From NCBI RefSeq assembly GCF_900636515.1, contig NZ_LR134287.1, positions 1,798,001 to 1,862,000 on the forward strand: DNA of 64,000 bases, given 5' to 3'. The translations under genes were made by a program, and so were the position numbers. Source of the DNA: Neisseria animalis. Lineage in GTDB: Bacteria > Pseudomonadota > Gammaproteobacteria > Burkholderiales > Neisseriaceae. The notes beneath the pieces were generated by a model. That model ran no database searches. It was not told the origin of the DNA and saw nothing but the letters and a program-made list of their open reading frames with translations. This document shows positions 1-64,000 of this stretch, piece after piece; the stretch's first letter is position 1; each line of letters opens with the position of its first letter.

Positions 1-2148
<2,148 letters not shown>

Positions 2149-2231
2149 AAGCCGTGAATTTTTATTATAATATTCAGTCAGATTAAACGGTTTATCTGTA
2201 AAATAATCCGAACTGTTCATATGGAGAAGCC

Positions 2232-3098
2232 ATGAAACCGATTAAAAAAGCCGTTTTCCCCGTAGCCGGCATGGGTACACGCTTTTTGCCCGCCACCAAA
2301 GCCAGCCCCAAGGAAATGCTGCCGATAGTGGACAAACCCCTGATTCAATACGCCGTTGAAGAAGCGGTTGAAGCGGGCTGTACCGAAATGATTTTCGTCA
2401 CCGGCCGCAACAAACGCAGCATCGAAGACCATTTCGACAAAGCCTACGAATTGGAAACCGAGCTGGAACAGCGCAACAAGGAAAAACTGCTGGCGCGCGT
2501 CAAAGACATTCTGCCCTCCGGCATCACCTGCCTGTATATCCGCCAAGCAGAGGCTTTGGGGTTGGGACACGCCGTATTGTGCGCCCGAGCCGCCGTCAAC
2601 GACGAACCGTTTGCCGTCATTCTTGCCGACGACCTGATTGACGCACCCAAAGGCGCGCTGAAACAGATGGTGGATATTTACAACCAAAGCGGCAACAGCG
2701 TATTGGGCGTTGAAACCGTCGACCCCTCGCAAACCGGCTCATACGGCATCGTCGAAGTGGAACAGCTCAAAAGTTTCCGGCGCATTACCAACATCGTTGA
2801 AAAACCGAAGCCGGAAGAAGCACCGTCCAATCTGGCGGTAGTCGGCCGTTATATCCTGACCCCGCGCATTTTCGACTTACTGACCAACCTGCCGCGCGGT
2901 GCGGGCGGAGAAATCCAGCTGACCGACGGCATTGCCCGCCTGCTCGACCATGAATTTGTATTGGCTCATGCGTTTGAAGGCAAACGCTACGACTGCGGCA
3001 GCAAACTGGGCTACTTGGAAGCCACCGTCGCCTACGGCTTGAAACACCCTGAAACCGGCAAAGAGTTTGCCGAACTGCTGAAACGGTACGCCGGCTGA
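2232..3098 (+). CDS. galU: UTP--glucose-1-phosphate uridylyltransferase GalU
   Basis: Makes UDP-glucose from UTP and glucose-1-phosphate, the donor for lipooligosaccharide and other glycans; cytoplasmic. The 288-residue length fits the family. The N-terminal nucleotide-binding signature [17 protein letters not shown] and the [15 protein letters not shown] segment are intact, and the metal/substrate segment ILADDLID is present. The start has a good ribosome site (GGAGAAGCC-ATG). It stands alone between ligA (same strand, 83 bp upstream) and a stretch of CREE repeats on the 3' side, and is convergent with mltG. Confidence 0.96.
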
Positions 3099-3122
3099 GC
3101 CGACTGTCAAACCTGTTTTTTT

Positions 3123-3229
3123 TATAGTCGAATAAAATAAGAATGAGACAAGGCAGCGAAGCCGCAGACAGTACACATAGTACGGCAAGGCAAAGCAACG
3201 CTGTATCATTCTTATTTTATTCGACTATA
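3123..3229 (+). mobile_element. CREE-like MITE, copy 1 (symmetrical ends)
   Basis: A 107-bp element starting TATAGTCGAATAAAATAAG and ending with its exact inverse; the terminal inverted repeat is perfect over about 24 bp. The core (GACAAGGCAGCGAAGCCGCA ... GTACGGCAAGGC) matches what I know of the Correia repeat core. It is the only complete copy here with two identical ends; the other copies carry a different right end. It sits directly 3' of galU. Confidence 0.85.
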
Positions 3230-3349
3230 CATAGTTGAGATAACAGCAACCGCAAAATGCCGTGGCAGCCATACAAAGGCCGTCTGCAAAATACACAGTC
3301 ATTTAAAATCATCGCAAAACAAGGCAGCAAATCCGCCGACCTGTACTGT

Positions 3350-3403
3350 TCGTACTGTCTGCGGCTTCGCTGCCTTGTCTCATTCTTATTTTATTCGACT
3401 ATA
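3350..3403 (-). mobile_element. Truncated CREE-like half element
   Basis: About 54 bp matching only the left half of the 107-bp elements, in the opposite orientation. It ends in CGACTATA and runs back through the CCGCAGACAGTAC core, where similarity stops. With copy 1 it brackets about 120 bp of unassigned DNA containing a DUS. The second half is absent, so this is a deletion or recombination remnant. Confidence 0.7.
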
Positions 3404-3520
3404 TTTTGCAGACGGCCTTGCCGTAAACAACAAGCGATTAAAACAATCCAACGGCTGAAACAACAGGCATGCGGCTTTACCCCTGCTGCGCCAACCGGCA
3501 GATTGTTTATCGATACGGCG

Positions 3521-4516
3521 TTATTTCTTCAAAATATACTTCCGCACGGCGGCATTGTGCTCGTCCAGCGTATGGCTGAAGTGGCTCAGACCCGTACCGT
3601 CCATTTTAGATACAAAATACAGGTATTTTGTATCGGACGGGTGTGCCGCCGCTTCCAGCGAAGCCTTGCCCGGCAGCGCAATCGGAGTGGGCGTCAGACC
3701 TGCGCGCGTATAGGTATTATAAGGCGTATCACGGCGTAAATCTGCCTTGCGGATACGGCCTTTGTAAGCGGCACCCATACCGTAGATAACGGTCGGATCG
3801 GTTTGCAGACGCATTCCGATGGCCAGACGATTGGCAAACACCGCCGAAACGTGCGCCCTGTCGGCAGGGTGTCCGGTTTCTTTTTCAATCAGGCTGGCCA
3901 TAATCAGCAGCTCATACGGCGTTTTATAAGGCAGACCACTTTGGCGTTCGTCCCATGCTGCGGTCAGTTGGCGCTGCATGATGCGGTAGGCGGTTTTATA
4001 AATCTGCAAATCGCTGCTGCCGGCATCTATTTCGTAGGTATCAGGAAAAAACAGCCCTTCTGGGTTGGCAGACGGCGCATCCGGTGCAATTTCCTTCAGC
4101 AGTTTTTCATTGCTCCAGCCCCGTGTTTCATGACGGATGTCGTCCGTATTATCGATGATACGGCGCATATCGGCAAACCTCATGCCTTCCACAATCCGCA
4201 CGGTAACCGAATCGGGACGGCTGCCCAAAATGCGCTGCAATACCGTCCAAGACGATACTTTGGCCGGCATACGGTATGTTCCGGCATGAAGTTGGTCATG
4301 CACACCCATCAAATAGGCGGCGGCAACCAAGACATGGCGGCTGTACACCGCATCATCTTTGGCTAGTTTGTGGCTGACGGCGGAAATGCCCTGATTTTTT
4401 TCCACCCGTATGCGGTAAGGCTTGCCGTTGTCTTTCGGTATGAATAAAAGAGCGGCAAAGGCAACCGCAGCCAAGGCGGCCAGCAGCACGGCCCGTTTCA
4501 ATAATTTTTTCAACAT
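3521..4516 (-). CDS. mltG: Endolytic murein transglycosylase MltG (YceG family)
   Basis: Inner-membrane lytic transglycosylase that cuts nascent glycan strands and is thought to terminate their growth. 331 residues: one N-terminal membrane helix (about 7-25), a LysM-like region, then the YceG catalytic domain with ASLIEKETG; Glu211 is the expected catalytic residue. YGMG, LPGKASLEAAAHP and YFVSKMDG..HFSHTL are family-typical. I chose the ATG at 4516 because the longer frame would run through the divergent ampD gene. Divergent from ampD, another peptidoglycan enzyme, with about 90 bp between them. Confidence 0.93.
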   Translation of the reverse strand: MLKKLLKRAVLLAALAAVAFAALLFIPKDNGKPYRIRVEKNQGISAVSHKLAKDDAVYSRHVLVAAAYLMGVHDQLHAGTYRMPAKVSSWTVLQRILGSRPDSVTVRIVEGMRFADMRRIIDNTDDIRHETRGWSNEKLLKEIAPDAPSANPEGLFFPDTYEIDAGSSDLQIYKTAYRIMQRQLTAAWDERQSGLPYKTPYELLIMASLIEKETGHPADRAHVSAVFANRLAIGMRLQTDPTVIYGMGAAYKGRIRKADLRRDTPYNTYTRAGLTPTPIALPGKASLEAAAHPSDTKYLYFVSKMDGTGLSHFSHTLDEHNAAVRKYILKK

Positions 4517-4604
4517 GGTAGGATTTGAGATAATGATGTTATTCGGGTTAGTATAACTGAATTTATCGTTTTTTATGCGTTTGTTTTCCCAAGGCCGTCT
4601 GCAA

Positions 4605-5159
4605 ATGAATGATTCTGTCTGGCAACAGGGTTGGTGGCGCAATGCCCGCCACGCCTTTTCGCCCAATTATGCCCCGCGCGCGCGCGAAGAAGAAGTGTCG
4701 CTGGTGGTATTGCACAATATTTCCCTGCCGCCGTTCGAGTACGGCACGGGGGCGGTGGAAAAACTGTTTACCAACCAAATCAATCCTGACGAACACCCGT
4801 TTTTCAGCGTCATCCACGAATTGCGCGTTTCCAGCCATTTTCTGATTACGCGGGAAGGCGAAGTGGTGCAGTTTGTTTCCTGCGACGATACGGCTTACCA
4901 TGCCGGCGTTTCGTCTTTTCAAGGTCGGGAAAAATGTAATGCGTTTTCAGTCGGCATCGAGTTGGAAGGTTGCGATTTTGAGCCGTTTGCCGAAGCGCAA
5001 TATCAGGCATTGCAGCCCCTGCTGACCGATTTAATCCGCCATTATCCCATCGGTGCCATTACCGGCCATCAAGACATCGCGCCCGACCGGAAAACCGATC
5101 CCGGCCACTTTTTTGACTGGGCGCGTCTGCAAGCGGCGGGTTTTCCTGTTGTCCGCTGA
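4605..5159 (+). CDS. ampD: 1,6-anhydro-N-acetylmuramyl-L-alanine amidase AmpD
   Basis: Cytoplasmic zinc amidase that removes the peptide from anhydromuropeptides during wall recycling. 184 residues. The zinc ligands of the family are visible: His37 (VVLHNIS), His155 (TGHQDIAPDRKTDPG) and Asp165. The ATG at 4605 gives a normal-length N terminus; an in-frame ATG at 4575 is possible but adds 10 residues encoded by a DUS. In fact the DUS AAGGCCGTCTGCAA immediately precedes the chosen ATG and its AAGG may serve as ribosome site. No ampG, ampC or nagZ nearby. Confidence 0.94.
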   Translation: MNDSVWQQGWWRNARHAFSPNYAPRAREEEVSLVVLHNISLPPFEYGTGAVEKLFTNQINPDEHPFFSVIHELRVSSHFLITREGEVVQFVSCDDTAYHAGVSSFQGREKCNAFSVGIELEGCDFEPFAEAQYQALQPLLTDLIRHYPIGAITGHQDIAPDRKTDPGHFFDWARLQAAGFPVVR

Positions 5160-5243
5160 TTCTCTGTTTGGCACACTACCCTCTTCCGCCAAAAGTCTTT
5201 GCGCCGTACATTTTGCAGACGGCCTGCAGCCGGTACGATTTGT

Positions 5244-6053
5244 TCAGGCATAGGTCAGTTTCAACGGCATAATCCCTGTTTGGCTAAATTCGGCGTGTGC
5301 CTTGACTTCCGCCAAACGGCGGCAGATTGCTTCGGTAACGGCTTCCGCGCGGGAACGGTCTTCCTCGGTAATCCGTTCCGGCTGCCGTCCGAACAAAGCC
5401 ACATCCAACAAACGCTCGGCATGTATGCCCGCACGGTAACGGTGGCGTACAGCCGCCGCCTGTTCGTCAAAAGCGGTTGCCACCACGCTGCTGCGCGTCA
5501 GCGCGATGCCCAATGCGGCATCTTCTCCGCCAAACCGCCTGAACAATCCGTCTTGGGGAAAACCGCCGCAGGCCAATAAAATGCTGCGGCGAAATACCAT
5601 GTTTCCACCCACCGTCATCGCCAGCCGCTGCCATGCTTCCGAAAATCCGGCGTGTTCGGTATATCGTTCGGGGAAGCCCCACGGTTTCAACTTCAAACGC
5701 ACCAAACTCAAATAATCAAACTGTTCCAATGCCAAATATGCGGCAGACAGCACATCGGTTTCGTAAACATCATCGGCGTCCAGAAATGCCGTAAAATCCG
5801 CCTGACTCTGCAAAGCCCCCCAATTTCGAGCCACAGACACACCGCTGTTGCGCGGCAGAAATTCAGCGCGGACGTTGGCATACCGCGCCGCCAACGAGCG
5901 TATCAATTCCGCCGTACCGTCTTGCGAACCGTCGTCCACCAGCCACACCAGCGAAGCACACGGCTGCCCGACGGCACTTTCCACCGCTTCTTCCAGCGTA
6001 TCGGCGGCATTGTAGCAGGGAATAACAATATCCAAAGTAGGTTTGCGGCTCAT
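5244..6053 (-). CDS. Family 2 glycosyltransferase
   Basis: 269 residues with the GT-A nucleotide-sugar fold of family 2: DIVIPCYNAADTLEEAVESA at the N terminus, VDDGSQDGT, then the metal-binding DADD (92-95) and later GGEDAALG, the usual catalytic-base region. No membrane segment. Acceptor and donor sugar cannot be read from sequence; a role in lipooligosaccharide or other surface glycan synthesis is only a guess. The ATG at 6053 has AAAGG 8 bp upstream; the open frame further upstream runs through a DUS pair and an old CREE-like element. Stands alone, convergent with ampD. Confidence 0.85.
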   Translation of the reverse strand: MSRKPTLDIVIPCYNAADTLEEAVESAVGQPCASLVWLVDDGSQDGTAELIRSLAARYANVRAEFLPRNSGVSVARNWGALQSQADFTAFLDADDVYETDVLSAAYLALEQFDYLSLVRLKLKPWGFPERYTEHAGFSEAWQRLAMTVGGNMVFRRSILLACGGFPQDGLFRRFGGEDAALGIALTRSSVVATAFDEQAAAVRHRYRAGIHAERLLDVALFGRQPERITEEDRSRAEAVTEAICRRLAEVKAHAEFSQTGIMPLKLTYA

Positions 6054-6069
6054 CGGCAGCCTTTCTGCA

Positions 6070-6110
6070 GAAAAGGCCGTCTGCAAAGCCCGATTTGCAG
6101 ACGGCTTTAT
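6070..6110. repeat. Inverted pair of DUS
   Basis: GCCGTCTGCAAA at 6077 and its inverse at about 6094-6106 can fold into a hairpin. It lies upstream of the glycosyltransferase start, so it is not that gene's terminator. It serves as an uptake site at least. Confidence 0.6.
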
Positions 6111-6239
6111 GGTCGTTGAATACAAAATCATACCGCGTTGCCGCGCCTTGCTCAAAGCGGGGCTTGACGAAACGGCTGAAACAGAAAGTCTGCTGAAGCG
6201 CATTGCCTGCGGCCTTACGGCTTTGTCTCGTTTTGCCTG
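6109..6239 (-). repeat. Long-form, degenerate CREE-like element
   Basis: Read on the minus strand: GAGACAAAGCCGTAAGGCCGC, then CTTTCTGTTTCAGCC, AAGGCGCGGCAACGCGGTAT and an end resembling CGACCATA. The order of blocks matches the sequences at 11.4, 16.6, 18.0, 18.3 and 59.3 kb, and resembles the longer Correia class with an internal insert. It is diverged, without perfect ends. The rest up to 6526 (nearly 290 bp) holds no gene that I can support. Confidence 0.5.
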
Positions 6240-6526
6240 ATGCGGCAATACAGTTTATTCCGCCTTATCCGCATGAGCGCGGAAATCAGCCCATTTTTCT
6301 GCTCCGTTCCGTCAGGCAGACGGCATAAAGCATACCCGCCGCCCTGCCCGTTTTACTCAAGCAGCAGTTTACCGCCTTGCTTCATTCAAAACTCAGACGC
6401 GGGATTGGGCAGGCCGACCATCATACTTATTGCCTGTTTGCCGCCCATTGCCGCATGGCAGGCGGATAATGCGGCAACGGCAGCTCTACAGGCCGATACG
6501 TTTTGCATACTTTTTTTCCGCTGCAA

Positions 6527-7306
6527 TCAAGCAGCTTCCCAGCGCGGTACTTTAGTAAACAGACGGTAAAAATTCTCGGTGGTATAAGCGGCGACTTCTT
6601 CCAAGGTTTCGCCACGCAGTTTCGCCACAAATTCAGCAGTGTGCCGCACATAAGACGGCTCGTTCTGCTTGCCGCGCTTGGGTACGGGGGCGAGAAACGG
6701 CGCATCGGTTTCCACCAAAATCCGATCGGACGGTACATATTTTGCCGTCTCCTGAATCAGAGGCGCATTTTTAAACGTTACCAAACCGGAAAACGAAATA
6801 TACAGCCCCAAGTCCAGCGCGGCTTTGGCAAACGGAATATCCTCGGAAAAACAATGAATCACCCCTGCATGGGTATTGCATTCCTTCAACATTTTCAAGG
6901 TATCCGCCGCCGCATCGCGCGTATGCACAATCACCGGCAACCCGCTCTCGTTCGCCGCTTCGATGTGATCGGCAAAACGCTGATGCTGCCATGCCAAATC
7001 GCCTTTGCACCAATAATAATCCAAACCGGTTTCGCCGATTCCGACAACTTTCGGGTGTTTCGCCCGCTCCACCAGCTCGGCTACGGTAAATTCCTCCGCG
7101 TCTTCGCGGTCCGGGTGAATCCCCACCGTGCAGTAAATATGCGGATATTGCTCGGCGATGGCGGATACTTCGTCAAAACTCTGCCGGCTCACGCTGATGG
7201 CCAATGCCTGCTTAACGTCTTGCGCCGCCATGTTTTCCAACACTTCCGGCAGCCGCTCCGCCAAGCCCTCAAAATTCAAATGACAATGTGAATCAATCAG
7301 TTGCAT
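6527..7306 (-). CDS. TatD family metal-dependent hydrolase (deoxyribonuclease)
   Basis: 259-residue TIM-barrel hydrolase; family members are 3'-5' exonucleases or DNA repair/quality enzymes (YcfH/TatD). Metal ligands are in place: DSHCH (His7, His9), GETGLDYYW (Glu), VIVHTRDA (His), HCFS (His) and VETDAPFL (Asp). Start at 7306 precedes MQLIDSHCHL, the usual N terminus. Last gene of holB-pilZ-tatD, 4 bp after pilZ, so co-transcription is likely. The linkage to holB is common in proteobacteria. Confidence 0.92.
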   Translation of the reverse strand: MQLIDSHCHLNFEGLAERLPEVLENMAAQDVKQALAISVSRQSFDEVSAIAEQYPHIYCTVGIHPDREDAEEFTVAELVERAKHPKVVGIGETGLDYYWCKGDLAWQHQRFADHIEAANESGLPVIVHTRDAAADTLKMLKECNTHAGVIHCFSEDIPFAKAALDLGLYISFSGLVTFKNAPLIQETAKYVPSDRILVETDAPFLAPVPKRGKQNEPSYVRHTAEFVAKLRGETLEEVAAYTTENFYRLFTKVPRWEAA

Positions 7307-7310
7307 AATT

Positions 7311-7661
7311 TTATAATGTAAAAGTCGTACGTTCGCTGCGGATTTCGTCCCCCAGCTCGGTTTCAATCAGTTGTTTCAGGCGGCGGCAGTCTTCGTTGCT
7401 GCCAAACGCCAAGCCCACGCCGCGCGGACGTTGTGCCGACATCCCTGCCGGGCTGATCCATGCGGTTTTGACGGGCAGATCTTGAAAACGACGGTTGCCG
7501 ATTTCTACCGTCAGCAACACGTTCTGTCCCAGCGATAAGATATCGTCGGTCGGCACAAACAAACCGCCGTTTACCAAAAACGGCATATAGCATTGATACA
7601 GCATGGTTTTGTCCCGAATCCGCAAAACCAGCGTTTTCAACGGAAAATCATTGTCTGTCAT
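7311..7661 (-). CDS. pilZ: PilZ-domain protein, type IV pilus biogenesis type
   Basis: 116 residues, a single PilZ beta-barrel domain. The arginine-rich c-di-GMP motif (RxxxR) and the D/NxSxxG motif are not recognisable; the region reads VNGGLFVPT, as in the pilus-specific PilZ class that does not bind c-di-GMP but is needed for type IV pilus assembly through PilB/FimX-like partners. Located 9 bp after holB and 4 bp before the tatD homologue, a gene order known in other gamma- and betaproteobacteria. Assignment to the pilus class rests on motif loss and context. Confidence 0.85.
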   Translation of the reverse strand: MTDNDFPLKTLVLRIRDKTMLYQCYMPFLVNGGLFVPTDDILSLGQNVLLTVEIGNRRFQDLPVKTAWISPAGMSAQRPRGVGLAFGSNEDCRRLKQLIETELGDEIRSERTTFTL

Positions 7662-7670
7662 CGTTTCAAC

Positions 7671-8648
7671 CTATTTGTTTTGCCAGAAATCCAAATAATC
7701 GATCAGCAGCGATTCCAATTGCATTTTCACGCTGAGCGTATGATAGCCGTAAGGTACCAGCCTGTTCAGACGGCCTGCCAGCGCAAACAGCCGCCCCGCA
7801 TCGGTTTTGGCGGCGGTTTTGGCCGACTCGCCTGCAAAATCGGGATAATACAGCGGCGGCATACCCTGCTGCGCCAAGCCTATGTCCAACAGCCATTTGT
7901 GCAGCCAGTCGAGAAACACCGCCAGAGGCTGCTTCTGCTTATCGAAAGCCGCCGCATAGTCCAATATTGCCAACAAACGCGGCGCCGCCAGCAGACGGAT
8001 GAGTTCGGCACGCATTTCGTCCGCTTCCGGCATATGGTCAAACAACGGCGCGCCGCTGTGGAAAGCCAATAGCGAGCCGGCATCCGCCACGCCTTTGTCG
8101 TTCAAATAAGCCAAGGCTTCCTGATGGGAAGGCGCAGGCAGCAACATTTGGCGGCAGCGGCTTTTGATAGTCGGCAGCAGTTTGTCCCGCGCATGGGTAA
8201 CCAGCAGAAAAACCACATGTGAAGGCGGCTCTTCCAATACTTTCAGCAAACCGTTTGCCGCCTGCACATTCATGGCTTCCGCAGGGTGTACCAAAACCAC
8301 GCGCCGTCCGCCCCGCACGCTGGTCAGATAAATGTTGTCGACAATTCCGCGCACGGCATCAATTTTAATCTGCAACAGCTTGCGCCCGACCGCACCGTCT
8401 TCGGGCAATTCCGGCGCAAGTTCGTAAAAGTCGGGGTGGCTGCCCTGTTCGAGCAGATGGCAGGAAGCGCAATCACCGCAAGGCTCGTTTCCGGCTGTCG
8501 GCGATTCGCACAACAATGCTTTCGCCACAAAACGCGCAAACGCGGTTTTGCCGGTATTCTCCCTGCCGGTAAACAGCCAAGCGTTCGGCTGGTTTTGCCA
8601 ATGCCCGGCCAGTTGCCGCCATTGGGAAGCGTGCCACGGATAAATCAT
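7671..8648 (-). CDS. holB: DNA polymerase III subunit delta'
   Basis: Clamp-loader subunit of the replicative polymerase. 325 residues. AAA+ features: Walker A-like GRENTGKTAFA near residue 30, a zinc module (CGDCASCHLLEQGSHPD), KVLEEPPSHVVFLL and sensor-like TIKSRCRQ. First gene of the holB-pilZ-tatD unit; ATG at 8648. No thymidylate kinase gene upstream, unlike the common tmk-holB order; an osmC-type gene is divergent instead. Confidence 0.93.
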   Translation of the reverse strand: MIYPWHASQWRQLAGHWQNQPNAWLFTGRENTGKTAFARFVAKALLCESPTAGNEPCGDCASCHLLEQGSHPDFYELAPELPEDGAVGRKLLQIKIDAVRGIVDNIYLTSVRGGRRVVLVHPAEAMNVQAANGLLKVLEEPPSHVVFLLVTHARDKLLPTIKSRCRQMLLPAPSHQEALAYLNDKGVADAGSLLAFHSGAPLFDHMPEADEMRAELIRLLAAPRLLAILDYAAAFDKQKQPLAVFLDWLHKWLLDIGLAQQGMPPLYYPDFAGESAKTAAKTDAGRLFALAGRLNRLVPYGYHTLSVKMQLESLLIDYLDFWQNK

Positions 8649-8697
8649 GATTGCACAAATGGAAACAAGACAATGCCGCCATTATACCGTGAAACGG

Positions 8698-8748
8698 CAA
8701 AAGCCGTCTGCAAACGGCATATTCCGTATTTTGCAGACGGCTTTGCGA
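8698..8748. repeat. Inverted DUS pair between holB and the osmC-type gene
   Basis: AAAGCCGTCTGCAAACGGCAT at the left and TTTTGCAGACGGCTTT at the right form an imperfect hairpin. It lies between two divergent genes, so it is an uptake signal rather than a terminator for either. Confidence 0.6.
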
Positions 8749-8816
8749 TTTATTTGTCGGCCGAAATTGTTTACAATATCGAAATCTCCGCACCTGAACA
8801 CAACAGAAAGGCAAAA

Positions 8817-9233
8817 ATGCAGATTACCTCGAAATGGATAGACGGCATGTGCTTTGTCGCCACCAACGAACTCGGCCACAGCATCGTTATGGAAGGCGCG
8901 GCTGCCGAAGGAGAAGCAAAACGCGGCCCCAGCCCGATGGAAATGTTGCTGATGGGCATAGCCGGCTGCTCCAGCATAGACGTGGTCATGATTGCAGAAA
9001 AACAGCGCCAGCAGATTACCGACTGCCGCGCCAAAGTAACCGCCAAACGCGCCGACAGCATTCCGAAAGTCTTTACCGACATTCATATCCACTTTACCGT
9101 TGTCGGCCACGATCTCACAGAAAGCGCAATCGAGCGCGCCGTTCAGATGTCTGCCGAAAAATACTGCTCCGCATCGATTATGCTGGGCAAAGCGGCAACC
9201 ATTACCCACAGCTTTGAAATAGCGGCAGCCTGA
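8817..9233 (+). CDS. OsmC family protein, YhfA-like
   Basis: 138 residues. The OsmC/Ohr fold is indicated by GPSPMEMLLMGIAGCSSIDVV with Cys51 and EKYCSASIML with Cys117, the two conserved cysteines of thiol peroxidase relatives; Glu42 is also in place. The whole sequence lines up by memory with E. coli YhfA, a member of unproven function, better than with OsmC or Ohr. Start at 8817 has AGAAAGG upstream. A role in peroxide handling is family knowledge, not shown here. Confidence 0.87.
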   Translation: MQITSKWIDGMCFVATNELGHSIVMEGAAAEGEAKRGPSPMEMLLMGIAGCSSIDVVMIAEKQRQQITDCRAKVTAKRADSIPKVFTDIHIHFTVVGHDLTESAIERAVQMSAEKYCSASIMLGKAATITHSFEIAAA

Positions 9234-9235
9234 TT

Positions 9236-9284
9236 TTGCAGACGGCCTTCGGGCAAAATACCGGCAAAAGCCGTCTGCAAAATC
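9236..9284. terminator. DUS hairpin after the osmC-type gene
   Basis: TTTTGCAGACGGC and GCCGTCTGCAAAA flank a 22-bp spacer just after the stop. The stem is strong but no T-run follows, so termination is uncertain. Confidence 0.45.
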
Positions 9285-9285
9285 A

Positions 9286-9333
9286 AATAAGCAGATATAT
9301 CCGCACTACCGCCCACGGATATATCTGCTTATT
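9286..9333. repeat. Perfect 18-bp inverted repeat, 12-nt loop
   Basis: Arms at 9286-9303 (AATAAGCAGATATATCCG) and 9316-9333 are exact inverses. The stem is AT-rich, is not followed by a T-run and contains no DUS, so it is neither a typical terminator nor an uptake pair. Sits in the 320-bp gap before the GntR-type regulator. Function unknown. Confidence 0.75.
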
Positions 9334-9412
9334 GAATGATATTGTTTTCTCTCTCTAATCAGCCTTTATACAAACTTGGCCTTTTCGAGACCTATTGTGC
9401 AAGCTGCTTTTA

Positions 9413-9428
9413 AAATTGTCAACAATTT
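9413..9428. promoter_or_regulatory. Candidate GntR/FCD operator
   Basis: AAATTGT-CA-ACAATTT, a 7-bp perfect dyad with a 2-bp centre. FCD-type GntR regulators commonly bind short palindromes of the form TNGTNNNACNA, which this resembles. It lies about 130 bp upstream of the GntR-type gene, consistent with autoregulation. Not tested. Confidence 0.45.
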
Positions 9429-9554
9429 ATTGTAGCAAATGTCGGAGTGGACTAAAATAAAGTCCGACAAGCCCGCAAATGCAGACGGCATAACCCTGCC
9501 GCAGCTTACCCGCGGAACAACTGACCCGTGCACCCGCACAACACCCGAAACATC

Positions 9555-10271
9555 ATGACCGATACCGACAAATTCCTCCACGCGCCGACCGCCTCCTCGC
9601 TGATTGCGGAAGAACGCCACGACTCCGAACTGTTCCGCGTATATGCCGCCATCTTAGACGGCATTACCGACCATATTTTCCTGCCCGGCAACAAGCTGAC
9701 CGAATCCGAGCTGTGCCGCCAGATGGTTTGCTCCCGCAACACCGTCCGCAGCGCATTGTCGCTGCTCGCCCACGACAAAATCGTCGATTTGCAGCCCAAC
9801 CGCGGCGCATTTGTCCACGTTCCCGATTTAAAAGAAACGCGCGATGTATTCAATACCCGCATCGAAATGGAAAGCATGATTTTGGATATGCTGATCGATT
9901 TGCCCGATTTGGAAACACGCCTGCAACCGCTTTACGCCATGACGGAACAAGAAGAAACCGCTTCCGAACGGGGCGACCGCGTCGGTTGGAACAGACTCTC
10001 CAATGCTTTCCACGTCGAATTGGCACGCCTGCTGGACAATGCCGTCTTATTCGACATCATCAACACCTTATGTGCCCGCTCCTCGCTGATTGTCGCCGTA
10101 TTCGACACCAAACGCCACGAACCGCGCAGCATCAATACCCATACCCACAGCGAACATCGGGAAATTCTCGACCTGCTGCTGGCAGGCAAACGCAACCGCG
10201 TCATCAAAATCATGCGTAAACATCTCGGCGCGTGTGTCGAGCGCTTGGAAAAACGTTTTGAAACCCTTTAA
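9555..10271 (+). CDS. GntR family transcriptional regulator, FCD subfamily
   Basis: 238 residues: N-terminal winged helix (LTESELCRQMVCSRNTVRSALSLL, with the following NRGAFV wing) and a C-terminal helical FCD ligand domain containing metal-binding type Asp/His residues (FHVEL, HTHSEHREIL). Such regulators sense carboxylic acids (lactate, pyruvate, gluconate and others). Start uncertain: ATG at 9555 lacks a clear ribosome site; a GTG at 9528 preceded by GGAA would add nine residues. No metabolic gene is adjacent, so its targets are not evident; GdhR-like function is possible but unproven. Confidence 0.88.
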   Translation: MTDTDKFLHAPTASSLIAEERHDSELFRVYAAILDGITDHIFLPGNKLTESELCRQMVCSRNTVRSALSLLAHDKIVDLQPNRGAFVHVPDLKETRDVFNTRIEMESMILDMLIDLPDLETRLQPLYAMTEQEETASERGDRVGWNRLSNAFHVELARLLDNAVLFDIINTLCARSSLIVAVFDTKRHEPRSINTHTHSEHREILDLLLAGKRNRVIKIMRKHLGACVERLEKRFETL

Positions 10272-10452
10272 ACCAAATACCTGAAGCGGCATGGCCAAAC
10301 GATACCGACCATGCCGCCACACCCGGCGTGATTGGCGCAAGTTATATTGACAACAGCCGGTACGAATGATTTTAACAACAGGCATACCGGCGCCATATGC
10401 CTGCACCGCCATACCGCCCCACCCCTACCGCTTTTTGCAGACGGCATTTTCC

Positions 10453-11184
10453 ATGTCCGACCACCGTATCAACCACGAACCCGCCTTCCTACTTGCCTCC
10501 ACCCCGTGGCGCGAAAGCAGCCTGTGGCTGGAAATGTACAGCCGCCGCTACGGACGGGTTGCCTTACTGGCGCGCAGCGCACGCAAACGCATGAGCGAAT
10601 TGCGCGGCATACTCGTACCCTTCGTTCCCATCAGCGCATCATGGTACGGCACTCAAGAATTAAAAACCCTGCACCGCGCCGAATGGCTGGGAGGCTGGCA
10701 ACAACCGCAAGGGCGCGCCTTATTCAGCGGGCTGTACATCAACGAAATCATGCTCAAAATGACTGCGCGTGAAGACCCTCAACCCGAATTGTTCGACAAA
10801 CTTTCCGCAACCCTGCAAACCGTCTGCACCGAAAACAACCACATCGCCGCCCTGCGACGCTTTGAATGGACCATGCTGACCCTGCTCGGACACGCACCCG
10901 ATTTGCATCACGACCAAGACGGTTTGCCCGTCCGCGCCGACAAACAATATTGGCTCATGCCGCAAGACGCGTTACGCCCGTATTCTCCAAACGATACCCC
11001 GCCGCCGCAAGGCATAACCGTAGGAGGAGATGTTTTAATCCAACTGCGCGACGGCGAATTTGCAGACGGCTTTGCCCTGCAGCAATCTTTAAAAATTACC
11101 CGCCTGCTGCTGGATTTCCACCTGCCCGACGGCATTACTTCCAGACAGGTATTGCAGCAGCTACAACAATTCCAAACGGCATAA
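10453..11184 (+). CDS. recO: DNA repair protein RecO
   Basis: 243 residues. RecO binds DNA and, with RecR, loads RecA on SSB-coated gaps. N-terminal OB fold (PAFLLASTPWRESSLWLEMYSR..GRVALLARSARK) followed by the helical domain; the proteobacterial form without the four-cysteine zinc site. A DUS is translated near the C terminus as FADGF (TTTGCAGACGGCTTT at about 11059). Start ATG 10453 follows a DUS and lacks a strong ribosome site. No era or pdxJ neighbour. Confidence 0.9.
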   Translation: MSDHRINHEPAFLLASTPWRESSLWLEMYSRRYGRVALLARSARKRMSELRGILVPFVPISASWYGTQELKTLHRAEWLGGWQQPQGRALFSGLYINEIMLKMTAREDPQPELFDKLSATLQTVCTENNHIAALRRFEWTMLTLLGHAPDLHHDQDGLPVRADKQYWLMPQDALRPYSPNDTPPPQGITVGGDVLIQLRDGEFADGFALQQSLKITRLLLDFHLPDGITSRQVLQQLQQFQTA

Positions 11185-11233
11185 AATACAGACGGCATAC
11201 TCCGTAATTCGTGGAATATGCCGTCTGTATTTT
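11183..11233. terminator. 17-bp hairpin after recO
   Basis: Arms 11183-11199 and 11217-11233 are perfect inverses built around a DUS core (CAGACGGCATA). The left arm begins in the recO stop codon. Ends in TTTT, so a plausible terminator on the plus strand. Confidence 0.65.
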
Positions 11234-11280
11234 GCACCATTCCCCTTAAATATCATCAAATACAGCAGAATTGCACAAAA

Positions 11281-11387
11281 TATAGTCGAATAAAATGAGA
11301 ATGAGACAAGGCAGCGAAGCCGCAGACAGTACAGATAGTACGACAAGGCAAAGCAACGCAGTATCATTCTTATTTTAAAAGACTATA
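11281..11387 (+). mobile_element. CREE-like MITE, copy 2
   Basis: 107 bp, starting TATAGTCGAATAAAATGAG and ending AAAAGACTATA. It differs from the others at several core bases (ACAGATAGTACGAC). Directly abuts an older long-form relative on its right. Confidence 0.82.
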
Positions 11388-11516
11388 AAACAAGTCAGCC
11401 AAACCGCAGACAATACAGCGAATATGAAGCGGCAGAGCGGCTGCTTCAGCAGATTGGTCAAGCCCCCTCTTTTAATCAAGGTGCAGCAACGCCGTATCAT
11501 GCCGAGTCGAACAACT
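11388..11516 (+). repeat. Long-form, degenerate CREE-like element
   Basis: Blocks AAACCGCAGACAATACAG, GGCTGCTTCAGCAGATTGG, AATCAAGGTGCAGCAACGCC and GTATCAT occur in the same order as in the elements at 16.6 and 59.3 kb. The central CTGCTTCAGCAG dyad corresponds to the insert of long Correia elements. Remaining bases to groEL (about 210 bp) hold no gene I can support. Confidence 0.5.
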
Positions 11517-11727
11517 CAATCGTCAGCCACCGTAAAGAACCGCAGCGGACAACGCGCCGCAAACCCACGGTACGGCAAATACGACTATATTGTTTCGTTT
11601 TGATTGGAACAGGCATACCTCAAGCCAACCCCAAGCGTAATCGTATCCCCCAAACAGCAAAAACCTCCGCAAGCAAAATGCCTTACGGAGGTTTGGTAAC
11701 ACCTGAGCAGTGTTTTCAAACGGCTTC

Positions 11728-13365
<1,638 letters not shown>

Positions 13366-13407
13366 TTAGCTCCAAAATTTTAATCATTGAATGAATAAGG
13401 TTTGATG

Positions 13408-13446
13408 CCGTCTGCAAAACAACCTACCGCTTTTTCAGACGGCCTA
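13408..13446. repeat. DUS hairpin inside the groES-groEL spacer
   Basis: ATGCCGTCTGCAAAA and TTTTTCAGACGGCCT lie inverted 13 bp apart between the two chaperonin genes. On the minus-strand transcript no long U-run follows, so it would act at most as partial attenuator or processing stem. Confidence 0.5.
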
Positions 13447-13556
13447 ACGTACCGGGGACAACATAAAGCGCGGCGCAACAGTTGAAATACTTGCCGTTTC
13501 GGCCCGTTTCCGATTCTGTAAAACGGTATGCCCGCCGCCCGCACTTTCTTTCGTAC

Positions 13557-13844
13557 TTACTCGACGATGCCGAAAATATCCTCTTCGCGCATTACCAGCA
13601 GTTCTTCACCGTCTGCTTTGACGGTCTGGCCACTGTATTTGCCGAAAATCACCTTATCGCCGACTTTAACGTCCAGCGCACGGCGTTGGCCGTCTTTGCC
13701 GACTTTACCGGCACCTACGGCAATTACTTCGCCCATATCCGGTTTTTCAGCAGCAGCACCCGGCAAAACAATACCGGATGCGGTTTTTTCTTCTGCTTCC
13801 AAGCGTTTTACGACTACGCGGTCGTGTAAAGGACGGATGGTCAT
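13557..13844 (-). CDS. groS: Co-chaperonin GroES (Hsp10)
   Basis: 95 residues, the lid of the GroEL chamber. [21 protein letters not shown], the mobile loop [13 protein letters not shown] and GEVIAVG are canonical. The ATG at 13844 is preceded by GGAGAAAAAAC. Upstream is a candidate heat-shock promoter; downstream groEL. Confidence 0.97.
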
Positions 13845-13922
13845 GTTTTTTCTCCAAAAAATCAGATTGTTTGATAAAAGAAACCGCAGCCGCAGCAATA
13901 CCTGCCGCCGCAATACCAAGCA

Positions 13923-13950
13923 AAGTGGAGTCGGCAGCGGCAAATTCAAG
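13923..13950 (-). promoter_or_regulatory. Candidate sigma-32 (RpoH) promoter of groESL
   Basis: On the minus strand CTTGAAT is followed after 13 bp by CTCCACTT, close to the RpoH consensus CTTGAAA / CCCCATNT. Its position would give a leader of roughly 70 nt before groES. Family knowledge supports RpoH control of groESL in Neisseria; the site is an eye match. Confidence 0.45.
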
Positions 13951-14107
13951 TCCTCCCGCACAGAAAAAACACACCCGCCCTGCCACAATATCCGAAAGTG
14001 CCGTCTGCAAATCCCTTTAGCACGCCCTGATGCAACCATCGGCAAAATTTACAGAAAAATAAATTTATTACAAAACAAAAAGATTTTCATTTCCTCATTT
14101 ATAAACG

Positions 14108-14136
14108 TTGACACAAGATTTGCAAACAATTACCAT
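14108..14136 (+). promoter_or_regulatory. Candidate fetA promoter, 17-bp spacer
   Basis: TTGACA at 14108-14113 and TACCAT at 14131-14136 with 17 bp between. The spacer has no poly-C tract, in contrast with meningococcal and gonococcal fetA, whose promoter is phase variable by poly-C length. Confidence 0.5.
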
Positions 14137-14142
14137 TTGCTA

Positions 14143-14160
14143 TTGATAATTGTTGTTATT
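14143..14160. promoter_or_regulatory. Candidate Fur box upstream of fetA
   Basis: TTGATAATTGTTGTTATT just downstream of the presumed -10 matches the GATAAT-rich Fur hexamer pattern imperfectly. Iron repression of fetA is known in the genus. Confidence 0.4.
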
Positions 14161-14205
14161 TATCTCTGTTCAACATGAAGTGATTGCCACAAAAGAGGAA
14201 CTGTC

Positions 14206-16263
14206 ATGAAAAAAACCATTCTTGCCGTTGTCATCGGTAATGCTTTTGCCCTGCCCGTACTGGCGGCAAGCGAGCCGCAGCAAAATGTTACGCTTGACGA
14301 AGTAACCGTCAAAGCCGACCGTCAAGGGACGAAAGTCAAAACCAACCTTGTTACCCTGCGTGAAAAAGACGAAAAAACCGCCACTGATTTGCGCGGCCTG
14401 CTGTCCGAAGAGCCTTCTATCGACATCGGCGGCGGCAACGGCACTTCCCAGTTTCTGACCATCCGCGGCATGGGGCAGAACTCTGTGGACATCAAAGTCG
14501 ATAACGCCTACTCCGACAGCCAGATTCTTTACCACCAAGGCCGTTTCATCGTTGATCCTTCCATGCTGAAAACCATTTCCGTACAAAAAGGCGCGGGTTC
14601 TGCCAGCGCGGGCATCGGCCAGACCAACGGTGCAGTTATCGCCAAAACCGTTGACGCAACCGACCTGCTCAAAGGCACGGACAAAGACTGGGGTGTAAAA
14701 CTGAATGCGGGTTACGCCAGCAACGACGGTAGAAGTTACGGCGCGACCGTGTTCGGACGCGCAGGAGAACATGCCGATGCCCTGTTCTCGTTCAACCGCA
14801 ACGATGAAGACAACTACAAACCGGGCAAAGGCTATACCAATGCAACCGGCGGCAAAACCCTGCCTTACAGCGCACTGGACAAACGCGACTACTTGGCGAA
14901 AATCGGTATCAACGCCGGCGATCACCGCATTGTTTTGAGCCGCATGCAAAACCAGCACCGCGGCACCCGTCTGGTGCGTGAAGAGTTTGCCATTGCCGAA
15001 CCGCGTCTGAGCCTGCAACGCCAAGCCCCCGCCTACCGCGAAACCACGCTGACCAACAACAACATCGAATGGACGGCAAACAATCTGGGCTTTATCGACA
15101 AACTCGAAGCCAACGCCTACCTGATGGAAAACAAACGCTATTCCGCCGACGACAGCGGCTGCGGCTACTGCGGCAATATCGAGGGTCCGACCAAGACCAC
15201 CATCACCACCAAAGGCGCGAACCTGAATCTGGACAGCTACATCAACGATACCCTGCTGAAATACGGCGTAAACTACCGTCATCAGGAAATCGAGCCCCAC
15301 GCCTTTCTCAGCCGCACCCACTCTTTGGTTAATCCAACCAAAGCCGACAGCGGCGTATATGTAGAAGCCATTCACGACATCGGCGACTTTACCCTGACCG
15401 GCGGCCTGCGTTATGACCACTTCAACATCAAAGCACACGACGGAAAATCCGCTTCAGGAAGCAAAGTCAATCCGAGCGTGGGCATCATCTACCAACCGAC
15501 CGACACACTCAGTTTCAGCGCGACCCACAACTACGCTACCCGCAGCCCGCGCCTGTATGACGCACTGATGAACCACGGCCGCCGCGGTGTCGTTTCGATT
15601 GCAGACGGCATCAAAGCCGAACGCGCCCGCAATACCGAAGTCGGCTTCAACTATGACAACGGAACATTTGCCGTCAACGGCAGCTACTTCTGGCAGAAAA
15701 TCAGCGATGCGATTGCCAATCCGCAACAACGCCACGATGCCAACGGCAATCCTATCGAAGGCACACGCGAAGCGACCAACGCCGGTTATATCAAAAACAA
15801 AGGCTACGAGCTGAACGCTTCTTACCGCAACGGCGGTCTGATTGCCCGTGTCGGCGTAGCGCACAGCAAACCGCGTATTTACGACACCCACCCGGACAAC
15901 CTGCTGAGCGACAATCCGGAGTTTGCCGTACAAGTCGGCCGCACTTGGACTGCCGAACTGGCATACCGCTTTGCCAAACCGAACTTGGAACTCGGCTGGC
16001 GCAACCGCACGGTTGAAAAAGCCAAAGGCTCGGTATTGGTACGCAACAACAACGGCGGTGTCGATGAAGTCAAACGCGACAGCTTCAACGTTAACGACAT
16101 CTACGCCAACTGGAAACCGACAGGCAAAGACAACCTGAACGTAAACTTCTCTGTCAACAACGTGTTCAACAAATTCTACTATCCGCACAGCCAACGCGCA
16201 GCCGTAACCACCCCGCCGGGTACGGGTCGCGACTTCCGCTTGGCGGTAAACTACAAGTTCTAA
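14206..16263 (+). CDS. fetA: TonB-dependent ferric-siderophore receptor FetA (FrpB)
   Basis: Outer-membrane gated barrel that imports ferric enterobactin-type siderophores with TonB energy. 685 residues: signal peptide to about 20 (ending PVLAA), TonB box region (VTLDEVTVKADRQG), plug with GGGNGTSQFLTIRGMGQNSVDIKVDNAYSDSQ broken into the family's usual blocks, and a C-terminal barrel strand ending FRLAVNYKF. It recalls FrpB/FetA along its whole length, including the YPHSQR segment near the end. Strong ribosome site GAGGAA. One DUS (TTGCAGACGGCATC, about 15599) is translated within the barrel. Followed by a classical DUS terminator and fetB. Confidence 0.94.
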   Translation: MKKTILAVVIGNAFALPVLAASEPQQNVTLDEVTVKADRQGTKVKTNLVTLREKDEKTATDLRGLLSEEPSIDIGGGNGTSQFLTIRGMGQNSVDIKVDNAYSDSQILYHQGRFIVDPSMLKTISVQKGAGSASAGIGQTNGAVIAKTVDATDLLKGTDKDWGVKLNAGYASNDGRSYGATVFGRAGEHADALFSFNRNDEDNYKPGKGYTNATGGKTLPYSALDKRDYLAKIGINAGDHRIVLSRMQNQHRGTRLVREEFAIAEPRLSLQRQAPAYRETTLTNNNIEWTANNLGFIDKLEANAYLMENKRYSADDSGCGYCGNIEGPTKTTITTKGANLNLDSYINDTLLKYGVNYRHQEIEPHAFLSRTHSLVNPTKADSGVYVEAIHDIGDFTLTGGLRYDHFNIKAHDGKSASGSKVNPSVGIIYQPTDTLSFSATHNYATRSPRLYDALMNHGRRGVVSIADGIKAERARNTEVGFNYDNGTFAVNGSYFWQKISDAIANPQQRHDANGNPIEGTREATNAGYIKNKGYELNASYRNGGLIARVGVAHSKPRIYDTHPDNLLSDNPEFAVQVGRTWTAELAYRFAKPNLELGWRNRTVEKAKGSVLVRNNNGGVDEVKRDSFNVNDIYANWKPTGKDNLNVNFSVNNVFNKFYYPHSQRAAVTTPPGTGRDFRLAVNYKF

Positions 16264-16277
16264 GATTGGGACACGAC

Positions 16278-16311
16278 AATGCCGTCTGAAAATTTTTCAG
16301 ACGGCATTTTT
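16278..16311 (+). terminator. Classical DUS terminator of fetA
   Basis: AATGCCGTCTGAAAA and its inverse, nearly back to back, followed by a T-run. This one uses the GCCGTCTGAA dialect rather than the -TGCA form usual here. Confidence 0.85.
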
Positions 16312-16564
16312 ACGGTTTGACGCAACCGCGACAGCCAACAAATTTTCAGCAGGACAAACAACACCGCAAAGCAAACCGCAGCACCAGCCGCAATCAAAGA
16401 CACAGAACGGGCTAAAGCAGCAAGTCGCGGAAAACCCTACGAATACAGCAAAGCAAACCGGTAGCGTATCCGGCCGAATGGAGAAGGCAATCAATTACAC
16501 AAAAAATTCTTGTCTAATTTGCAGACGGCCTTTTTATCGCCTTTATCGCCGAATGACACAGAAT

Positions 16565-16702
16565 AATGACACAGAATGAAGCAAAGCCGCAGACTGCACA
16601 GACCATACGGTTCGGCAGACTTGCTGTTTCATCAATTTGGTCAAACTCCCTTTTTCGAGCAATGCGAAACCACGCCGTATCATGCCGTGTTCAATCAAAC
16701 AA
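16565..16702 (+). repeat. Long-form, degenerate CREE-like element
   Basis: Shares CAAAGCCGCAGACTGCACAG, ACTTGCTGTTTCATCAATTTG, CCACGCCGTATCATGCCG with the other long-form copies. Lies in the 580-bp gap between fetA and fetB, where no other gene is supportable. Confidence 0.5.
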
Positions 16703-16843
16703 ACCTACCCCCTATTGCAGACGGCATGAACCACCGTGCAGCTGTCTGCAAATTTCCGCAAACCGCCGCCCGCCCCCTTGCCGTCTGTACCGTTTTATGC
16801 CAAAATGCAAAAGATAATAATTCCCAACATTAAGGAGTATCTC

Positions 16844-17812
16844 TTGAAACATTCCAAATTCGCTTTGGCACTCTTCGCCACATTCGCCCTTGCCGCCTGC
16901 TCGCCATCTGAAAAAGCCGCCGCGCCGGAAGCCGGTGCATCTGCCGCCGCACATGACCACTCAGCGGCGGAAAGCGTAAGCGTTGTCACCGCTCGCGGTG
17001 AGACTGCCGTACCGCTCAAGCCGGAGCGCATCGCCGTGTACGATTTGGGCATGATTGACACCTTGGGCAAACTGGGCGTACCCATCGGCGCATCAATCGA
17101 CGAATCCCGTTTGGAATACACCCAAGATACGATTAAAGACGCAGTAAAGGCAGGTACGCTGTTCGAGCCGAATTACGAAGCACTCAATGCCTACAAACCG
17201 CAATTAATCATCATCGGCAGCCGCGCCGCAAAAGCATTTGACCAACTCAATGCCATCGCACCGACCATCGAAATGACCGCCGACACCCAAAACCTGAAAG
17301 CCAGTTCGCAAGAACGCATTAGCGCATTCGGCAAGATTTTCGGTAAAGAAGCCGAAGCAGAAAAACTGAACGCGGAAATCGAAGCCGCTTTTGAAACCGC
17401 CAAACAAGCCGCCGCAGGCAAAGGCAACGGCTTGGTTATTTTGGTCAACGGCGGCAAACTGTCGGCCTACGGCCCGTCTTCGCGCTTGGGCGGCTGGCTG
17501 CACAACGACATCGGCATTCCCGCCATCGATACCGCAATTAAAGAAGGCAGCCACGGCCAGCCCGTTACATTTGAATACATCAAACAGAAAAATCCCGACT
17601 GGCTGTTTGTATTAGACCGTGGTGCCGCCGTCGGCGAAGAAGGCACAGCTGCCAAAGACGTGCTGGACAACCCGCTGGTTGCCGACACTACCGCTTGGAA
17701 AAAAGGCCAAGTCGTCTATCTCGTTCCCGAAACTTATTTGGCGGCAGGCGGCGCACAAGAGCTGCTGAATGCAACCAAACAGGTTACGGATGCGTTTAAC
17801 GCGGCGAAGTAA
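16844..17812 (+). CDS. fetB: Ferric-siderophore ABC transporter substrate-binding lipoprotein FetB
   Basis: 322 residues. Initiates at TTG 16844, preceded by a near-perfect ribosome site TAAGGAG; this start yields a clean lipoprotein signal (LALFATFALAAC, Cys19). An upstream ATG frame would bury that signal. The mature part is a class III (FepB/BtuF-like) binding protein: PERIAVYDLGMIDTLGKLGV, GSRAAKAFDQL, VILVNGGKLSAYGPSSRLGG, NPDWLFVLDRGAA. Matches FetB, partner of FetA, in location and sequence character. Usual permease and ATPase genes fetCDE do not follow; repeats and then lpdA do. Confidence 0.9.
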   Translation: MKHSKFALALFATFALAACSPSEKAAAPEAGASAAAHDHSAAESVSVVTARGETAVPLKPERIAVYDLGMIDTLGKLGVPIGASIDESRLEYTQDTIKDAVKAGTLFEPNYEALNAYKPQLIIIGSRAAKAFDQLNAIAPTIEMTADTQNLKASSQERISAFGKIFGKEAEAEKLNAEIEAAFETAKQAAAGKGNGLVILVNGGKLSAYGPSSRLGGWLHNDIGIPAIDTAIKEGSHGQPVTFEYIKQKNPDWLFVLDRGAAVGEEGTAAKDVLDNPLVADTTAWKKGQVVYLVPETYLAAGGAQELLNATKQVTDAFNAAK

Positions 17813-17840
17813 ACATCTTCTTGCATGATTTCAATGCAAC

Positions 17841-18094
17841 AGGCCGTCTGCAAAACAGCCCTCATCAAGTTTCGATTTCAATGCGGTATTTTGCAGACAG
17901 CCTTTTTCTGTTTAAAAGTTGAAAAATAAAGTTGCCAGACAACAGCAAATTTGAAGCCAAGCATTAAAACCGCAGACGGCACAGATTTTTCGGGTCGGCG
18001 TGCTTACTGATTCATCAGCTTAGCCCAAACCTTTCTTTGGGCAAGGTGCGGCAACGATGTGTTATTCGGTGTTGCATGGTCGTAAATGCAATAA
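17841..18094 (+). repeat. Tandem duplication, unit 1 (near-empty site)
   Basis: About 254 bp starting at a DUS (AGGCCGTCTGCAAAACAGCC), containing AAAAATAAAGTTGCCAGACA and a long-form CREE-like core (17946-18080). The adjoining unit repeats it closely. At the point where unit 2 carries a CREE, this unit reads CAATGCGGTATTTTG without insertion. Confidence 0.85.
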
Positions 18095-18470
18095 AGGCCG
18101 TCTGCAAAACAGCCTCATCAAATTTCGATTTCTATGTATAGTCGAATAAAATAAGAATGAGACAAGGCAGCGAAGCCGCAGACAGTACACATAGTACGGC
18201 AAGGCAAAGCAACGCTGTATCATTCTTATTTTAAATGACTATAGTATTTTGCAGACGGCCTTTTTCTGTTTAAGAGTTAAAAAATAAAGTTGCCAGACAA
18301 CAACAAATTTGAAGCCAAGCATTAAAACCACAAACGGCGCAGATTTTTCGGGTCGGCGTACTTACTGATTCATCAGCTTAGCCCAAACCTTTCTTTGGGC
18401 AAGGTGCGGCAACGATGTATCGTTCGGTGTTGCATGGCCATATTTCCGACAATGGATAAAAACGAAAATA
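18095..18470 (+). repeat. Tandem duplication, unit 2 (carries CREE copy 3)
   Basis: Same order as unit 1 (DUS, CATCAAATTTCGATTTC, then after the CREE TATTTTGCAGACGGCC, AAATAAAGTTGCCAGACAAC and the TTAGCCCAAACCTTTCTTTG block). Differs at scattered positions, so the duplication is not very recent. No gene lies in 17813-18540. Confidence 0.85.
18137..18243 (+). mobile_element. CREE-like MITE, copy 3, inside tandem unit 2
   Basis: 107 bp, TATAGTCGAATAAAATAAG to TTAAATGACTATA. Flanks are CTATG and GTATTTTG; unit 1 offers the uninserted counterpart. Confidence 0.85.
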
Positions 18471-18492
18471 GGCCGTCTGCTTTTCAGGCATA

Positions 18493-18530
18493 AAAAACCG
18501 CAACAGACAAATCGTCTGCTGCGGTTTTTT
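18493..18530 (-). terminator. Rho-independent terminator of the sucAB-lpd unit
   Basis: On the minus strand a 13-bp stem (AACCGCAGCAGAC against GTCTGTTGCGGTT, one G-U pair) with a 5-nt loop and a following T-run, 10 bp after the lpdA stop. The A-run on the other side could allow action in both directions. Confidence 0.88.
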
Positions 18531-18540
18531 CCACACTTGA

Positions 18541-19974
18541 TTAACCGTGCAATGCGCGCTTGTCGGCAGCCAACGCCGCTTCGTGCACCACTTCCGACAG
18601 AGTCGGGTGTGCATGAATGATGCGGGCGATGTCTTCGCTGCTGGCGGAAAATTCCAAACCGGTTACGCCTTCGCTGATCAGTTCGCTCACTACCGGGCCG
18701 ATCATGTGTACGCCCAAGATGCGGTCGGTCTTGGCATCTGCCAATACTTTAACCGTACCTTTGGCTTTACCCATCGCCAATGCGCGGCCGTTTGCGCCGA
18801 AACCGGACGTACCTTTTTTGTATTCGATACCTTCGGCTTTGAGCTGCTCTTCGGTTTTGCCTACCCAAGCGATTTCAGGGTCGGTGTAAATCACAAACGG
18901 TACGTTGTTGAAATCGATATGCGGTTTCTGACCGGCAATACGTTCGGCCACGGCCACACCCTCATCGCTGGCTTTGTGTGCCAACATCGGGCCGCGTACC
19001 ACGTCGCCAATCGCCCATACATTCGGCAAATTGGTGCGGCAATCGCCGTCCACTTTCACAAAACCGCGTTCGTCTTTTTCCAAGCCTACGGCTTCGGCGT
19101 TCAATCCGTTGGTGTTCGGAATACGGCCGATGGCAACAATCAGTTTGTCGAATTGTGCGGTATGCGCTTCGCCTTTGGCGGTTTCGTATTGTACGGTTAC
19201 GCCGTTGTCGGCAGATTTGATTTCGCCGATTTTCACGCCCAGTTCAATCGCCAAGCCTTGTTCTTTGGTGAAGTATTTGAACGCTTCTTTGGCAATTTGC
19301 TGGTCGGCAGCAGCCAAGAAAGTCGGGGCGGCTTCGAGAATGGTTACTTCCGCGCCGACGCGTTTCCATACCGAACCCATTTCCAAACCGATTACGCCCG
19401 AGCCGATTACGCCGAGTTTTTGCGGTACGGCGGTCAGGTTCAATGCGCCTTCGTTATCCAATACGTTGATATTGTCGATGGCGATTTGCGGCAGCGGACG
19501 CGGTACGGAGCCGGTAGCCACGATAACGTGTTTGGCTTCGACAACGGTTTTCTCGCCTTTGTTGTCCACTTCGATTTGATACAAGTCGCCGTTTTTGCCT
19601 TTAAAAGAGCCCAAGCCGTGCAGGCTGTCCACTTTGTTTTTTTGGAACAGGAATTTCACGCCGCCGGTCAGCTTGGTTACGATAGCGTCTTTGCGCTCAA
19701 TCATTTTGGCCGCATCGAATTTGATGTCGCCCACGGTAATACCGTGTTCGGCAAAATCGTGTTGTGCGGCATGGAAATGTTCGGAAGACTGCAGCAGGGC
19801 TTTGGAAGGAATACAGCCCACGTTCAGGCAGGTACCGCCCAACGCAGGGGCATCGCCTGCTTTGTTCACGCCCGCATCGATACAGGCGGTTTTGAAACCC
19901 AGTTGTGCGGCGCGAATGGCAGCTACATAACCGCCGGGGCCGGCACCAATTACGACTACATCATATTGAGACAT
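18541..19974 (-). CDS. lpdA: Dihydrolipoyl dehydrogenase (E3)
   Basis: 477 residues; reoxidises the dihydrolipoyl arm of the 2-oxoglutarate dehydrogenase complex with FAD and NAD+. FAD motif [18 protein letters not shown], redox disulfide GGTCLNVGC (Cys49, Cys54), NAD-binding [13 protein letters not shown], and the catalytic [13 protein letters not shown] (His-Glu pair) are intact. No fused lipoyl domain, unlike the meningococcal pyruvate-complex E3 paralogue. Last gene of sucA-sucB-lpdA; 222 bp with two DUS separate it from sucB. Confidence 0.95.
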
Positions 19975-20196
19975 TATCTATTTTCCTTGATATGGGAAAC
20001 CGTAAAGGAAACAGGCCGTCTGCAAATCTGCGGACAAGGCAGTTGGCGAAAAGCTACAACACTCCGCCCTATTCTGCCGTTTTCCGCAGTATTTCCAAAC
20101 AATCTTGGCTTATACGGTTTCCGGTATTTCTCGGTGTTACATAAATACAGACGGCATTTTGCGGAAAATACCGCAGTGATGCCGTCTGCAAATCGA

Positions 20197-21387
20197 TTAC
20201 AGATCCAACAACAGACGGGCCGGATCTTCCAGCGCATCTTTAATGGCCACCAGAGTCAGCACGGCTTCGCGGCCGTCGATGATACGGTGGTCGTAAGACA
20301 AGGCCAAATACATCATCGGGCGCACCACAACTTGGCCGTTTTCCACTACGGCGCGCTCTTTGGTGGCGTGCATACCCAAAATCGCAGATTGCGGCGGGTT
20401 GATAATCGGGGTGGACATCATCGAACCGAAAGTACCGCCGTTGGTGATGCTGAATGTACCGCCGGTTAAATCTTCCAAAGCAATTTTGCCGTCTTTGGCT
20501 TTTACAGCGTAATCCACGATGGCTTTTTCAATATCAGCAATGCTCATTTGGTCGGCATCGCGCAGAATCGGTACAACCAGACCGCGCGGGCTGCCGATGG
20601 CAATACCGATATCGAAGTAGCCGTGGTATACGATGTCGCTGCCGTCAACAGACGCATTGATAACCGGATATTTTTTCAGTGCGGCAACAGCGGCTTTAAC
20701 AAAGAACGACATAAAGCCCAGCTTCACGCCGTGTTCTTTCTCGAATTTTTCTTTGTATTTGGCACGCAAGTCCATTACCGGCTTCATGTTGACTTCATTG
20801 AATGTCGTCAGAATGGCATTTTCTTGCTGCGAAGCCAACAGACGTTCCGCTACACGGGCACGCAGGCGGCTCATCGGTACGCGCTGCTCGGGACGGGCAC
20901 CGGCCGGTACGGGTGCGGCAGCTTTAGGCGCAGCAGCAGGAGCAGCCGCTTTAGTGGCAGCAGCGTTTTGCACATCTTCTTTCAACACGCGGCCGTCGCG
21001 ACCCGAACCTTGCAGGCTGTTGACATCCACACCGGTTTCGGCAGCCAGTTTGGCAGCAGCAGGCATGGCGGCAGCAGATTGTGCAGCGGCAGGAGCAGCC
21101 TCAGCAGCAGGTGCGGCTTCGGCGGCAGGCGCGGCGGCTGTTGCAGTAGCGGCGGTGTCGATGCGAGCCAATACTTGATCGGCAACAACGGTTTCGCCGT
21201 CTTGGGCAACGAGTTCCACCAATACGCCGGCTTGCGGTGCAGGTACTTCCAGCACAACTTTGTCGGTTTCGATGTCAATCAGGATTTCATCGCGAGCAAC
21301 CGCTTCGCCAACTTGTTTTTTCCATTCCAACAGCGTGCCTTCTGATACGCTTTCGGACAACATCGGTACTTTTACTTCGATAATCAT
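20197..21387 (-). CDS. sucB: Dihydrolipoyl succinyltransferase (E2 of 2-oxoglutarate dehydrogenase)
   Basis: 396 residues. One N-terminal lipoyl domain ([14 protein letters not shown], lipoylated Lys), a long Ala/Pro/Glu linker rich in AAPAAEA, a peripheral-subunit binding domain ([29 protein letters not shown]), and the acyltransferase core ending [13 protein letters not shown] with the catalytic His and Asp. Transfers the succinyl group to CoA. Directly after sucA (84 bp). Confidence 0.96.
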
Positions 21388-21471
21388 TTTGTGTCTCCGT
21401 ATGGCCGTTTCAGACGGCCTGTGATTTGTTTGGCGGCAGTCCGCCCGCAGGAGGACTGCCTCTCCTCAAGA

Positions 21472-24300
21472 TTAGATGGACAATGCGTCTTCAACCAATT
21501 GTTTCAGTTGGGCAACGTGTTTGCTCATGTAGCCGACTGCCGGTGACGCGCTGCTCGGACGGCCTGCGTAAGACAGGGTTTGTCGTTCGCCAATCACGCC
21601 TTCGATACGGTGGCGGATTTGGTAGAACGCACCTTGGTTTTTCGGCTCTTCCTGTGCCCACAGCACTTCTTTGGCATTCGGATATTTCGCCAGTTCTGCT
21701 TTTACTTCGGCATCCGGGAACGGATAGAGCTGCTCGACGCGGATAATCGCTACATCGTTTTCCAGCTTGCGTTCGGCGCGGCCTGCTGCCAAATCATAGT
21801 AAACTTGACCGGCACACAGAATCACGCGTTTCACGCTGCTGTTGTCGGCGCGCTCGACAGTATCGCCGATAACCGGACGGAAGCGAGAACCTTCGGTGAA
21901 GTTTTCCAGCGGACTCATCGCGCCTTTGAAGCGCAACAGGCGTTTGGACATGAAAATCACCAGCGGTTTGCGGTATGAACTCAACACTTGGCGTTGCAAC
22001 AGATGGAACATTTGCGACGCTTCAGACGGCATGATGATTTGCATATTGTTTTCGGCACACAGTTGCAGCCAGCGTTCTACACGGCCTGAAGAGTGCTCGG
22101 GGCCTTGTCCGTCGTAGCCGTGAGGCAGAATGGTGGTCAAACCGCACAAACGACCCCATTTGGTTTCGCCGGACGACAGGAATTGGTCGATCACCACTTG
22201 TGCACCGTTGGCAAAGTCACCGAACTGGGCTTCCCAAATGGTCAGCTTATCCGGTGCGGAGCAGGCAAAGCCGTATTCGTAGGCCATAACTGCTTCTTCG
22301 TTCAAAATGGAGTCAATCACCAAGAACCCGGCAGCCCCATCGCCCATGTGCATCAACGGAACGTATGCGCCGTCGTCCCAGCGTTCGCGGTTTTGATCGT
22401 GCAATACGGCGTGGCGGTGTGAGAATGTACCGCGGCCTGAGTCTTCGCCGGAAATACGCACGCCCGCACCTTTGGTCAGCAGGTTGGCATAAGCGATGGT
22501 TTCGGCCATACCCCAGTCGATAGGCTGCTCGCCTTTGGCCATACCTTTACGCGCTTCGATAACGCGCTTGGCGGTCGGATGCAGGGCAAAACCTTCCGGT
22601 ACGGCCGTAAATTTTTCAGCCAAGCGTTGGATGTCGGCAGCCGGAATACCGGTTTCCACATCTTCACGCCAATCATTGCCTTGGTATTTGCTCCAATCAA
22701 TGCTGGTACGTTGGAAATTGCTCAATGTGGTTTGCTCGACGTGTTCGCCTTTATCCAATGCCTCACGATAAGCCTGTACCAAACCATCGGCTTCTTCGGC
22801 AGTTACCACGCCTTCGGCTACCAGCTGCTCAACATACATGGCACGGGCACCCGGATGCTGACTGACTTTTTTGTACATCATCGGTTGGGTCAGTGTCGGA
22901 TCGTCGCCCTCGTTGTGACCCCACTTGCGGAAGCACACTACATCGATCACAATGTCTTTACCGAATTTTTTACGGTAGTCTAAAGCGGCTTGAATGGCAA
23001 AGCATACGCGCTCCGGATCGTCACCGTTGACATGGATGACCGGAGCCGCCACCATTTTGGCGATATCGGTACAATGTACGGTCGAACGGGTATCGCGGAC
23101 ATCGGAAGTGGTGAAGCCGATTTGGTTGTTGACCACGATATGAACCGTACCACCGGTGGTGTAACCGCGTGTTTTGGAAAGGTTGAAAGTGGCTTGGTTC
23201 ACGCCCAAACCGATAAAGGCCGAATCGCCGTGAATCAATACCGGCAACACCTTTTCGCGACCGTTTTCACCCAAGCGTTTTTGCTTGGCGCGTGCAGAGC
23301 CTTCTACAACCGGATTCACGATTTCCAAATGCGACGGGTTGAATGCCAGCGAAACATGTATCGGGCCGTTCGGCGTAGCGATATCAGAGCTGAAGCCCAT
23401 ATGGTACTTCACATCGCCGCTCGGCAATTTAATCTCGGCGCGGCCTTCGAACTCGGCAAACAAATCGCCCGGTTTTTTACCCAGCGTATTGACCAATACA
23501 TTCAGACGGCCACGGTGTGCCATACCGATAATGACTTCTTCCACACCGTCTTTACCGGCATGTTGGATCAGGTAGTTCAAACCTGCAATCACACTCTCGC
23601 CGCCTTCGATACCGAAACGTTTTTGACCGACGTATTTGGTATGAAGATAACGCTCCAGTGTTTCGGAAGCGGTTAACTCTTTCAGGATTTTACGTTTCTG
23701 TTCCGCATCGAAACGCGGTGTAGAAAGCACGCTTTCAAAATAGTTGCGCACCCAACTGCGTTCTTCAGCATTCGGAATGTGCATATATTCCAGAGCAATA
23801 TGGCCGCAATAAGTTTGTTTCAGATTTCTGATGATATCGGACAGTGCCATTTTGCTGCTGCCGGAAAAATCATCGTCGCCGATGCTGAACTGAATCGCCA
23901 TATCGGAATCGCTCAGACCATGAAACTTCGGATCCAAACCTTCCACATATTGCGGCGGCGTACGCTTCAACGGATCGAGCTGTGCCGCACCGACACCTTG
24001 GATACGGTAAGCCGACATCAGGCGCAAAACACCGACTTGTTTTTTCATCATGGCTTCATCAATACCACCGGCAATCGCAGCGGTAGCCTTGCTTTTTGCC
24101 AGATTGGCAAATGATTCGCGAATCGGAGCATGTGCGATGTCAACATTGACCGCACCCGGCTGCTTCGCCAAATCGCTGAAATACTGTTTCCAGTTTTCAT
24201 CTACCGAATCGGGATTCTCCAAGAAGCTCTCGTATAACTCCTCGATATAAGGGGCATTAGAACCAAACAGATAGGAGAAATTGAGTTTATCATCCATCAT
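21472..24300 (-). CDS. sucA: 2-oxoglutarate dehydrogenase E1 component
   Basis: 942 residues; thiamine diphosphate-dependent decarboxylation of 2-oxoglutarate with transfer to the E2 lipoyl arm. The N terminus (LNFSYLFGSNAPYIEELYESFLENP) is typical; HRGRLNVLVN, GDSAFIGLGVNQATFNLS (ThDP/metal region), GHNEGDDP and HGYDGQGPEHSSGRVERWLQL are family blocks. The unit sucA-sucB-lpdA is separated from gltA by about 300 bp and a terminator, so it probably has its own promoter at 24301-24530, which I could not define. Confidence 0.97.
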   Translation of the reverse strand: MMDDKLNFSYLFGSNAPYIEELYESFLENPDSVDENWKQYFSDLAKQPGAVNVDIAHAPIRESFANLAKSKATAAIAGGIDEAMMKKQVGVLRLMSAYRIQGVGAAQLDPLKRTPPQYVEGLDPKFHGLSDSDMAIQFSIGDDDFSGSSKMALSDIIRNLKQTYCGHIALEYMHIPNAEERSWVRNYFESVLSTPRFDAEQKRKILKELTASETLERYLHTKYVGQKRFGIEGGESVIAGLNYLIQHAGKDGVEEVIIGMAHRGRLNVLVNTLGKKPGDLFAEFEGRAEIKLPSGDVKYHMGFSSDIATPNGPIHVSLAFNPSHLEIVNPVVEGSARAKQKRLGENGREKVLPVLIHGDSAFIGLGVNQATFNLSKTRGYTTGGTVHIVVNNQIGFTTSDVRDTRSTVHCTDIAKMVAAPVIHVNGDDPERVCFAIQAALDYRKKFGKDIVIDVVCFRKWGHNEGDDPTLTQPMMYKKVSQHPGARAMYVEQLVAEGVVTAEEADGLVQAYREALDKGEHVEQTTLSNFQRTSIDWSKYQGNDWREDVETGIPAADIQRLAEKFTAVPEGFALHPTAKRVIEARKGMAKGEQPIDWGMAETIAYANLLTKGAGVRISGEDSGRGTFSHRHAVLHDQNRERWDDGAYVPLMHMGDGAAGFLVIDSILNEEAVMAYEYGFACSAPDKLTIWEAQFGDFANGAQVVIDQFLSSGETKWGRLCGLTTILPHGYDGQGPEHSSGRVERWLQLCAENNMQIIMPSEASQMFHLLQRQVLSSYRKPLVIFMSKRLLRFKGAMSPLENFTEGSRFRPVIGDTVERADNSSVKRVILCAGQVYYDLAAGRAERKLENDVAIIRVEQLYPFPDAEVKAELAKYPNAKEVLWAQEEPKNQGAFYQIRHRIEGVIGERQTLSYAGRPSSASPAVGYMSKHVAQLKQLVEDALSI

Positions 24301-24531
24301 GGTGGCGCTCTTTTCTTTAATGTATAAATAAAAGGGAGTTTGCAGACGGCCTTAAGCCTCTTTCCAACAACCTGCCGTCTGAAATACGGGTTTATTCTAC
24401 CGCATTTCTATATAAATTACTTGAAATTACGTCCGGATTATCAAACTTTTTTCAAACCAAATGATTATAAACAAAAGCAATCAATCCGACAGACTACAGC
24501 TAACTACTTGCAAATGGTTATTTTTGATAAC

Positions 24532-24572
24532 AAAAACCCGTCCCACGGGTTCGGACAACCTGAGGACGGGTT
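24532..24572 (-). terminator. Terminator downstream of gltA
   Basis: Minus strand: AAACCCGTCC, a 20-nt loop and GGACGGGTTTTTG. The 10-bp GC-rich stem and T-run 26 bp after the gltA stop make a standard intrinsic terminator that divides the TCA block into two transcription units. Confidence 0.85.
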
Positions 24573-24597
24573 TATTTCTTCAATCATATGGATTGAA

Positions 24598-25878
24598 TTA
24601 ACGTTGATCGGCCGGAACAAAATCGCGACGTTGCGCACCGGTATACAACTGGCGCGGACGACCGATTTTCAGGCTTGGATCGCCAATCATTTCGTGCCAA
24701 TGGGAAATCCAACCTACACTGCGCGCCAAAGCAAAGATTACAGTAAACATTTCAGTCGGAATACCCAATGCCGACAAGACGATACCTGAGTAGAAATCGA
24801 CATTCGGATACAGTTTACGCTCAACAAAGAATGGATCTTTCAGCGCGATTTGCTCCAACTCCATTGCCAACTTGAATTTCGGACTGTCTTCCAAACCTAA
24901 CTCTTTCAGCACCTCATAACAAGTTTCGCGCATGATGCTGGCACGCGGGTCCATGTTGCGGTATACGCGGTGGCCGAAGCCCATCAAACGGTATTTGCGC
25001 TGCTTCACACCTTCCATGTATTCCGGTACGCGGGATACATCGCCGATTTCGTCCAACATTTTCAACACAGCTTCGTTCGCACCGCCGTGAGACGCACCCC
25101 ACAAGCAGGCAATACCGGCTGCGATACAGGCAAACGGGTTTGCGCCCGAAGAGCCTGCCAAACGTACGGTAGAAGTTGAAGCGTTTTGCTCGTGGTCGGC
25201 ATGCAGGATAAAGATGCGGTCCAATGCGCGCGCCAACACCGGGTTGGGTTTATATTCCTCACACGGTGTCGCAAACATCATGTGCAGGAAGTTTTCGGCG
25301 TAGGTCAGGTCATTTTTCGGATAGTTGAACGGCAAACCGTTGGAATAACGGTAACACATGGCCGCAATCGTCGGGATTTTGGAAATCAGACGGTAAATCG
25401 CAATCTTACGGTGTTCCGGATCGGTAATATCCAAGCTGTCCTGGTAGAAAGCGGACAATGCACCCACCACACCTACCATCATTGCCATCGGGTGTGCATC
25501 GCGGCGGAAACCGCGGAAGAACCAAGTCAGTTGCTCATGCAGCATGGTGTGGTTGTGTACGATTCGGTCAAACTCTTCTTTCTGCTCGGGAGTCGGCAGT
25601 TCGCCGTAAATCAGCAGATAGCAAACCTCTAAGTAATCAGACTTCTCTGCCAGTTGTTCAATCGGATAACCGCGGTAATACAACAGACCTTGTTCACCAT
25701 CGATATAGGTAATTTTGGATTCGCAGCTTGCGGTGGAAACAAAGCCGGGGTCAAACGAAAACAGACCGGTCGTTTTGGTCAGGTTGCGGATATCCACAAC
25801 GTCATGACCGATACTGGCTTCCAGTACCGGCAATTCCAATTCTTGATCTGAAGTATGAAGTTTGACTGTTTTAGACAT
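24598..25878 (-). CDS. gltA: Citrate synthase, type II
   Basis: 426 residues, hexameric NADH-sensitive type by length. Condenses acetyl-CoA and oxaloacetate. [67 protein letters not shown] (in parts) with active-site His, and [15 protein letters not shown] are conserved. Follows sdhE by 140 bp, in the sdhCDAB-sdhE-gltA order of neisserial genomes. Start 25878 with AGGAGCCAGAGA upstream on the minus strand. Confidence 0.96.
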
Positions 25879-26019
25879 TCTCTGGCTCCTTTGTAAAATG
25901 GGGCTTTACGCTGCCGCCGTACAATAATCGGTATCGGCGACACGGTCTTGTTTTCAGACGGCACATTCCAGTTTGCCTGTTTTCATCGTTTTCCAAACAC
26001 ATGAAAACTGAGGCACGAC

Positions 26020-26268
26020 TCATGCCTGTCTGATTCGTTCGAGCATGGAAACCAAATGGGTTTTCTCTGTTTGCCGGTGTCCGTTAATCAAGGCAAGCAA
26101 TTCTTGATCCTGAAATTCGAGGATTTCGACAAACGCCGCCAACTCTTGGTCATTCAGTCGCTCAAATTCTTTTTCCATAAACCTGCCGAAGACCAGATCC
26201 AATTCCAACAGTCCCCGGCGGGTTTGAAAACGGATTTTCCGTTTTGCAGTATCGTCAAATACCATCAT
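26020..26268 (-). CDS. sdhE: FAD assembly factor SdhE (YgfY/CptB)
   Basis: 82 residues. Promotes covalent FAD attachment to SdhA. The diagnostic RGxxE motif reads RRGLLELD near residue 18, followed by LDLVFGRF and helical FVEILEFQDQELLALING. Immediately after sdhB (4 bp) in the same operon as its client, which supports the assignment. Confidence 0.93.
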   Translation of the reverse strand: MMVFDDTAKRKIRFQTRRGLLELDLVFGRFMEKEFERLNDQELAAFVEILEFQDQELLALINGHRQTEKTHLVSMLERIRQA

Positions 26269-26272
26269 CTCG

Positions 26273-26980
26273 TTAAACTGCCCGTTTCAGCATGATTTCT
26301 TTAATCTTACCGATTGCACGGGTCGGGTTCAAGTGCTTCGGACATACATCAACGCAGTTCATAATCGTATGGCAGCGGAACAGACGATACGGGTCGTTCA
26401 AGTCGTCCAAACGCTCGTTGGTGATGGTGTCGCGGCTATCGGCAATGAAACGGTAGGCATTCAGCAAACCTGAAGGACCGACGAATTTGTCCGGATTCCA
26501 CCAGAATGACGGACAGGCAGTCGAACAGCAGGCACACAAAATACATTCGTACAGACCGTCCAACTCTTTACGCTCTTCTTGAGTTTGCAGACGTTCTTTG
26601 TCGGCATCGATCGGCGTATCGTTGACCACATACGGCTTGATGGAGTGATACTGTTTGAAAAACTGGGTCATATCGACAATCAAATCGCGCACCACCGGCA
26701 AGCCCGGCAGCGGACGGATTTGTACCGGCTGTTTCAATCCGCGGATGTCGGTCAAACAAGCCAAACCGTTTTTACCATTGATGTTCATGCCATCGGAACC
26801 GCAAATACCTTCGCGGCAAGAACGGCGGAAAGACAGCGTATCATCTTGCGCTTTGAGTTTAACCAGCGCATCCAGCAATTTCACATCGGTCGGTTCGATT
26901 TCCAACTCGTATTTCTGCATATACGGCTTGTCATCGACATCCGGATTGTAACGGTAAATTTCAAAACTTACTTTTTCCAT
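26273..26980 (-). CDS. sdhB: Succinate dehydrogenase iron-sulfur subunit
   Basis: 235 residues, membrane-associated on the cytoplasmic side; carries electrons from FAD to quinone. [2Fe-2S] ligands Cys55, Cys60, Asp63 and Cys75 (SCREGICGSDGMNINGKNGLAC region) follow the E. coli pattern including the aspartate; CILCACCSTACP and the CHTIMNCVDVCPKHLNP segments supply the [4Fe-4S] and [3Fe-4S] ligands. 138 bp with a DUS hairpin separate it from sdhA. Confidence 0.96.
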   Translation of the reverse strand: MEKVSFEIYRYNPDVDDKPYMQKYELEIEPTDVKLLDALVKLKAQDDTLSFRRSCREGICGSDGMNINGKNGLACLTDIRGLKQPVQIRPLPGLPVVRDLIVDMTQFFKQYHSIKPYVVNDTPIDADKERLQTQEERKELDGLYECILCACCSTACPSFWWNPDKFVGPSGLLNAYRFIADSRDTITNERLDDLNDPYRLFRCHTIMNCVDVCPKHLNPTRAIGKIKEIMLKRAV

Positions 26981-27063
26981 GAGAAGTGTTCCTTTCTCAC
27001 AAGCGGCTTGCTGCGTATTATCAATGCTTCAAGCAGCTGATAGAGAGTATATTGTTCTGATAT

Positions 27064-27105
27064 TTGCAGACGGCCTTGATTATGCAACGAGGCCGTCTGC
27101 AAAAG
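27064..27105. repeat. DUS hairpin between sdhA and sdhB
   Basis: TTTGCAGACGGCCTT and AGGCCGTCTGCAAA in inverted order, 12-nt loop, within an operon. No T-run follows on the minus strand, so full termination is unlikely; attenuation or mRNA stabilisation of sdhCDA is possible. Confidence 0.55.
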
Positions 27106-27118
27106 TACACATACTGAA

Positions 27119-28882
27119 TCAGTAAACCCGCTTAGCCGGCTCGATATAGTCAACGGTCAACGGCTTGGTATGTACCGGCTTGTATGTCAGCGTGTTGGTC
27201 AACGGATGATACAGGGTGTGTTTCATCCAGTTTTCATCATCACGCTCGGGGTGGTCGTCGGAAGCATGGGCACCGCGCGACTCTTTACGCGCCTCGGCAG
27301 ACACCAGCGTGGCTTTGGCCACTTCAATCAAGTTATCCAATTCCAAAGCCTCGATACGCGCGGTATTCCAGACTTTGCTCTTGTCTTTGATTTCGGTTTT
27401 CTTCACGCGCTCGGCAAGTGCCATCACTTCTTTGACACCCTTGCTCAGAATCTCGTCGGTACGGAATACGCCCGCATGCAGTTGTACGGAGCGTTGCAGC
27501 TCGCGACGCAGCGCATCGACATTTTCACCGTCGGTTTGGTTATCCAAGCGTTCCAAACGCTGGCGGGTCAATTCGCCGGCGTTCTCAGGCAGAGCCTTCC
27601 AGCCTTCTTGGGCACGGATGTATTTAATCATGCTGTCGCCGGCAGACTTACCGAATACCACCAAGTCCAGCAGGGAGTTGGTACCCAAACGGTTCGCGCC
27701 GTGTACGGACGCACAGGCGCACTCGCCCGCCGCATACAAACCTTTAACCGGTACTTCGTATTCATCGCCTTGCGGCACGATGACTTCGCCCAAGTAGTTG
27801 GTCGGAATACCGCCCATCATGTAGTGGGTGGTCGGCACCACGGGAATCGGGTCTTTAATCGGGTCGATACCGGCAAACTGAATGGAAATCTCACGGATGC
27901 CCGGCAGTTTTTCCATAATTTTTTCAGCACCGATGTGGTCGATTTTCAGCAATACATGGTCTTTGTTTTTACCGCAGCCGCGGCCTTCGTAAATCTCCAT
28001 CGCCATTGCGCGGGAAACCACGTCGCGGGAAGCCAAGTCTTTTACAGTCGGTGCATAACGTTCCATAAAACGCTCGCCGTTGGCGTTCAGCAGAATACCG
28101 CCCTCGCCGCGCACACCTTCGGTAATCAACACCCCGGCACCGGCCACACCGGTCGGGTGGAATTGCCAGAATTCCATGTCTTCCAGCGGAATACCCGCAC
28201 GGGCGCAGATACCCAAACCGTCACCTGTATTCATAAAGGCATTGGTTGAGGAAGCATAGATACGGCCTGCACCGCCTGTTGCGAACAGCACTGCTTTGGC
28301 ATGGAAAATATAAACTTCGCCGCTTTCCATTTCCATGGCGGTTACACCTACCACATCGCCGTCTTCATTGCGAATCAAATCAAGCGCAGTCCACTCCACA
28401 AAGAATTGGGTATTGGCACGGACGTTTTGCTGGTACAGCGTATGCAGCATGGCATGGCCGGTACGGTCGGCCACGGCACAAGCACGCTCTACCGCACGCT
28501 TGCCATGTTCGGCAGTATGGCCACCAAACGGACGCTGGTAGATTTTGCCGCTTTCCACGCGGTCAAAAGGCATACCCATGTGTTCCAGCTCGATAACGGC
28601 TTCCGGCGCCGCACGGCACATAAACTCAATCGCATCTTGGTCGCCCAGCCAGTCCGAACCTTTTACAGTATCGTACATATGCCAGTCCCAACGGTCTTCC
28701 TGCACATTACCCAAAGAAGCGGAGATACCGCCTTGGGCTGCTACAGTATGCGAACGGGTCGGGAATACTTTGGACAATACGGCACAATTCAGGCCGGATT
28801 TGGATAATTGGAGAGCAGCACGCAAACCTGCACCACCACCGCCGACAATCACGGCATCAAATTTACGGACAGGATATCCCAT
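27119..28882 (-). CDS. sdhA: Succinate dehydrogenase flavoprotein subunit
   Basis: 587 residues; oxidises succinate to fumarate with covalent FAD. FAD-binding [17 protein letters not shown], the flavinylated His45 in [32 protein letters not shown] with the catalytic region, and [19 protein letters not shown] near 400 are all intact. Third gene of sdhCDAB; sdhD ends 6 bp upstream. Confidence 0.97.
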
Positions 28883-28888
28883 ACTACA

Positions 28889-29230
28889 TTACCCCCAAAT
28901 TACTTGAATAGAATAGAACATACACGCCACCAACCACACGATGGTTGCAGCCTGCAGAAACAAACGGAGTCCGAACGGCTTGATATAGTCCATCCACAAG
29001 TCGCGGATACCTACCCAAGCATGCCAAAACAGCGCAACAAAGCTGATTTGGGTAAACAGTTTTACCCAAGGATTGCTCCAGAATGCCTGCCATTCGCCGT
29101 GCTCATTCGGCAACAGCAATAAAAACGCCACCAGTGCGATGGTATAAACCAGCATGATTACCGCAGTCACGCGTTGAACCGCCCAATCTTTCAAGCCGTA
29201 ATGGGCACCGGCTAATTTACGATCTACCAT
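28889..29230 (-). CDS. sdhD: Succinate dehydrogenase membrane anchor subunit SdhD
   Basis: 113 residues with three membrane helices; binds heme b and quinone with SdhC. FWHAWVGIRDLWMDYIKPFG carries the likely heme His. The ATG at 29230 lies inside the end of sdhC (ATG and the sdhC TAG share a 7-bp overlap), suggesting translational coupling. Confidence 0.93.
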   Translation of the reverse strand: MVDRKLAGAHYGLKDWAVQRVTAVIMLVYTIALVAFLLLLPNEHGEWQAFWSNPWVKLFTQISFVALFWHAWVGIRDLWMDYIKPFGLRLFLQAATIVWLVACMFYSIQVIWG

Positions 29231-29601
29231 AACAACGCTCCAATCACGACAGTCAGAGTCAGAGAACACGCCAACACGATTTTGGCAGTCAGGCGTGCCG
29301 TTTTCAAATCCAATCCTTTATGCGCGTCCAAGAACAAGAAGCGCGTACCGGCACAAGCATGGTGCAGGAATGCCCACAGCAGGACAATCAAGCCCAGTTT
29401 TACAATAGGATTGGCAACGAAAGCGAGATAAGACTCGAACACGGATTCACGATCCAAAGAAGCGGCAAGCAAGCCCAGCAAAAGAGGCAGGGCAATAAAC
29501 AAGAGTACGCCGCTGATACGGTGCAGAATCGAGACAATTCCCGGAATCGGCAGGCGAATCTTAGGGAGATCCAAATGGACTGGACGCGGTTTGGCAGCCA
29601 T
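29224..29601 (-). CDS. sdhC: Succinate dehydrogenase cytochrome b556 subunit SdhC
   Basis: 125 residues, three membrane helices; SILHRISGVLLF contains the conserved Ser/Arg quinone-site residues and LHHACAGTRFLFLD the heme-side histidines. First gene of the sdh operon. I prefer the ATG at 29601 because AAGGA lies 8 bp upstream; an ATG at 29619 would add six residues and also has a weak GAGAAG. Confidence 0.92.
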   Translation of the reverse strand: MAAKPRPVHLDLPKIRLPIPGIVSILHRISGVLLFIALPLLLGLLAASLDRESVFESYLAFVANPIVKLGLIVLLWAFLHHACAGTRFLFLDAHKGLDLKTARLTAKIVLACSLTLTVVIGALLW

Positions 29602-29619
29602 AAGTTGTTCCTTTGTCAT

Positions 29620-30023
29620 TATTTTCTTCTCAAAACCGGCGCAGCATACAGCTACACCGAATTACACCCTATAATTTACCTTGTTTATTGCCGTTTGAAC
29701 AGTCTAATATGTCAACAATCTAATAATTTTTTACAAAACCCTGCAAAAGAAAGCCTATCTGCTTATTTTTATTTACTTCATTATGGGCGGTTATTCCGAT
29801 GAATATATACAACAACTTGAATAACCTAGTTTTCTTATCGGATATTTTTCATTCATCACCCCGTAAGGCCGTCTGCAAACAGACGGTTGCATTTTGCAGA
29901 CGGCATGATTGCATGAAACTGCATAATGCTGACGTTTCTTTTCATATTCTGCTTCTATACTTTTCACGATTTGCCGCCAAACGGCAAGCAAAATCCCGTT
30001 TCCCGACTGATGAAAGGTTTGGC
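29620..30023. other. Intergenic region between sdhC and the DUF1232 gene
   Basis: Divergent promoter region of about 400 bp. A TTGACA hexamer on the minus strand near 29710 could belong to the sdh promoter, but I see no convincing -10. Three DUS cores cluster at 29866-29905. No gene seen. Confidence 0.5.
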
Positions 30024-30398
30024 ATGAACAAGCGCCCCGCTCCCGAAGAGTTTATTCCGACATTCCGCCGCAAAAAGCTGGACGAACCGGGCTTTCTGCG
30101 TAAACTTGCCCGCTTTGCCGGACGCTTGGGCGCACCTGTCGTCCGCCAGCTTTACGCCCTGTATTTTCTTTGGAAATCGCCGCACACCCCCAAACGCGCC
30201 AAACTGATTATTGTCGGTGCGCTGGTTTATTTCTTCAGCCCGATCGACAGCCTTCCCGATTTGCTCGGCCCGTTGGGTTTCAGCGACGACATTGCCGTCA
30301 TCACATTGGTATACAGTCAAATGAAAGCCTATCTCACCGAAGACATACGCGAGCAGGCAAGGATAGCGACCAACCGCTTATTGGGTCGTTCTTCCTAA
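30024..30398 (+). CDS. DUF1232 (YkvA-like) small membrane protein
   Basis: 124 residues. The DUF1232 core is evident: TPKRAKLIIVGALVYFFSPIDSLPDLLGPLGFSDDIAVITL, with a membrane-inserting helix and the conserved PID-x-PD motif. Function unknown in the family. The ATG at 30024 has GAAAGG upstream; the frame open to 29799 passes through DUS. Followed by a strong DUS hairpin. Confidence 0.85.
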   Translation: MNKRPAPEEFIPTFRRKKLDEPGFLRKLARFAGRLGAPVVRQLYALYFLWKSPHTPKRAKLIIVGALVYFFSPIDSLPDLLGPLGFSDDIAVITLVYSQMKAYLTEDIREQARIATNRLLGRSS

Positions 30399-30419
30399 AC
30401 TTTCCCATCATCGATACAC

Positions 30420-30476
30420 AAATGCCGTCTGCAAAATGGTTTTGGGACAACCCTATCCATTTTGCAGACGGCATTT
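30420..30476 (+). terminator. 20-bp DUS hairpin terminator
   Basis: AAATGCCGTCTGCAAAATGG and its exact inverse flank a 17-nt loop 21 bp after the DUF1232 gene. The right arm ends in TTT. Confidence 0.7.
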
Positions 30477-30628
30477 ATCGTTGAATCACACGAAATCAGC
30501 CAAGGCAGTAAAGCCGTATGGTTCACTCCGAGCGCAACGCCCGTATCAAAACCGGCCGAACCATTTGCCTTGATGCTTGTATTTATTGCAGCAAAAACAC
30601 CATCTTTTCACGCATATTCCCGATACTG

Positions 30629-31060
30629 TCAGCGTTTCAACGCCAGCGTCAACACTCCCGCCGTTACCAATCCCAAACCTATCCATTCCTGCGTGCTCGG
30701 GCGTTCGTCGAGAAACACCACCGCCATCAGGGCGACCAAGACGAGGCTGAATTTGTCTACCGGTGCGACTTGCGATGCATTGCCCATTTGCAGTGCTTTG
30801 AAATAAGCCAGCCACGATGCGCCCGTTGCCAGACCGGATAAAATCAAAAACGTCCAATTCCGCCCTGTAAACCCGCTCACGCCCTGCCATTTGCCGGTGT
30901 AGGTCAAAAACAGAACCAGCGCGGCAACAATCACCAGCGTGCGGATAAAAGTGGCAAAGTCGGAATCAATGCCCTGTAAACCCATTTTGGCGAAAATTGC
31001 CGTTAATGCGGCAAAAGCGGCGGAAGCCAATGCCCAGAAAAGCCACGGTTGTGCACTCAT
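30629..31060 (-). CDS. EamA-type small transporter (single DMT domain)
   Basis: 143 residues with about five membrane helices, a single EamA half-domain (ALASAAFAALTAIFAKMGLQGIDSDFATFIRT ... GLVTAGVLTLALKR). Such short members act as dimers; substrate unknown. ATG at 31060 with GGAGAACGAT. No partner half gene nearby. Confidence 0.85.
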   Translation of the reverse strand: MSAQPWLFWALASAAFAALTAIFAKMGLQGIDSDFATFIRTLVIVAALVLFLTYTGKWQGVSGFTGRNWTFLILSGLATGASWLAYFKALQMGNASQVAPVDKFSLVLVALMAVVFLDERPSTQEWIGLGLVTAGVLTLALKR

Positions 31061-31291
31061 ATCGTTCTCCAAGTCGTTAGCGGGACACACTTTAACCGAT
31101 GATGCGCTTGGAATTTGCGCTGCGATTCGTTCTCAAATTAAAGCGGAATAACGGTATAATAGGCGTGATACGGTTGGAAATCCAGCATTATGCCGTCTGC
31201 AAACGGATAACCGCTCTCGGATTTCAACGCCTGCCGCTGCTCCGGCTTGGCTCAGCCGCTCTTTTCTTCATTCTTCAGAACAGGAAACGAC

Positions 31292-32968
31292 ATGAGCTTT
31301 AAAACCGATGCTGAAATTGCCCAATCTTCCGTTATGCGTCCGATTGGAGAAATTGCGTCTCTGGTGGGTTTGAATGCCGCCGATATTGAGCCGTACGGCC
31401 ATTACAAAGCCAAAATCGATCCGGCGGCGGCGTTCAAATTGCCGAAAAAACAGGGACGGCTGATTTTGGTAACCGCCATCAATCCGACTCCGGCCGGCGA
31501 AGGCAAAACCACAGTAACCATCGGTTTGGCGGATGCCTTGCGCCACATCGGCAAAGAGTCGGTCATCGCCTTGCGCGAACCCTCGCTCGGCCCCGTGTTC
31601 GGCATCAAAGGCGGTGCGGCAGGCGGTGGCTATTCGCAGGTTTTGCCGATGGAAGACATCAATCTGCACTTTACCGGCGACTTCCATGCCATCAGTGCCG
31701 CCAACAACCTTTTGGCCGCCATGCTCGACAACCACATCTACCAAGGCAACGCGCTGGACATCGACCCGAAACGCGTTTTGTGGCGGCGCGTAGTCGATAT
31801 GAACGACCGCCAATTGCGCAACATTATCGACGGCATGGGCAAACCGGTTGACGGCGTGATGCGTGCCGACGGCTTCGACATCACCGTGGCATCGGAAGTA
31901 ATGGCCGTGTTCTGCCTCGCCAAAGACATCAGCGACTTGAAAGAACGCTTGGGCAACATTCTGGTGGCCTATGCCAAAGACGGCAGCGCGGTTTACGCCC
32001 GCGATTTGAAAGCCCACGGAGCAATGGCGGCCTTGCTGAAAGATGCGGTTAAGCCGAACCTGGTGCAAACCATCGCCGGTACGCCTGCCTTTGTTCACGG
32101 CGGCCCGTTTGCCAACATCGCACACGGCTGCAATTCCGTGATTGCCACCCGTCTGGCAAAACACTTGGGCGATTATGCCGTTACCGAAGCCGGTTTCGGC
32201 GCGGACTTGGGTGCGGAAAAATTCTGCGACATCAAATGCCGCCTGGCTCAGTTGCAACCCGATGCCGCCGTGGTCGTTGCGACCGTGCGCGCCTTGAAAT
32301 ACAACGGCGGTGTGGCACGCGCCGATTTGGGCGAAGAAAATCTGGACGCATTGGCCAAAGGTCTGCCCAACCTGCTGAAACACATCGGCAACATGAAAAA
32401 CGTCTTCGGCCTGCCCGTGGTCGTTGCCGTCAACCGCTTCGTATCCGACACCGATGCCGAGTTAAACCTGATTCAGACGGCCTGTGCCGAATACGGCGTG
32501 GAAGTTTCTTTGGCGGAAGTATGGGGCAAAGGCGGCGCGGGCGGCGCGGATTTGGCGCAAAAAGTCGTCAACGCCGTCGAAACGCAACCGAATACCTTCC
32601 AATTCGCCTACGACGCGGCCGACACCATTCCGAACAAAATCCGCGCCATCGCCCAAAAAATCTACGGCGCGGCCGATGTCGATTTCAGCACCGAAGCACT
32701 TGCCGAAATCGCCTCTCTGGAAAAACTCGGCCTCGACAAACTGCCCGTGTGCATGGCGAAAACGCAATACTCATTGAGCGACAACGCCGCCCTGCTCGGC
32801 CGTCCCGAAGGTTTCCGCATCAATGTACGCGGTATTACCGTCTCCAACGGCGCAGGCTTCATCGTAGCCTTGTGCGGCAATATGATGAAAATGCCCGGAC
32901 TGCCGAAAGTACCGGCGGCGGAAAAAATCGACGTAGATGGAAACGGCGTGATTCACGGCTTGTTCTAA
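31292..32968 (+). CDS. fhs: Formate--tetrahydrofolate ligase
   Basis: 558 residues; ATP-dependent synthesis of 10-formyl-THF from formate, feeding purine and formyl-Met synthesis. P-loop-like TPAGEGKTT (66-74), [23 protein letters not shown] and [15 protein letters not shown] are signatures. ATG at 31292 with CAGGAAACGAC. Monocistronic, with an intrinsic terminator 14 bp after the stop. Functionally linked to purH, which uses 10-formyl-THF and lies at 59.7 kb. Confidence 0.96.
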
Positions 32969-32982
32969 CTGCCAAGCCGTTT

Positions 32983-33029
32983 AAAAGGCCGTCTGCAAAA
33001 TCATGGTTCATTTTGCAGACGGCCTTTTT
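32983..33029 (+). terminator. DUS terminator of fhs
   Basis: 19-bp perfect stem containing AAGGCCGTCTGCAAAAT and its inverse, 8-nt loop, then a T-run. Confidence 0.85.
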
Positions 33030-33120
33030 GCGGCATTTCAGAAAGCAAACGCCTGAATTTTGCCGTTTCAGTATACAATCAACCAAAATGCAGACGGCCT
33101 TTTCCGTTAATTTTCTTTTG

Positions 33121-33232
33121 TATAGTCGAATAAAATAAGATAAAAATGAGACAAGGCAGCGAAGCCGCAGACAGTACACATAGTACGGCAAGGCAAAGCA
33201 ACGCTGTATCATTCTTATTTTAAATGACTATA
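33121..33232 (+). mobile_element. CREE-like MITE, copy 4 (112 bp)
   Basis: Same ends and core as the others but with five extra bases in the left terminal repeat (ATAAGATAAAAATGAG), probably a small slippage duplication. Confidence 0.84.
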
Positions 33233-33278
33233 CCACGAAAAACCATGCCCAATCCGCATGACTCAAGCGGTTTGCCCA

Positions 33279-33419
33279 TCAGAACAGGCAGGTCTCGCAA
33301 TGCCAATCCCGGTACTTCGAGCCATCATCGGATACCTTCGCGCAGGGTGTGCCGCCGCATGATACGGCCGCCTGCCCACATGCAACGCTTGCGGACAACC
33401 ATTGCTCATTGCCCTGCAT
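33279..33419 (-). CDS. Possible small cysteine-containing ORF
   Basis: 46 codons downstream of grxB, beginning ATG-CAG-GGC-AAT. Six cysteines, including the ending WHCETCLF. No clear ribosome site and no family recognised; could be a fragment of a lost gene. Low confidence. Confidence 0.2.
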   Translation of the reverse strand: MQGNEQWLSASVACGQAAVSCGGTPCAKVSDDGSKYRDWHCETCLF

Positions 33420-33444
33420 GGCTGCCGCCGCTGCATTTCCGCTC

Positions 33445-34095
33445 TTACAAAGCGCGGTCGAAATACATATCCACACCGCTTGCTTCGCTCATCCACATCA
33501 AGTAGTCCATCACTTTTTGCGGCCACTCGATACCACGCACGATGGTCAGGTTACGCAACACCGGAAACAGCAGAATATCTTCCATCGACACTTCACCGCC
33601 GACACCCAAGTTCTCGTCACCAACCAGCGGTTCCAGCTCCTGCAAATCGGCATGAATGCGCGCCAGATATTTCGCGGTTTTGTCGAGATTGGCAGCAAAA
33701 TTGCCGATGTTTTTTTCTTTTTTGTCTACAAAATATTTTACCGCTTCCCGCGTGGCAAATTCCGGCAGGCCGATTTTCACCATGCGCGGCTGCACCAATT
33801 TATTGCCGTATTCGCCCACTTTGTCCAACCAAGCCTGCAATTCGGGGCGGATTTCCTCTTGCAGACGGCCTTTACCCGCCAGTTCGTCAACATAGCGCAC
33901 AATATCCAAGCTCTCGCCCATAAACAGGCCGTCTGCTTTTTGCAGAATCGGCACCTGTTTCGCACCAATCATCGAAACCGGCGTTTCTTCATCATCGTTC
34001 AACAGAATTTCCGTTTCCAGAGGCAGCGCGCGCAAGCCGAAAATCATGCGGGCACGGACACAAAACGGACAATGGTCGTAAATATACAGTTTCAT
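33445..34095 (-). CDS. grxB: Glutaredoxin 2
   Basis: 216 residues: glutaredoxin fold with the active-site CPFC (9-12) in MKLYIYDHCPFCVRARMIFG, followed by the GST-like helical domain. It resembles E. coli GrxB throughout (LLNDDEETPVSMIGAKQVPILQK, LPEFATREAVKYFVDKKE). Reduces protein disulfides with glutathione. ATG at 34095. A DUS (CTTGCAGACGGCC) is translated near 33860. Confidence 0.92.
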   Translation of the reverse strand: MKLYIYDHCPFCVRARMIFGLRALPLETEILLNDDEETPVSMIGAKQVPILQKADGLFMGESLDIVRYVDELAGKGRLQEEIRPELQAWLDKVGEYGNKLVQPRMVKIGLPEFATREAVKYFVDKKEKNIGNFAANLDKTAKYLARIHADLQELEPLVGDENLGVGGEVSMEDILLFPVLRNLTIVRGIEWPQKVMDYLMWMSEASGVDMYFDRAL

Positions 34096-34294
34096 ATGCA
34101 ATCTTCTACAATCTCCAAAATAACGGCGATACTTTACTCCTTGCGGCGAACCGAAACAATGCCCGCCATACAACCTTTTGATTAAATGATAAAAAGTTAT
34201 ACCTTCTAATAACAAGAAATCCGGTTATCCGCACCTTTTTCTTTTTCCCTGCTACAATAGCCGTTCTCTCACCGCTTTGAGAAAGAGAAATGCC

Positions 34295-36499
34295 ATGACA
34301 CAGCACGCCAGCAACATCGCTCCGGATTTAAACCATTACCGCGAATGGTTCGAAGCCTATCTTGCCCGTCAAAACGAGCAAGATGCCGCCCTTTTGCAGA
34401 CGGCCTTATCGCTGGCGGAGCAGCATTATCCCGCCGATTTGCTCACTTTCAGCGGCGAGCCGGTAATGAGCAACGTATTCGGTGCGGCAAAAATGGTCAA
34501 CGAAATGGACTTGCTGCCCGATGCCGTGGCCGCCACCCTGCTTTCCAGCATCTCCCTCTGCCTGCCCGACTGGCAAACCGTCGTTACCGAACAATGCAAC
34601 GCCACCGTTACCGAATTAGTCAAAGGCATAGACGAAGTACACAAACTGACCCAATTCGCCAAAGTCGACAGCCTCGCCACGCCGGAAGAACGCGCCCAAC
34701 AAGCCGAAACCATGCGCAAAATGCTGCTGGCCATGGTTACGGACATCCGCATCGTGCTGATCAAACTCGCCATGCGTACCCGCACCATGCAATACATCGG
34801 CGTTTTGCCCGACAGCCCCGAAAAACGCGCCATCGCCAAAGAAACACTGGATATTTTCGCACCGCTCGCCAACCGCTTGGGCGTATGGCAGCTCAAATGG
34901 CAGCTCGAAGATTTGGGTTTCCGCCACCAAGAACCTGAAAAATACAAAGAAATCGCCAAGCTCCTCGATGAAAAGCGTACCGAACGCCTGGAATACATTG
35001 AAAACTTCCTCAATATCCTGCGCGGCGAACTCTCCAAGTTCAACATCCGTTTCGAAGTAGCCGGACGGCCGAAGCACATTTACTCCATTTACAAAAAAAT
35101 GGTGAAGAAAAAGCTCGATTTCGACGGCCTCTACGACATCCGTGCCGTGCGGATTCTGGTGGAAACCATTCCCGAATGCTACACCACGCTGGGCATCGTC
35201 CACAGCCTGTGGCAGCCCGTGCCCGGCGAATTCGACGACTACATCGCCAACCCCAAAGGCAACGGCTACAAAAGCCTGCATACCGTCATCGTCGGCCCCG
35301 AAGACAAAGGCGTGGAAGTCCAAATCCGCACCTTCGACATGCACCAGTTCAACGAATTCGGCGTGGCCGCCCACTGGCGTTATAAAGAAGGCGGCAAAGG
35401 CGATTCCGCCTACGAACAGAAAATCGCATGGTTGCGCCAACTGCTCGACTGGCGCGAAAACATGGCCGAAAGCGGCAAAGAAGACCTCGCCGCCGCCTTC
35501 AAAACCGAACTCTTCCACGATACAATTTACGTTCTGACCCCGCACGGCAAAGTCCTGTCGCTGCCCGCCGGCGCAACCCCCATCGACCTCGCCTACGCCC
35601 TGCACAGCAGCATAGGAGACCGCTGCCGCGGCGCAAAAGTAGAGGGGCAGATTGTGCCCCTTTCCACCCCGCTGGAAAACGGCCAGCGCGTGGAAATCAT
35701 CACCGCCAAAGAAGGCAAACCGTCGGTCAACTGGCTGCACGAAGGCTGGGTCAAATCCAACAAAGCCATCAGCAAAATCCGCGCCTACATCCGCCAGCAA
35801 AACGCCGACACCGTGCGCGAAGACGGCCGCACCCAGCTTGACAAACAACTGGTCAAAACCAACCCCAAACCCAATCTTCAAGAATTGGCGGAAAAGCTCG
35901 GCTTTAAAAAGCTCGACGAGCTCTACACCGCCATCGGACAGGGAGAGGTCACCCCGCGTGCGATTCAAAAAGCCTGCGGCCTTTTGAACGAACCGCCGCC
36001 TGCTCCCGTTACCGAAACCACCATCGTCAAGCAATCGAAAATCAAAAAAGGCGGCAAAAACGGCGTATTGGTTGACGGCGAAGACGGCCTGATGACCACC
36101 TTGGCGAAATGCTGCAAACCCGCGCCGCCCGACGACATCATCGGCTTCGTTACCCGCGAGCGCGGCATTTCCGTACACCGCATAACCTGCCCCGAAATCC
36201 GCCATCTGGCCGAACAATCGCCCGACAAAGTATTAAACGCAAGCTGGGCGGCCATGCAGGAAGGCCAAGTATTTGCCGTGGATATCGAAATCCGCGCCCA
36301 AGACCGCAACGGCCTGCTGCGCGACGTATCCGACGCACTGGCGCGCCACAAACTGAATGTTACCGCCGTACAAACCCAGTCGCGCGATCTTGAAGCCAGT
36401 ATGCGTTTCACATTGGAAGTCAAACAAGTCAACGACTTACCGCGCGTATTGGCAAGTTTGGGCGATGTCAAAGGCGTATTGAGCGTCACACGCCTGTAA
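34295..36499 (+). CDS. relA: GTP pyrophosphokinase RelA (monofunctional type)
   Basis: 734 residues; makes (p)ppGpp on starved ribosomes. The N-terminal HD domain has lost the HDxxED hydrolase motif (FGAAKMVNEMDLLPD instead). The synthetase domain has E312-F-D-D315, the EXDD signature of RelA rather than RXKD of bifunctional SpoT/Rel. TGS domain (VLTPHGKVLSLPAGATPIDLAYALH), helical region, and C-terminal ACT domain follow. GAGAAA precedes the ATG at 34295. Followed by a DUS terminator. A spoT is expected elsewhere. Confidence 0.95.
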   Translation: MTQHASNIAPDLNHYREWFEAYLARQNEQDAALLQTALSLAEQHYPADLLTFSGEPVMSNVFGAAKMVNEMDLLPDAVAATLLSSISLCLPDWQTVVTEQCNATVTELVKGIDEVHKLTQFAKVDSLATPEERAQQAETMRKMLLAMVTDIRIVLIKLAMRTRTMQYIGVLPDSPEKRAIAKETLDIFAPLANRLGVWQLKWQLEDLGFRHQEPEKYKEIAKLLDEKRTERLEYIENFLNILRGELSKFNIRFEVAGRPKHIYSIYKKMVKKKLDFDGLYDIRAVRILVETIPECYTTLGIVHSLWQPVPGEFDDYIANPKGNGYKSLHTVIVGPEDKGVEVQIRTFDMHQFNEFGVAAHWRYKEGGKGDSAYEQKIAWLRQLLDWRENMAESGKEDLAAAFKTELFHDTIYVLTPHGKVLSLPAGATPIDLAYALHSSIGDRCRGAKVEGQIVPLSTPLENGQRVEIITAKEGKPSVNWLHEGWVKSNKAISKIRAYIRQQNADTVREDGRTQLDKQLVKTNPKPNLQELAEKLGFKKLDELYTAIGQGEVTPRAIQKACGLLNEPPPAPVTETTIVKQSKIKKGGKNGVLVDGEDGLMTTLAKCCKPAPPDDIIGFVTRERGISVHRITCPEIRHLAEQSPDKVLNASWAAMQEGQVFAVDIEIRAQDRNGLLRDVSDALARHKLNVTAVQTQSRDLEASMRFTLEVKQVNDLPRVLASLGDVKGVLSVTRL

Positions 36500-36508
36500 A
36501 ACCGATAC

Positions 36509-36548
36509 AAAAGGCCGTCTGCAAAATCCCATTTGCAGACGGCCTTTC
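36509..36548 (+). terminator. DUS terminator of relA
   Basis: AAAGGCCGTCTGCAAA and its inverse, short loop, ending CCTTTCTT. Also lies at the 3' end of the convergent hemolysin III gene, so may act both ways. Confidence 0.75.
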
Positions 36549-36569
36549 TTGCCGGCAACGTACAGCCGT

Positions 36570-37196
36570 TCAAATCACATAAAAATAAATACACACAAAC
36601 TGCGCCAAACTGCCGCCGAGCACAAACAAATGCCAAATGCCGTGTCCGTGTTTGATTTTCTCATCGTTCACAAACCAATAAATCCCCACGCTGTACAGCA
36701 AACCGCCCAACGCCAGCCAAAACAGCCCGGCCGCCGACAAGGTTTTCGCCAACGGATACAAGGCCACCAGAATCAGCCAGCCCATCACCACATAAATCAG
36801 CAGCGACAACCTGCGCGTTTCACTCCGCAAGCCGATGGTTAATTCCTGCACAATTCCCACCAGCGCCAGCCCCCACGACACTCCGAACAGCGACCAACCC
36901 CAGCCGCCCTTAAGCGTAACCAGCGTAAACGGCGTATAGCTGCCGGCAATCAGCAGATAAATCATACAATGATCCACCTTCTGCAACACCGTCTTCGCCT
37001 TAGGCTGCGGAATACTGTGGTACAGCGTCGAGCCGGCATACAGCAGTAACAGGCACACTCCGTAGGTTACCGCTCCTGCCAGCTTATACGGATCGAAATC
37101 CTGCACCGCCTTCATAATCAGCAGCACCAAGCCCGCCCCTGCCAGCAGCGCACCCGCCAAATGGCTGTACGCATTAAAACGCTCGCCGTGATACAT
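36570..37196 (-). CDS. Hemolysin III family membrane protein (YqfA/TrhA type)
   Basis: 208 residues, seven predicted helices. PAQR-type signatures: GERFNAYSHLAGALLAG, STLYHSIPQ, DHCMIYLLIAGSYTPF and GHGIWHLFVLGGSLAQF with the conserved His residues thought to bind metal. Family members affect membrane energetics/fatty acid homeostasis; hemolytic activity is rarely shown. Start 37196 or 37205 (GAGA lies just upstream). Confidence 0.88.
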   Translation of the reverse strand: MYHGERFNAYSHLAGALLAGAGLVLLIMKAVQDFDPYKLAGAVTYGVCLLLLYAGSTLYHSIPQPKAKTVLQKVDHCMIYLLIAGSYTPFTLVTLKGGWGWSLFGVSWGLALVGIVQELTIGLRSETRRLSLLIYVVMGWLILVALYPLAKTLSAAGLFWLALGGLLYSVGIYWFVNDEKIKHGHGIWHLFVLGGSLAQFVCIYFYVI

Positions 37197-37675
37197 AATA
37201 TTCATTCTCAACACAAACTGCTTGCAGTGTACGCCGAAACCCCGACAAACAAAACCATTGCGACAATAAAAATAAGTTAAAGCCCCGCTGTTCAATACAC
37301 AACGGGGCGAATCAAAAAAGCAGGTTAAAATGGCACGATTTCTCATCTTCGTGATTCTGTTACCTATCGCTCACAACGCTTACCAACAGAATGATTGATT
37401 AACCCAACAGGGCAGTTAAAGAGACCGCCCGCGACAACCTTCTTCTCTCTGCATTGTCAAGCCGTTTGCCGAAATGGATATGATCGATGCAGCCATTACC
37501 AAGGAGAAAAGCGAGCAGCTAAAAAACCAAAGCCCTTATTGCCGTCTGCCTGCTTTATCCTGAAAATGCTTCACTCCCCCCCCAATCCCGTTTTTTTTCG
37601 CTGCCACATTTTCCGCATAATCAACCATACGGTCATTAGCACCGCTTACTGTGTACAATGCTTCCTGTTCCAACA
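37197..37675. other. Intergenic region with a GC hairpin and a tiny signal-like ORF
   Basis: About 480 bp without a supportable gene. Contains a GCCCCG...CGGGGC hairpin at 37281-37310 and a 22-codon frame at 37330-37398 (MARFLIFVILLPIAHNAYQQ...) that resembles a cut-off signal peptide. Confidence 0.5.
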
Positions 37676-37782
37676 TATAGTCGAATAAAATAAGAATGAG
37701 ACAAGGCAGCGAAGCCGCAGACAGTACACATAGTACGGCAAGGCAAAGCAACGCTGTATCATTCTTATTTTAAATGACTATA
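37676..37782 (+). mobile_element. CREE-like MITE, copy 5
   Basis: 107 bp, ends TATAGTCGAATAAAATAAG and TTAAATGACTATA. Immediately followed by a DUS pair at about 37788-37818. Confidence 0.85.
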
Positions 37783-37916
37783 ATCAAAAGGCCGTCTGCA
37801 TATTTGCAGACGGCATAAAAAGGCAAATATACAGATGGGAATGAAATCCCAACGAATACGCGTATCTGTTAAGGCTTGTCGTGCGTGCAACCCAACCTGC
37901 CTTCACCTTCAAAGCC

Positions 37917-39956
37917 TCACACCCCCAAATACCCTTCCCGACTGCTCAACCATCTCTCCAAATGCGCCTCCACAATATCCGGCCGCTGTTCGATCAGTTG
38001 CGGGGCGGTTTCGCGGGCTTTTTCCAAGAGGTGCAGGTCTTCTTCGAGGTTGGCGAAGCGCAGCATGGGTACGCCGCTTTGGCGTGCGCCGAGAAATTCG
38101 CCGGGGCCGCGGATATTGAGGTCTTGGCGGGCGATTTCGAAGCCGTCGGTGTGTTCGTAAATCACTTTCAGACGTGCTTTGGCCAGTTCGCTTAACGGCT
38201 CGGCAAACAGCAGCACGCAATGGCTGGCGGCGGCTCCGCGCCCGACGCGCCCGCGCAGTTGGTGCAGTTGCGCCAAGCCCATGCGTTCGGCGTGTTCGAT
38301 GACCATCAGGCTGGCGTTGGGCACGTCCACACCGACTTCAATGACGGTGGTGGCCACTAAAACATTCAGACGGCCTGCGGAAAATTCGGCCATCACGCCG
38401 GCTTTTTCGGCGGCTTTCATGCGCCCGTGCACGAGGCCGACGGATAATTCGGGCAAGGCCGCTTGAAGGGCTTCGAGGGTTTCGGTGGCGGTTTGCAGTT
38501 GCAGGGGTTCGCTCTCTTCAATCAGGGGGCAGACCCAATAGGCCTGCTGTCCTTTGCGGCAGGTGTTCAACACGAAGCCTTCGACTTCGGCGCGGCGGGC
38601 GTTGTTGACCAGCCGTGTTTTAATCGGGGTGCGGTTGGGCGGCAATTCGTCAATCACGGAAACGTCGAGGTCGGCGAAGAAGCTCATCGCCAGCGTGCGT
38701 GGGATAGGAGTAGCCGACATCATCAGTTGGTGTACGTCTTGGCCTTTGTTTTTCAAGGCCAAACGCTGCGCCACACCGAAACGGTGCTGCTCGTCGACAA
38801 TCACCAAGCCTAAATTTTGAAACTGCACGTCGTCTTGAAACAGCGCGTGCGTGCCGACGGCAATCGGGGCGAGGCCGTCTGAAACGGCGGCTTTGTTTTG
38901 CTCTTTTTCTTTTTTGCGCTGGCTGCCGGAAAGCCATGCCACGGCCAAGCCCATAGGCTCAAACCATTGTTTGAACTTAATGTAGTGCTGCTCGGCAAGG
39001 ATTTCGGTGGGTGCCATCACCGCGACTTGGCAGCCGGCTTCGATGGCGGTAAGCGCAGAGAGCGCGGCAACAATGGTTTTGCCGCTGCCGACATCGCCTT
39101 GCAGCAGGCGGTGCATGGGGTGGGTTTGCGCGAGGTCAGCGCGGATTTCGCTTAAGACGCGCTGCTGGGCGGCAGTAAGGGTAAATGGCAGGCTGCGAAT
39201 GAGCTTACCGGATAATTCTCCACTTTCTTTCAACGACTTAGCCGTACCACTGACGCGTTTTTGCCGCGCCAGCCGCATGGATAATTGCTGCGCCAGAAGT
39301 TCGTCGAATTTGAGCCGCTGCCATGCGGGGAGCGTGCCGTCTGAAAGTTGGTAGATGGTAAAGCTGGGCGGCGGCGCGTGCAAAAGGCGCAGGCTTTCGG
39401 CCAGATGCGGCAGTTTCAGACGGCCTAATAATCCGTCGGGCAGGGTGTCGTGCAGCGGAACCACTTCCAAGGCCGTCTGAATGATGCGGCGCAAGGTGGG
39501 CTGGTTGAGGCCGTTTACAGTGGGATACACCGGCGTGAGGCTTTCGGCCAGCCCGCTGTTTTCGGCATCGCGGATTTTCGGGTGAATCATCTCGTCGCCG
39601 TAAAAACCGCGTTTGATTTCGCCCACGGCGCGGATGCGTTTGCCCACCGCCATCTGTTTCTGATGGCTGGGGTAGAAGTGGATAAAACGCAGGTGCAGCA
39701 CACTGCCCGAGCCGTCTGCAATCTGTACGATAAGCTGCTTGCGCGGTTTGAACTGCACTTCCTGATGCAGCACTTCGCCCTCCACTTGGCAGGGCGTGCC
39801 GGCGGGTGCGTCGGCAATCGGCATGATGTGGGTTTCGTCTTCATAGCGCAGCGGCAGGTGCAGCACGATGTCCCACGGCGTGTGCAGATTGAGTTTTTCC
39901 AGCTTTTTGGCGGAAACGTCGGTGATTTTGAGCTGTTTTTGGTGAACGGGCAGCAT
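37917..39956 (-). CDS. recG: ATP-dependent DNA helicase RecG
   Basis: 679 residues; remodels stalled forks and branch-migrates Holliday junctions. N-terminal wedge/OB domain (PLRYEDET, HLRFIHFYPSHQKQM), then helicase motifs LLQGDVGSGKT, VIVDEQHRFGVAQR, MMSATPIPRTLA, VATTVIEVGVDVPNA and QLRGRVGRG. The ATG at 39956 has GGAAG 8 bp upstream; an earlier ATG at 39983 is itself part of a DUS and is rejected. Several DUS in the classical GCCGTCTGAA dialect are translated inside. Confidence 0.95.
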   Translation of the reverse strand: MLPVHQKQLKITDVSAKKLEKLNLHTPWDIVLHLPLRYEDETHIMPIADAPAGTPCQVEGEVLHQEVQFKPRKQLIVQIADGSGSVLHLRFIHFYPSHQKQMAVGKRIRAVGEIKRGFYGDEMIHPKIRDAENSGLAESLTPVYPTVNGLNQPTLRRIIQTALEVVPLHDTLPDGLLGRLKLPHLAESLRLLHAPPPSFTIYQLSDGTLPAWQRLKFDELLAQQLSMRLARQKRVSGTAKSLKESGELSGKLIRSLPFTLTAAQQRVLSEIRADLAQTHPMHRLLQGDVGSGKTIVAALSALTAIEAGCQVAVMAPTEILAEQHYIKFKQWFEPMGLAVAWLSGSQRKKEKEQNKAAVSDGLAPIAVGTHALFQDDVQFQNLGLVIVDEQHRFGVAQRLALKNKGQDVHQLMMSATPIPRTLAMSFFADLDVSVIDELPPNRTPIKTRLVNNARRAEVEGFVLNTCRKGQQAYWVCPLIEESEPLQLQTATETLEALQAALPELSVGLVHGRMKAAEKAGVMAEFSAGRLNVLVATTVIEVGVDVPNASLMVIEHAERMGLAQLHQLRGRVGRGAAASHCVLLFAEPLSELAKARLKVIYEHTDGFEIARQDLNIRGPGEFLGARQSGVPMLRFANLEEDLHLLEKARETAPQLIEQRPDIVEAHLERWLSSREGYLGV

Positions 39957-40119
39957 GTCATTTCTTCCATTTGCAGACGGCATGATAGCAAACTTCGCCG
40001 CCGCTGCTCAATTTCAGACGGCTTTTATAACCAAAATCCATAAACGGCAAAGCAAACATTATTTCCCTTTGTGCTGCAATCTGTATAGAGTAATGAAAAA
40101 ATCACTTTGGAGTATCCTG

Positions 40120-41175
40120 ATGAACGCTATCCGCACTTTCTCACTCGCCGCACTCGGCGCATTTGCCCTTGCAGCCTGCTCGCCTGCCGAAAAAACCGGC
40201 AACGCCGCTTCCGGCGCAGACACCGCCGCCGGCAGTAACGCCGTCAAACTGCTGAACGTTTCCTACGATGTCGCACGCGATTTCTACAAAGAATACAATC
40301 CCTTGTTTATCCAAGCATACCAAGCCAAACACAATGGCGCGCAAATCGATGTGCAACAATCACACGGTGGTTCGAGCAAGCAGGCACTTTCCGTTGCCAA
40401 CGGTTTGGCTGCCGATGTGGTGACCATGAACCAAACTTCCGACATCGAGTTGTTGGAAAATAAAGGTTTGGTCAAATCCGACTGGACAACCCGCCTGCCC
40501 GACAATGCCGTTCCCTTTACCAGCACCACCGTTTTCTTGGTACGCAAAGGCAATCCCAAACACATTCAGGATTGGAGCGATTTGACTAAAGACGGCGTAC
40601 AAATCGTTATCGCCAATCCGAAAACCACCGGCAACGGCCGCTATGCCTTTCTCGGCGCATACGGTTACGGTTTGAAAGCCAACAACGGCGATGAAAGCAA
40701 AGCGCAAGAGTTCGTTGCCGCCCTGCTGAAAAACGCCCCCGTATTTGAAAACGGCGGACGTGCGGCCACCACCACGTTCAGCCAGCGCAACATCGGCGAC
40801 GTACTGATTACTTTTGAAAACGAAGCCAACCATGTCAGCAAAAAGCTCACGCAAGACCAGTTTGAAATCGTTTACCCGAGCTACACCATCTTGTCTGAAA
40901 GCCCCGTTGCCGTAGTGGACAGCGTGGTTGAGAAAAAAGGCACTCAGGAAGCTGCCAAAGAATATCTGGAATATCTCTGGAGCGAACCGGCACAAGAGCT
41001 TGCCGCCAAACTCTACCTGCGCCCGCGCAACGCCGATGTTTTGGCGAAACACAAAGCCGATTTTCCCGATATGGAAACCTTCTCACCCAATGAAAAATTC
41101 GGCACTTGGGAAGAGATTATGAAGAAATACTTTGCCGACGGCGGCTTGGTAGACCAACTCTCGCCTAAAAAATAA
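40120..41175 (+). CDS. sbp: Sulfate-binding lipoprotein Sbp
   Basis: 351 residues; sulfate/thiosulfate capture for an ABC importer. Starting at ATG 40120 (GGAG upstream) the N terminus is a lipoprotein signal with FALAACSPAEK, Cys20, so the protein is membrane anchored, unlike soluble E. coli Sbp. LLNVSYDVARDFYKEYNPLF, VQQSHGGSSKQA, GLAADVVTMNQTSDI and VFLVRKGNPK are Sbp blocks. The cysTWA permease genes are not in the window. A terminator follows. Confidence 0.93.
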   Translation: MNAIRTFSLAALGAFALAACSPAEKTGNAASGADTAAGSNAVKLLNVSYDVARDFYKEYNPLFIQAYQAKHNGAQIDVQQSHGGSSKQALSVANGLAADVVTMNQTSDIELLENKGLVKSDWTTRLPDNAVPFTSTTVFLVRKGNPKHIQDWSDLTKDGVQIVIANPKTTGNGRYAFLGAYGYGLKANNGDESKAQEFVAALLKNAPVFENGGRAATTTFSQRNIGDVLITFENEANHVSKKLTQDQFEIVYPSYTILSESPVAVVDSVVEKKGTQEAAKEYLEYLWSEPAQELAAKLYLRPRNADVLAKHKADFPDMETFSPNEKFGTWEEIMKKYFADGGLVDQLSPKK

Positions 41176-41185
41176 ACGGTAAAAC

Positions 41186-41233
41186 AAAAGGCCGTCTGCA
41201 AAACGCATACCCGTTTTTGCAGACGGCCTTTTT
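41186..41233 (+). terminator. DUS terminator of sbp
   Basis: AAAAGGCCGTCTGCAAAACG and its near-perfect inverse with a short loop and T-run, 10 bp after the stop. Confidence 0.85.
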
Positions 41234-41323
41234 ATGGATTTTCGGTAGGTTTTCGGCGGCACAACATTCATTCAGCCCGAGACCTTTGCACAATTCATGA
41301 CAAGAGTTTATCAGGGAGGATTT

Positions 41324-41430
41324 TATAGTCGAATAAAATAAGAATGAGACAAGGCAGCGAAGCCGCAGACAGTACACATAGTACGGCAAGGCAAAGCAAC
41401 GCTGTATCATTCTTATTTTAAATGACTATA
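41324..41430 (+). mobile_element. CREE-like MITE, copy 6
   Basis: 107 bp with standard left end and AATGACTATA right end. The preceding bases include AATTCATGACAAGAGTTTAT, without evident gene. The following 200 bp up to 41634 hold only a single DUS. Confidence 0.85.
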
Positions 41431-41634
41431 CCAACGCCCGACCGCTTACAGCCGTCGGGCGTTCTTGCCAAGCCGTCTGCAACTTGACATTTCAACAGAA
41501 AAATCAATAAGATTACAAACGCATTCCCTCATCAAAAAACCAAACCGAAAACAAGCCGCAAGACCTCGAATCCTACCTGTGTTCAACCTTGCCCCGCCAC
41601 TTTCGGAACACAACCCACCGAACATTTTGCCAGC

Positions 41635-41886
41635 ATGGAACAACCCGATTTCTTCTCCATACCCAGCCCCTGCATCGGCGTATGCGAAGCCAACAGCAAA
41701 GGCTATTGCAAAGGCTGCCTGCGTAGCCGTGAAGAGCGGCTGTACTGGCAAAGCATGAGCGACGGCCAGAAGCACCAAGTCATGCGGCTTTTATCCGTGC
41801 GGCGCAGCAAAATCCGTTTAAAAAAACTATCGCTTGACGATGACCTGAATATCGAAGCGCCCGAACAGATAGAGCTTGTTTTTTAA
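41635..41886 (+). CDS. DUF1289 cysteine-motif protein
   Basis: 83 residues. N-terminal PSPCIGVCEANSKGYCKGCLRSREE with Cys13, 17, 25 and 28, followed by YWQSMSDGQK; this is the DUF1289 signature, assumed to bind a metal or Fe-S cluster. Function unknown. No clear ribosome site at the ATG. Convergent with recC, sharing a bidirectional DUS terminator. Confidence 0.85.
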   Translation: MEQPDFFSIPSPCIGVCEANSKGYCKGCLRSREERLYWQSMSDGQKHQVMRLLSVRRSKIRLKKLSLDDDLNIEAPEQIELVF

Positions 41887-41897
41887 GTTTCCACACC

Positions 41898-41940
41898 AAA
41901 AGGCCGTCTGCAAAATCCCAAATTTGCAGACGGCCTTTTC
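41898..41940. terminator. Bidirectional DUS terminator between the DUF1289 gene and recC
   Basis: AAAAGGCCGTCTGCAAAAT and ATTTGCAGACGGCCTTTT; A-run on one side and T-run on the other suit termination from both convergent genes. Confidence 0.8.
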
Positions 41941-44900
41941 TCAAGCCTCGACTGCTGCCAGCAAAGGGGCAAGCAGTTCGACAATCATGTTTTCAAACAG
42001 CGGCTGCATAACCGGCGGCTGCTCTTCCCTGCCGAACACCAAAGCCACTTCGGTATAGCTTTCCTGTCCTTTCGCGCCTTTGCTGTCCCGATAGGCCGAC
42101 AATGCTTTTTGTTGTGCGGCTTCCCAATCGTTTTTCTTGAGATATTCTTCCGCCGCCGCCAGCGAGGTTTTGGCGAAAAACGGCAGTGGCCGCGACTGTC
42201 CGATGTGGTAATAATCCAGCCATCTGCCCAACATTTCCCGCGCCTGTTGCGGCGGAATATCGGGATAAACCGTTGTTTCGCCGTTGCTGACCAAATACGT
42301 CCGGCAACCTTCTTCGCCAAGCGTTTGCGGTCGGACGGCGCAAAAAATCAAATGTTCCAACATTAAAGCGATTTTGGCGGGCGCATGGAGGGATGTGTTT
42401 TGAAACACCATCTGCCCTGCTTCATGCAGCAGCCCCAAACTGCCTTGTAAAATAAAACGGTCAAACACTAATTCATAGGCATACGGCGGCTGCTTCGGGC
42501 TGTCCAGCAAAGTTTGGTCGATCTGCTTGGCCGCCGTCTGAAAACGCTGCTGCCACAACACGCCGAGCTCGCCTGCCGGCAACAGGCTTTCGGCTTCAAG
42601 TTTTGCCGCAACCCCGCCGAAATCGCTGTGGTTGCGCCGCGCTTCCAAATAAGCATCAGCAATATATCCGCCCTCCCGAGGCTCGAACGGCTCGGCGGAT
42701 TCCCAAGAGCCGTCATGATACGGCTCCTGCCACGCCAAGGTATTTCTCAACCAGTGTTTCACGGGATTGCGCCAAAAGTTCAGCAATTCCGACTGCGAAA
42801 CGGAAACCGCTTCATTTGCAGACGGCATTTCGCCCAGCGGTTCGCTGAAAAACGCTTCTTCCGCTGCTTGCGGGCTGTTGAGTGCCGCCGCATAATCACT
42901 GCGCGTGCTGAACAGGCCGTCTGCATTTTGCTGCCCGACAAAATACCTTTGGGAAAATGCCTGCAACGGATGCTGCACCACCCAATTCTCCACCAAATCC
43001 CTGCTTCTCGTTCCCGTCATTGCGGCAACGGTATCCAACAGCTCGCTGACCAATGCAGACGGCGCAAGCTCGTCGTCGTTGCGTATGCTTCTGCCGACAT
43101 ACGACAAATAAAGGATTTCGCGCGCGCTGAGAATGGCTTCAAGAAACAGATAACGGTCGTCGTCGCGGCGGGCGCGGTCGCCTTTTTTCGGGTGTTTCGC
43201 AATCAAATCGAATGCCGCTGCTTTGGTGTTGCGCGGAAAATCGCCGTCGTTCAAACCAATCAGGCACAATACTTTAAACGGCAGGCTCCGCATCGGCACC
43301 ATGCTGCAAAACGTGATGCCGCCGCGCAAAAATCCGGCTTGGCTCTCGCTGCTCAAAAAGCGGCGCAGATGGCGGATAACCGTATGCTGCGGCAATATTC
43401 CGTCAAACTCCGCCAAAGCCGCTTCTTCCTGCCATTTCGCCAAAGCCTGTTCAAACTGCTGCAAGGCATACTGGTCGTTTTCAGACGGCAGAAACAACGC
43501 CTGCACCAATTCCCGCGCACGCTGCACCCACATACCGACATCCGCCGGCTGCTTCCATTGTCCGACAATATGCGCCAGCGTGTGCAGCAACGCGGCAAAG
43601 CGACTGAACATGCCGATTCGGTTGACATCGCTGTGCCAAGCGCTGACGTTCTGCCATACGCCGCTGCCGCCCTCGGGCAGCATCCAGCCCAACACCAGCC
43701 TGTCCGCCGCCTGCTGCCAAGTAAACAGATTATCCGCCTCTCCGCGCATTTCGCCGTCCAACCCCCAATGCACGTTCAATTCGGCAACCGCATCATGCAG
43801 CAGCGGTACATCGTCTTCTTCCAGCTCGAAGCGGTTCAGTACCAGCGCACTTTCCAGCAACGGCAGCACTTTATCCACTTCAAAACGGCTTTCCAACAAA
43901 TCCAATACCTGCTCCAGCGCATACAGCAACGGCTGGCGGCGGCTCAGTTTCACGTCCGACAAAGAATACGGCAGAGCCTGCGCGCCGCCCTGCGCCTGTC
44001 CGAACACGGCTTCGATAAACGGGCTGTACGGCTCGATATTCGGCGTCAGCACCGCAATATCGTGCGGCTGCCAATCCGGGTGTTCCTGCAGAATCTTCAA
44101 AATCCCGTCTTTCAACACCTGTAATTCGCGCAACGGACTGTGTGCCGAAACAATACGGACAGAACCGTCATGAAGCAGTTTTTCCCTTTCATTTGCAGAC
44201 GGCCTTTCCTGCCCGCCGCCCGGCATATTCAGCGTTTGAATATCAAACTGCAAGCAGTGCAGCAGGCTGTCGCGCCCGCTTTCAAACGGACTTTCAAACA
44301 CCGGCGTTTCCAGCTCGATTTCCGACAGAAAATCAAAAAAATCACGCCCCTGCTTGCCCAAAGAAGCCAGCAGCGGATGCCCTGCCTGACTCAAATCCGG
44401 CTCATCGCCGCCCCGCAAAATCTGCGCCGCTTCGATCACATTGCCCCAATAATGCTCGCTCGGATTCAAGGCAAACACGAATACCTCGCAATGCTCGGCA
44501 ATTTTTTGCAGCAGTTGCAGATACATCGGCGCCATCGTAGAAATCCCGAACACAAAAAAACGCTCGGGCAATTTGTCTGCCGACAGTGCCCCCAAAAGCT
44601 GCTCCCACAATGCCACACGGTGCGGCGCAGACCGGCTACCGTCGTCCAAAAAACGCCACAATTCCGCCTGCCAGCGTTCATCATCGCCCAAATCCAGCAA
44701 CTTCCCTGCCTGCCACGCATCAATCCATTCGGGGCGGTACACCAAATATTGGTCAAACATATCCGCAAGCTGTCCGGCAAGCTGGTAATCCGCCGAATCC
44801 CCGCTGCCCAAATAACTTTGCAGCGCCTCGCGGCTGGCGGCAAACGCAGAGGCCGTCTGAAAATCTTCCCGTCGGAACAAATCCAACAGCCGCCAACGCA

Positions 44901-45183
44901 TCACTTCAGGAGAAAACGGGCTGAGCGCGGGAATGCCCGGAATAAATTCGCGCATCAGCCGCCAAGTCAGACCCGCAGGCAGGCTGAAGCGCAGATTTGC
45001 CGCCACACCGGTTTCGCGCGCGAGAAAACTGCTCAAATAACGGCGCATTCCCTGACTCTGCACAATAATTTCTTCCGCCGCCAACGCATTCGACAGCGGA
45101 CGCACCTGCTGGATTTTACAAAACAAGGCCGCCAATGTTTCCAAGCGGTTGGACTGATAAAGATAGAATTTGGATTCGGGCAT
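41941..45183 (-). CDS. recC: Exodeoxyribonuclease V subunit gamma (RecC)
   Basis: 1080 residues; RecBCD subunit that recognises Chi and splits the duplex. The N terminus FYLYQSNRLETLAALF, AEEIIVQSQGMRRYLS, FVFGISTMAPMYLQLL, VRIVSAHSPLRELQVL and the C-terminal nuclease-like fold are RecC features. ATG 45183 chosen; a GTG at 45258 would add 25 residues of unlikely sequence. Two segments are translated DUS: ERPSANERE near 44195 and EMPSANEAV near 42822. recB and recD are not adjacent, as in other neisseriae. Confidence 0.93.
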   Translation of the reverse strand: MPESKFYLYQSNRLETLAALFCKIQQVRPLSNALAAEEIIVQSQGMRRYLSSFLARETGVAANLRFSLPAGLTWRLMREFIPGIPALSPFSPEVMRWRLLDLFRREDFQTASAFAASREALQSYLGSGDSADYQLAGQLADMFDQYLVYRPEWIDAWQAGKLLDLGDDERWQAELWRFLDDGSRSAPHRVALWEQLLGALSADKLPERFFVFGISTMAPMYLQLLQKIAEHCEVFVFALNPSEHYWGNVIEAAQILRGGDEPDLSQAGHPLLASLGKQGRDFFDFLSEIELETPVFESPFESGRDSLLHCLQFDIQTLNMPGGGQERPSANEREKLLHDGSVRIVSAHSPLRELQVLKDGILKILQEHPDWQPHDIAVLTPNIEPYSPFIEAVFGQAQGGAQALPYSLSDVKLSRRQPLLYALEQVLDLLESRFEVDKVLPLLESALVLNRFELEEDDVPLLHDAVAELNVHWGLDGEMRGEADNLFTWQQAADRLVLGWMLPEGGSGVWQNVSAWHSDVNRIGMFSRFAALLHTLAHIVGQWKQPADVGMWVQRARELVQALFLPSENDQYALQQFEQALAKWQEEAALAEFDGILPQHTVIRHLRRFLSSESQAGFLRGGITFCSMVPMRSLPFKVLCLIGLNDGDFPRNTKAAAFDLIAKHPKKGDRARRDDDRYLFLEAILSAREILYLSYVGRSIRNDDELAPSALVSELLDTVAAMTGTRSRDLVENWVVQHPLQAFSQRYFVGQQNADGLFSTRSDYAAALNSPQAAEEAFFSEPLGEMPSANEAVSVSQSELLNFWRNPVKHWLRNTLAWQEPYHDGSWESAEPFEPREGGYIADAYLEARRNHSDFGGVAAKLEAESLLPAGELGVLWQQRFQTAAKQIDQTLLDSPKQPPYAYELVFDRFILQGSLGLLHEAGQMVFQNTSLHAPAKIALMLEHLIFCAVRPQTLGEEGCRTYLVSNGETTVYPDIPPQQAREMLGRWLDYYHIGQSRPLPFFAKTSLAAAEEYLKKNDWEAAQQKALSAYRDSKGAKGQESYTEVALVFGREEQPPVMQPLFENMIVELLAPLLAAVEA

Positions 45184-45700
45184 GATGAATGATTCGTTGG
45201 ACACAGGGCCGTCAAAAGCAATCCGCACCGCCTTTCCGGCCCCGTTGGGAAACAGCACGGCTCAAACCGCAGCAAACCGCCCGCTCATGATGTTCAAAAA
45301 CAAACGGTTTGCCGGATACGGGCATGATAAGGCCGTCTGCAAAAAAATGGTAGTTTGATTTTTCCCAACCTCCGCAATAATCAGGCAGTGCCACAAGTCG
45401 GCAAACAAAATATAGTCGAATAAAATAAGAATGAGACAAGGCAGCGAAGCCGCAGACAGTACACATAGTACGGCAAGGCAAAGCAACGCTGTATCATTCT
45501 TATTTTAAATGACTATACAAAACCATCTTGCAATATTTATTCGGAATATTCATGCCGTATTTTGCCGCCCGCATATCATCAAACAGCGTTTTTGCAGACG
45601 GCTTTTTGGGGTGATTTTGTCGTTTTTTGCGTTTTGTCAAACAGGTTGCATTTATTTTTAGTAAAATATAATTCTTTGTAACTAGTTATATGTGATTAAA
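45184..45700. other. Divergent region recC / PepSY gene
   Basis: About 520 bp. Holds DUS at 45333 and 45594, CREE copy 7, and a possible promoter for the PepSY gene: TTGCAT at 45646-45651 and TATAAT at 45667-45672, spacer only 15 bp. No gene seen. Confidence 0.5.
45411..45517 (+). mobile_element. CREE-like MITE, copy 7
   Basis: 107 bp, standard ends. Lies between divergent recC and the PepSY membrane gene, about 180 bp upstream of the latter; Correia elements can carry outward promoters, so it might affect expression. Confidence 0.85.
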
Positions 45701-47140
45701 ATGGTCGATACGCAACAGAATACTCTTTCCCGCGATGCGGCAGCTGCTGCCAACCGCCGTTACCTGACAGTGTGGCGGTGGCATTTTTACGCCGGTATTT
45801 TTGTCGCGCCTTTTTTGATGCTGCTGGCGGCAACAGGTTTGGCAATGTTGTTGCTTGCCAATATCAGCGGAAGAGAGGGCGAACGGCTTGAAATCACGCC
45901 GCAGGCGGCGGTGCAGCCGCTTTCCGTTCAGGCGGAATCGGCACGTGCTTCTCTGCATTCCGAAACCGCATCCGTGGTGCAGTATATCGCGCCGCGTGCC
46001 GATAATATGGTTGCTGTGTTCCGTGTGAACGACGGCGGCAAGGCGGTAATGGCGGCGGTCGATCCTTATACCGCGCAAGTGGTGAAAACTTATCCGCGCA
46101 ATCAGGACTGGTATCATTTGATGGACGAAATCCACAGCGATATGCTGATCGGTACGTTTGGCGATTATCTGTTGGAAACCGCGGCATCACTGACGATTCT
46201 GCTGATTGTCAGCGGCCTGTATCTGTGGTGGGCGAAGCAGGGGGATTTGAGTGCCGCGAAGAAGCTGAGAAATATGCTGTTTCCCGTTTGGGGCAGCGGC
46301 AGGAATGCGTGGCGCTGCGTACACAGCATGCTCGGTACATGGCTGTCGTTAGTTTTACTGACGTTTTGTCTGTCGGGCATTGCATGGGCGGGCATTTGGG
46401 GCGGCAAAATGGTGCAGGCTTGGAGCCAATTTCCGGCAGGCAAATGGGGTGTTGCGCCGAATCCGGAATCCGATGCGGCCACGCACGGGAAGTTATTGAA
46501 CGACGGTAAAACCAAAGAAGTGCCGTGGGTATTGGAGCTTACACCCATGCCTCAATCGGGCACGACTTTGGGAGAAAACGGCATTGCCCCCGGCGAGCCG
46601 ATAACTTTGGAAACGGTTGACCGTTATGCACGCGAAATCGGTTTCCGCGGACGCTACCAGCTTAATCTGCCGCAGGGCGAAACCGGTGTTTGGACTTTAA
46701 GCCAGGATTCGATGAGCTACGATGCCAACAGCCCCACCATCGACCGTACAGTACATATCGACCAATACAGCGGTAAGTTGCTGGCGGATATCCGTTATGA
46801 CGACTACAACTGGTTCGGTAAGTTTATGGCAGTAAGCATTGCGCTGCACATGGGTACGCTGGGCTGGTGGAGCGTGGCGGCAAATGTATTGTTTTGTCTG
46901 GCAGTCATTGCCATGTGCGCCAGCGGTTTTGTGATGTGGTGGAAACGCCGCCCTGCACATGCGGTCGGCCTAACCCCGCCTGCACAAAAAACCAAGCTGC
47001 CGCCGTTTTGGGCAATGGCTGCGCCGCTGCTGCTGATTGCCACCGTATTCCCGACTGCCGTTGCGGCCATTCTGCTGGTCTGGGTGTTGGATACGTTGGT
47101 TTTGGCGCGTGTTCCGGCATTGGCAAAATGGTTTAAATAA
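45701..47140 (+). CDS. PepSY-associated transmembrane protein (putative iron-uptake reductase)
   Basis: 479 residues, four or more membrane helices with two PepSY-like extracytoplasmic regions: YLTVWRWHFYAGIFVAPFLMLLAATG, MDEIHSDMLIGTFGDYLLETAASLTILLIVSGLYLWW, CVHSMLGTWLSLVLLTFCLSG and ALHMGTLGWW. The intramembrane histidines resemble heme-binding ferrisiderophore reductases (PiuB/FoxB type). Role in iron release is inference. ATG 45701 preferred; GTG 45692 is an alternative, neither with strong ribosome site. Confidence 0.8.
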   Translation: MVDTQQNTLSRDAAAAANRRYLTVWRWHFYAGIFVAPFLMLLAATGLAMLLLANISGREGERLEITPQAAVQPLSVQAESARASLHSETASVVQYIAPRADNMVAVFRVNDGGKAVMAAVDPYTAQVVKTYPRNQDWYHLMDEIHSDMLIGTFGDYLLETAASLTILLIVSGLYLWWAKQGDLSAAKKLRNMLFPVWGSGRNAWRCVHSMLGTWLSLVLLTFCLSGIAWAGIWGGKMVQAWSQFPAGKWGVAPNPESDAATHGKLLNDGKTKEVPWVLELTPMPQSGTTLGENGIAPGEPITLETVDRYAREIGFRGRYQLNLPQGETGVWTLSQDSMSYDANSPTIDRTVHIDQYSGKLLADIRYDDYNWFGKFMAVSIALHMGTLGWWSVAANVLFCLAVIAMCASGFVMWWKRRPAHAVGLTPPAQKTKLPPFWAMAAPLLLIATVFPTAVAAILLVWVLDTLVLARVPALAKWFK

Positions 47141-47460
47141 GGTTTGAATGAAGCCGGAAAGGAACGGGACGGCGGGCAGTAGTGCGGTACGGTCAGGCGG
47201 AGCGGGAAAATATCGCCAGTGCAATGACGGCCGCCGCAGTACTGCATTGCCGTACGGTTTGTATGCTTTGTACTCCGCCATCTGTATCAGTTGCCGTTTT
47301 CCGACTGTGCTCCGCATCTTTCCGATTTTGCCAATGACACGGCAGCCGTTGCAACATTCAAAACGGCTGCCGTCTGCATTTCAAAACCGCAATATCGCGT
47401 TATAATCTAGCGGTTCGAGCAAAGTCTGTCCGTTTTGCAGACGGCATAGCAGGAAAACAA
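47141..47460. other. Intergenic region before ubiD
   Basis: About 320 bp. Contains two DUS (about 47378 and 47437). A 85-codon open frame here has no coding character. TATAATCTAG at 47401-47410 could be a -10 for ubiD but no clear -35 pairs with it. Confidence 0.4.
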
Positions 47461-48939
47461 ATGAAATATAAAGACTTACGCGACTTTATCGCCCAACTTG
47501 AAGCAGACGGCAAACTCAAACGCATCAGTATGCCCGTGTCGCCGCATTTGGAGATGACCGAAATCGCCGACCGCGTATTGCGTGCCGGTGGGCCGGCGTT
47601 GCTGTTTGAAAACCCCGTGCGCCAAGACGGCACACCTTACCGCTATCCCGTGCTGGCCAACTTGTTCGGCACGCCCGAGCGCGTGGCTTTGGGTATGGGG
47701 GTAGGCGATGTTTCCGCCTTGCGCGAAATCGGTAAAACCTTGGCCTATTTGAAAGAGCCGGAGCCGCCCAAAGGCATTAAAGATGCGTTTTCCAAGCTGC
47801 CGCTCTTAAAAGACATTTGGAGCATGGCACCGAATGTGGTGAAAAACGCGCCGTGCCAAGAGATTGTTTTGGAAGGTGATGAGGTGGATTTGACCGCACT
47901 GCCGATTCAGCACTGCTGGCCGGAAGATGTGGCGCCGTTGGTGACTTGGGGCTTAACCGTTACCCGAGGGCCGCACAAAAAACGCCAAAACCTCGGCATT
48001 TACCGCCAACAGCTCATCGGCAAAAACAAGCTGATTATGCGCTGGCTGTCGCACCGCGGCGGTGCGTTGGATTATCAGGAGTTCCGCCGTCAAAACCCCG
48101 ACAAACCCTATCCCGTAGCCGTGGTTCTGGGTTGCGACCCTGCCACCATTTTGGGCGCGGTTACACCCGTTCCCGATACTTTGAGCGAATACCAGTTTGC
48201 CGGCCTGTTGCGCGGTTTGCGTACGGAATTGGTGCAATGTATCGGCAGCGATTTGCAGGTGCCCGCGCGGGCGGAAATCGTGCTCGAAGGCGTGATTCAC
48301 CCGAACGAAACCGCGTTGGAAGGGCCTTACGGCGACCATACCGGTTATTACAACGAGCAAGACCGGTTCCCCGTGTTTACCGTCGAGCGCATCACCATGC
48401 GCAAAGATCCGGTTTACCACAGCACCTACACGGGCAAACCGCCTGATGAGCCGGCCGTTTTGGGCGTGGCGTTAAACGAAGTATTCGTGCCGCTGCTGCA
48501 AAAGCAGTTTCCCGAAATCGTCGATTTCTACCTGCCGCCCGAAGGCTGTTCCTACCGCATGGCGGTAGTGAGCATCAAAAAGCAGTACGCCGGACACGCC
48601 AAGCGCGTGATGATGGGCTGCTGGTCGTTCCTGCGCCAGTTTATGTACACCAAGTTTATTATCGTGGTAGATGACGATGTGGACTGCCGCGACTGGAAGG
48701 AAGTGATTTGGGCGGTTACCACGCGCATGGATCCGGTGCGCGATACCGTGCTGGTGGAAAATACCCCGATCGATTATCTCGATTTCGCCAGCCCGGTCAG
48801 CGGCTTGGGCGGCAAAATGGGCTTGGATGCGACCAACAAATGGCCGGGTGAAACCGACCGCGAATGGGGACGCGTAATTCGAAAAGACCCTGCCGTTACC
48901 GCCAAAGTCGATGCCATGTGGCAGGAATTGGGCTTGTAG
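47461..48939 (+). CDS. ubiD: UbiD family decarboxylase (3-polyprenyl-4-hydroxybenzoate)
   Basis: 492 residues; ubiquinone pathway decarboxylase that uses prenylated FMN made by Ubi[72 protein letters not shown] (catalytic Glu region) and [16 protein letters not shown] are diagnostic. Length matches E. coli UbiD. Start preceded by AGCAGGAAAACAA. ubiX is not nearby. Confidence 0.95.
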
Positions 48940-48954
48940 CGGAGATTTCTGCTA

Positions 48955-48991
48955 TAAAGGCCGTCTGCAAAATCAAATTTGCAGACGGCCT
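48955..48991 (+). terminator. DUS hairpin after ubiD
   Basis: AAAGGCCGTCTGCAAAAT and ATTTGCAGACGGCCT in inverted order, 16 bp after the stop, without marked T-run. Confidence 0.6.
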
Positions 48992-49030
48992 GAAACCTTG
49001 GTAAAAACAGGAAACAAACCAAAGCTGAGG

Positions 49031-49128
49031 GTCGGGTCAGGTTTTACACCCGCCCGAAAATTGAACAAACACCTTGAACGTTACCACTTCAAAAAGCCCA
49101 AGCAAGCGGGGGTAAAACCCGCCCCGAC
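49031..49128. repeat. Imperfect inverted repeat element, about 98 bp
   Basis: GTCGGGTCAGGTTTTACACC at the left and the inverse of GTCGGGGCGGGTTTTACCCC at the right, separated by about 55 bp. Not a DUS or CREE. Looks like a small repeat element; related GTCGGGT...ACCCGAC repeats occur in Neisseria to my knowledge. Rest of 48992-49271 holds no gene. Confidence 0.5.
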
Positions 49129-49271
49129 AAGCCTTGTGATGAATGGTGCAAAAGCCCCGGCCTTATTGCGGATACAACAAGCAAATCAGCGGCAAAGGAA
49201 AACGGGCGGCAAATCCATACCGCTGCATCTACCCTCTTGTTCGCACCCGGCGCGGCTTGGCGCACGCTGCG

Positions 49272-49790
49272 TTAATGTGCCATTTCCTGCACGGCTTGGT
49301 TCAGCCCCACCGCCAGCGATTCGAGCATGGCGGTGTAGCCGTCGCCCTGCTGCACGGTTTCGGCGTGAAACGGGCGGCTTTGTCCGTCGGGCCACAGGGC
49401 ATAACCGCTGACAATGGTTTTGCCCAGATAGCTGCCGTTAAATGCTTCGACATAGATTTTCAGCTGCTGCGCGCTTTGGCTGCGGGCGGCAGGTACGAAG
49501 GTGTAGCGGTGGTTCAGGCGGTTGAGCTTGTTGCTCAGGCTGTTTGCCAATGCGCCGTCCAGCGGGGTTGCCCACAGGTGGTTGCGGGCGAAGTTGAGAT
49601 GGTGGGCATCGGTTTGGTACACCAGCCCGCCTTTGTTCAATGCGCTGTTCAGGTACACGTTAACAGCGATTTCGCTGCCCTGCCGTGCGGGCTGGATATA
49701 TTGGCTGTCGGGCAAAACGAAATAGCTGGGGCTTTGGGTGCTGCCGCAGGCGGCAAGCAGGAATGCGGCGGCAAGGGGGGCAAGGCGCAT
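49272..49790 (-). CDS. pqiC: PqiC-type outer-membrane lipoprotein (YmbA)
   Basis: 172 residues; lipoprotein signal with AAFLLAACGS (Cys15) and the ABC-type auxiliary fold (YFVLPDSQYI, AVNVYLNSALNKGGLVYQ, WATPLDGALANSLSNKLN). In E. coli PqiC sits under the outer membrane and contacts the PqiB needle in lipid transport. Its ATG overlaps the pqiB TGA by one base. Confidence 0.9.
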   Translation of the reverse strand: MRLAPLAAAFLLAACGSTQSPSYFVLPDSQYIQPARQGSEIAVNVYLNSALNKGGLVYQTDAHHLNFARNHLWATPLDGALANSLSNKLNRLNHRYTFVPAARSQSAQQLKIYVEAFNGSYLGKTIVSGYALWPDGQSRPFHAETVQQGDGYTAMLESLAVGLNQAVQEMAH

Positions 49791-51457
49791 CAGCGGCCTC
49801 CTTTCGGAATCGGGTCTTTGGTGCTGCTGTTGAAAATCAGCGCGTTGGGTTTTTCTTTCAGGGTATCGATAACGGGCTGAACGTCTTTCAGGGTTTTATC
49901 CAGATTGTTCAGGGTTTGCTGTACGTCGCGGTAAACCGGCGATTGCGGCGATACGCCTTTCAGCACTTGGCGCAGCTCTTTCAGGGTTTGGTTCAATTCG
50001 TTCGGAATGTTTTGCGTTTGCGGTCGGGCAACCAGTGTATTCAACGAATTTAAGGTTTTGTCGGCGGTTTTCAGCGTGGTTTTCAGCTCTGCCAGCGAAT
50101 TGTTCAAACTGCCGACGGTTTTATCCAGCGGCAGGCGGTTGAGTTTGTCGAGCAAGGCAGCCGCTTGCGCCTGTATATCGTCCAAACCGCCGCCCTGTGT
50201 GGCGATAACGGTATCTCCGCCATATACGCTGTGCGGTTTGAGTTTGGGCAAAGACGAAAGCCGGTCAGTCAATTCAATCATTTTACTGCCGGTAATCAGG
50301 TTGTTGCTGCTGATGGTGGCGGTCAGCCCTCTGGATAATGCCGTCTGAAATTGTTGCCGCCAATAATCTTTGCTTTGCGCCTCCGCATTGATTTCGATAC
50401 GCGAAGGTTCGATACGCAAACGGACAGGAATCCAGCCGTCTTCCAGCAAATAAAGGCTGTCGTTGGGCGCGAAATACGGCACGTCTGCGACAACACCAAT
50501 GTTGATGCCTTTGTATTCCACCGGCGCGCCTGCGTTCAAGCCGCGTACGGATTGTTTGAAAAAGGCAGTGTAATACAGCGAACGCTCGCCGGCGAGGTTT
50601 TCGACTTCGCTGCGGCTGCCGTATAACGTAAATTTGTCTTCGTTCACCACGGCACGGTTGCTTTCCCGCTTGGGAGAATCAAAGGAGATGGCGCCGGAAA
50701 GCAATGCGGCAAGCGGCGCGGAATCCAAGCTGATTCCGCCGCCGTCTGTTTTGATATTGATGCCGCTTTCCAGCCAAAAGCGGCTGCCGGCATTAATCAG
50801 TTTATCGTTCGGACTTTGGATAAAAATGGTGTAATGCACTTTTTGCGCGGCAGGGTCGAAATGCGCGCTTTCGATTTGCCCGACCATAAAGTTTTCAAAC
50901 AAAATAGGACTGCCGACGCTCAAGATGCGGTCATTCTCTCCTTCCAGCTTCAAACGCAAACCGCTTTGTCCGATGGCAGCAATCGGCGGAATATCCAACA
51001 CCTGAAATTCGTATTTGGCCTCTTCGCTTTTGCCGGGCGTAAAGGCAATATACGAACCGGACAGCAGCGTACCCAAACCGGTTACACCGCTTTGGTCGAT
51101 ACGCGGCTTCACCACCCAAAACTGGGTATCGCTGCGGATTAAATCTTTCACATCGGCATTCAGTTGCGCGGTAATCTGCACACCTTTCTGATCTTCGCGC
51201 AGCTTGATTTTCGTAACCCTGCCGACATTGACATCCAAGACCTTGATAACCGTATTGTTTACCTCAATCCCTTCGGCACTGTCCATCAGCAGCGTTACCG
51301 TCGGGCCGGTATTGCGTATCTGCTTCATCAGCAGCCAGCCGCCGGCAATCAGCGCCAGCAGCGGAATCACCCACACCACCGAGGCAAACACATTGGTTTT
51401 TTTGACACGCGCAGGTGCAGCGGCCAAATCATTGCTTTTATCGTTCATATCACACAT
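49790..51457 (-). CDS. pqiB: MCE-domain lipid transport protein PqiB
   Basis: 555 residues: one N-terminal membrane helix (VWVIPLLALIAGGWLLM), three MCE/MlaD domains in succession (first GPTVTLLMDSAEGIEVNNTVIKVLDVNVG in part; third GAPVEYKGINIGVVADV), then a coiled-coil region (LDKLNRLPLDKTVGSLNNSLAELKTTL) that forms the needle. Spans the periplasm between PqiA and PqiC. Start at 51457 overlaps the pqiA end by 8 bp; ATG 51448 is the alternative. Confidence 0.93.
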   Translation of the reverse strand: MCDMNDKSNDLAAAPARVKKTNVFASVVWVIPLLALIAGGWLLMKQIRNTGPTVTLLMDSAEGIEVNNTVIKVLDVNVGRVTKIKLREDQKGVQITAQLNADVKDLIRSDTQFWVVKPRIDQSGVTGLGTLLSGSYIAFTPGKSEEAKYEFQVLDIPPIAAIGQSGLRLKLEGENDRILSVGSPILFENFMVGQIESAHFDPAAQKVHYTIFIQSPNDKLINAGSRFWLESGINIKTDGGGISLDSAPLAALLSGAISFDSPKRESNRAVVNEDKFTLYGSRSEVENLAGERSLYYTAFFKQSVRGLNAGAPVEYKGINIGVVADVPYFAPNDSLYLLEDGWIPVRLRIEPSRIEINAEAQSKDYWRQQFQTALSRGLTATISSNNLITGSKMIELTDRLSSLPKLKPHSVYGGDTVIATQGGGLDDIQAQAAALLDKLNRLPLDKTVGSLNNSLAELKTTLKTADKTLNSLNTLVARPQTQNIPNELNQTLKELRQVLKGVSPQSPVYRDVQQTLNNLDKTLKDVQPVIDTLKEKPNALIFNSSTKDPIPKGGR

Positions 51458-52754
51458 CTATGCCGTCTGCATTTTCGGCACGTTTGTACCATTTATCCCA
51501 AATCAGACGCGAATCAAAAAAGTAAGCGGAAAGCATCGTCAACACCACCACCAAACAAAAATACAGGGCGGCCTCGCCCGGCACGACACGGGCAAGATTG
51601 GTATGAAACGCGCTCATCAAAATAATAATCACAAAAATATCAATCATCGACCAGCGGCCGACCGATTCCGTCAATCGGTATATCACCGCCATCTTCGGCG
51701 CAGCCAGCGGCGGCCGGCATATCGAAGCCGAAGCAATCAATACCGCCATCGCCACAATCTTCAAAATCGGAATCAGAATACTGGCGCAAAAAATAATGGC
51801 CGCAATCAAATGATCTCCCTCTTTCCACATATACACAATACCATTAAAAATCGTATTGATTTCCAAAGCAGTAGGATTGGAAGAAATCATAATCGGCAGC
51901 AAATTTGCCGGCACATACAACACCGCCGCCGCAATCAGAAATGCCAGAGAAATGCCCAAACTCTTCGGCCTCCTGCGGTACAAATCCGCACCGCAAACAC
52001 CACATTCCTGCTCGTCTTTATCACGAAAATACAAACAACGGCTGCAACAGATTTTATTACCGTCTGCCGTCTGCACCACATCATAACCGCGCATACGGTG
52101 AATATGATAATACACCCAGTGCGGCGGCACCGACACCACCGTCCGCACCAACATCAAAGCCAACCCGAACATCAAATAAAAAGCCGGCCCGAACGACACA
52201 TCAGCCACCGCCGACAACTTAATATACGCCACCAAAGTCGAAATAAAAAACACATCGACCATAATCCAATGGCGCAGCCTCGCCAGTATTCTCGTCGCCC
52301 CAAACAAACCGGGCAACACCCTTCCCCGCACCAGCGCACCGTACACATACAAACACAACAACAAATAAAGCAACGGCGTACCGAAAGTCAGCACAAACAT
52401 CACCTCGGCAAGAAAACCAAAGTCCTGCAACACCAAAAGACGCATCATTTCCGGCAGCGACAAAATAGACACCACCCCGAACATCTCAACCGTTACAAAC
52501 ATCATGCTGTACACAAACGCCATCAGCACCAGCGAAGCCGACGCATACGCCAACGGCGCGGCAAACGGATGCTTTTCCACCTGCACGACTTCATGATTGC
52601 AAGTCGGACAATGCACCTCATTACCCTCTTCCAAGCGCGGAATATCCATACGGCTGCCGCAATCCGGGCAATCCACAACATGTGCAGGCAAAGCAGTACC
52701 GGCATACCCGCTCCGCTCCTGTCCGAAGCGGAAGCCGGTTTGGATAAACTTCAT
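51450..52754 (-). CDS. pqiA: Inner-membrane protein PqiA
   Basis: 434 residues with eight predicted helices in two repeats. Two zinc-ribbon motifs: CPDCGSRMDI..HCPTC near the N terminus and CCSRCLYF..CGVCGADL in the middle, as in E. coli PqiA. First gene of pqiABC, which moves lipids between membranes. The last residues (ENADGIDV) are encoded by a DUS (TGCAGACGGCAT), which also overlaps the pqiB start. Weak ribosome site at ATG 52754. Confidence 0.92.
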   Translation of the reverse strand: MKFIQTGFRFGQERSGYAGTALPAHVVDCPDCGSRMDIPRLEEGNEVHCPTCNHEVVQVEKHPFAAPLAYASASLVLMAFVYSMMFVTVEMFGVVSILSLPEMMRLLVLQDFGFLAEVMFVLTFGTPLLYLLLCLYVYGALVRGRVLPGLFGATRILARLRHWIMVDVFFISTLVAYIKLSAVADVSFGPAFYLMFGLALMLVRTVVSVPPHWVYYHIHRMRGYDVVQTADGNKICCSRCLYFRDKDEQECGVCGADLYRRRPKSLGISLAFLIAAAVLYVPANLLPIMISSNPTALEINTIFNGIVYMWKEGDHLIAAIIFCASILIPILKIVAMAVLIASASICRPPLAAPKMAVIYRLTESVGRWSMIDIFVIIILMSAFHTNLARVVPGEAALYFCLVVVLTMLSAYFFDSRLIWDKWYKRAENADGIDV

Positions 52755-52960
52755 ATCTAACCAAACATTTCCCCGCCCGCCGCCAAATCCGCAGCAAACG
52801 GATAACAAATATCAAATCAAGCGCGCCATTATAGAGCAAAACTTCCAAACCGTGAACCAAAGCCACCACAATGATAAGCAGATGAAAAGCCAAATAAAAA
52901 ATTTGAAAACAGCCCAAATCCCCCCGCCTGCCGCTACCCGCTTTTTGCCAAAATTAAAAC

Positions 52961-53005
52961 AAAAAAGGCCGTCTGCAAAATCCAATAGATTTTACAGACG
53001 GCCTT
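52961..53005 (-). terminator. DUS-type terminator of the IclR gene
   Basis: Minus strand: AAGGCCGTCTGTAAAATC and its near inverse, followed by a T-run after GGCC. One arm carries the GTCTGTAAA variant, so only one arm is a canonical uptake site. Confidence 0.8.
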
Positions 53006-53010
53006 GATAT

Positions 53011-53775
53011 TTATTCTTCCAACATACTGCCGATTTCCTGTGCCGCCTGCCGCATTTCCGGCAGGAATGCCAGCAAGTCTTCGAGCGATTTTCTGATAAT
53101 CGGGGAATGTACTATCAATCCGCCCAAGAAATTTCCTTTCCCGTCGGCAATCGGTACGGCGCACCCTACCAAACCGGCCACAAACTCCTGATCATCCGTG
53201 CCGTAGCCACATTTTTCGGTTTGCTTGATATCCGCCAGCAATGCCTGCGTATCGGTAAGCGTATTCTGCGTCAGACGTGTCAACGTCATGTTTTCAATCT
53301 GCCGTTTACGTTTGGCGGCATTGAGCGTGCTCAAATACAATTTGCCGCCTGCGGTGCAGTACAGCGGCACTTGTGTGCCGACGGGCAGGTAAACCTGAAG
53401 GGGCCAGTTGGTCTGTACGCGGTCGCTGTACACCATCGCATTGCCGTGCGGAATGCTGATGCCGCAAGTTTCACCGATTTTTGCCGACAAACCGTTTAAT
53501 ACCGCCTCCCGCTCCGCTTTGAAGCGTTTGTTCTGCCAGATGTTGATGCTCATGCGCTGGGCGCGGACACCGGGAACCAACCCGCCCTGCAAATCGGTCT
53601 GAATGAAGCCCTCTCCCTCCAAAAGTTGCAACAGGCGGTGCAAACTGGGTTTGGGAATGCCCAATTCCTGTATCAAATCATACGGCACAAGTGGGCGTTC
53701 TGCCTCTGCAACAGTTTCTAAAATTTCTAACACCCGCGTAATCGAAGATCCGCGTACGGATTCTGTTTCACTCAT
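53011..53775 (-). CDS. IclR family transcriptional regulator
   Basis: 254 residues: winged-helix N domain (ITRVLEILETVAEAERPLVPYDLIQELGIPKPSLHRLLQLLEGEGFI in part) and the IclR effector domain (GETCGISIPHGNAMVYSDRVQ, VPLYCTAGGKLYLS, GYGTDDQEFVAGLVGCAVPIAD). Divergent to a GntP permease and dehydrogenase genes, so most likely their regulator, sensing the imported acid. ATG 53775; TTG 53790 is possible. A dyad at 53975-53999 is a candidate site. Confidence 0.9.
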   Translation of the reverse strand: MSETESVRGSSITRVLEILETVAEAERPLVPYDLIQELGIPKPSLHRLLQLLEGEGFIQTDLQGGLVPGVRAQRMSINIWQNKRFKAEREAVLNGLSAKIGETCGISIPHGNAMVYSDRVQTNWPLQVYLPVGTQVPLYCTAGGKLYLSTLNAAKRKRQIENMTLTRLTQNTLTDTQALLADIKQTEKCGYGTDDQEFVAGLVGCAVPIADGKGNFLGGLIVHSPIIRKSLEDLLAFLPEMRQAAQEIGSMLEE

Positions 53776-53974
53776 AACAAACGGCTTCAAAGGTTGGCAA
53801 TACGGTATTTTAGGTCATTTTTCTGCCGTCATAAACTGCCGTTTCATTTCAAAATTCTCCCCTACGAGCAAATGCTCAACTTTTTTTATCAATAAAATCA
53901 ATTAATTAAATCTAAAATTTGGTTAGCTTTCCCGAATCAGGTTGAATGTTGTTTTTCTTTGTTATAAGTTTCAC

Positions 53975-53999
53975 AAAACGATACTTTTTGTATCGTTTT
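53975..53999. promoter_or_regulatory. Candidate IclR operator upstream of the GntP gene
   Basis: AAAACGATAC-TTTTT-GTATCGTTTT, 10-bp perfect arms with a 5-bp centre. A TTGAAT at 53942 and TATAAG at 53963 (spacer 15) could form the promoter; the dyad would then cover the transcription start. It lies 27 bp before the start codon. Confidence 0.5.
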
Positions 54000-54025
54000 A
54001 TAAAAATAACAAAGGAGGAAAGGAT

Positions 54026-55417
54026 ATGTTGAGTCTGACCGGTATTGTTTTGTCGCTCATCCTGCTGATGTTTCTGGCCTACCGCGGCCACAGCGTACTG
54101 ATTCTTGCGCCGGTACTGGCCATGCTGGCGGTATTGTTCAGTGCGCCGCCGAACGAACTTTTAGGTACGTATACGCAGGTGTTCATGCAGGGAATGGGCG
54201 GCTTTGCCGTCAAGTTTTTTCCGGTTTTTCTGCTGGGTGCGGTTTTCGGCAAGTTGATGGAAGATTCGGGAGCGGCGCATACGATTGCTTATGCCTTGGT
54301 GAAACGCTTGGGGCGGCAGCAGGCGTTGCTGGCGATTGCGCTTTCGTCGGCGATTCTGACCTACGGCGGTGTGTCGGTATTTGTGGTGACGTTTGCGGTG
54401 TTTCCGATTGCGGCGGCGTTGTTTCGTGAAATCGATATTCCAAAACGTTTGATTCCGGGTGCGATTGCTATCGGTTCGCTTACATTTACCATGACAGCGT
54501 TGCCCGGTTCGCCTGCGATTCAAAATGCGATTCCGATGCCTTATTTCCAAACCGATGCTTTCGCCGCGCCCGGGCTGGGACTGGTTGCTTCGCTGATTAT
54601 GTTTACCGGAGCGGTTTGGTGGATGAAAGGCCGTCTGAAGCGTGCTTTGGCGGCAGGCGAAGGCTACGGCGACCACCACGACAGCCACATCAAAGAGCAG
54701 GATTTCAAACACCTGCCGCCGCTGTGGGGAGCGGTTGCTCCGATTGTTTTGGTGATTTTTCTGAACTATGTGCTGACCAAATTCATGCTGCCTGCAATGG
54801 ATACGGCGTATCTGGCTGAAAAGAAATTCGGCGGCGTTTCGCTCAACTCGGTGGCGGGCTTGTGGGCGATTATCGCGGCATTGGCGGGAGGCTGTCTGTT
54901 ACTGGTGTTTGCCAACATGAAATATTGGCGCAATTTGAAAAAGTCGGTCAACGACGGTGCGATGGGTTCGCTGCTGCCGATTTTCAATACCGCTTCGGAG
55001 GTGGGCTACGGCACGGTTATTGCGACCTTGGCAGGTTTTGTGATTCTGCGTGATTTTCTTCTGGGGCTGTCGCCCGGCAATCCGCTGGTTTCCGAAGCCA
55101 TCGTCATCAATGTAATGGCGGGCATTACCGGCTCGGCTTCGGGCGGCATGAGCATTGCCTTGAGCGCAATGGGTGAAACCTATATGCAGTTGGCGGCACA
55201 ATTCGGCATTTCCCCCGAACTGATGCACCGCGTGGCCTCCATCGCTTCGGGCGGATTGGACGCACTGCCGCACAACGGCGCGGTGATTACCATGCTGACC
55301 ATCTGCGGGCTGACCCACAAAGAATCGTATCTGGATATTTTCGTGGTATGCGTCGTTGTGCCGCTGGCGGCTTTGGCTGCGGTGCTCGTACTGGGTACGG
55401 TATTCGGATCGTTTTAA
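54026..55417 (+). CDS. GntP family H+/organic-acid symporter
   Basis: 463 residues, about 12 membrane helices. GntP/DctM-like family features: YRGHSVLILAPVLAMLAVLF, GGVSVFVVTFAVFPIAAALF, TALPGSPAIQNAIPMPYFQTDAFAAPG and GITGSASGGMSIALSAMGETY. Known members carry gluconate, 3-hydroxybutyrate and similar acids. Strong AAAGGAGG ribosome site before ATG 54026. First gene of a four-gene set with fe-ADH, mmsA, mmsB, which points to a small hydroxy or semialdehyde acid as substrate. Confidence 0.9.
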   Translation: MLSLTGIVLSLILLMFLAYRGHSVLILAPVLAMLAVLFSAPPNELLGTYTQVFMQGMGGFAVKFFPVFLLGAVFGKLMEDSGAAHTIAYALVKRLGRQQALLAIALSSAILTYGGVSVFVVTFAVFPIAAALFREIDIPKRLIPGAIAIGSLTFTMTALPGSPAIQNAIPMPYFQTDAFAAPGLGLVASLIMFTGAVWWMKGRLKRALAAGEGYGDHHDSHIKEQDFKHLPPLWGAVAPIVLVIFLNYVLTKFMLPAMDTAYLAEKKFGGVSLNSVAGLWAIIAALAGGCLLLVFANMKYWRNLKKSVNDGAMGSLLPIFNTASEVGYGTVIATLAGFVILRDFLLGLSPGNPLVSEAIVINVMAGITGSASGGMSIALSAMGETYMQLAAQFGISPELMHRVASIASGGLDALPHNGAVITMLTICGLTHKESYLDIFVVCVVVPLAALAAVLVLGTVFGSF

Positions 55418-55494
55418 GCAGACATGCCGTCTGAAAACCGCTTTCTTTTTTCAGACAGCCTTTACAAACACCATAGCAGAAAAGGAGAAACATA

Positions 55495-56652
55495 ATGTCC
55501 GCACCGATTGTTTTACCCCGCCTCATGCACATCGGCAGAAACGCCTGCGGCAAAATACCCGAAACACTGGCCGCGCTCGGCTGCTCCAAGCCGCTCATCG
55601 TTACAGACAAAATGATGGTCCAACTCGGTTATACCGCCCGCATCACCGATATTCTTACCGCGTCCGGCATCACCGCCGACATTTACAGCGACACCGTGCC
55701 GGAACCGACCGACACGTCGATTGCCGGCGGCGTGGAAATGGTCGGGCGCGGCGATTACGACAGCGTGATTGCCTTAGGCGGCGGCAGCCCCATCGACAGT
55801 GCGAAAGCGATTGCGGTAATGGGCAAACACGGCGGCAGCATCCGCGACTACCGCTTCCCGCGCCAAGTCAACGAAGCGGGACTGCCGCTGATTGCCGTAC
55901 CGACTACTGCCGGAACGGGATCGGAATGCACCCGTTTCACCATCATCACCGACGAAGCGGCAAATGAAAAATTATTGTGCGTCGGTTTGGGATTTATGCC
56001 GGCCGCGGCAATCGTCGATTATACGCTGACCGTAAGCGTGCCGCCGCGTACCACCGCCGACACCGGCATCGACGCGCTCACCCATGCCATCGAAGCTTAT
56101 GTCAGCCGCAAAGCCAATCCGTTCAGCGACATGCAGGCACTCGCCGCCATGCGTTTGATCGGCCCCAACCTGCGCACGGTGTATCACGACGGCGGCAACG
56201 AAGCGGCTCGCGAAGCGATGATGCTGGGCTCCATGCTGGCAGGCATGGCGTTTTCCAATGCTTCGGTGGCTTTGGTACACGGCATGAGCCGCCCCGTCGG
56301 TGCGTTTTTCCATGTGCCGCACGGCCTGTCCAACGCCATGCTGCTGCCTGCCGTAACCGCCTATTCGATTCCCGCCGCCGAAAGCCGTTATGCCGACTGC
56401 GCCCGCGCTATCGGCGTTGCCCTGCCCGACGACGGCAACGACACCGCCAACCGCAAATTATTATCCGAGCTCGAAGCCCTCAACCGCGAATTGAACGTGC
56501 CGACCTTGGCGCAATTCGGTGTCAGACGCGAAGATTTCGATGCCGTTACCGATACGATGGCACAGCAGGCACTGGCTTCCGGTTCGCCCGCCAATAACCC
56601 GCGTATTCCCGAACACGAGGAAATCGCCGCACTTTACCGCCAACTGTGGTAA
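55495..56652 (+). CDS. Iron-containing (group III) alcohol dehydrogenase
   Basis: 385 residues. NAD-binding GGGSPIDSAKAIAVMGKHGG and VPTTAGTGSECTRFTII; metal ligands in TGIDALTHAIEAYVS (Asp, His), VHGMSRPVGAFFHVPHGLSNAMLLP (two His). Family oxidises or reduces short alcohols and hydroxy acids such as 3-hydroxypropionate, 4-hydroxybutyrate or 1,3-propanediol. Placed between the permease and mmsA, it may convert the imported hydroxy acid (or its alcohol) to the semialdehyde. AAGGAGAAAC ribosome site. Confidence 0.88.
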   Translation: MSAPIVLPRLMHIGRNACGKIPETLAALGCSKPLIVTDKMMVQLGYTARITDILTASGITADIYSDTVPEPTDTSIAGGVEMVGRGDYDSVIALGGGSPIDSAKAIAVMGKHGGSIRDYRFPRQVNEAGLPLIAVPTTAGTGSECTRFTIITDEAANEKLLCVGLGFMPAAAIVDYTLTVSVPPRTTADTGIDALTHAIEAYVSRKANPFSDMQALAAMRLIGPNLRTVYHDGGNEAAREAMMLGSMLAGMAFSNASVALVHGMSRPVGAFFHVPHGLSNAMLLPAVTAYSIPAAESRYADCARAIGVALPDDGNDTANRKLLSELEALNRELNVPTLAQFGVRREDFDAVTDTMAQQALASGSPANNPRIPEHEEIAALYRQLW

Positions 56653-56744
56653 GGCCGTCTGAAGTACCGGGGCGTTTTCAGACGGCATCAAACACCTTTC
56701 AAACAACGCGTTATGTTTGCAACGCTTAACCAAGGAGAAACATC

Positions 56745-58247
56745 ATGACCCAAACCATCGGCCACTTCATTAACGGCAGCATCATCGAAGACACCGCACG
56801 CACGCAAACCGTGTTCAACCCCTCTACCGGCGAAGCCGCAAGAAAAGTCGCACTGGCTTCTAAGACCACCGTCGAAGAAGCCGTTGCCGCCGCCCAAGCC
56901 GCCTTTCCGGCATGGCGCAACACCCCGCCCGCCAAACGCGCACGGATTATGTTCCGCTACAAAGAGCTGCTCGAGCAAAACCGTGAAAAAATCTGCCGGC
57001 TCATCGGCTCGGAACACGGCAAAATCGTACACGATGCGGCGGGCGAATTGCAGCGCGGCATTGAAAACGTCGAATTTGCCTGCGGCGCGCCCAACCTGCT
57101 TAAAGGCGAATACAGCAAAAACGTCGGCCCCGACATCGATTCTTGGAGCGACTTCCAGCCTTTGGGCGTAGTGGCGGGCATTACCCCTTTCAACTTTCCG
57201 GCAATGGTTCCTTTGTGGATGTTCCCGCTCGCCATCGTGTGCGGCAACACTTTTGTCTTGAAGCCGTCCGAACGCGATCCGAGTGCACCGCTGTTTTTGG
57301 CGCAGCTTTTAAAAGAAGCCGGCCTGCCCGACGGTGTAATGAATGTGGTCAACGGCGATAAAGAGGCGGTCGATACCCTCTTAACCGATCCGCGCGTGCA
57401 AGCCGTGAGCTTTGTCGGATCCACTCCGATTGCACGCTACATCTACGCCACCGCTACCGCCAACGGCAAACGCTGCCAAGCCTTGGGCGGCGCCAAAAAC
57501 CACGCCATCGTGATGCCCGATGCCGATTTGGATAACGTGGTCAATTCGCTCTTGGGCGCGGCTTTCGGCTCGTCGGGCGAACGCTGCATGGCTTTGTCGG
57601 TGGCCGTGGCGGTGGGTGACGAAACCGCCGACCGCATGATTGCCGGCATCAAAGAAGGCATGAAAACCATGAAAGTAGGTGCGTTTTCCGACGAAAGCAA
57701 CCATTTCGGCCCGCTGATTACCGCCGAACACAAAGCCAAAGTGGAAAGCTACATCGACAGCGCGGAACAACAAGGCGCAACGATTGTGGTGGACGGCCGC
57801 AATCCCGAAGTGCCGTCTGAACTTGCCAAAGGCTTTTACCTCGGCGGCACGCTCATCGACCGCGTTACACCCGAAATGACCAGTTATCAGGAAGAAATTT
57901 TCGGCCCCGTACTGCAAGTGGTGCGCGTCAAAACCATGCAGGAAGCGATGGAGCTGATTAACCGTCACATCTACGGCAACGGCACCTGCATCTACACCCG
58001 CGACGGCGAAGCAGCACGCTATTTTGCCGACAACATTCCCGTAGGCATGGTCGGCATCAACATCCCGCTGCCCGTCCCCGTTTCCTATCACAGCTTCGGC
58101 GGCTGGAAACAGTCGGCATTCGGCGATTTGGGCGCATACGGCCCCGACGGCGTGCGCTTTTACACCCGCCGCAAAACCGTTACCCAACGCTGGCCGACTT
58201 CAGAAGTACGCGAAGGAGCAGTATTCTCCATGCCGACTTTAGGCTGA
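56745..58247 (+). CDS. mmsA: CoA-acylating methylmalonate-semialdehyde dehydrogenase
   Basis: 500 residues; converts (methyl)malonate semialdehyde, CoA and NAD+ to propionyl-CoA or acetyl-CoA plus CO2. ALDH fold with ITPFNFPAMVPLWMFPLA, ALGGAKNHAIVMPDAD, the catalytic Cys in FGSSGERCMALSVAVAVG, and the MmsA-specific GINIPLPVPVSYHSFGGWKQSAFGD. Unlike common ALDHs it lacks the general-base Glu before the Cys loop (GGAKNH), typical of MmsA. Follows the Fe-ADH by 92 bp with an inverted classical DUS pair. Confidence 0.94.
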   Translation: MTQTIGHFINGSIIEDTARTQTVFNPSTGEAARKVALASKTTVEEAVAAAQAAFPAWRNTPPAKRARIMFRYKELLEQNREKICRLIGSEHGKIVHDAAGELQRGIENVEFACGAPNLLKGEYSKNVGPDIDSWSDFQPLGVVAGITPFNFPAMVPLWMFPLAIVCGNTFVLKPSERDPSAPLFLAQLLKEAGLPDGVMNVVNGDKEAVDTLLTDPRVQAVSFVGSTPIARYIYATATANGKRCQALGGAKNHAIVMPDADLDNVVNSLLGAAFGSSGERCMALSVAVAVGDETADRMIAGIKEGMKTMKVGAFSDESNHFGPLITAEHKAKVESYIDSAEQQGATIVVDGRNPEVPSELAKGFYLGGTLIDRVTPEMTSYQEEIFGPVLQVVRVKTMQEAMELINRHIYGNGTCIYTRDGEAARYFADNIPVGMVGINIPLPVPVSYHSFGGWKQSAFGDLGAYGPDGVRFYTRRKTVTQRWPTSEVREGAVFSMPTLG

Positions 58248-58374
58248 GTGAAACAGCGGACAAGTTTTGGTTTTACACACAGATACAGCTAAAAAGTAAA
58301 TCCATAGCCGGCCTTCAAACAAAACAGGCCGTCTGCAAAACTTTCAGACGGCCTCCGGCCAAAGGAGGAACACA

Positions 58375-59274
58375 ATGAGCATTCAAAACATCCTGTTTGT
58401 CGGTTTGGGCAATATGGGTGCGCCGATGGCCGCCAACCTGCTCAAAAAAGGCTACGCCTTACAGGTATCCGATCTCAACCCTGATGCAGTATCCGCCTTA
58501 ACCAAACAAGGCGCACTATATGCCGCCGATTTGACACAAGCCGCCGCCCAAGCTGATGCCGTCATCACCATGCTGCCGGCAGGCAAGCATGTCAAAAGCG
58601 TTTATCTCGGTGAAAACGGCTTGTTCGGCCGTCTGAAACCCGACACCCTCGTCATCGACTGCAGCACCATCGCCGCCGATGATGCAAGGGAACTCGCCGC
58701 CGAAGCACAGGCACACCGTTTGCGTTTTTTAGAAGCACCCGTATCCGGCGGCATCAGCGGCGCGGCGGCAGGTACATTGAGCTTTATGATTGGCGGCAGC
58801 GGGGCCGATTTTCAGACGGCCAAGCCGCTGCTTGAAAGCATGGGCAAAAACATCTTCCATGCGGGCGGCAGCGGTGCGGGTCAAACCGCCAAAATCTGCA
58901 ACAACATGCTTTTAAGCATCTTAATGACCGGCACCGCCGAAGCACTCGCCTTGGGCATCAAAAACGGCCTCGACCCCAAAGTATTGTCCGGCATTATGGC
59001 CGCCAGCTCGGGCGGCAACTGGGTACTTGACCGCTACAACCCCTATCCCGGCGTAATACCCGAAAGCCCCGCCTCCAAAGGCTACCGCAACGGCTTCATG
59101 TCCGCACTCATGCTCAAAGACCTCGACCTCGCTCTCGACAACGCCCGAACCGTCGGCTTAGCCGCACCAATGGGCGAAAACGCCCGCGCCTTGTACCTCA
59201 ACATGAAAGCCCGAGGCCTGCTCGACTCAGACTTTTCGGCGGTAATGAAACTTTACACGGATATAGTCAAGTAA
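58375..59274 (+). CDS. mmsB: 3-hydroxyisobutyrate dehydrogenase family (MmsB)
   Basis: 299 residues, beta-hydroxyacid dehydrogenase. NAD motif VGLGNMGAPMAANLLKKGY, substrate motif APVSGGISGAAAGTL, catalytic Lys in GAGQTAKICNNML, and the HIBADH-type loop DRYNPYPGVIPESPASKGYRNGF. Oxidises 3-hydroxyisobutyrate or related acids to the semialdehyde used by mmsA. AAAGGAGGAAC ribosome site. Gap of 127 bp to mmsA holds a -TGCAAA DUS paired with a classical one. Confidence 0.92.
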   Translation: MSIQNILFVGLGNMGAPMAANLLKKGYALQVSDLNPDAVSALTKQGALYAADLTQAAAQADAVITMLPAGKHVKSVYLGENGLFGRLKPDTLVIDCSTIAADDARELAAEAQAHRLRFLEAPVSGGISGAAAGTLSFMIGGSGADFQTAKPLLESMGKNIFHAGGSGAGQTAKICNNMLLSILMTGTAEALALGIKNGLDPKVLSGIMAASSGGNWVLDRYNPYPGVIPESPASKGYRNGFMSALMLKDLDLALDNARTVGLAAPMGENARALYLNMKARGLLDSDFSAVMKLYTDIVK

Positions 59275-59411
59275 CGCAAAATGAGATAAAGCAGCAAAGC
59301 CGCAGAGCTTACAGACAGTACAGGAAAGCGGACTTGCTGCTTCAGCAGTTTGGCTTCCTCTTTAAACAAGAGAGAGCAACGCGGTCTCATTCTGTGTTAA
59401 ACAACTATGAA
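59275..59411 (+). repeat. Long-form, degenerate CREE-like element
   Basis: AATGAGATAAAGCAGCAAAG, GACTTGCTGCTTCAGCAGTT, AGAGAGCAACGCGG and TCTCATTCTG, ending AACAACTATG. The best preserved of the long forms: CTGCTTCAGCAG is a perfect dyad like the internal insert of long Correia elements. Confidence 0.55.
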
Positions 59412-59517
59412 AGAATAGTTTTCACCACAAGCACTCCGAAACTTTTCGTATTCAGACCACTTGTGATTTGTTATTCACCGCAACAGAACTCCCGAACAAC
59501 CCGACTGACATCATCAC

Positions 59518-59624
59518 TATAGTCGAATAAAATAAGAATGAGACAAGGCAGCGAAGCCGCAGACAGTACATATAGTACGGCAAGGCAAAGCAACGCTGTA
59601 TCATTCTTATTTTAAATGACTATA
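59518..59624 (+). mobile_element. CREE-like MITE, copy 8
   Basis: 107 bp; standard ends, core with CATATAGTAC in place of CACATAGTAC. About 105 bp right of a long-form relative. Confidence 0.85.
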
Positions 59625-59635
59625 AAATTTCAGTG

Positions 59636-59681
59636 AAAAAGGCCGTCTGCAAAACCCGATGGATTTTACAGACGGCCTTTT
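59636..59681 (-). terminator. DUS-type terminator downstream of purH
   Basis: AAAAAGGCCGTCTGCAAAAC and the inverse GTTTTACAGACGGCC variant; A-run on the minus 3' side becomes a T-run for purH. Also able to serve from the plus side. Confidence 0.75.
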
Positions 59682-59697
59682 ACTTCAAACCATTATT

Positions 59698-61278
59698 TTA
59701 ATGGCGGAAATGGCGGATACCGGTTACCACCATCGCCATGCCGTGTTCGTCCGCGGCGGCGAACACTTCCTCGTCGCGCATCGAACCTGCGGGGTGGATA
59801 ATCGCTTTGATGCCTTGTTCCGCAATCACATCAATGCCGTCGCGGAACGGGAAGAATGCGTCAGAGGCGGCACACGCGCCGTGCAAATCCAGATTCGCAT
59901 CTTGTGCTTTGCGGGCGGCGATGCGGGTGGAATCCACGCGGCTCATCTGACCTGCGCCGATGCCGTAGGTCTGGCCGCCTTTGCCGAATACGATGGCGTT
60001 GGATTTCACGAATTTCGCCACGTTCCACACAAACATCAGGTCCTGCCATTCCTGCTCGGTCGGTTGGCGTTTGGACACTACTTTCAAATCCTCGCGGCGG
60101 ATTTGGTGGATGTCGGGCGTTTGTACCAGCAGCCCGCCGCCGACGCGTTTCAATTCGAAGCGGTTGGCACCGGCCGAGAGCGGCACTTCCAACACGCGCA
60201 CGTTTTTCTTGGCGGCGGCGATTTCCAAGGCTTCGACGGTAAACGACGGTGCCATCAATACTTCCATAAACTGGTTGTCGGTGATTTGTTTCACCGTTTC
60301 GCCGTCCACTTCGCGGTTAAAGGCGATGATGCCGCCGAACGCGCTGGTGGTGTCGGTGGCGTAGGCCAGTTTGTAGGCGGTCAACGTGTCGGCAGCCACG
60401 GCCGCGCCGCACGGATTGGCGTGTTTCACAATCACGCAGGCGGGCTGGTCGAAGGATTTGACCGCTTCCCAAGCCGCATCGGAATCGGCGATGTTGTTGT
60501 AAGACAATTCCTTGCCCTGCAATTGTTTGTACGCGCTCAAGCTGCCCGCCGCCGGATAAATGTCGCGGTAAAACGCGGCTTGTTGGTGCGGGTTTTCGCC
60601 GTAGCGCATATCCTGCACTTTTACCCAGCTTTGGTTGAACTGGCTCGGGAACGGGTTGACCTCCGGCTCGCCCGCCAGTTTTTCGTCTGACAGGGAAGTC
60701 AGATAATTGGAAATCATGCCGTCGTATTGGGCGGTGTGGCTGAAGGCTTTGCGCGAGAGGTTGAAACGGGTTTTGTCGCTCAATGCGCCGGCGTTGCTTT
60801 CCAGCTCGGCGGCAACAGCCGGAAAGTCGGCGGTATCGGTGACGATGGCGACGTGTTTCCAGTTTTTCGCGGCGGACCGCACCATGGTCGGGCCGCCGAT
60901 GTCGATGTTTTCAATTGCGTCTTCCAAAGTGCAGCCGGGTTTGGCGATGGTGGCGGCAAACGGATAGAGGTTGACGGCGACCAAATCGATGTTGCCGATT
61001 TCGTATTCTTCCATTTTGGCAACGTGTTCGCTCAAATCGCGGCGCCCCAGGATACCGCCGTGGATTTTCGGGTGCAGCGTTTTCACGCGGCCGTCGAGCA
61101 TTTCGGGAAAGCCGGTGTAATCAGCCACTTCGATAACGGGCACGCCCGCATCGGCCAGCAGTTTGGCGGTGCCGCCGGTAGACAAAATCTCAACGCCCAG
61201 CTTGTGTAAGGTTTGGGCAAACTCAACCACGCCGGTTTTGTCGGAGAGGCTGATGAGGGCACGTTTTACGGTTGCCAT
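59698..61278 (-). CDS. purH: Bifunctional AICAR transformylase / IMP cyclohydrolase
   Basis: 526 residues; last two steps of IMP synthesis. N-terminal cyclohydrolase ([41 protein letters not shown] in part, then [10 protein letters not shown]) and C-terminal transformylase ([26 protein letters not shown] with Lys-His, [13 protein letters not shown]). AAAGGAAACCAA precedes the ATG at 61278. Stands alone, with a terminator. Confidence 0.97.
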
Positions 61279-61628
61279 TTGGTTTCCTTTTATGAGAGAA
61301 GTTTCGGAAGAAAACGGAAATTCAAAGCCGTACCCATGCAGATTTTACGAAACTGAAACGAAGTTTCTGCGAAGCTGAAACGGCTTTGGGAAAGTAAATT
61401 TTTTACAGCGCGTATTATCCGCCATTTTGGAGTTTTTGGCAGTAAAAATGCCAACAATTTTAAGGGGAATTTGCCAAAAGGCCGTCTGCAAAATTGATGG
61501 TTCGGGCGGTTTGGGCAAAGAATATTTTTGGCAAATCTTGAATGTGTTGCGAAATAAGATTACGGACTTCCCTTATTTACAGGATATAAAATTTAAAGAA
61601 ATATTAAGCCGGCCCTCCGTTCCATTAT
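61279..61628. other. Intergenic region upstream of purH
   Basis: About 350 bp, one DUS at 61489. The first 100 bp hold repeated GAAACTGAAACG / GAAGCTGAAACG words. AT content rises after 61500, in contrast with neighbours, which fits the phage remnant that follows. No gene supported. Confidence 0.4.
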
Positions 61629-61727
61629 CTAGGCAAGGTCAGCCATCAATGGGCGGCAGCTTGATTCCTTTTTCGCTTGTTTTAAAACCGCCACCAGCTC
61701 GCTGGTGTTGATTTCGATTTCAATCAT
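61629..61727 (-). pseudogene. Fragment of a Mu-like phage virion morphogenesis gene (gpG-like)
   Basis: On the minus strand an ATG at 61727 opens MIEIEINTSELVAVLKQAK, then RPLMADLA and a TAG. By memory this matches the start of phage virion morphogenesis (Mu gpG-like) proteins, normally about 150 residues, whose N terminus has this ...LRPLMADIA pattern. The reading stops after 32 residues and the following bases do not continue it clearly, so this is a remnant. Confidence 0.6.
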
Positions 61728-61747
61728 GTTGGAATAAATTCCATATA

Positions 61748-61828
61748 GGCGGGTGTTACCAATGGGCAACGGGTCGGTGTTATGTTTCTCATACGCCGGT
61801 TTATGTCAGTTCGAGTCCGGCCACCGTC
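61748..61828 (+). pseudogene. tRNA-shaped sequence 1, degenerate
   Basis: GGCGGGTG at the 5' side can pair with CACCGTC at the 3' side if one G bulges; GCCGG and CCGGC form a T-stem around a loop that contains TTCGAGT plus about 10 extra bases; a D-arm-like ACC...GGT follows TT. The anticodon arm is poor (about 4 pairs). Not a functional tRNA as read. Confidence 0.4.
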
Positions 61829-61847
61829 TATATACTTTCTCAAAGGC

Positions 61848-61912
61848 AAGAGGATTTCCTATTGGTAAAGGTTAGGTGTTCCTATTATGCAGGTTCGATT
61901 CCTGCTCCTCTT
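61848..61912 (+). pseudogene. tRNA-shaped sequence 2, short anticodon region
   Basis: Perfect 7-bp acceptor (AAGAGGA with TCCTCTT) and perfect T-arm (GCAGG-TTCGATT-CCTGC). Only 34 nt lie between, against about 41-44 normally; a D-like CCT...AGG arm and a TAGG-TGTT-CCTA hairpin fit there, but no 7-nt anticodon loop. No CCA follows. Total 65 nt. Confidence 0.5.
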
Positions 61913-61986
61913 TCCTTATTCATCGTCCGGTTCTGTCTTTGTGCAGAACCCGTTTTGCCTGTTTGGCATCAGCAATACCGGCACGG

Positions 61987-63249
61987 TTAATCTTTTTCAT
62001 TTTTCTGCAAACCTGAAGCCACTTGACTCAACTTCCCTTGTATTGCCCGCAACTGTTCTCCGGCAGTATTCAGCTTGTTTTTCAACCTTATGTTCTCTTG
62101 ATAAAGATTAACCAGTGTTTTTTCTAATCCCACATGCCCTTGATAAAGATTGGCCAACTTCTCCTCGGCGGGAACCGACAATTTGATGCATTCAATCAAA
62201 TCAGGGGTAATATGCGTATCGACTGCATTGGCCAGTAGCTTTTCTACAAAACAAGACAATAAAAAGTCCTTGCTTTGATTGAAATTTTTCGCAAATTCAA
62301 ATGAATCTGCAAATAAAGATACCAACTCAAGGGCTATTTCACCCGCGTTCTTTTTGCTAAAGCCACGACCGGAAAAATTATGATGTTTTGCAATCTCAAA
62401 ATTATCATGATTCAAATAACCGCAACCGCCAAAGTGGTCATAACAGTAAACCGGCTTATGGCTTAACAGAGCATATTGAACCGTTTTCCCTATCGTTACA
62501 ATAACATCATACCCGCCAATCAGTTGCGGCGTAATTTCAACTTGCGTTGTCCGCATACCGATAAAATCAACAGTAACGCCGTTTTGACCCAGCAATTTAG
62601 CCGCTTCAACCATTTCCGTAGGCGGATGATTGGAAATCACGGCAATTTTCTTTAATTGCGCCAATCCCGTATTGGCTTGAACAAACTCATCAGGCGCGGC
62701 ATTGTGGCTGACCGTTACTTGCTGCGGCGGTATGCCGAAACTGCTTAATTTTTCACGCGTTTCCTCGCTATTGGCAACAAAGTTTGCCTGCAGCTTCTTC
62801 ATGTAAGGCAAAGCGCTCATTTCAAACATTTCAAATGGCGACAAATGTACTGAAATGATTTTCAATGAAAAATTTGATTTGTCGATTTGTGGATTCGCTG
62901 ATTCGCTGATTCGCTGATTCGCTGATTCGCTGATTCGCTGATTCGCTGATTCGCTGATTCGCTGATTCGCTGATTCGCTGATTCGCTGTTTTCCCGTTTG
63001 TTTATGTTTAAACAAACGGGAAAACAGCGAATGCTGAGACCATACCAAGTCGTATTCTGACACATCAATATCATCGATGTTTCCAATAAGATCCGCCGCA
63101 GCAAAATGCTGCACCACAGGCCGGCCGAAAACATTGGCATAAACATGAACCACATCATTTTTCGCTTTAAAGTAGCGGTACAACTCTAAAATCTGTACTT
63201 CACTGCCTGCATACACTGCCAACTGATTGGTTAAAAGCAATATTTTCAT
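61987..63249 (-). CDS. Glycosyltransferase-like protein with phase-variable repeat tract
   Basis: 420 residues. MKILLLTNQLAVYAGSEVQ resembles the start of GT4-type (GT-B) transferases, and VSHNAAPDEF and IGGYDVIVTIGKTVQYALL suit the second Rossmann half. Residues about 88-119 are four copies of ISESANQR, encoded by 12 octanucleotides; one unit more or less shifts the frame. A C-terminal coiled coil (AEEKLANLYQGHVGLEKTLVNLYQENIRLKNKL in part) follows. Base composition is more AT-rich than neighbours, suggesting transfer. Likely surface glycan modification; target unknown. As sequenced the frame is open (ON). Confidence 0.75.
   Translation of the reverse strand: MKILLLTNQLAVYAGSEVQILELYRYFKAKNDVVHVYANVFGRPVVQHFAAADLIGNIDDIDVSEYDLVWSQHSLFSRLFKHKQTGKQRISESANQRISESANQRISESANQRISESANPQIDKSNFSLKIISVHLSPFEMFEMSALPYMKKLQANFVANSEETREKLSSFGIPPQQVTVSHNAAPDEFVQANTGLAQLKKIAVISNHPPTEMVEAAKLLGQNGVTVDFIGMRTTQVEITPQLIGGYDVIVTIGKTVQYALLSHKPVYCYDHFGGCGYLNHDNFEIAKHHNFSGRGFSKKNAGEIALELVSLFADSFEFAKNFNQSKDFLLSCFVEKLLANAVDTHITPDLIECIKLSVPAEEKLANLYQGHVGLEKTLVNLYQENIRLKNKLNTAGEQLRAIQGKLSQVASGLQKNEKD
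62892..62987 (-). repeat. Octanucleotide tandem repeat, 12 perfect units
   Basis: GATTCGCT repeated 12 times on the plus strand (AGCGAATC on the coding strand), 96 bp without a mismatch, inside the glycosyltransferase-like gene. Eight is not a multiple of three, so copy-number change switches the frame; no stop arises within the tract in any frame. Confidence 0.97.
62983..63030. repeat. Perfect 22-bp inverted repeat next to the octamer tract
   Basis: Arms 62983-63004 and 63009-63030, 4-nt loop TGTT. The left arm starts within the last octamer (TCGCTG) and the right arm ends in CAGCGA, a partial octamer. It is translated as FSRLFKHKQTGKQR. Confidence 0.95.
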
Positions 63250-63375
63250 TAGTCAATGTTTCCTTGATTGAGTCTTGGCGAAAAATTTAGGGTTTATCGG
63301 GTATTATCCTTAATTCATACATGATCGATAATGAAACGGGAAATGCTGTTCAATACTTATTGTGATAATCCCAAG

Positions 63376-64000
63376 CTACGTTTTGCAGACGGCCTTTTCC
63401 CGCCCCAACCACTTCGGCAACATACCTGCCAGCAGCGCTGCCGCAATCACAACGACTACACCCGATACGGCCAACGGGGAAAGCCGCTCGCCCAGCAACA
63501 CTACCGCCAATAATACGCCGAACACCGGCTCAAGCGAAATCAACAGCCCCGACAAGTTGGCCGATACGCTGTTCATGCCTTTGTTCCACAACCAATAGGC
63601 AAACCAACTGCAACCGATACCCAAATACAGTAGAGCCGCTATGCCTTGGACATTCCAATCAATCTGCGGCGCAGGCGACAACACCAGCACAACCGGTAAG
63701 CACATAACTGCCGCCGCCGCAATCGACACCGGCGTATATGCTGCCGCGCCGATGTCGGCAATCAGCTTCTGCGTCGGGCGCATGACCAAGCAAAACACCA
63801 ATCCTGCCAAAAACACCAGCAGGCAGCCGAACAAATCAATTTCTCCGCCTTCCTCGCCACCGCCTAAAATCAGCAGCAACACGCCGAAAAATGCTGCCGC
63901 GCCGCACAACCAGTGATACCACTCTGCCTTGTCGCGAAAGAAGAAATGGCCGACCATCACCATCAAAATCGGCTCCAGCCCGACGATGGTTACCGCACTG
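63376..64000 (-). CDS. EamA/DMT family transporter (N-terminal part outside window)
   Basis: Open from the window edge, 207 residues visible. Ends of the first EamA half (SAVTIVGLEPILMVMVGHFFFRDKAE) and the full second half (GIAALLYLGIGCSWFAYWLWNKGMNSVSANLSGLLISLEPVFGVLLAVVLLGERLS in part) are clear; about ten helices expected in total. Drug/metabolite exporter, substrate unknown. The C-terminal EKAVCKT is encoded by a DUS (AAGGCCGTCTGCAAAAC). The true start is beyond 64000. Confidence 0.9.
   Translation of the reverse strand, partial: SAVTIVGLEPILMVMVGHFFFRDKAEWYHWLCGAAAFFGVLLLILGGGEEGGEIDLFGCLLVFLAGLVFCLVMRPTQKLIADIGAAAYTPVSIAAAAVMCLPVVLVLSPAPQIDWNVQGIAALLYLGIGCSWFAYWLWNKGMNSVSANLSGLLISLEPVFGVLLAVVLLGERLSPLAVSGVVVVIAAALLAGMLPKWLGREKAVCKT

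Follow-up and report, generated by a model that had tools for sequence, protein, structure and literature searches.

A candidate octanucleotide slippage switch in an apparently acquired glycosyltransferase-like gene of Neisseria animalis

Repeat units of one to nine bases have been described across 118 Neisseria genomes (PMC5953494). Table 1 of that survey, which in the sections consulted describes itself as not comprehensive, contains no octamer (the units listed are of 1, 2, 4, 5, 6, 7, and 9 bases), and the same sections state that units longer than pentamers have received little attention in Neisseria so far. Octamers are known from Haemophilus influenzae, where, in the portion of the paper available to us, the hmw loci are reported to carry 12–15 copies of GCATCATC (PMC2651432). 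No octamer locus of Neisseria was found in the accessible portions of the open-licence literature on neisserial phase variation. The locus described here belongs to a 64,000-nucleotide stretch of the N. animalis genome (contig NZ_LR134287.1, hereafter the window), and its main features are the following.

61987..63249, minus strand: glycosyltransferase-like gene, 420 codons, intact, with an ATG start
11 nt 5' of this ATG: AAGGA, recognized by eye
62892..62988, minus strand: 12.125 perfect copies of AGCGAATC (97 bases), coding for (RISESANQ)n, a candidate slippage switch
62868..62891, minus strand: two degenerate octamers, CACAAATC and GACAAATC, with 3 mismatches each

The tract obtained a TRF score of 194, with 100% matches. 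An earlier note on this DNA had reported twelve perfect octamers, which is correct except for the coordinates (62892..62987), which fall one base short. Once the tract was removed, the longest period-8 run in the window was 16 bases, and period-8 runs did not exceed 22 bases in 100 dinucleotide shuffles of the window. The 16-base double unit AGCGAATCAGCGAATC gave 11 overlapping matches in the 2,240,945-base genome, all of them within the tract, and the triple unit was found in one of 83 Neisseriaceae genomes, namely its own. Plasmid records searched with the tract by megablast gave no match, and four 16-base readings of the tract were present in no open-licence paper searched. Short reads easily mis-size long repeat tracts, and the copy number might for this reason be an assembly artefact; however, the genome is a single contig with 100% completeness, and the assembled length keeps the gene intact, an outcome with a chance of one in three. 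We regard an artefact as extremely improbable.

The same octamer was also observed in a Burkholderia arboris record (L089, 1496-1591; 12 perfect tandem units) and in an IMG/VR contig (L045, from 4747; 4 perfect units plus variant tandem units). Both were rejected as relatives of the gene, because their DNA contains no relative of it. Such arrays in unrelated DNA could reflect convergence or a mechanism that favours them.

All three frames of the tract encode the same cyclic peptide without a stop, and translation thus confirmed the earlier claim that the tract itself is neutral to phase. An octamer that is stop-free in every frame is not remarkable; 65% of octamers have this property, or 52% if weighted by the composition of the gene. 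The frames beyond the tract were tabulated for script-made copy numbers from 6 to 18 (13 in all). With 6, 9, 12, 15, and 18 copies, the 300 codons 3' of the tract are open to the normal stop; with 7, 10, 13, and 16 copies a stop occurs 9 codons past the tract, and with 8, 11, 14, and 17 copies 19 codons past it. The claim that the downstream 300 codons are in frame only at multiples of three was therefore borne out (5 of the 13 copy numbers are open), and the other phases do meet stops, as had been predicted (8 of the 13 modelled counts), at 9 or 19 codons and not at the "about 15" originally given.

The distribution of the gene was analyzed using one genome per species. Within the genus, the gene was present in one of 46 genomes, its own, and no match was found in the other 45 (41 of the 46 genomes have a completeness of 90% or more and no more than 5% contamination). 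Matches were given by 3 of 82 other genomes in the family (G427, G429, and G437), by 2 of 368 other genomes in the class sample, where G297 matched by the repeat alone, and by 3 of 140 genomes of the Pasteurellaceae, including that of Conservatibacter, which belongs to this family. The G297 match (L009, L010, L022) lies on a different, CAATCAAC-like array of 8-base repeats and was therefore discarded as a chance repeat match. A search of genome contigs returned Conservatibacter as the single relative, and searches of viral contigs gave no relative and one unrelated contig.

The relatives show at most about 50% identity to the window protein. Three homologues from Neisseriaceae (L018, L019, and L020) and the one from Conservatibacter (L007) align on both sides of the tract and lack the insert. 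The spacing between an LF/LL pair and the motif [KR]xxSVHLSP is 49 residues in the window protein, 10 in L007 and L019, and 8 in L018 and L020 (counted from the second LF in the window protein and in L019). As read from these alignments, the tract and its flank together amount to a net insertion of about 39–41 residues; MAFFT aligned the insert poorly. Just 3' of the degenerate octamers the codons start with NFSLK, and there the homology to L007 resumes. Since the homologues are continuous across the insertion point, the half 3' of the tract belongs to the protein, in agreement with what had been proposed from the sequence of the window. The tract might instead have a role at the protein level, with the length of the (ISESANQR)n loop being important, and not the frame. 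It is indeed in frame at 12 units and stop-free in every phase, and in the structure model it is a stretch of low confidence flanked by two strands, but all 12 units are identical at the DNA level, silent sites included, and the aligned relatives have no tract, which makes this explanation very unlikely.

In the structure model, the product of the gene is a GT-B glycosyltransferase, whose two Rossmann-like domains superpose on solved GT-B enzymes. Residues 102-121 have a pLDDT below 50, the insert is placed between strands 68-72 and 127-135, and a C-terminal helix of 60 residues is predicted. Compared with GT-B enzymes of the PimA, WaaG, and Campylobacter PglA type, to which its identity is 9–14%, the product is distinguished by this predicted helix and by a score below the Pfam GT4 cut-off: it obtained 25.2 bits with Glyco_transf_4 (PF13439, GT4), as compared to a gathering score of 28.5, and four matching relatives likewise remained under this value (15.9–27.2 bits). 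NCBIfam gave nothing above cut-off for the product, and no counterpart was found among solved structures searched by sequence.

The neighbours of the homologues were also considered. L018 and L020 adjoin rmlC and rmlD, and a homologue with 30% identity (L090) lies inside an annotated rfbC-rffG-rfbD-rmlA cluster (dTDP-rhamnose) on a Marinibacterium plasmid. L086 and L087 adjoin an ABC ATPase; its highest-ranking model matches, which stay below their cut-offs, are to exporters of teichoic acid and galactan. The dTDP-rhamnose genes found beside L018, L020, and L090 are not found beside the window gene, next to which no sugar or glycan gene was seen when the neighbours were inspected by eye; its own genome contains one rmlD gene above cut-off, far from 61987-63249. 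The description "glycosyltransferase-like" agrees with both the GT-B model and these neighbours. Judging from the model, the identity of the gene as an acquired glycosyltransferase is credible, and its product presumably has glycosyltransferase activity. A role in surface polysaccharide or lipooligosaccharide appears likely, and the glycan produced would be a surface one (lipooligosaccharide, capsule, or protein-linked).

The gene is located between purH and an EamA gene, in the following arrangement.

61493..63381: cassette of 1,889 bases that holds the gene, apparently acquired, between two inverted uptake-sequence copies
61479..61492, plus strand: purH-side uptake-sequence arm, AGGCCGTCTGCAAA, which aligns with the arm in G009
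63382..63395, minus strand: EamA-side uptake-sequence arm, AGGCCGTCTGCAAA, which likewise aligns with its counterpart in G009

The GC content of the gene is 41.6%, with respect to 58.1% of purH and 56.3% of the EamA stretch. In G009, which represents the closest of the species found, the site is without the gene. Apart from the own genome, it gave the best match for EamA (80% identity; 97.9% for its purH), and its purH and EamA are about 190 bases apart (L079), with an uptake-sequence hairpin between them. In the window, the gene lies between the two hairpin arms, which are separated by 1,889 bases. Both purH and EamA were seen in 8 of 23 Neisseria loci scanned (in the remaining 15, purH lies beyond the fetched stretch or is not adjacent), and this gene in none of the 23; the purH-EamA intervals differ among four examined of the 8. 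The gene therefore looks foreign in composition and distribution and was apparently acquired by this Neisseria lineage. The gain may have occurred by transformation, or else the gene may have been lost elsewhere and not gained in this lineage. Minimal mobile elements of Neisseria consist of a foreign gene between conserved genes common to several species, and the present arrangement, in which an apparently acquired gene has uptake sequences as flanks, is similar. No mention of purH was found in the part of the literature on these elements that was covered.

Between the gene and purH (61805-61912), two pieces resembling tRNA T-arms were noticed, TTCGAGTCC at 61810 and TTCGATTCC at 61894, possibly remnants of an integration site; ARAGORN found no tRNA in the window. 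The dominant uptake-like sequence of this genome is GCCGTCTGCAA, with 1,951 copies vs. 873 of the canonical GCCGTCTGAA, and 57 copies of the uptake-like sequence are contained in the window (e.g., 61479-61492). Among the other 45 Neisseria, GCCGTCTGCAA and GCCGTCTGAA have 501 vs. 10 copies in G032 and 443 vs. 358 in G030; in all the others GCCGTCTGCAA has at most 47 copies (30 in G009, vs. 2,954 of GCCGTCTGAA). The fragments CTGCAA and TCTGCA are absent from the main text of the 2013 paper on dialects (PMC3630211), and seven potential new dialects are mentioned, with no names given in the text examined, in PMC11316581.

We consider it probable that the gene is a simple-sequence contingency locus, encoding a GT-B glycosyltransferase switched by slippage. 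The tract is located in what would be the N-terminal domain of the apparently acquired GT-B enzyme, and if one unit were gained or lost through slipped-strand mispairing, the frame would shift by 8 bases. Because of this shift, the full enzyme would be made only at copy numbers that are multiples of three, and any other copy number would give a stub of about 115–152 residues. The ON states with 9, 12, and 15 copies would differ by 8 residues in the low-confidence stretch of the model, probably in a surface loop. At the level of DNA the anatomy of a slippage switch is complete, and the gene is a strong candidate for phase variation. The "probable ON/OFF switch" of the earlier note fits this anatomy in tract, frames, and homology; slippage in the cell and actual switching are what we infer from it.

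Two of the homologues are themselves broken at mononucleotide runs. L007 changes frame at a C9 run (5507-5515), and its second half runs on in another frame, which also carries a transferase domain of the WaaS/CpsH family. L020 changes frame at an A7 run (minus strand, 2275-2281); at this place its sister L018, which is open, has A8. Since the genome of L020 is a draft and has 7% contamination, this A7 is possibly an assembly error. L019 is open, and so is L021 in the part examined. Given the two breaks, at C9 and A7, the origin of frame-shifting runs may not have been a single event, and if both are real switches the family would have gained such runs at three different places. This suggests that frame-shifting runs were repeatedly acquired, at different positions, within a glycosyltransferase family represented in Neisseriaceae and Pasteurellaceae. 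The same observations bear on the possibility that the tract is real and no switch exists, the gene being a little-used acquisition and the tract a recent, almost neutral by-product of slippage. This would agree with the lack of a match in 45 of the 46 Neisseria genomes, with the AT-rich gene, with the neighbours, none of which is a glycan gene by eye, and with a promoter scan of 61250-64000, which gave 4 sites as compared to 4.6 in shuffles and none 5' of the gene start on the strand of the gene. However, the 420 codons are open, family homology is present on both sides, and two related genes have frame-breaking runs at other positions; we therefore hold the absence of a switch to be unlikely.

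In a 459-kb sample of the genome (the window plus 395 kb), other long tracts were found, including two pentamer tracts at DNA-methylase genes, which indicates that this genome carries other tracts of the slippage type. The pentamer tracts (L096, 8536-8593, and L102, 10714-10771; 11.6 copies each) are at N6_N4_Mtase genes, in regions of the own genome at 220-240 kb and 880-900 kb. One lies inside the 5' end of the methylase, beside a type III restriction gene, and the other precedes an EcoP15I-type gene, about 30 bases 5' of its ATG; in another methylase-like frame, a G12 run (L096, 1460-1471) was recognized by eye. The tracts at methylase genes are possible phasevarions. Counting both strands, the window contains 15 copies of the 12-mer TAAAATAAGAAT, which resembles a small repeat element; in L102 (about 10831-10919), ends similar to it border an inverted element about 90 bases long.

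At the octamer tract we also found a hairpin, which is new here; the earlier note does not speak of it, nor of the gene having apparently been acquired, nor of homologues interrupted at mononucleotide runs.

62981..63032, minus strand: perfect inverted repeat with 24-bp arms and a 4-nt loop

On the coding strand, the 5' arm (63009-63032) corresponds to the codons SLFSRLF, and the final seven bases of the 3' arm (62981-63004) are within the first octamer. This is the longest perfect hairpin of the window (loop up to 20), and the DNA fold of 62975-63040 as a single strand has an energy of -29 kcal/mol (z -11.5). Perfect hairpins did not exceed 14 bp in 200 shuffles of the gene and measured 7–10 bp in four family members. 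The counterparts of SLFSRLF in two relatives are AIFARLF (L007) and CLFASLF (L019). All or most of the 3' arm is within the insert, and its outer 13 bases are so by both alignments; in the gap-poor one, L007 IKQTDFSLK is set against window IDKSNFSLK, so that the whole 3' arm would be insert. That the inner 3' arm (codons KQT) is ancestral, given AAACAAACGG nearby in L007, was not retained as a fact.

The simplest reading of the hairpin would be fold-back copying, which is the most novel and the least certain part of our proposal. A replication fork would have folded back at the SLFSRLF codons and copied them in reverse, and the resulting 24-base inverted duplication would have created the first AGCGAAT. 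Slippage would then have multiplied the first octamer, perhaps aided by the older degenerate octamers just 3', and the remaining hairpin may still raise slippage. We put forward tentatively, with somewhat less than even confidence, that the locus still records how a phase-variation tract was born, by fold-back copy followed by slippage; this caution is due in part to the disagreement of the two alignments on the 3' arm, and the proposal is drawn from a single genome, whose relatives at this gene reach about 50% identity at most. If true, hairpin-templated insertion would be a route from ordinary codons to ON/OFF switches, and the hairpin offers a rare view of the possible beginnings of a repeat switch.

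The locus is similar to the slippage-type phase-variable genes described in Neisseria, glycosyltransferases included, in its pure tract, predicted frame-dependent expression, and surface-glycan type enzyme. It differs from those surveyed, as far as the consulted sections of the survey cover them, in its octamer unit and in a gene found in no other Neisseria genome searched. The octanucleotide tracts of H. influenzae have an equal unit length; in the portion of the source available, however, they have other sequences and lie upstream of or between genes (PMC2651432), whereas the tract described here is inside an open reading frame. If it switches, an octamer-driven glycan switch would be added to the known neisserial repertoire.
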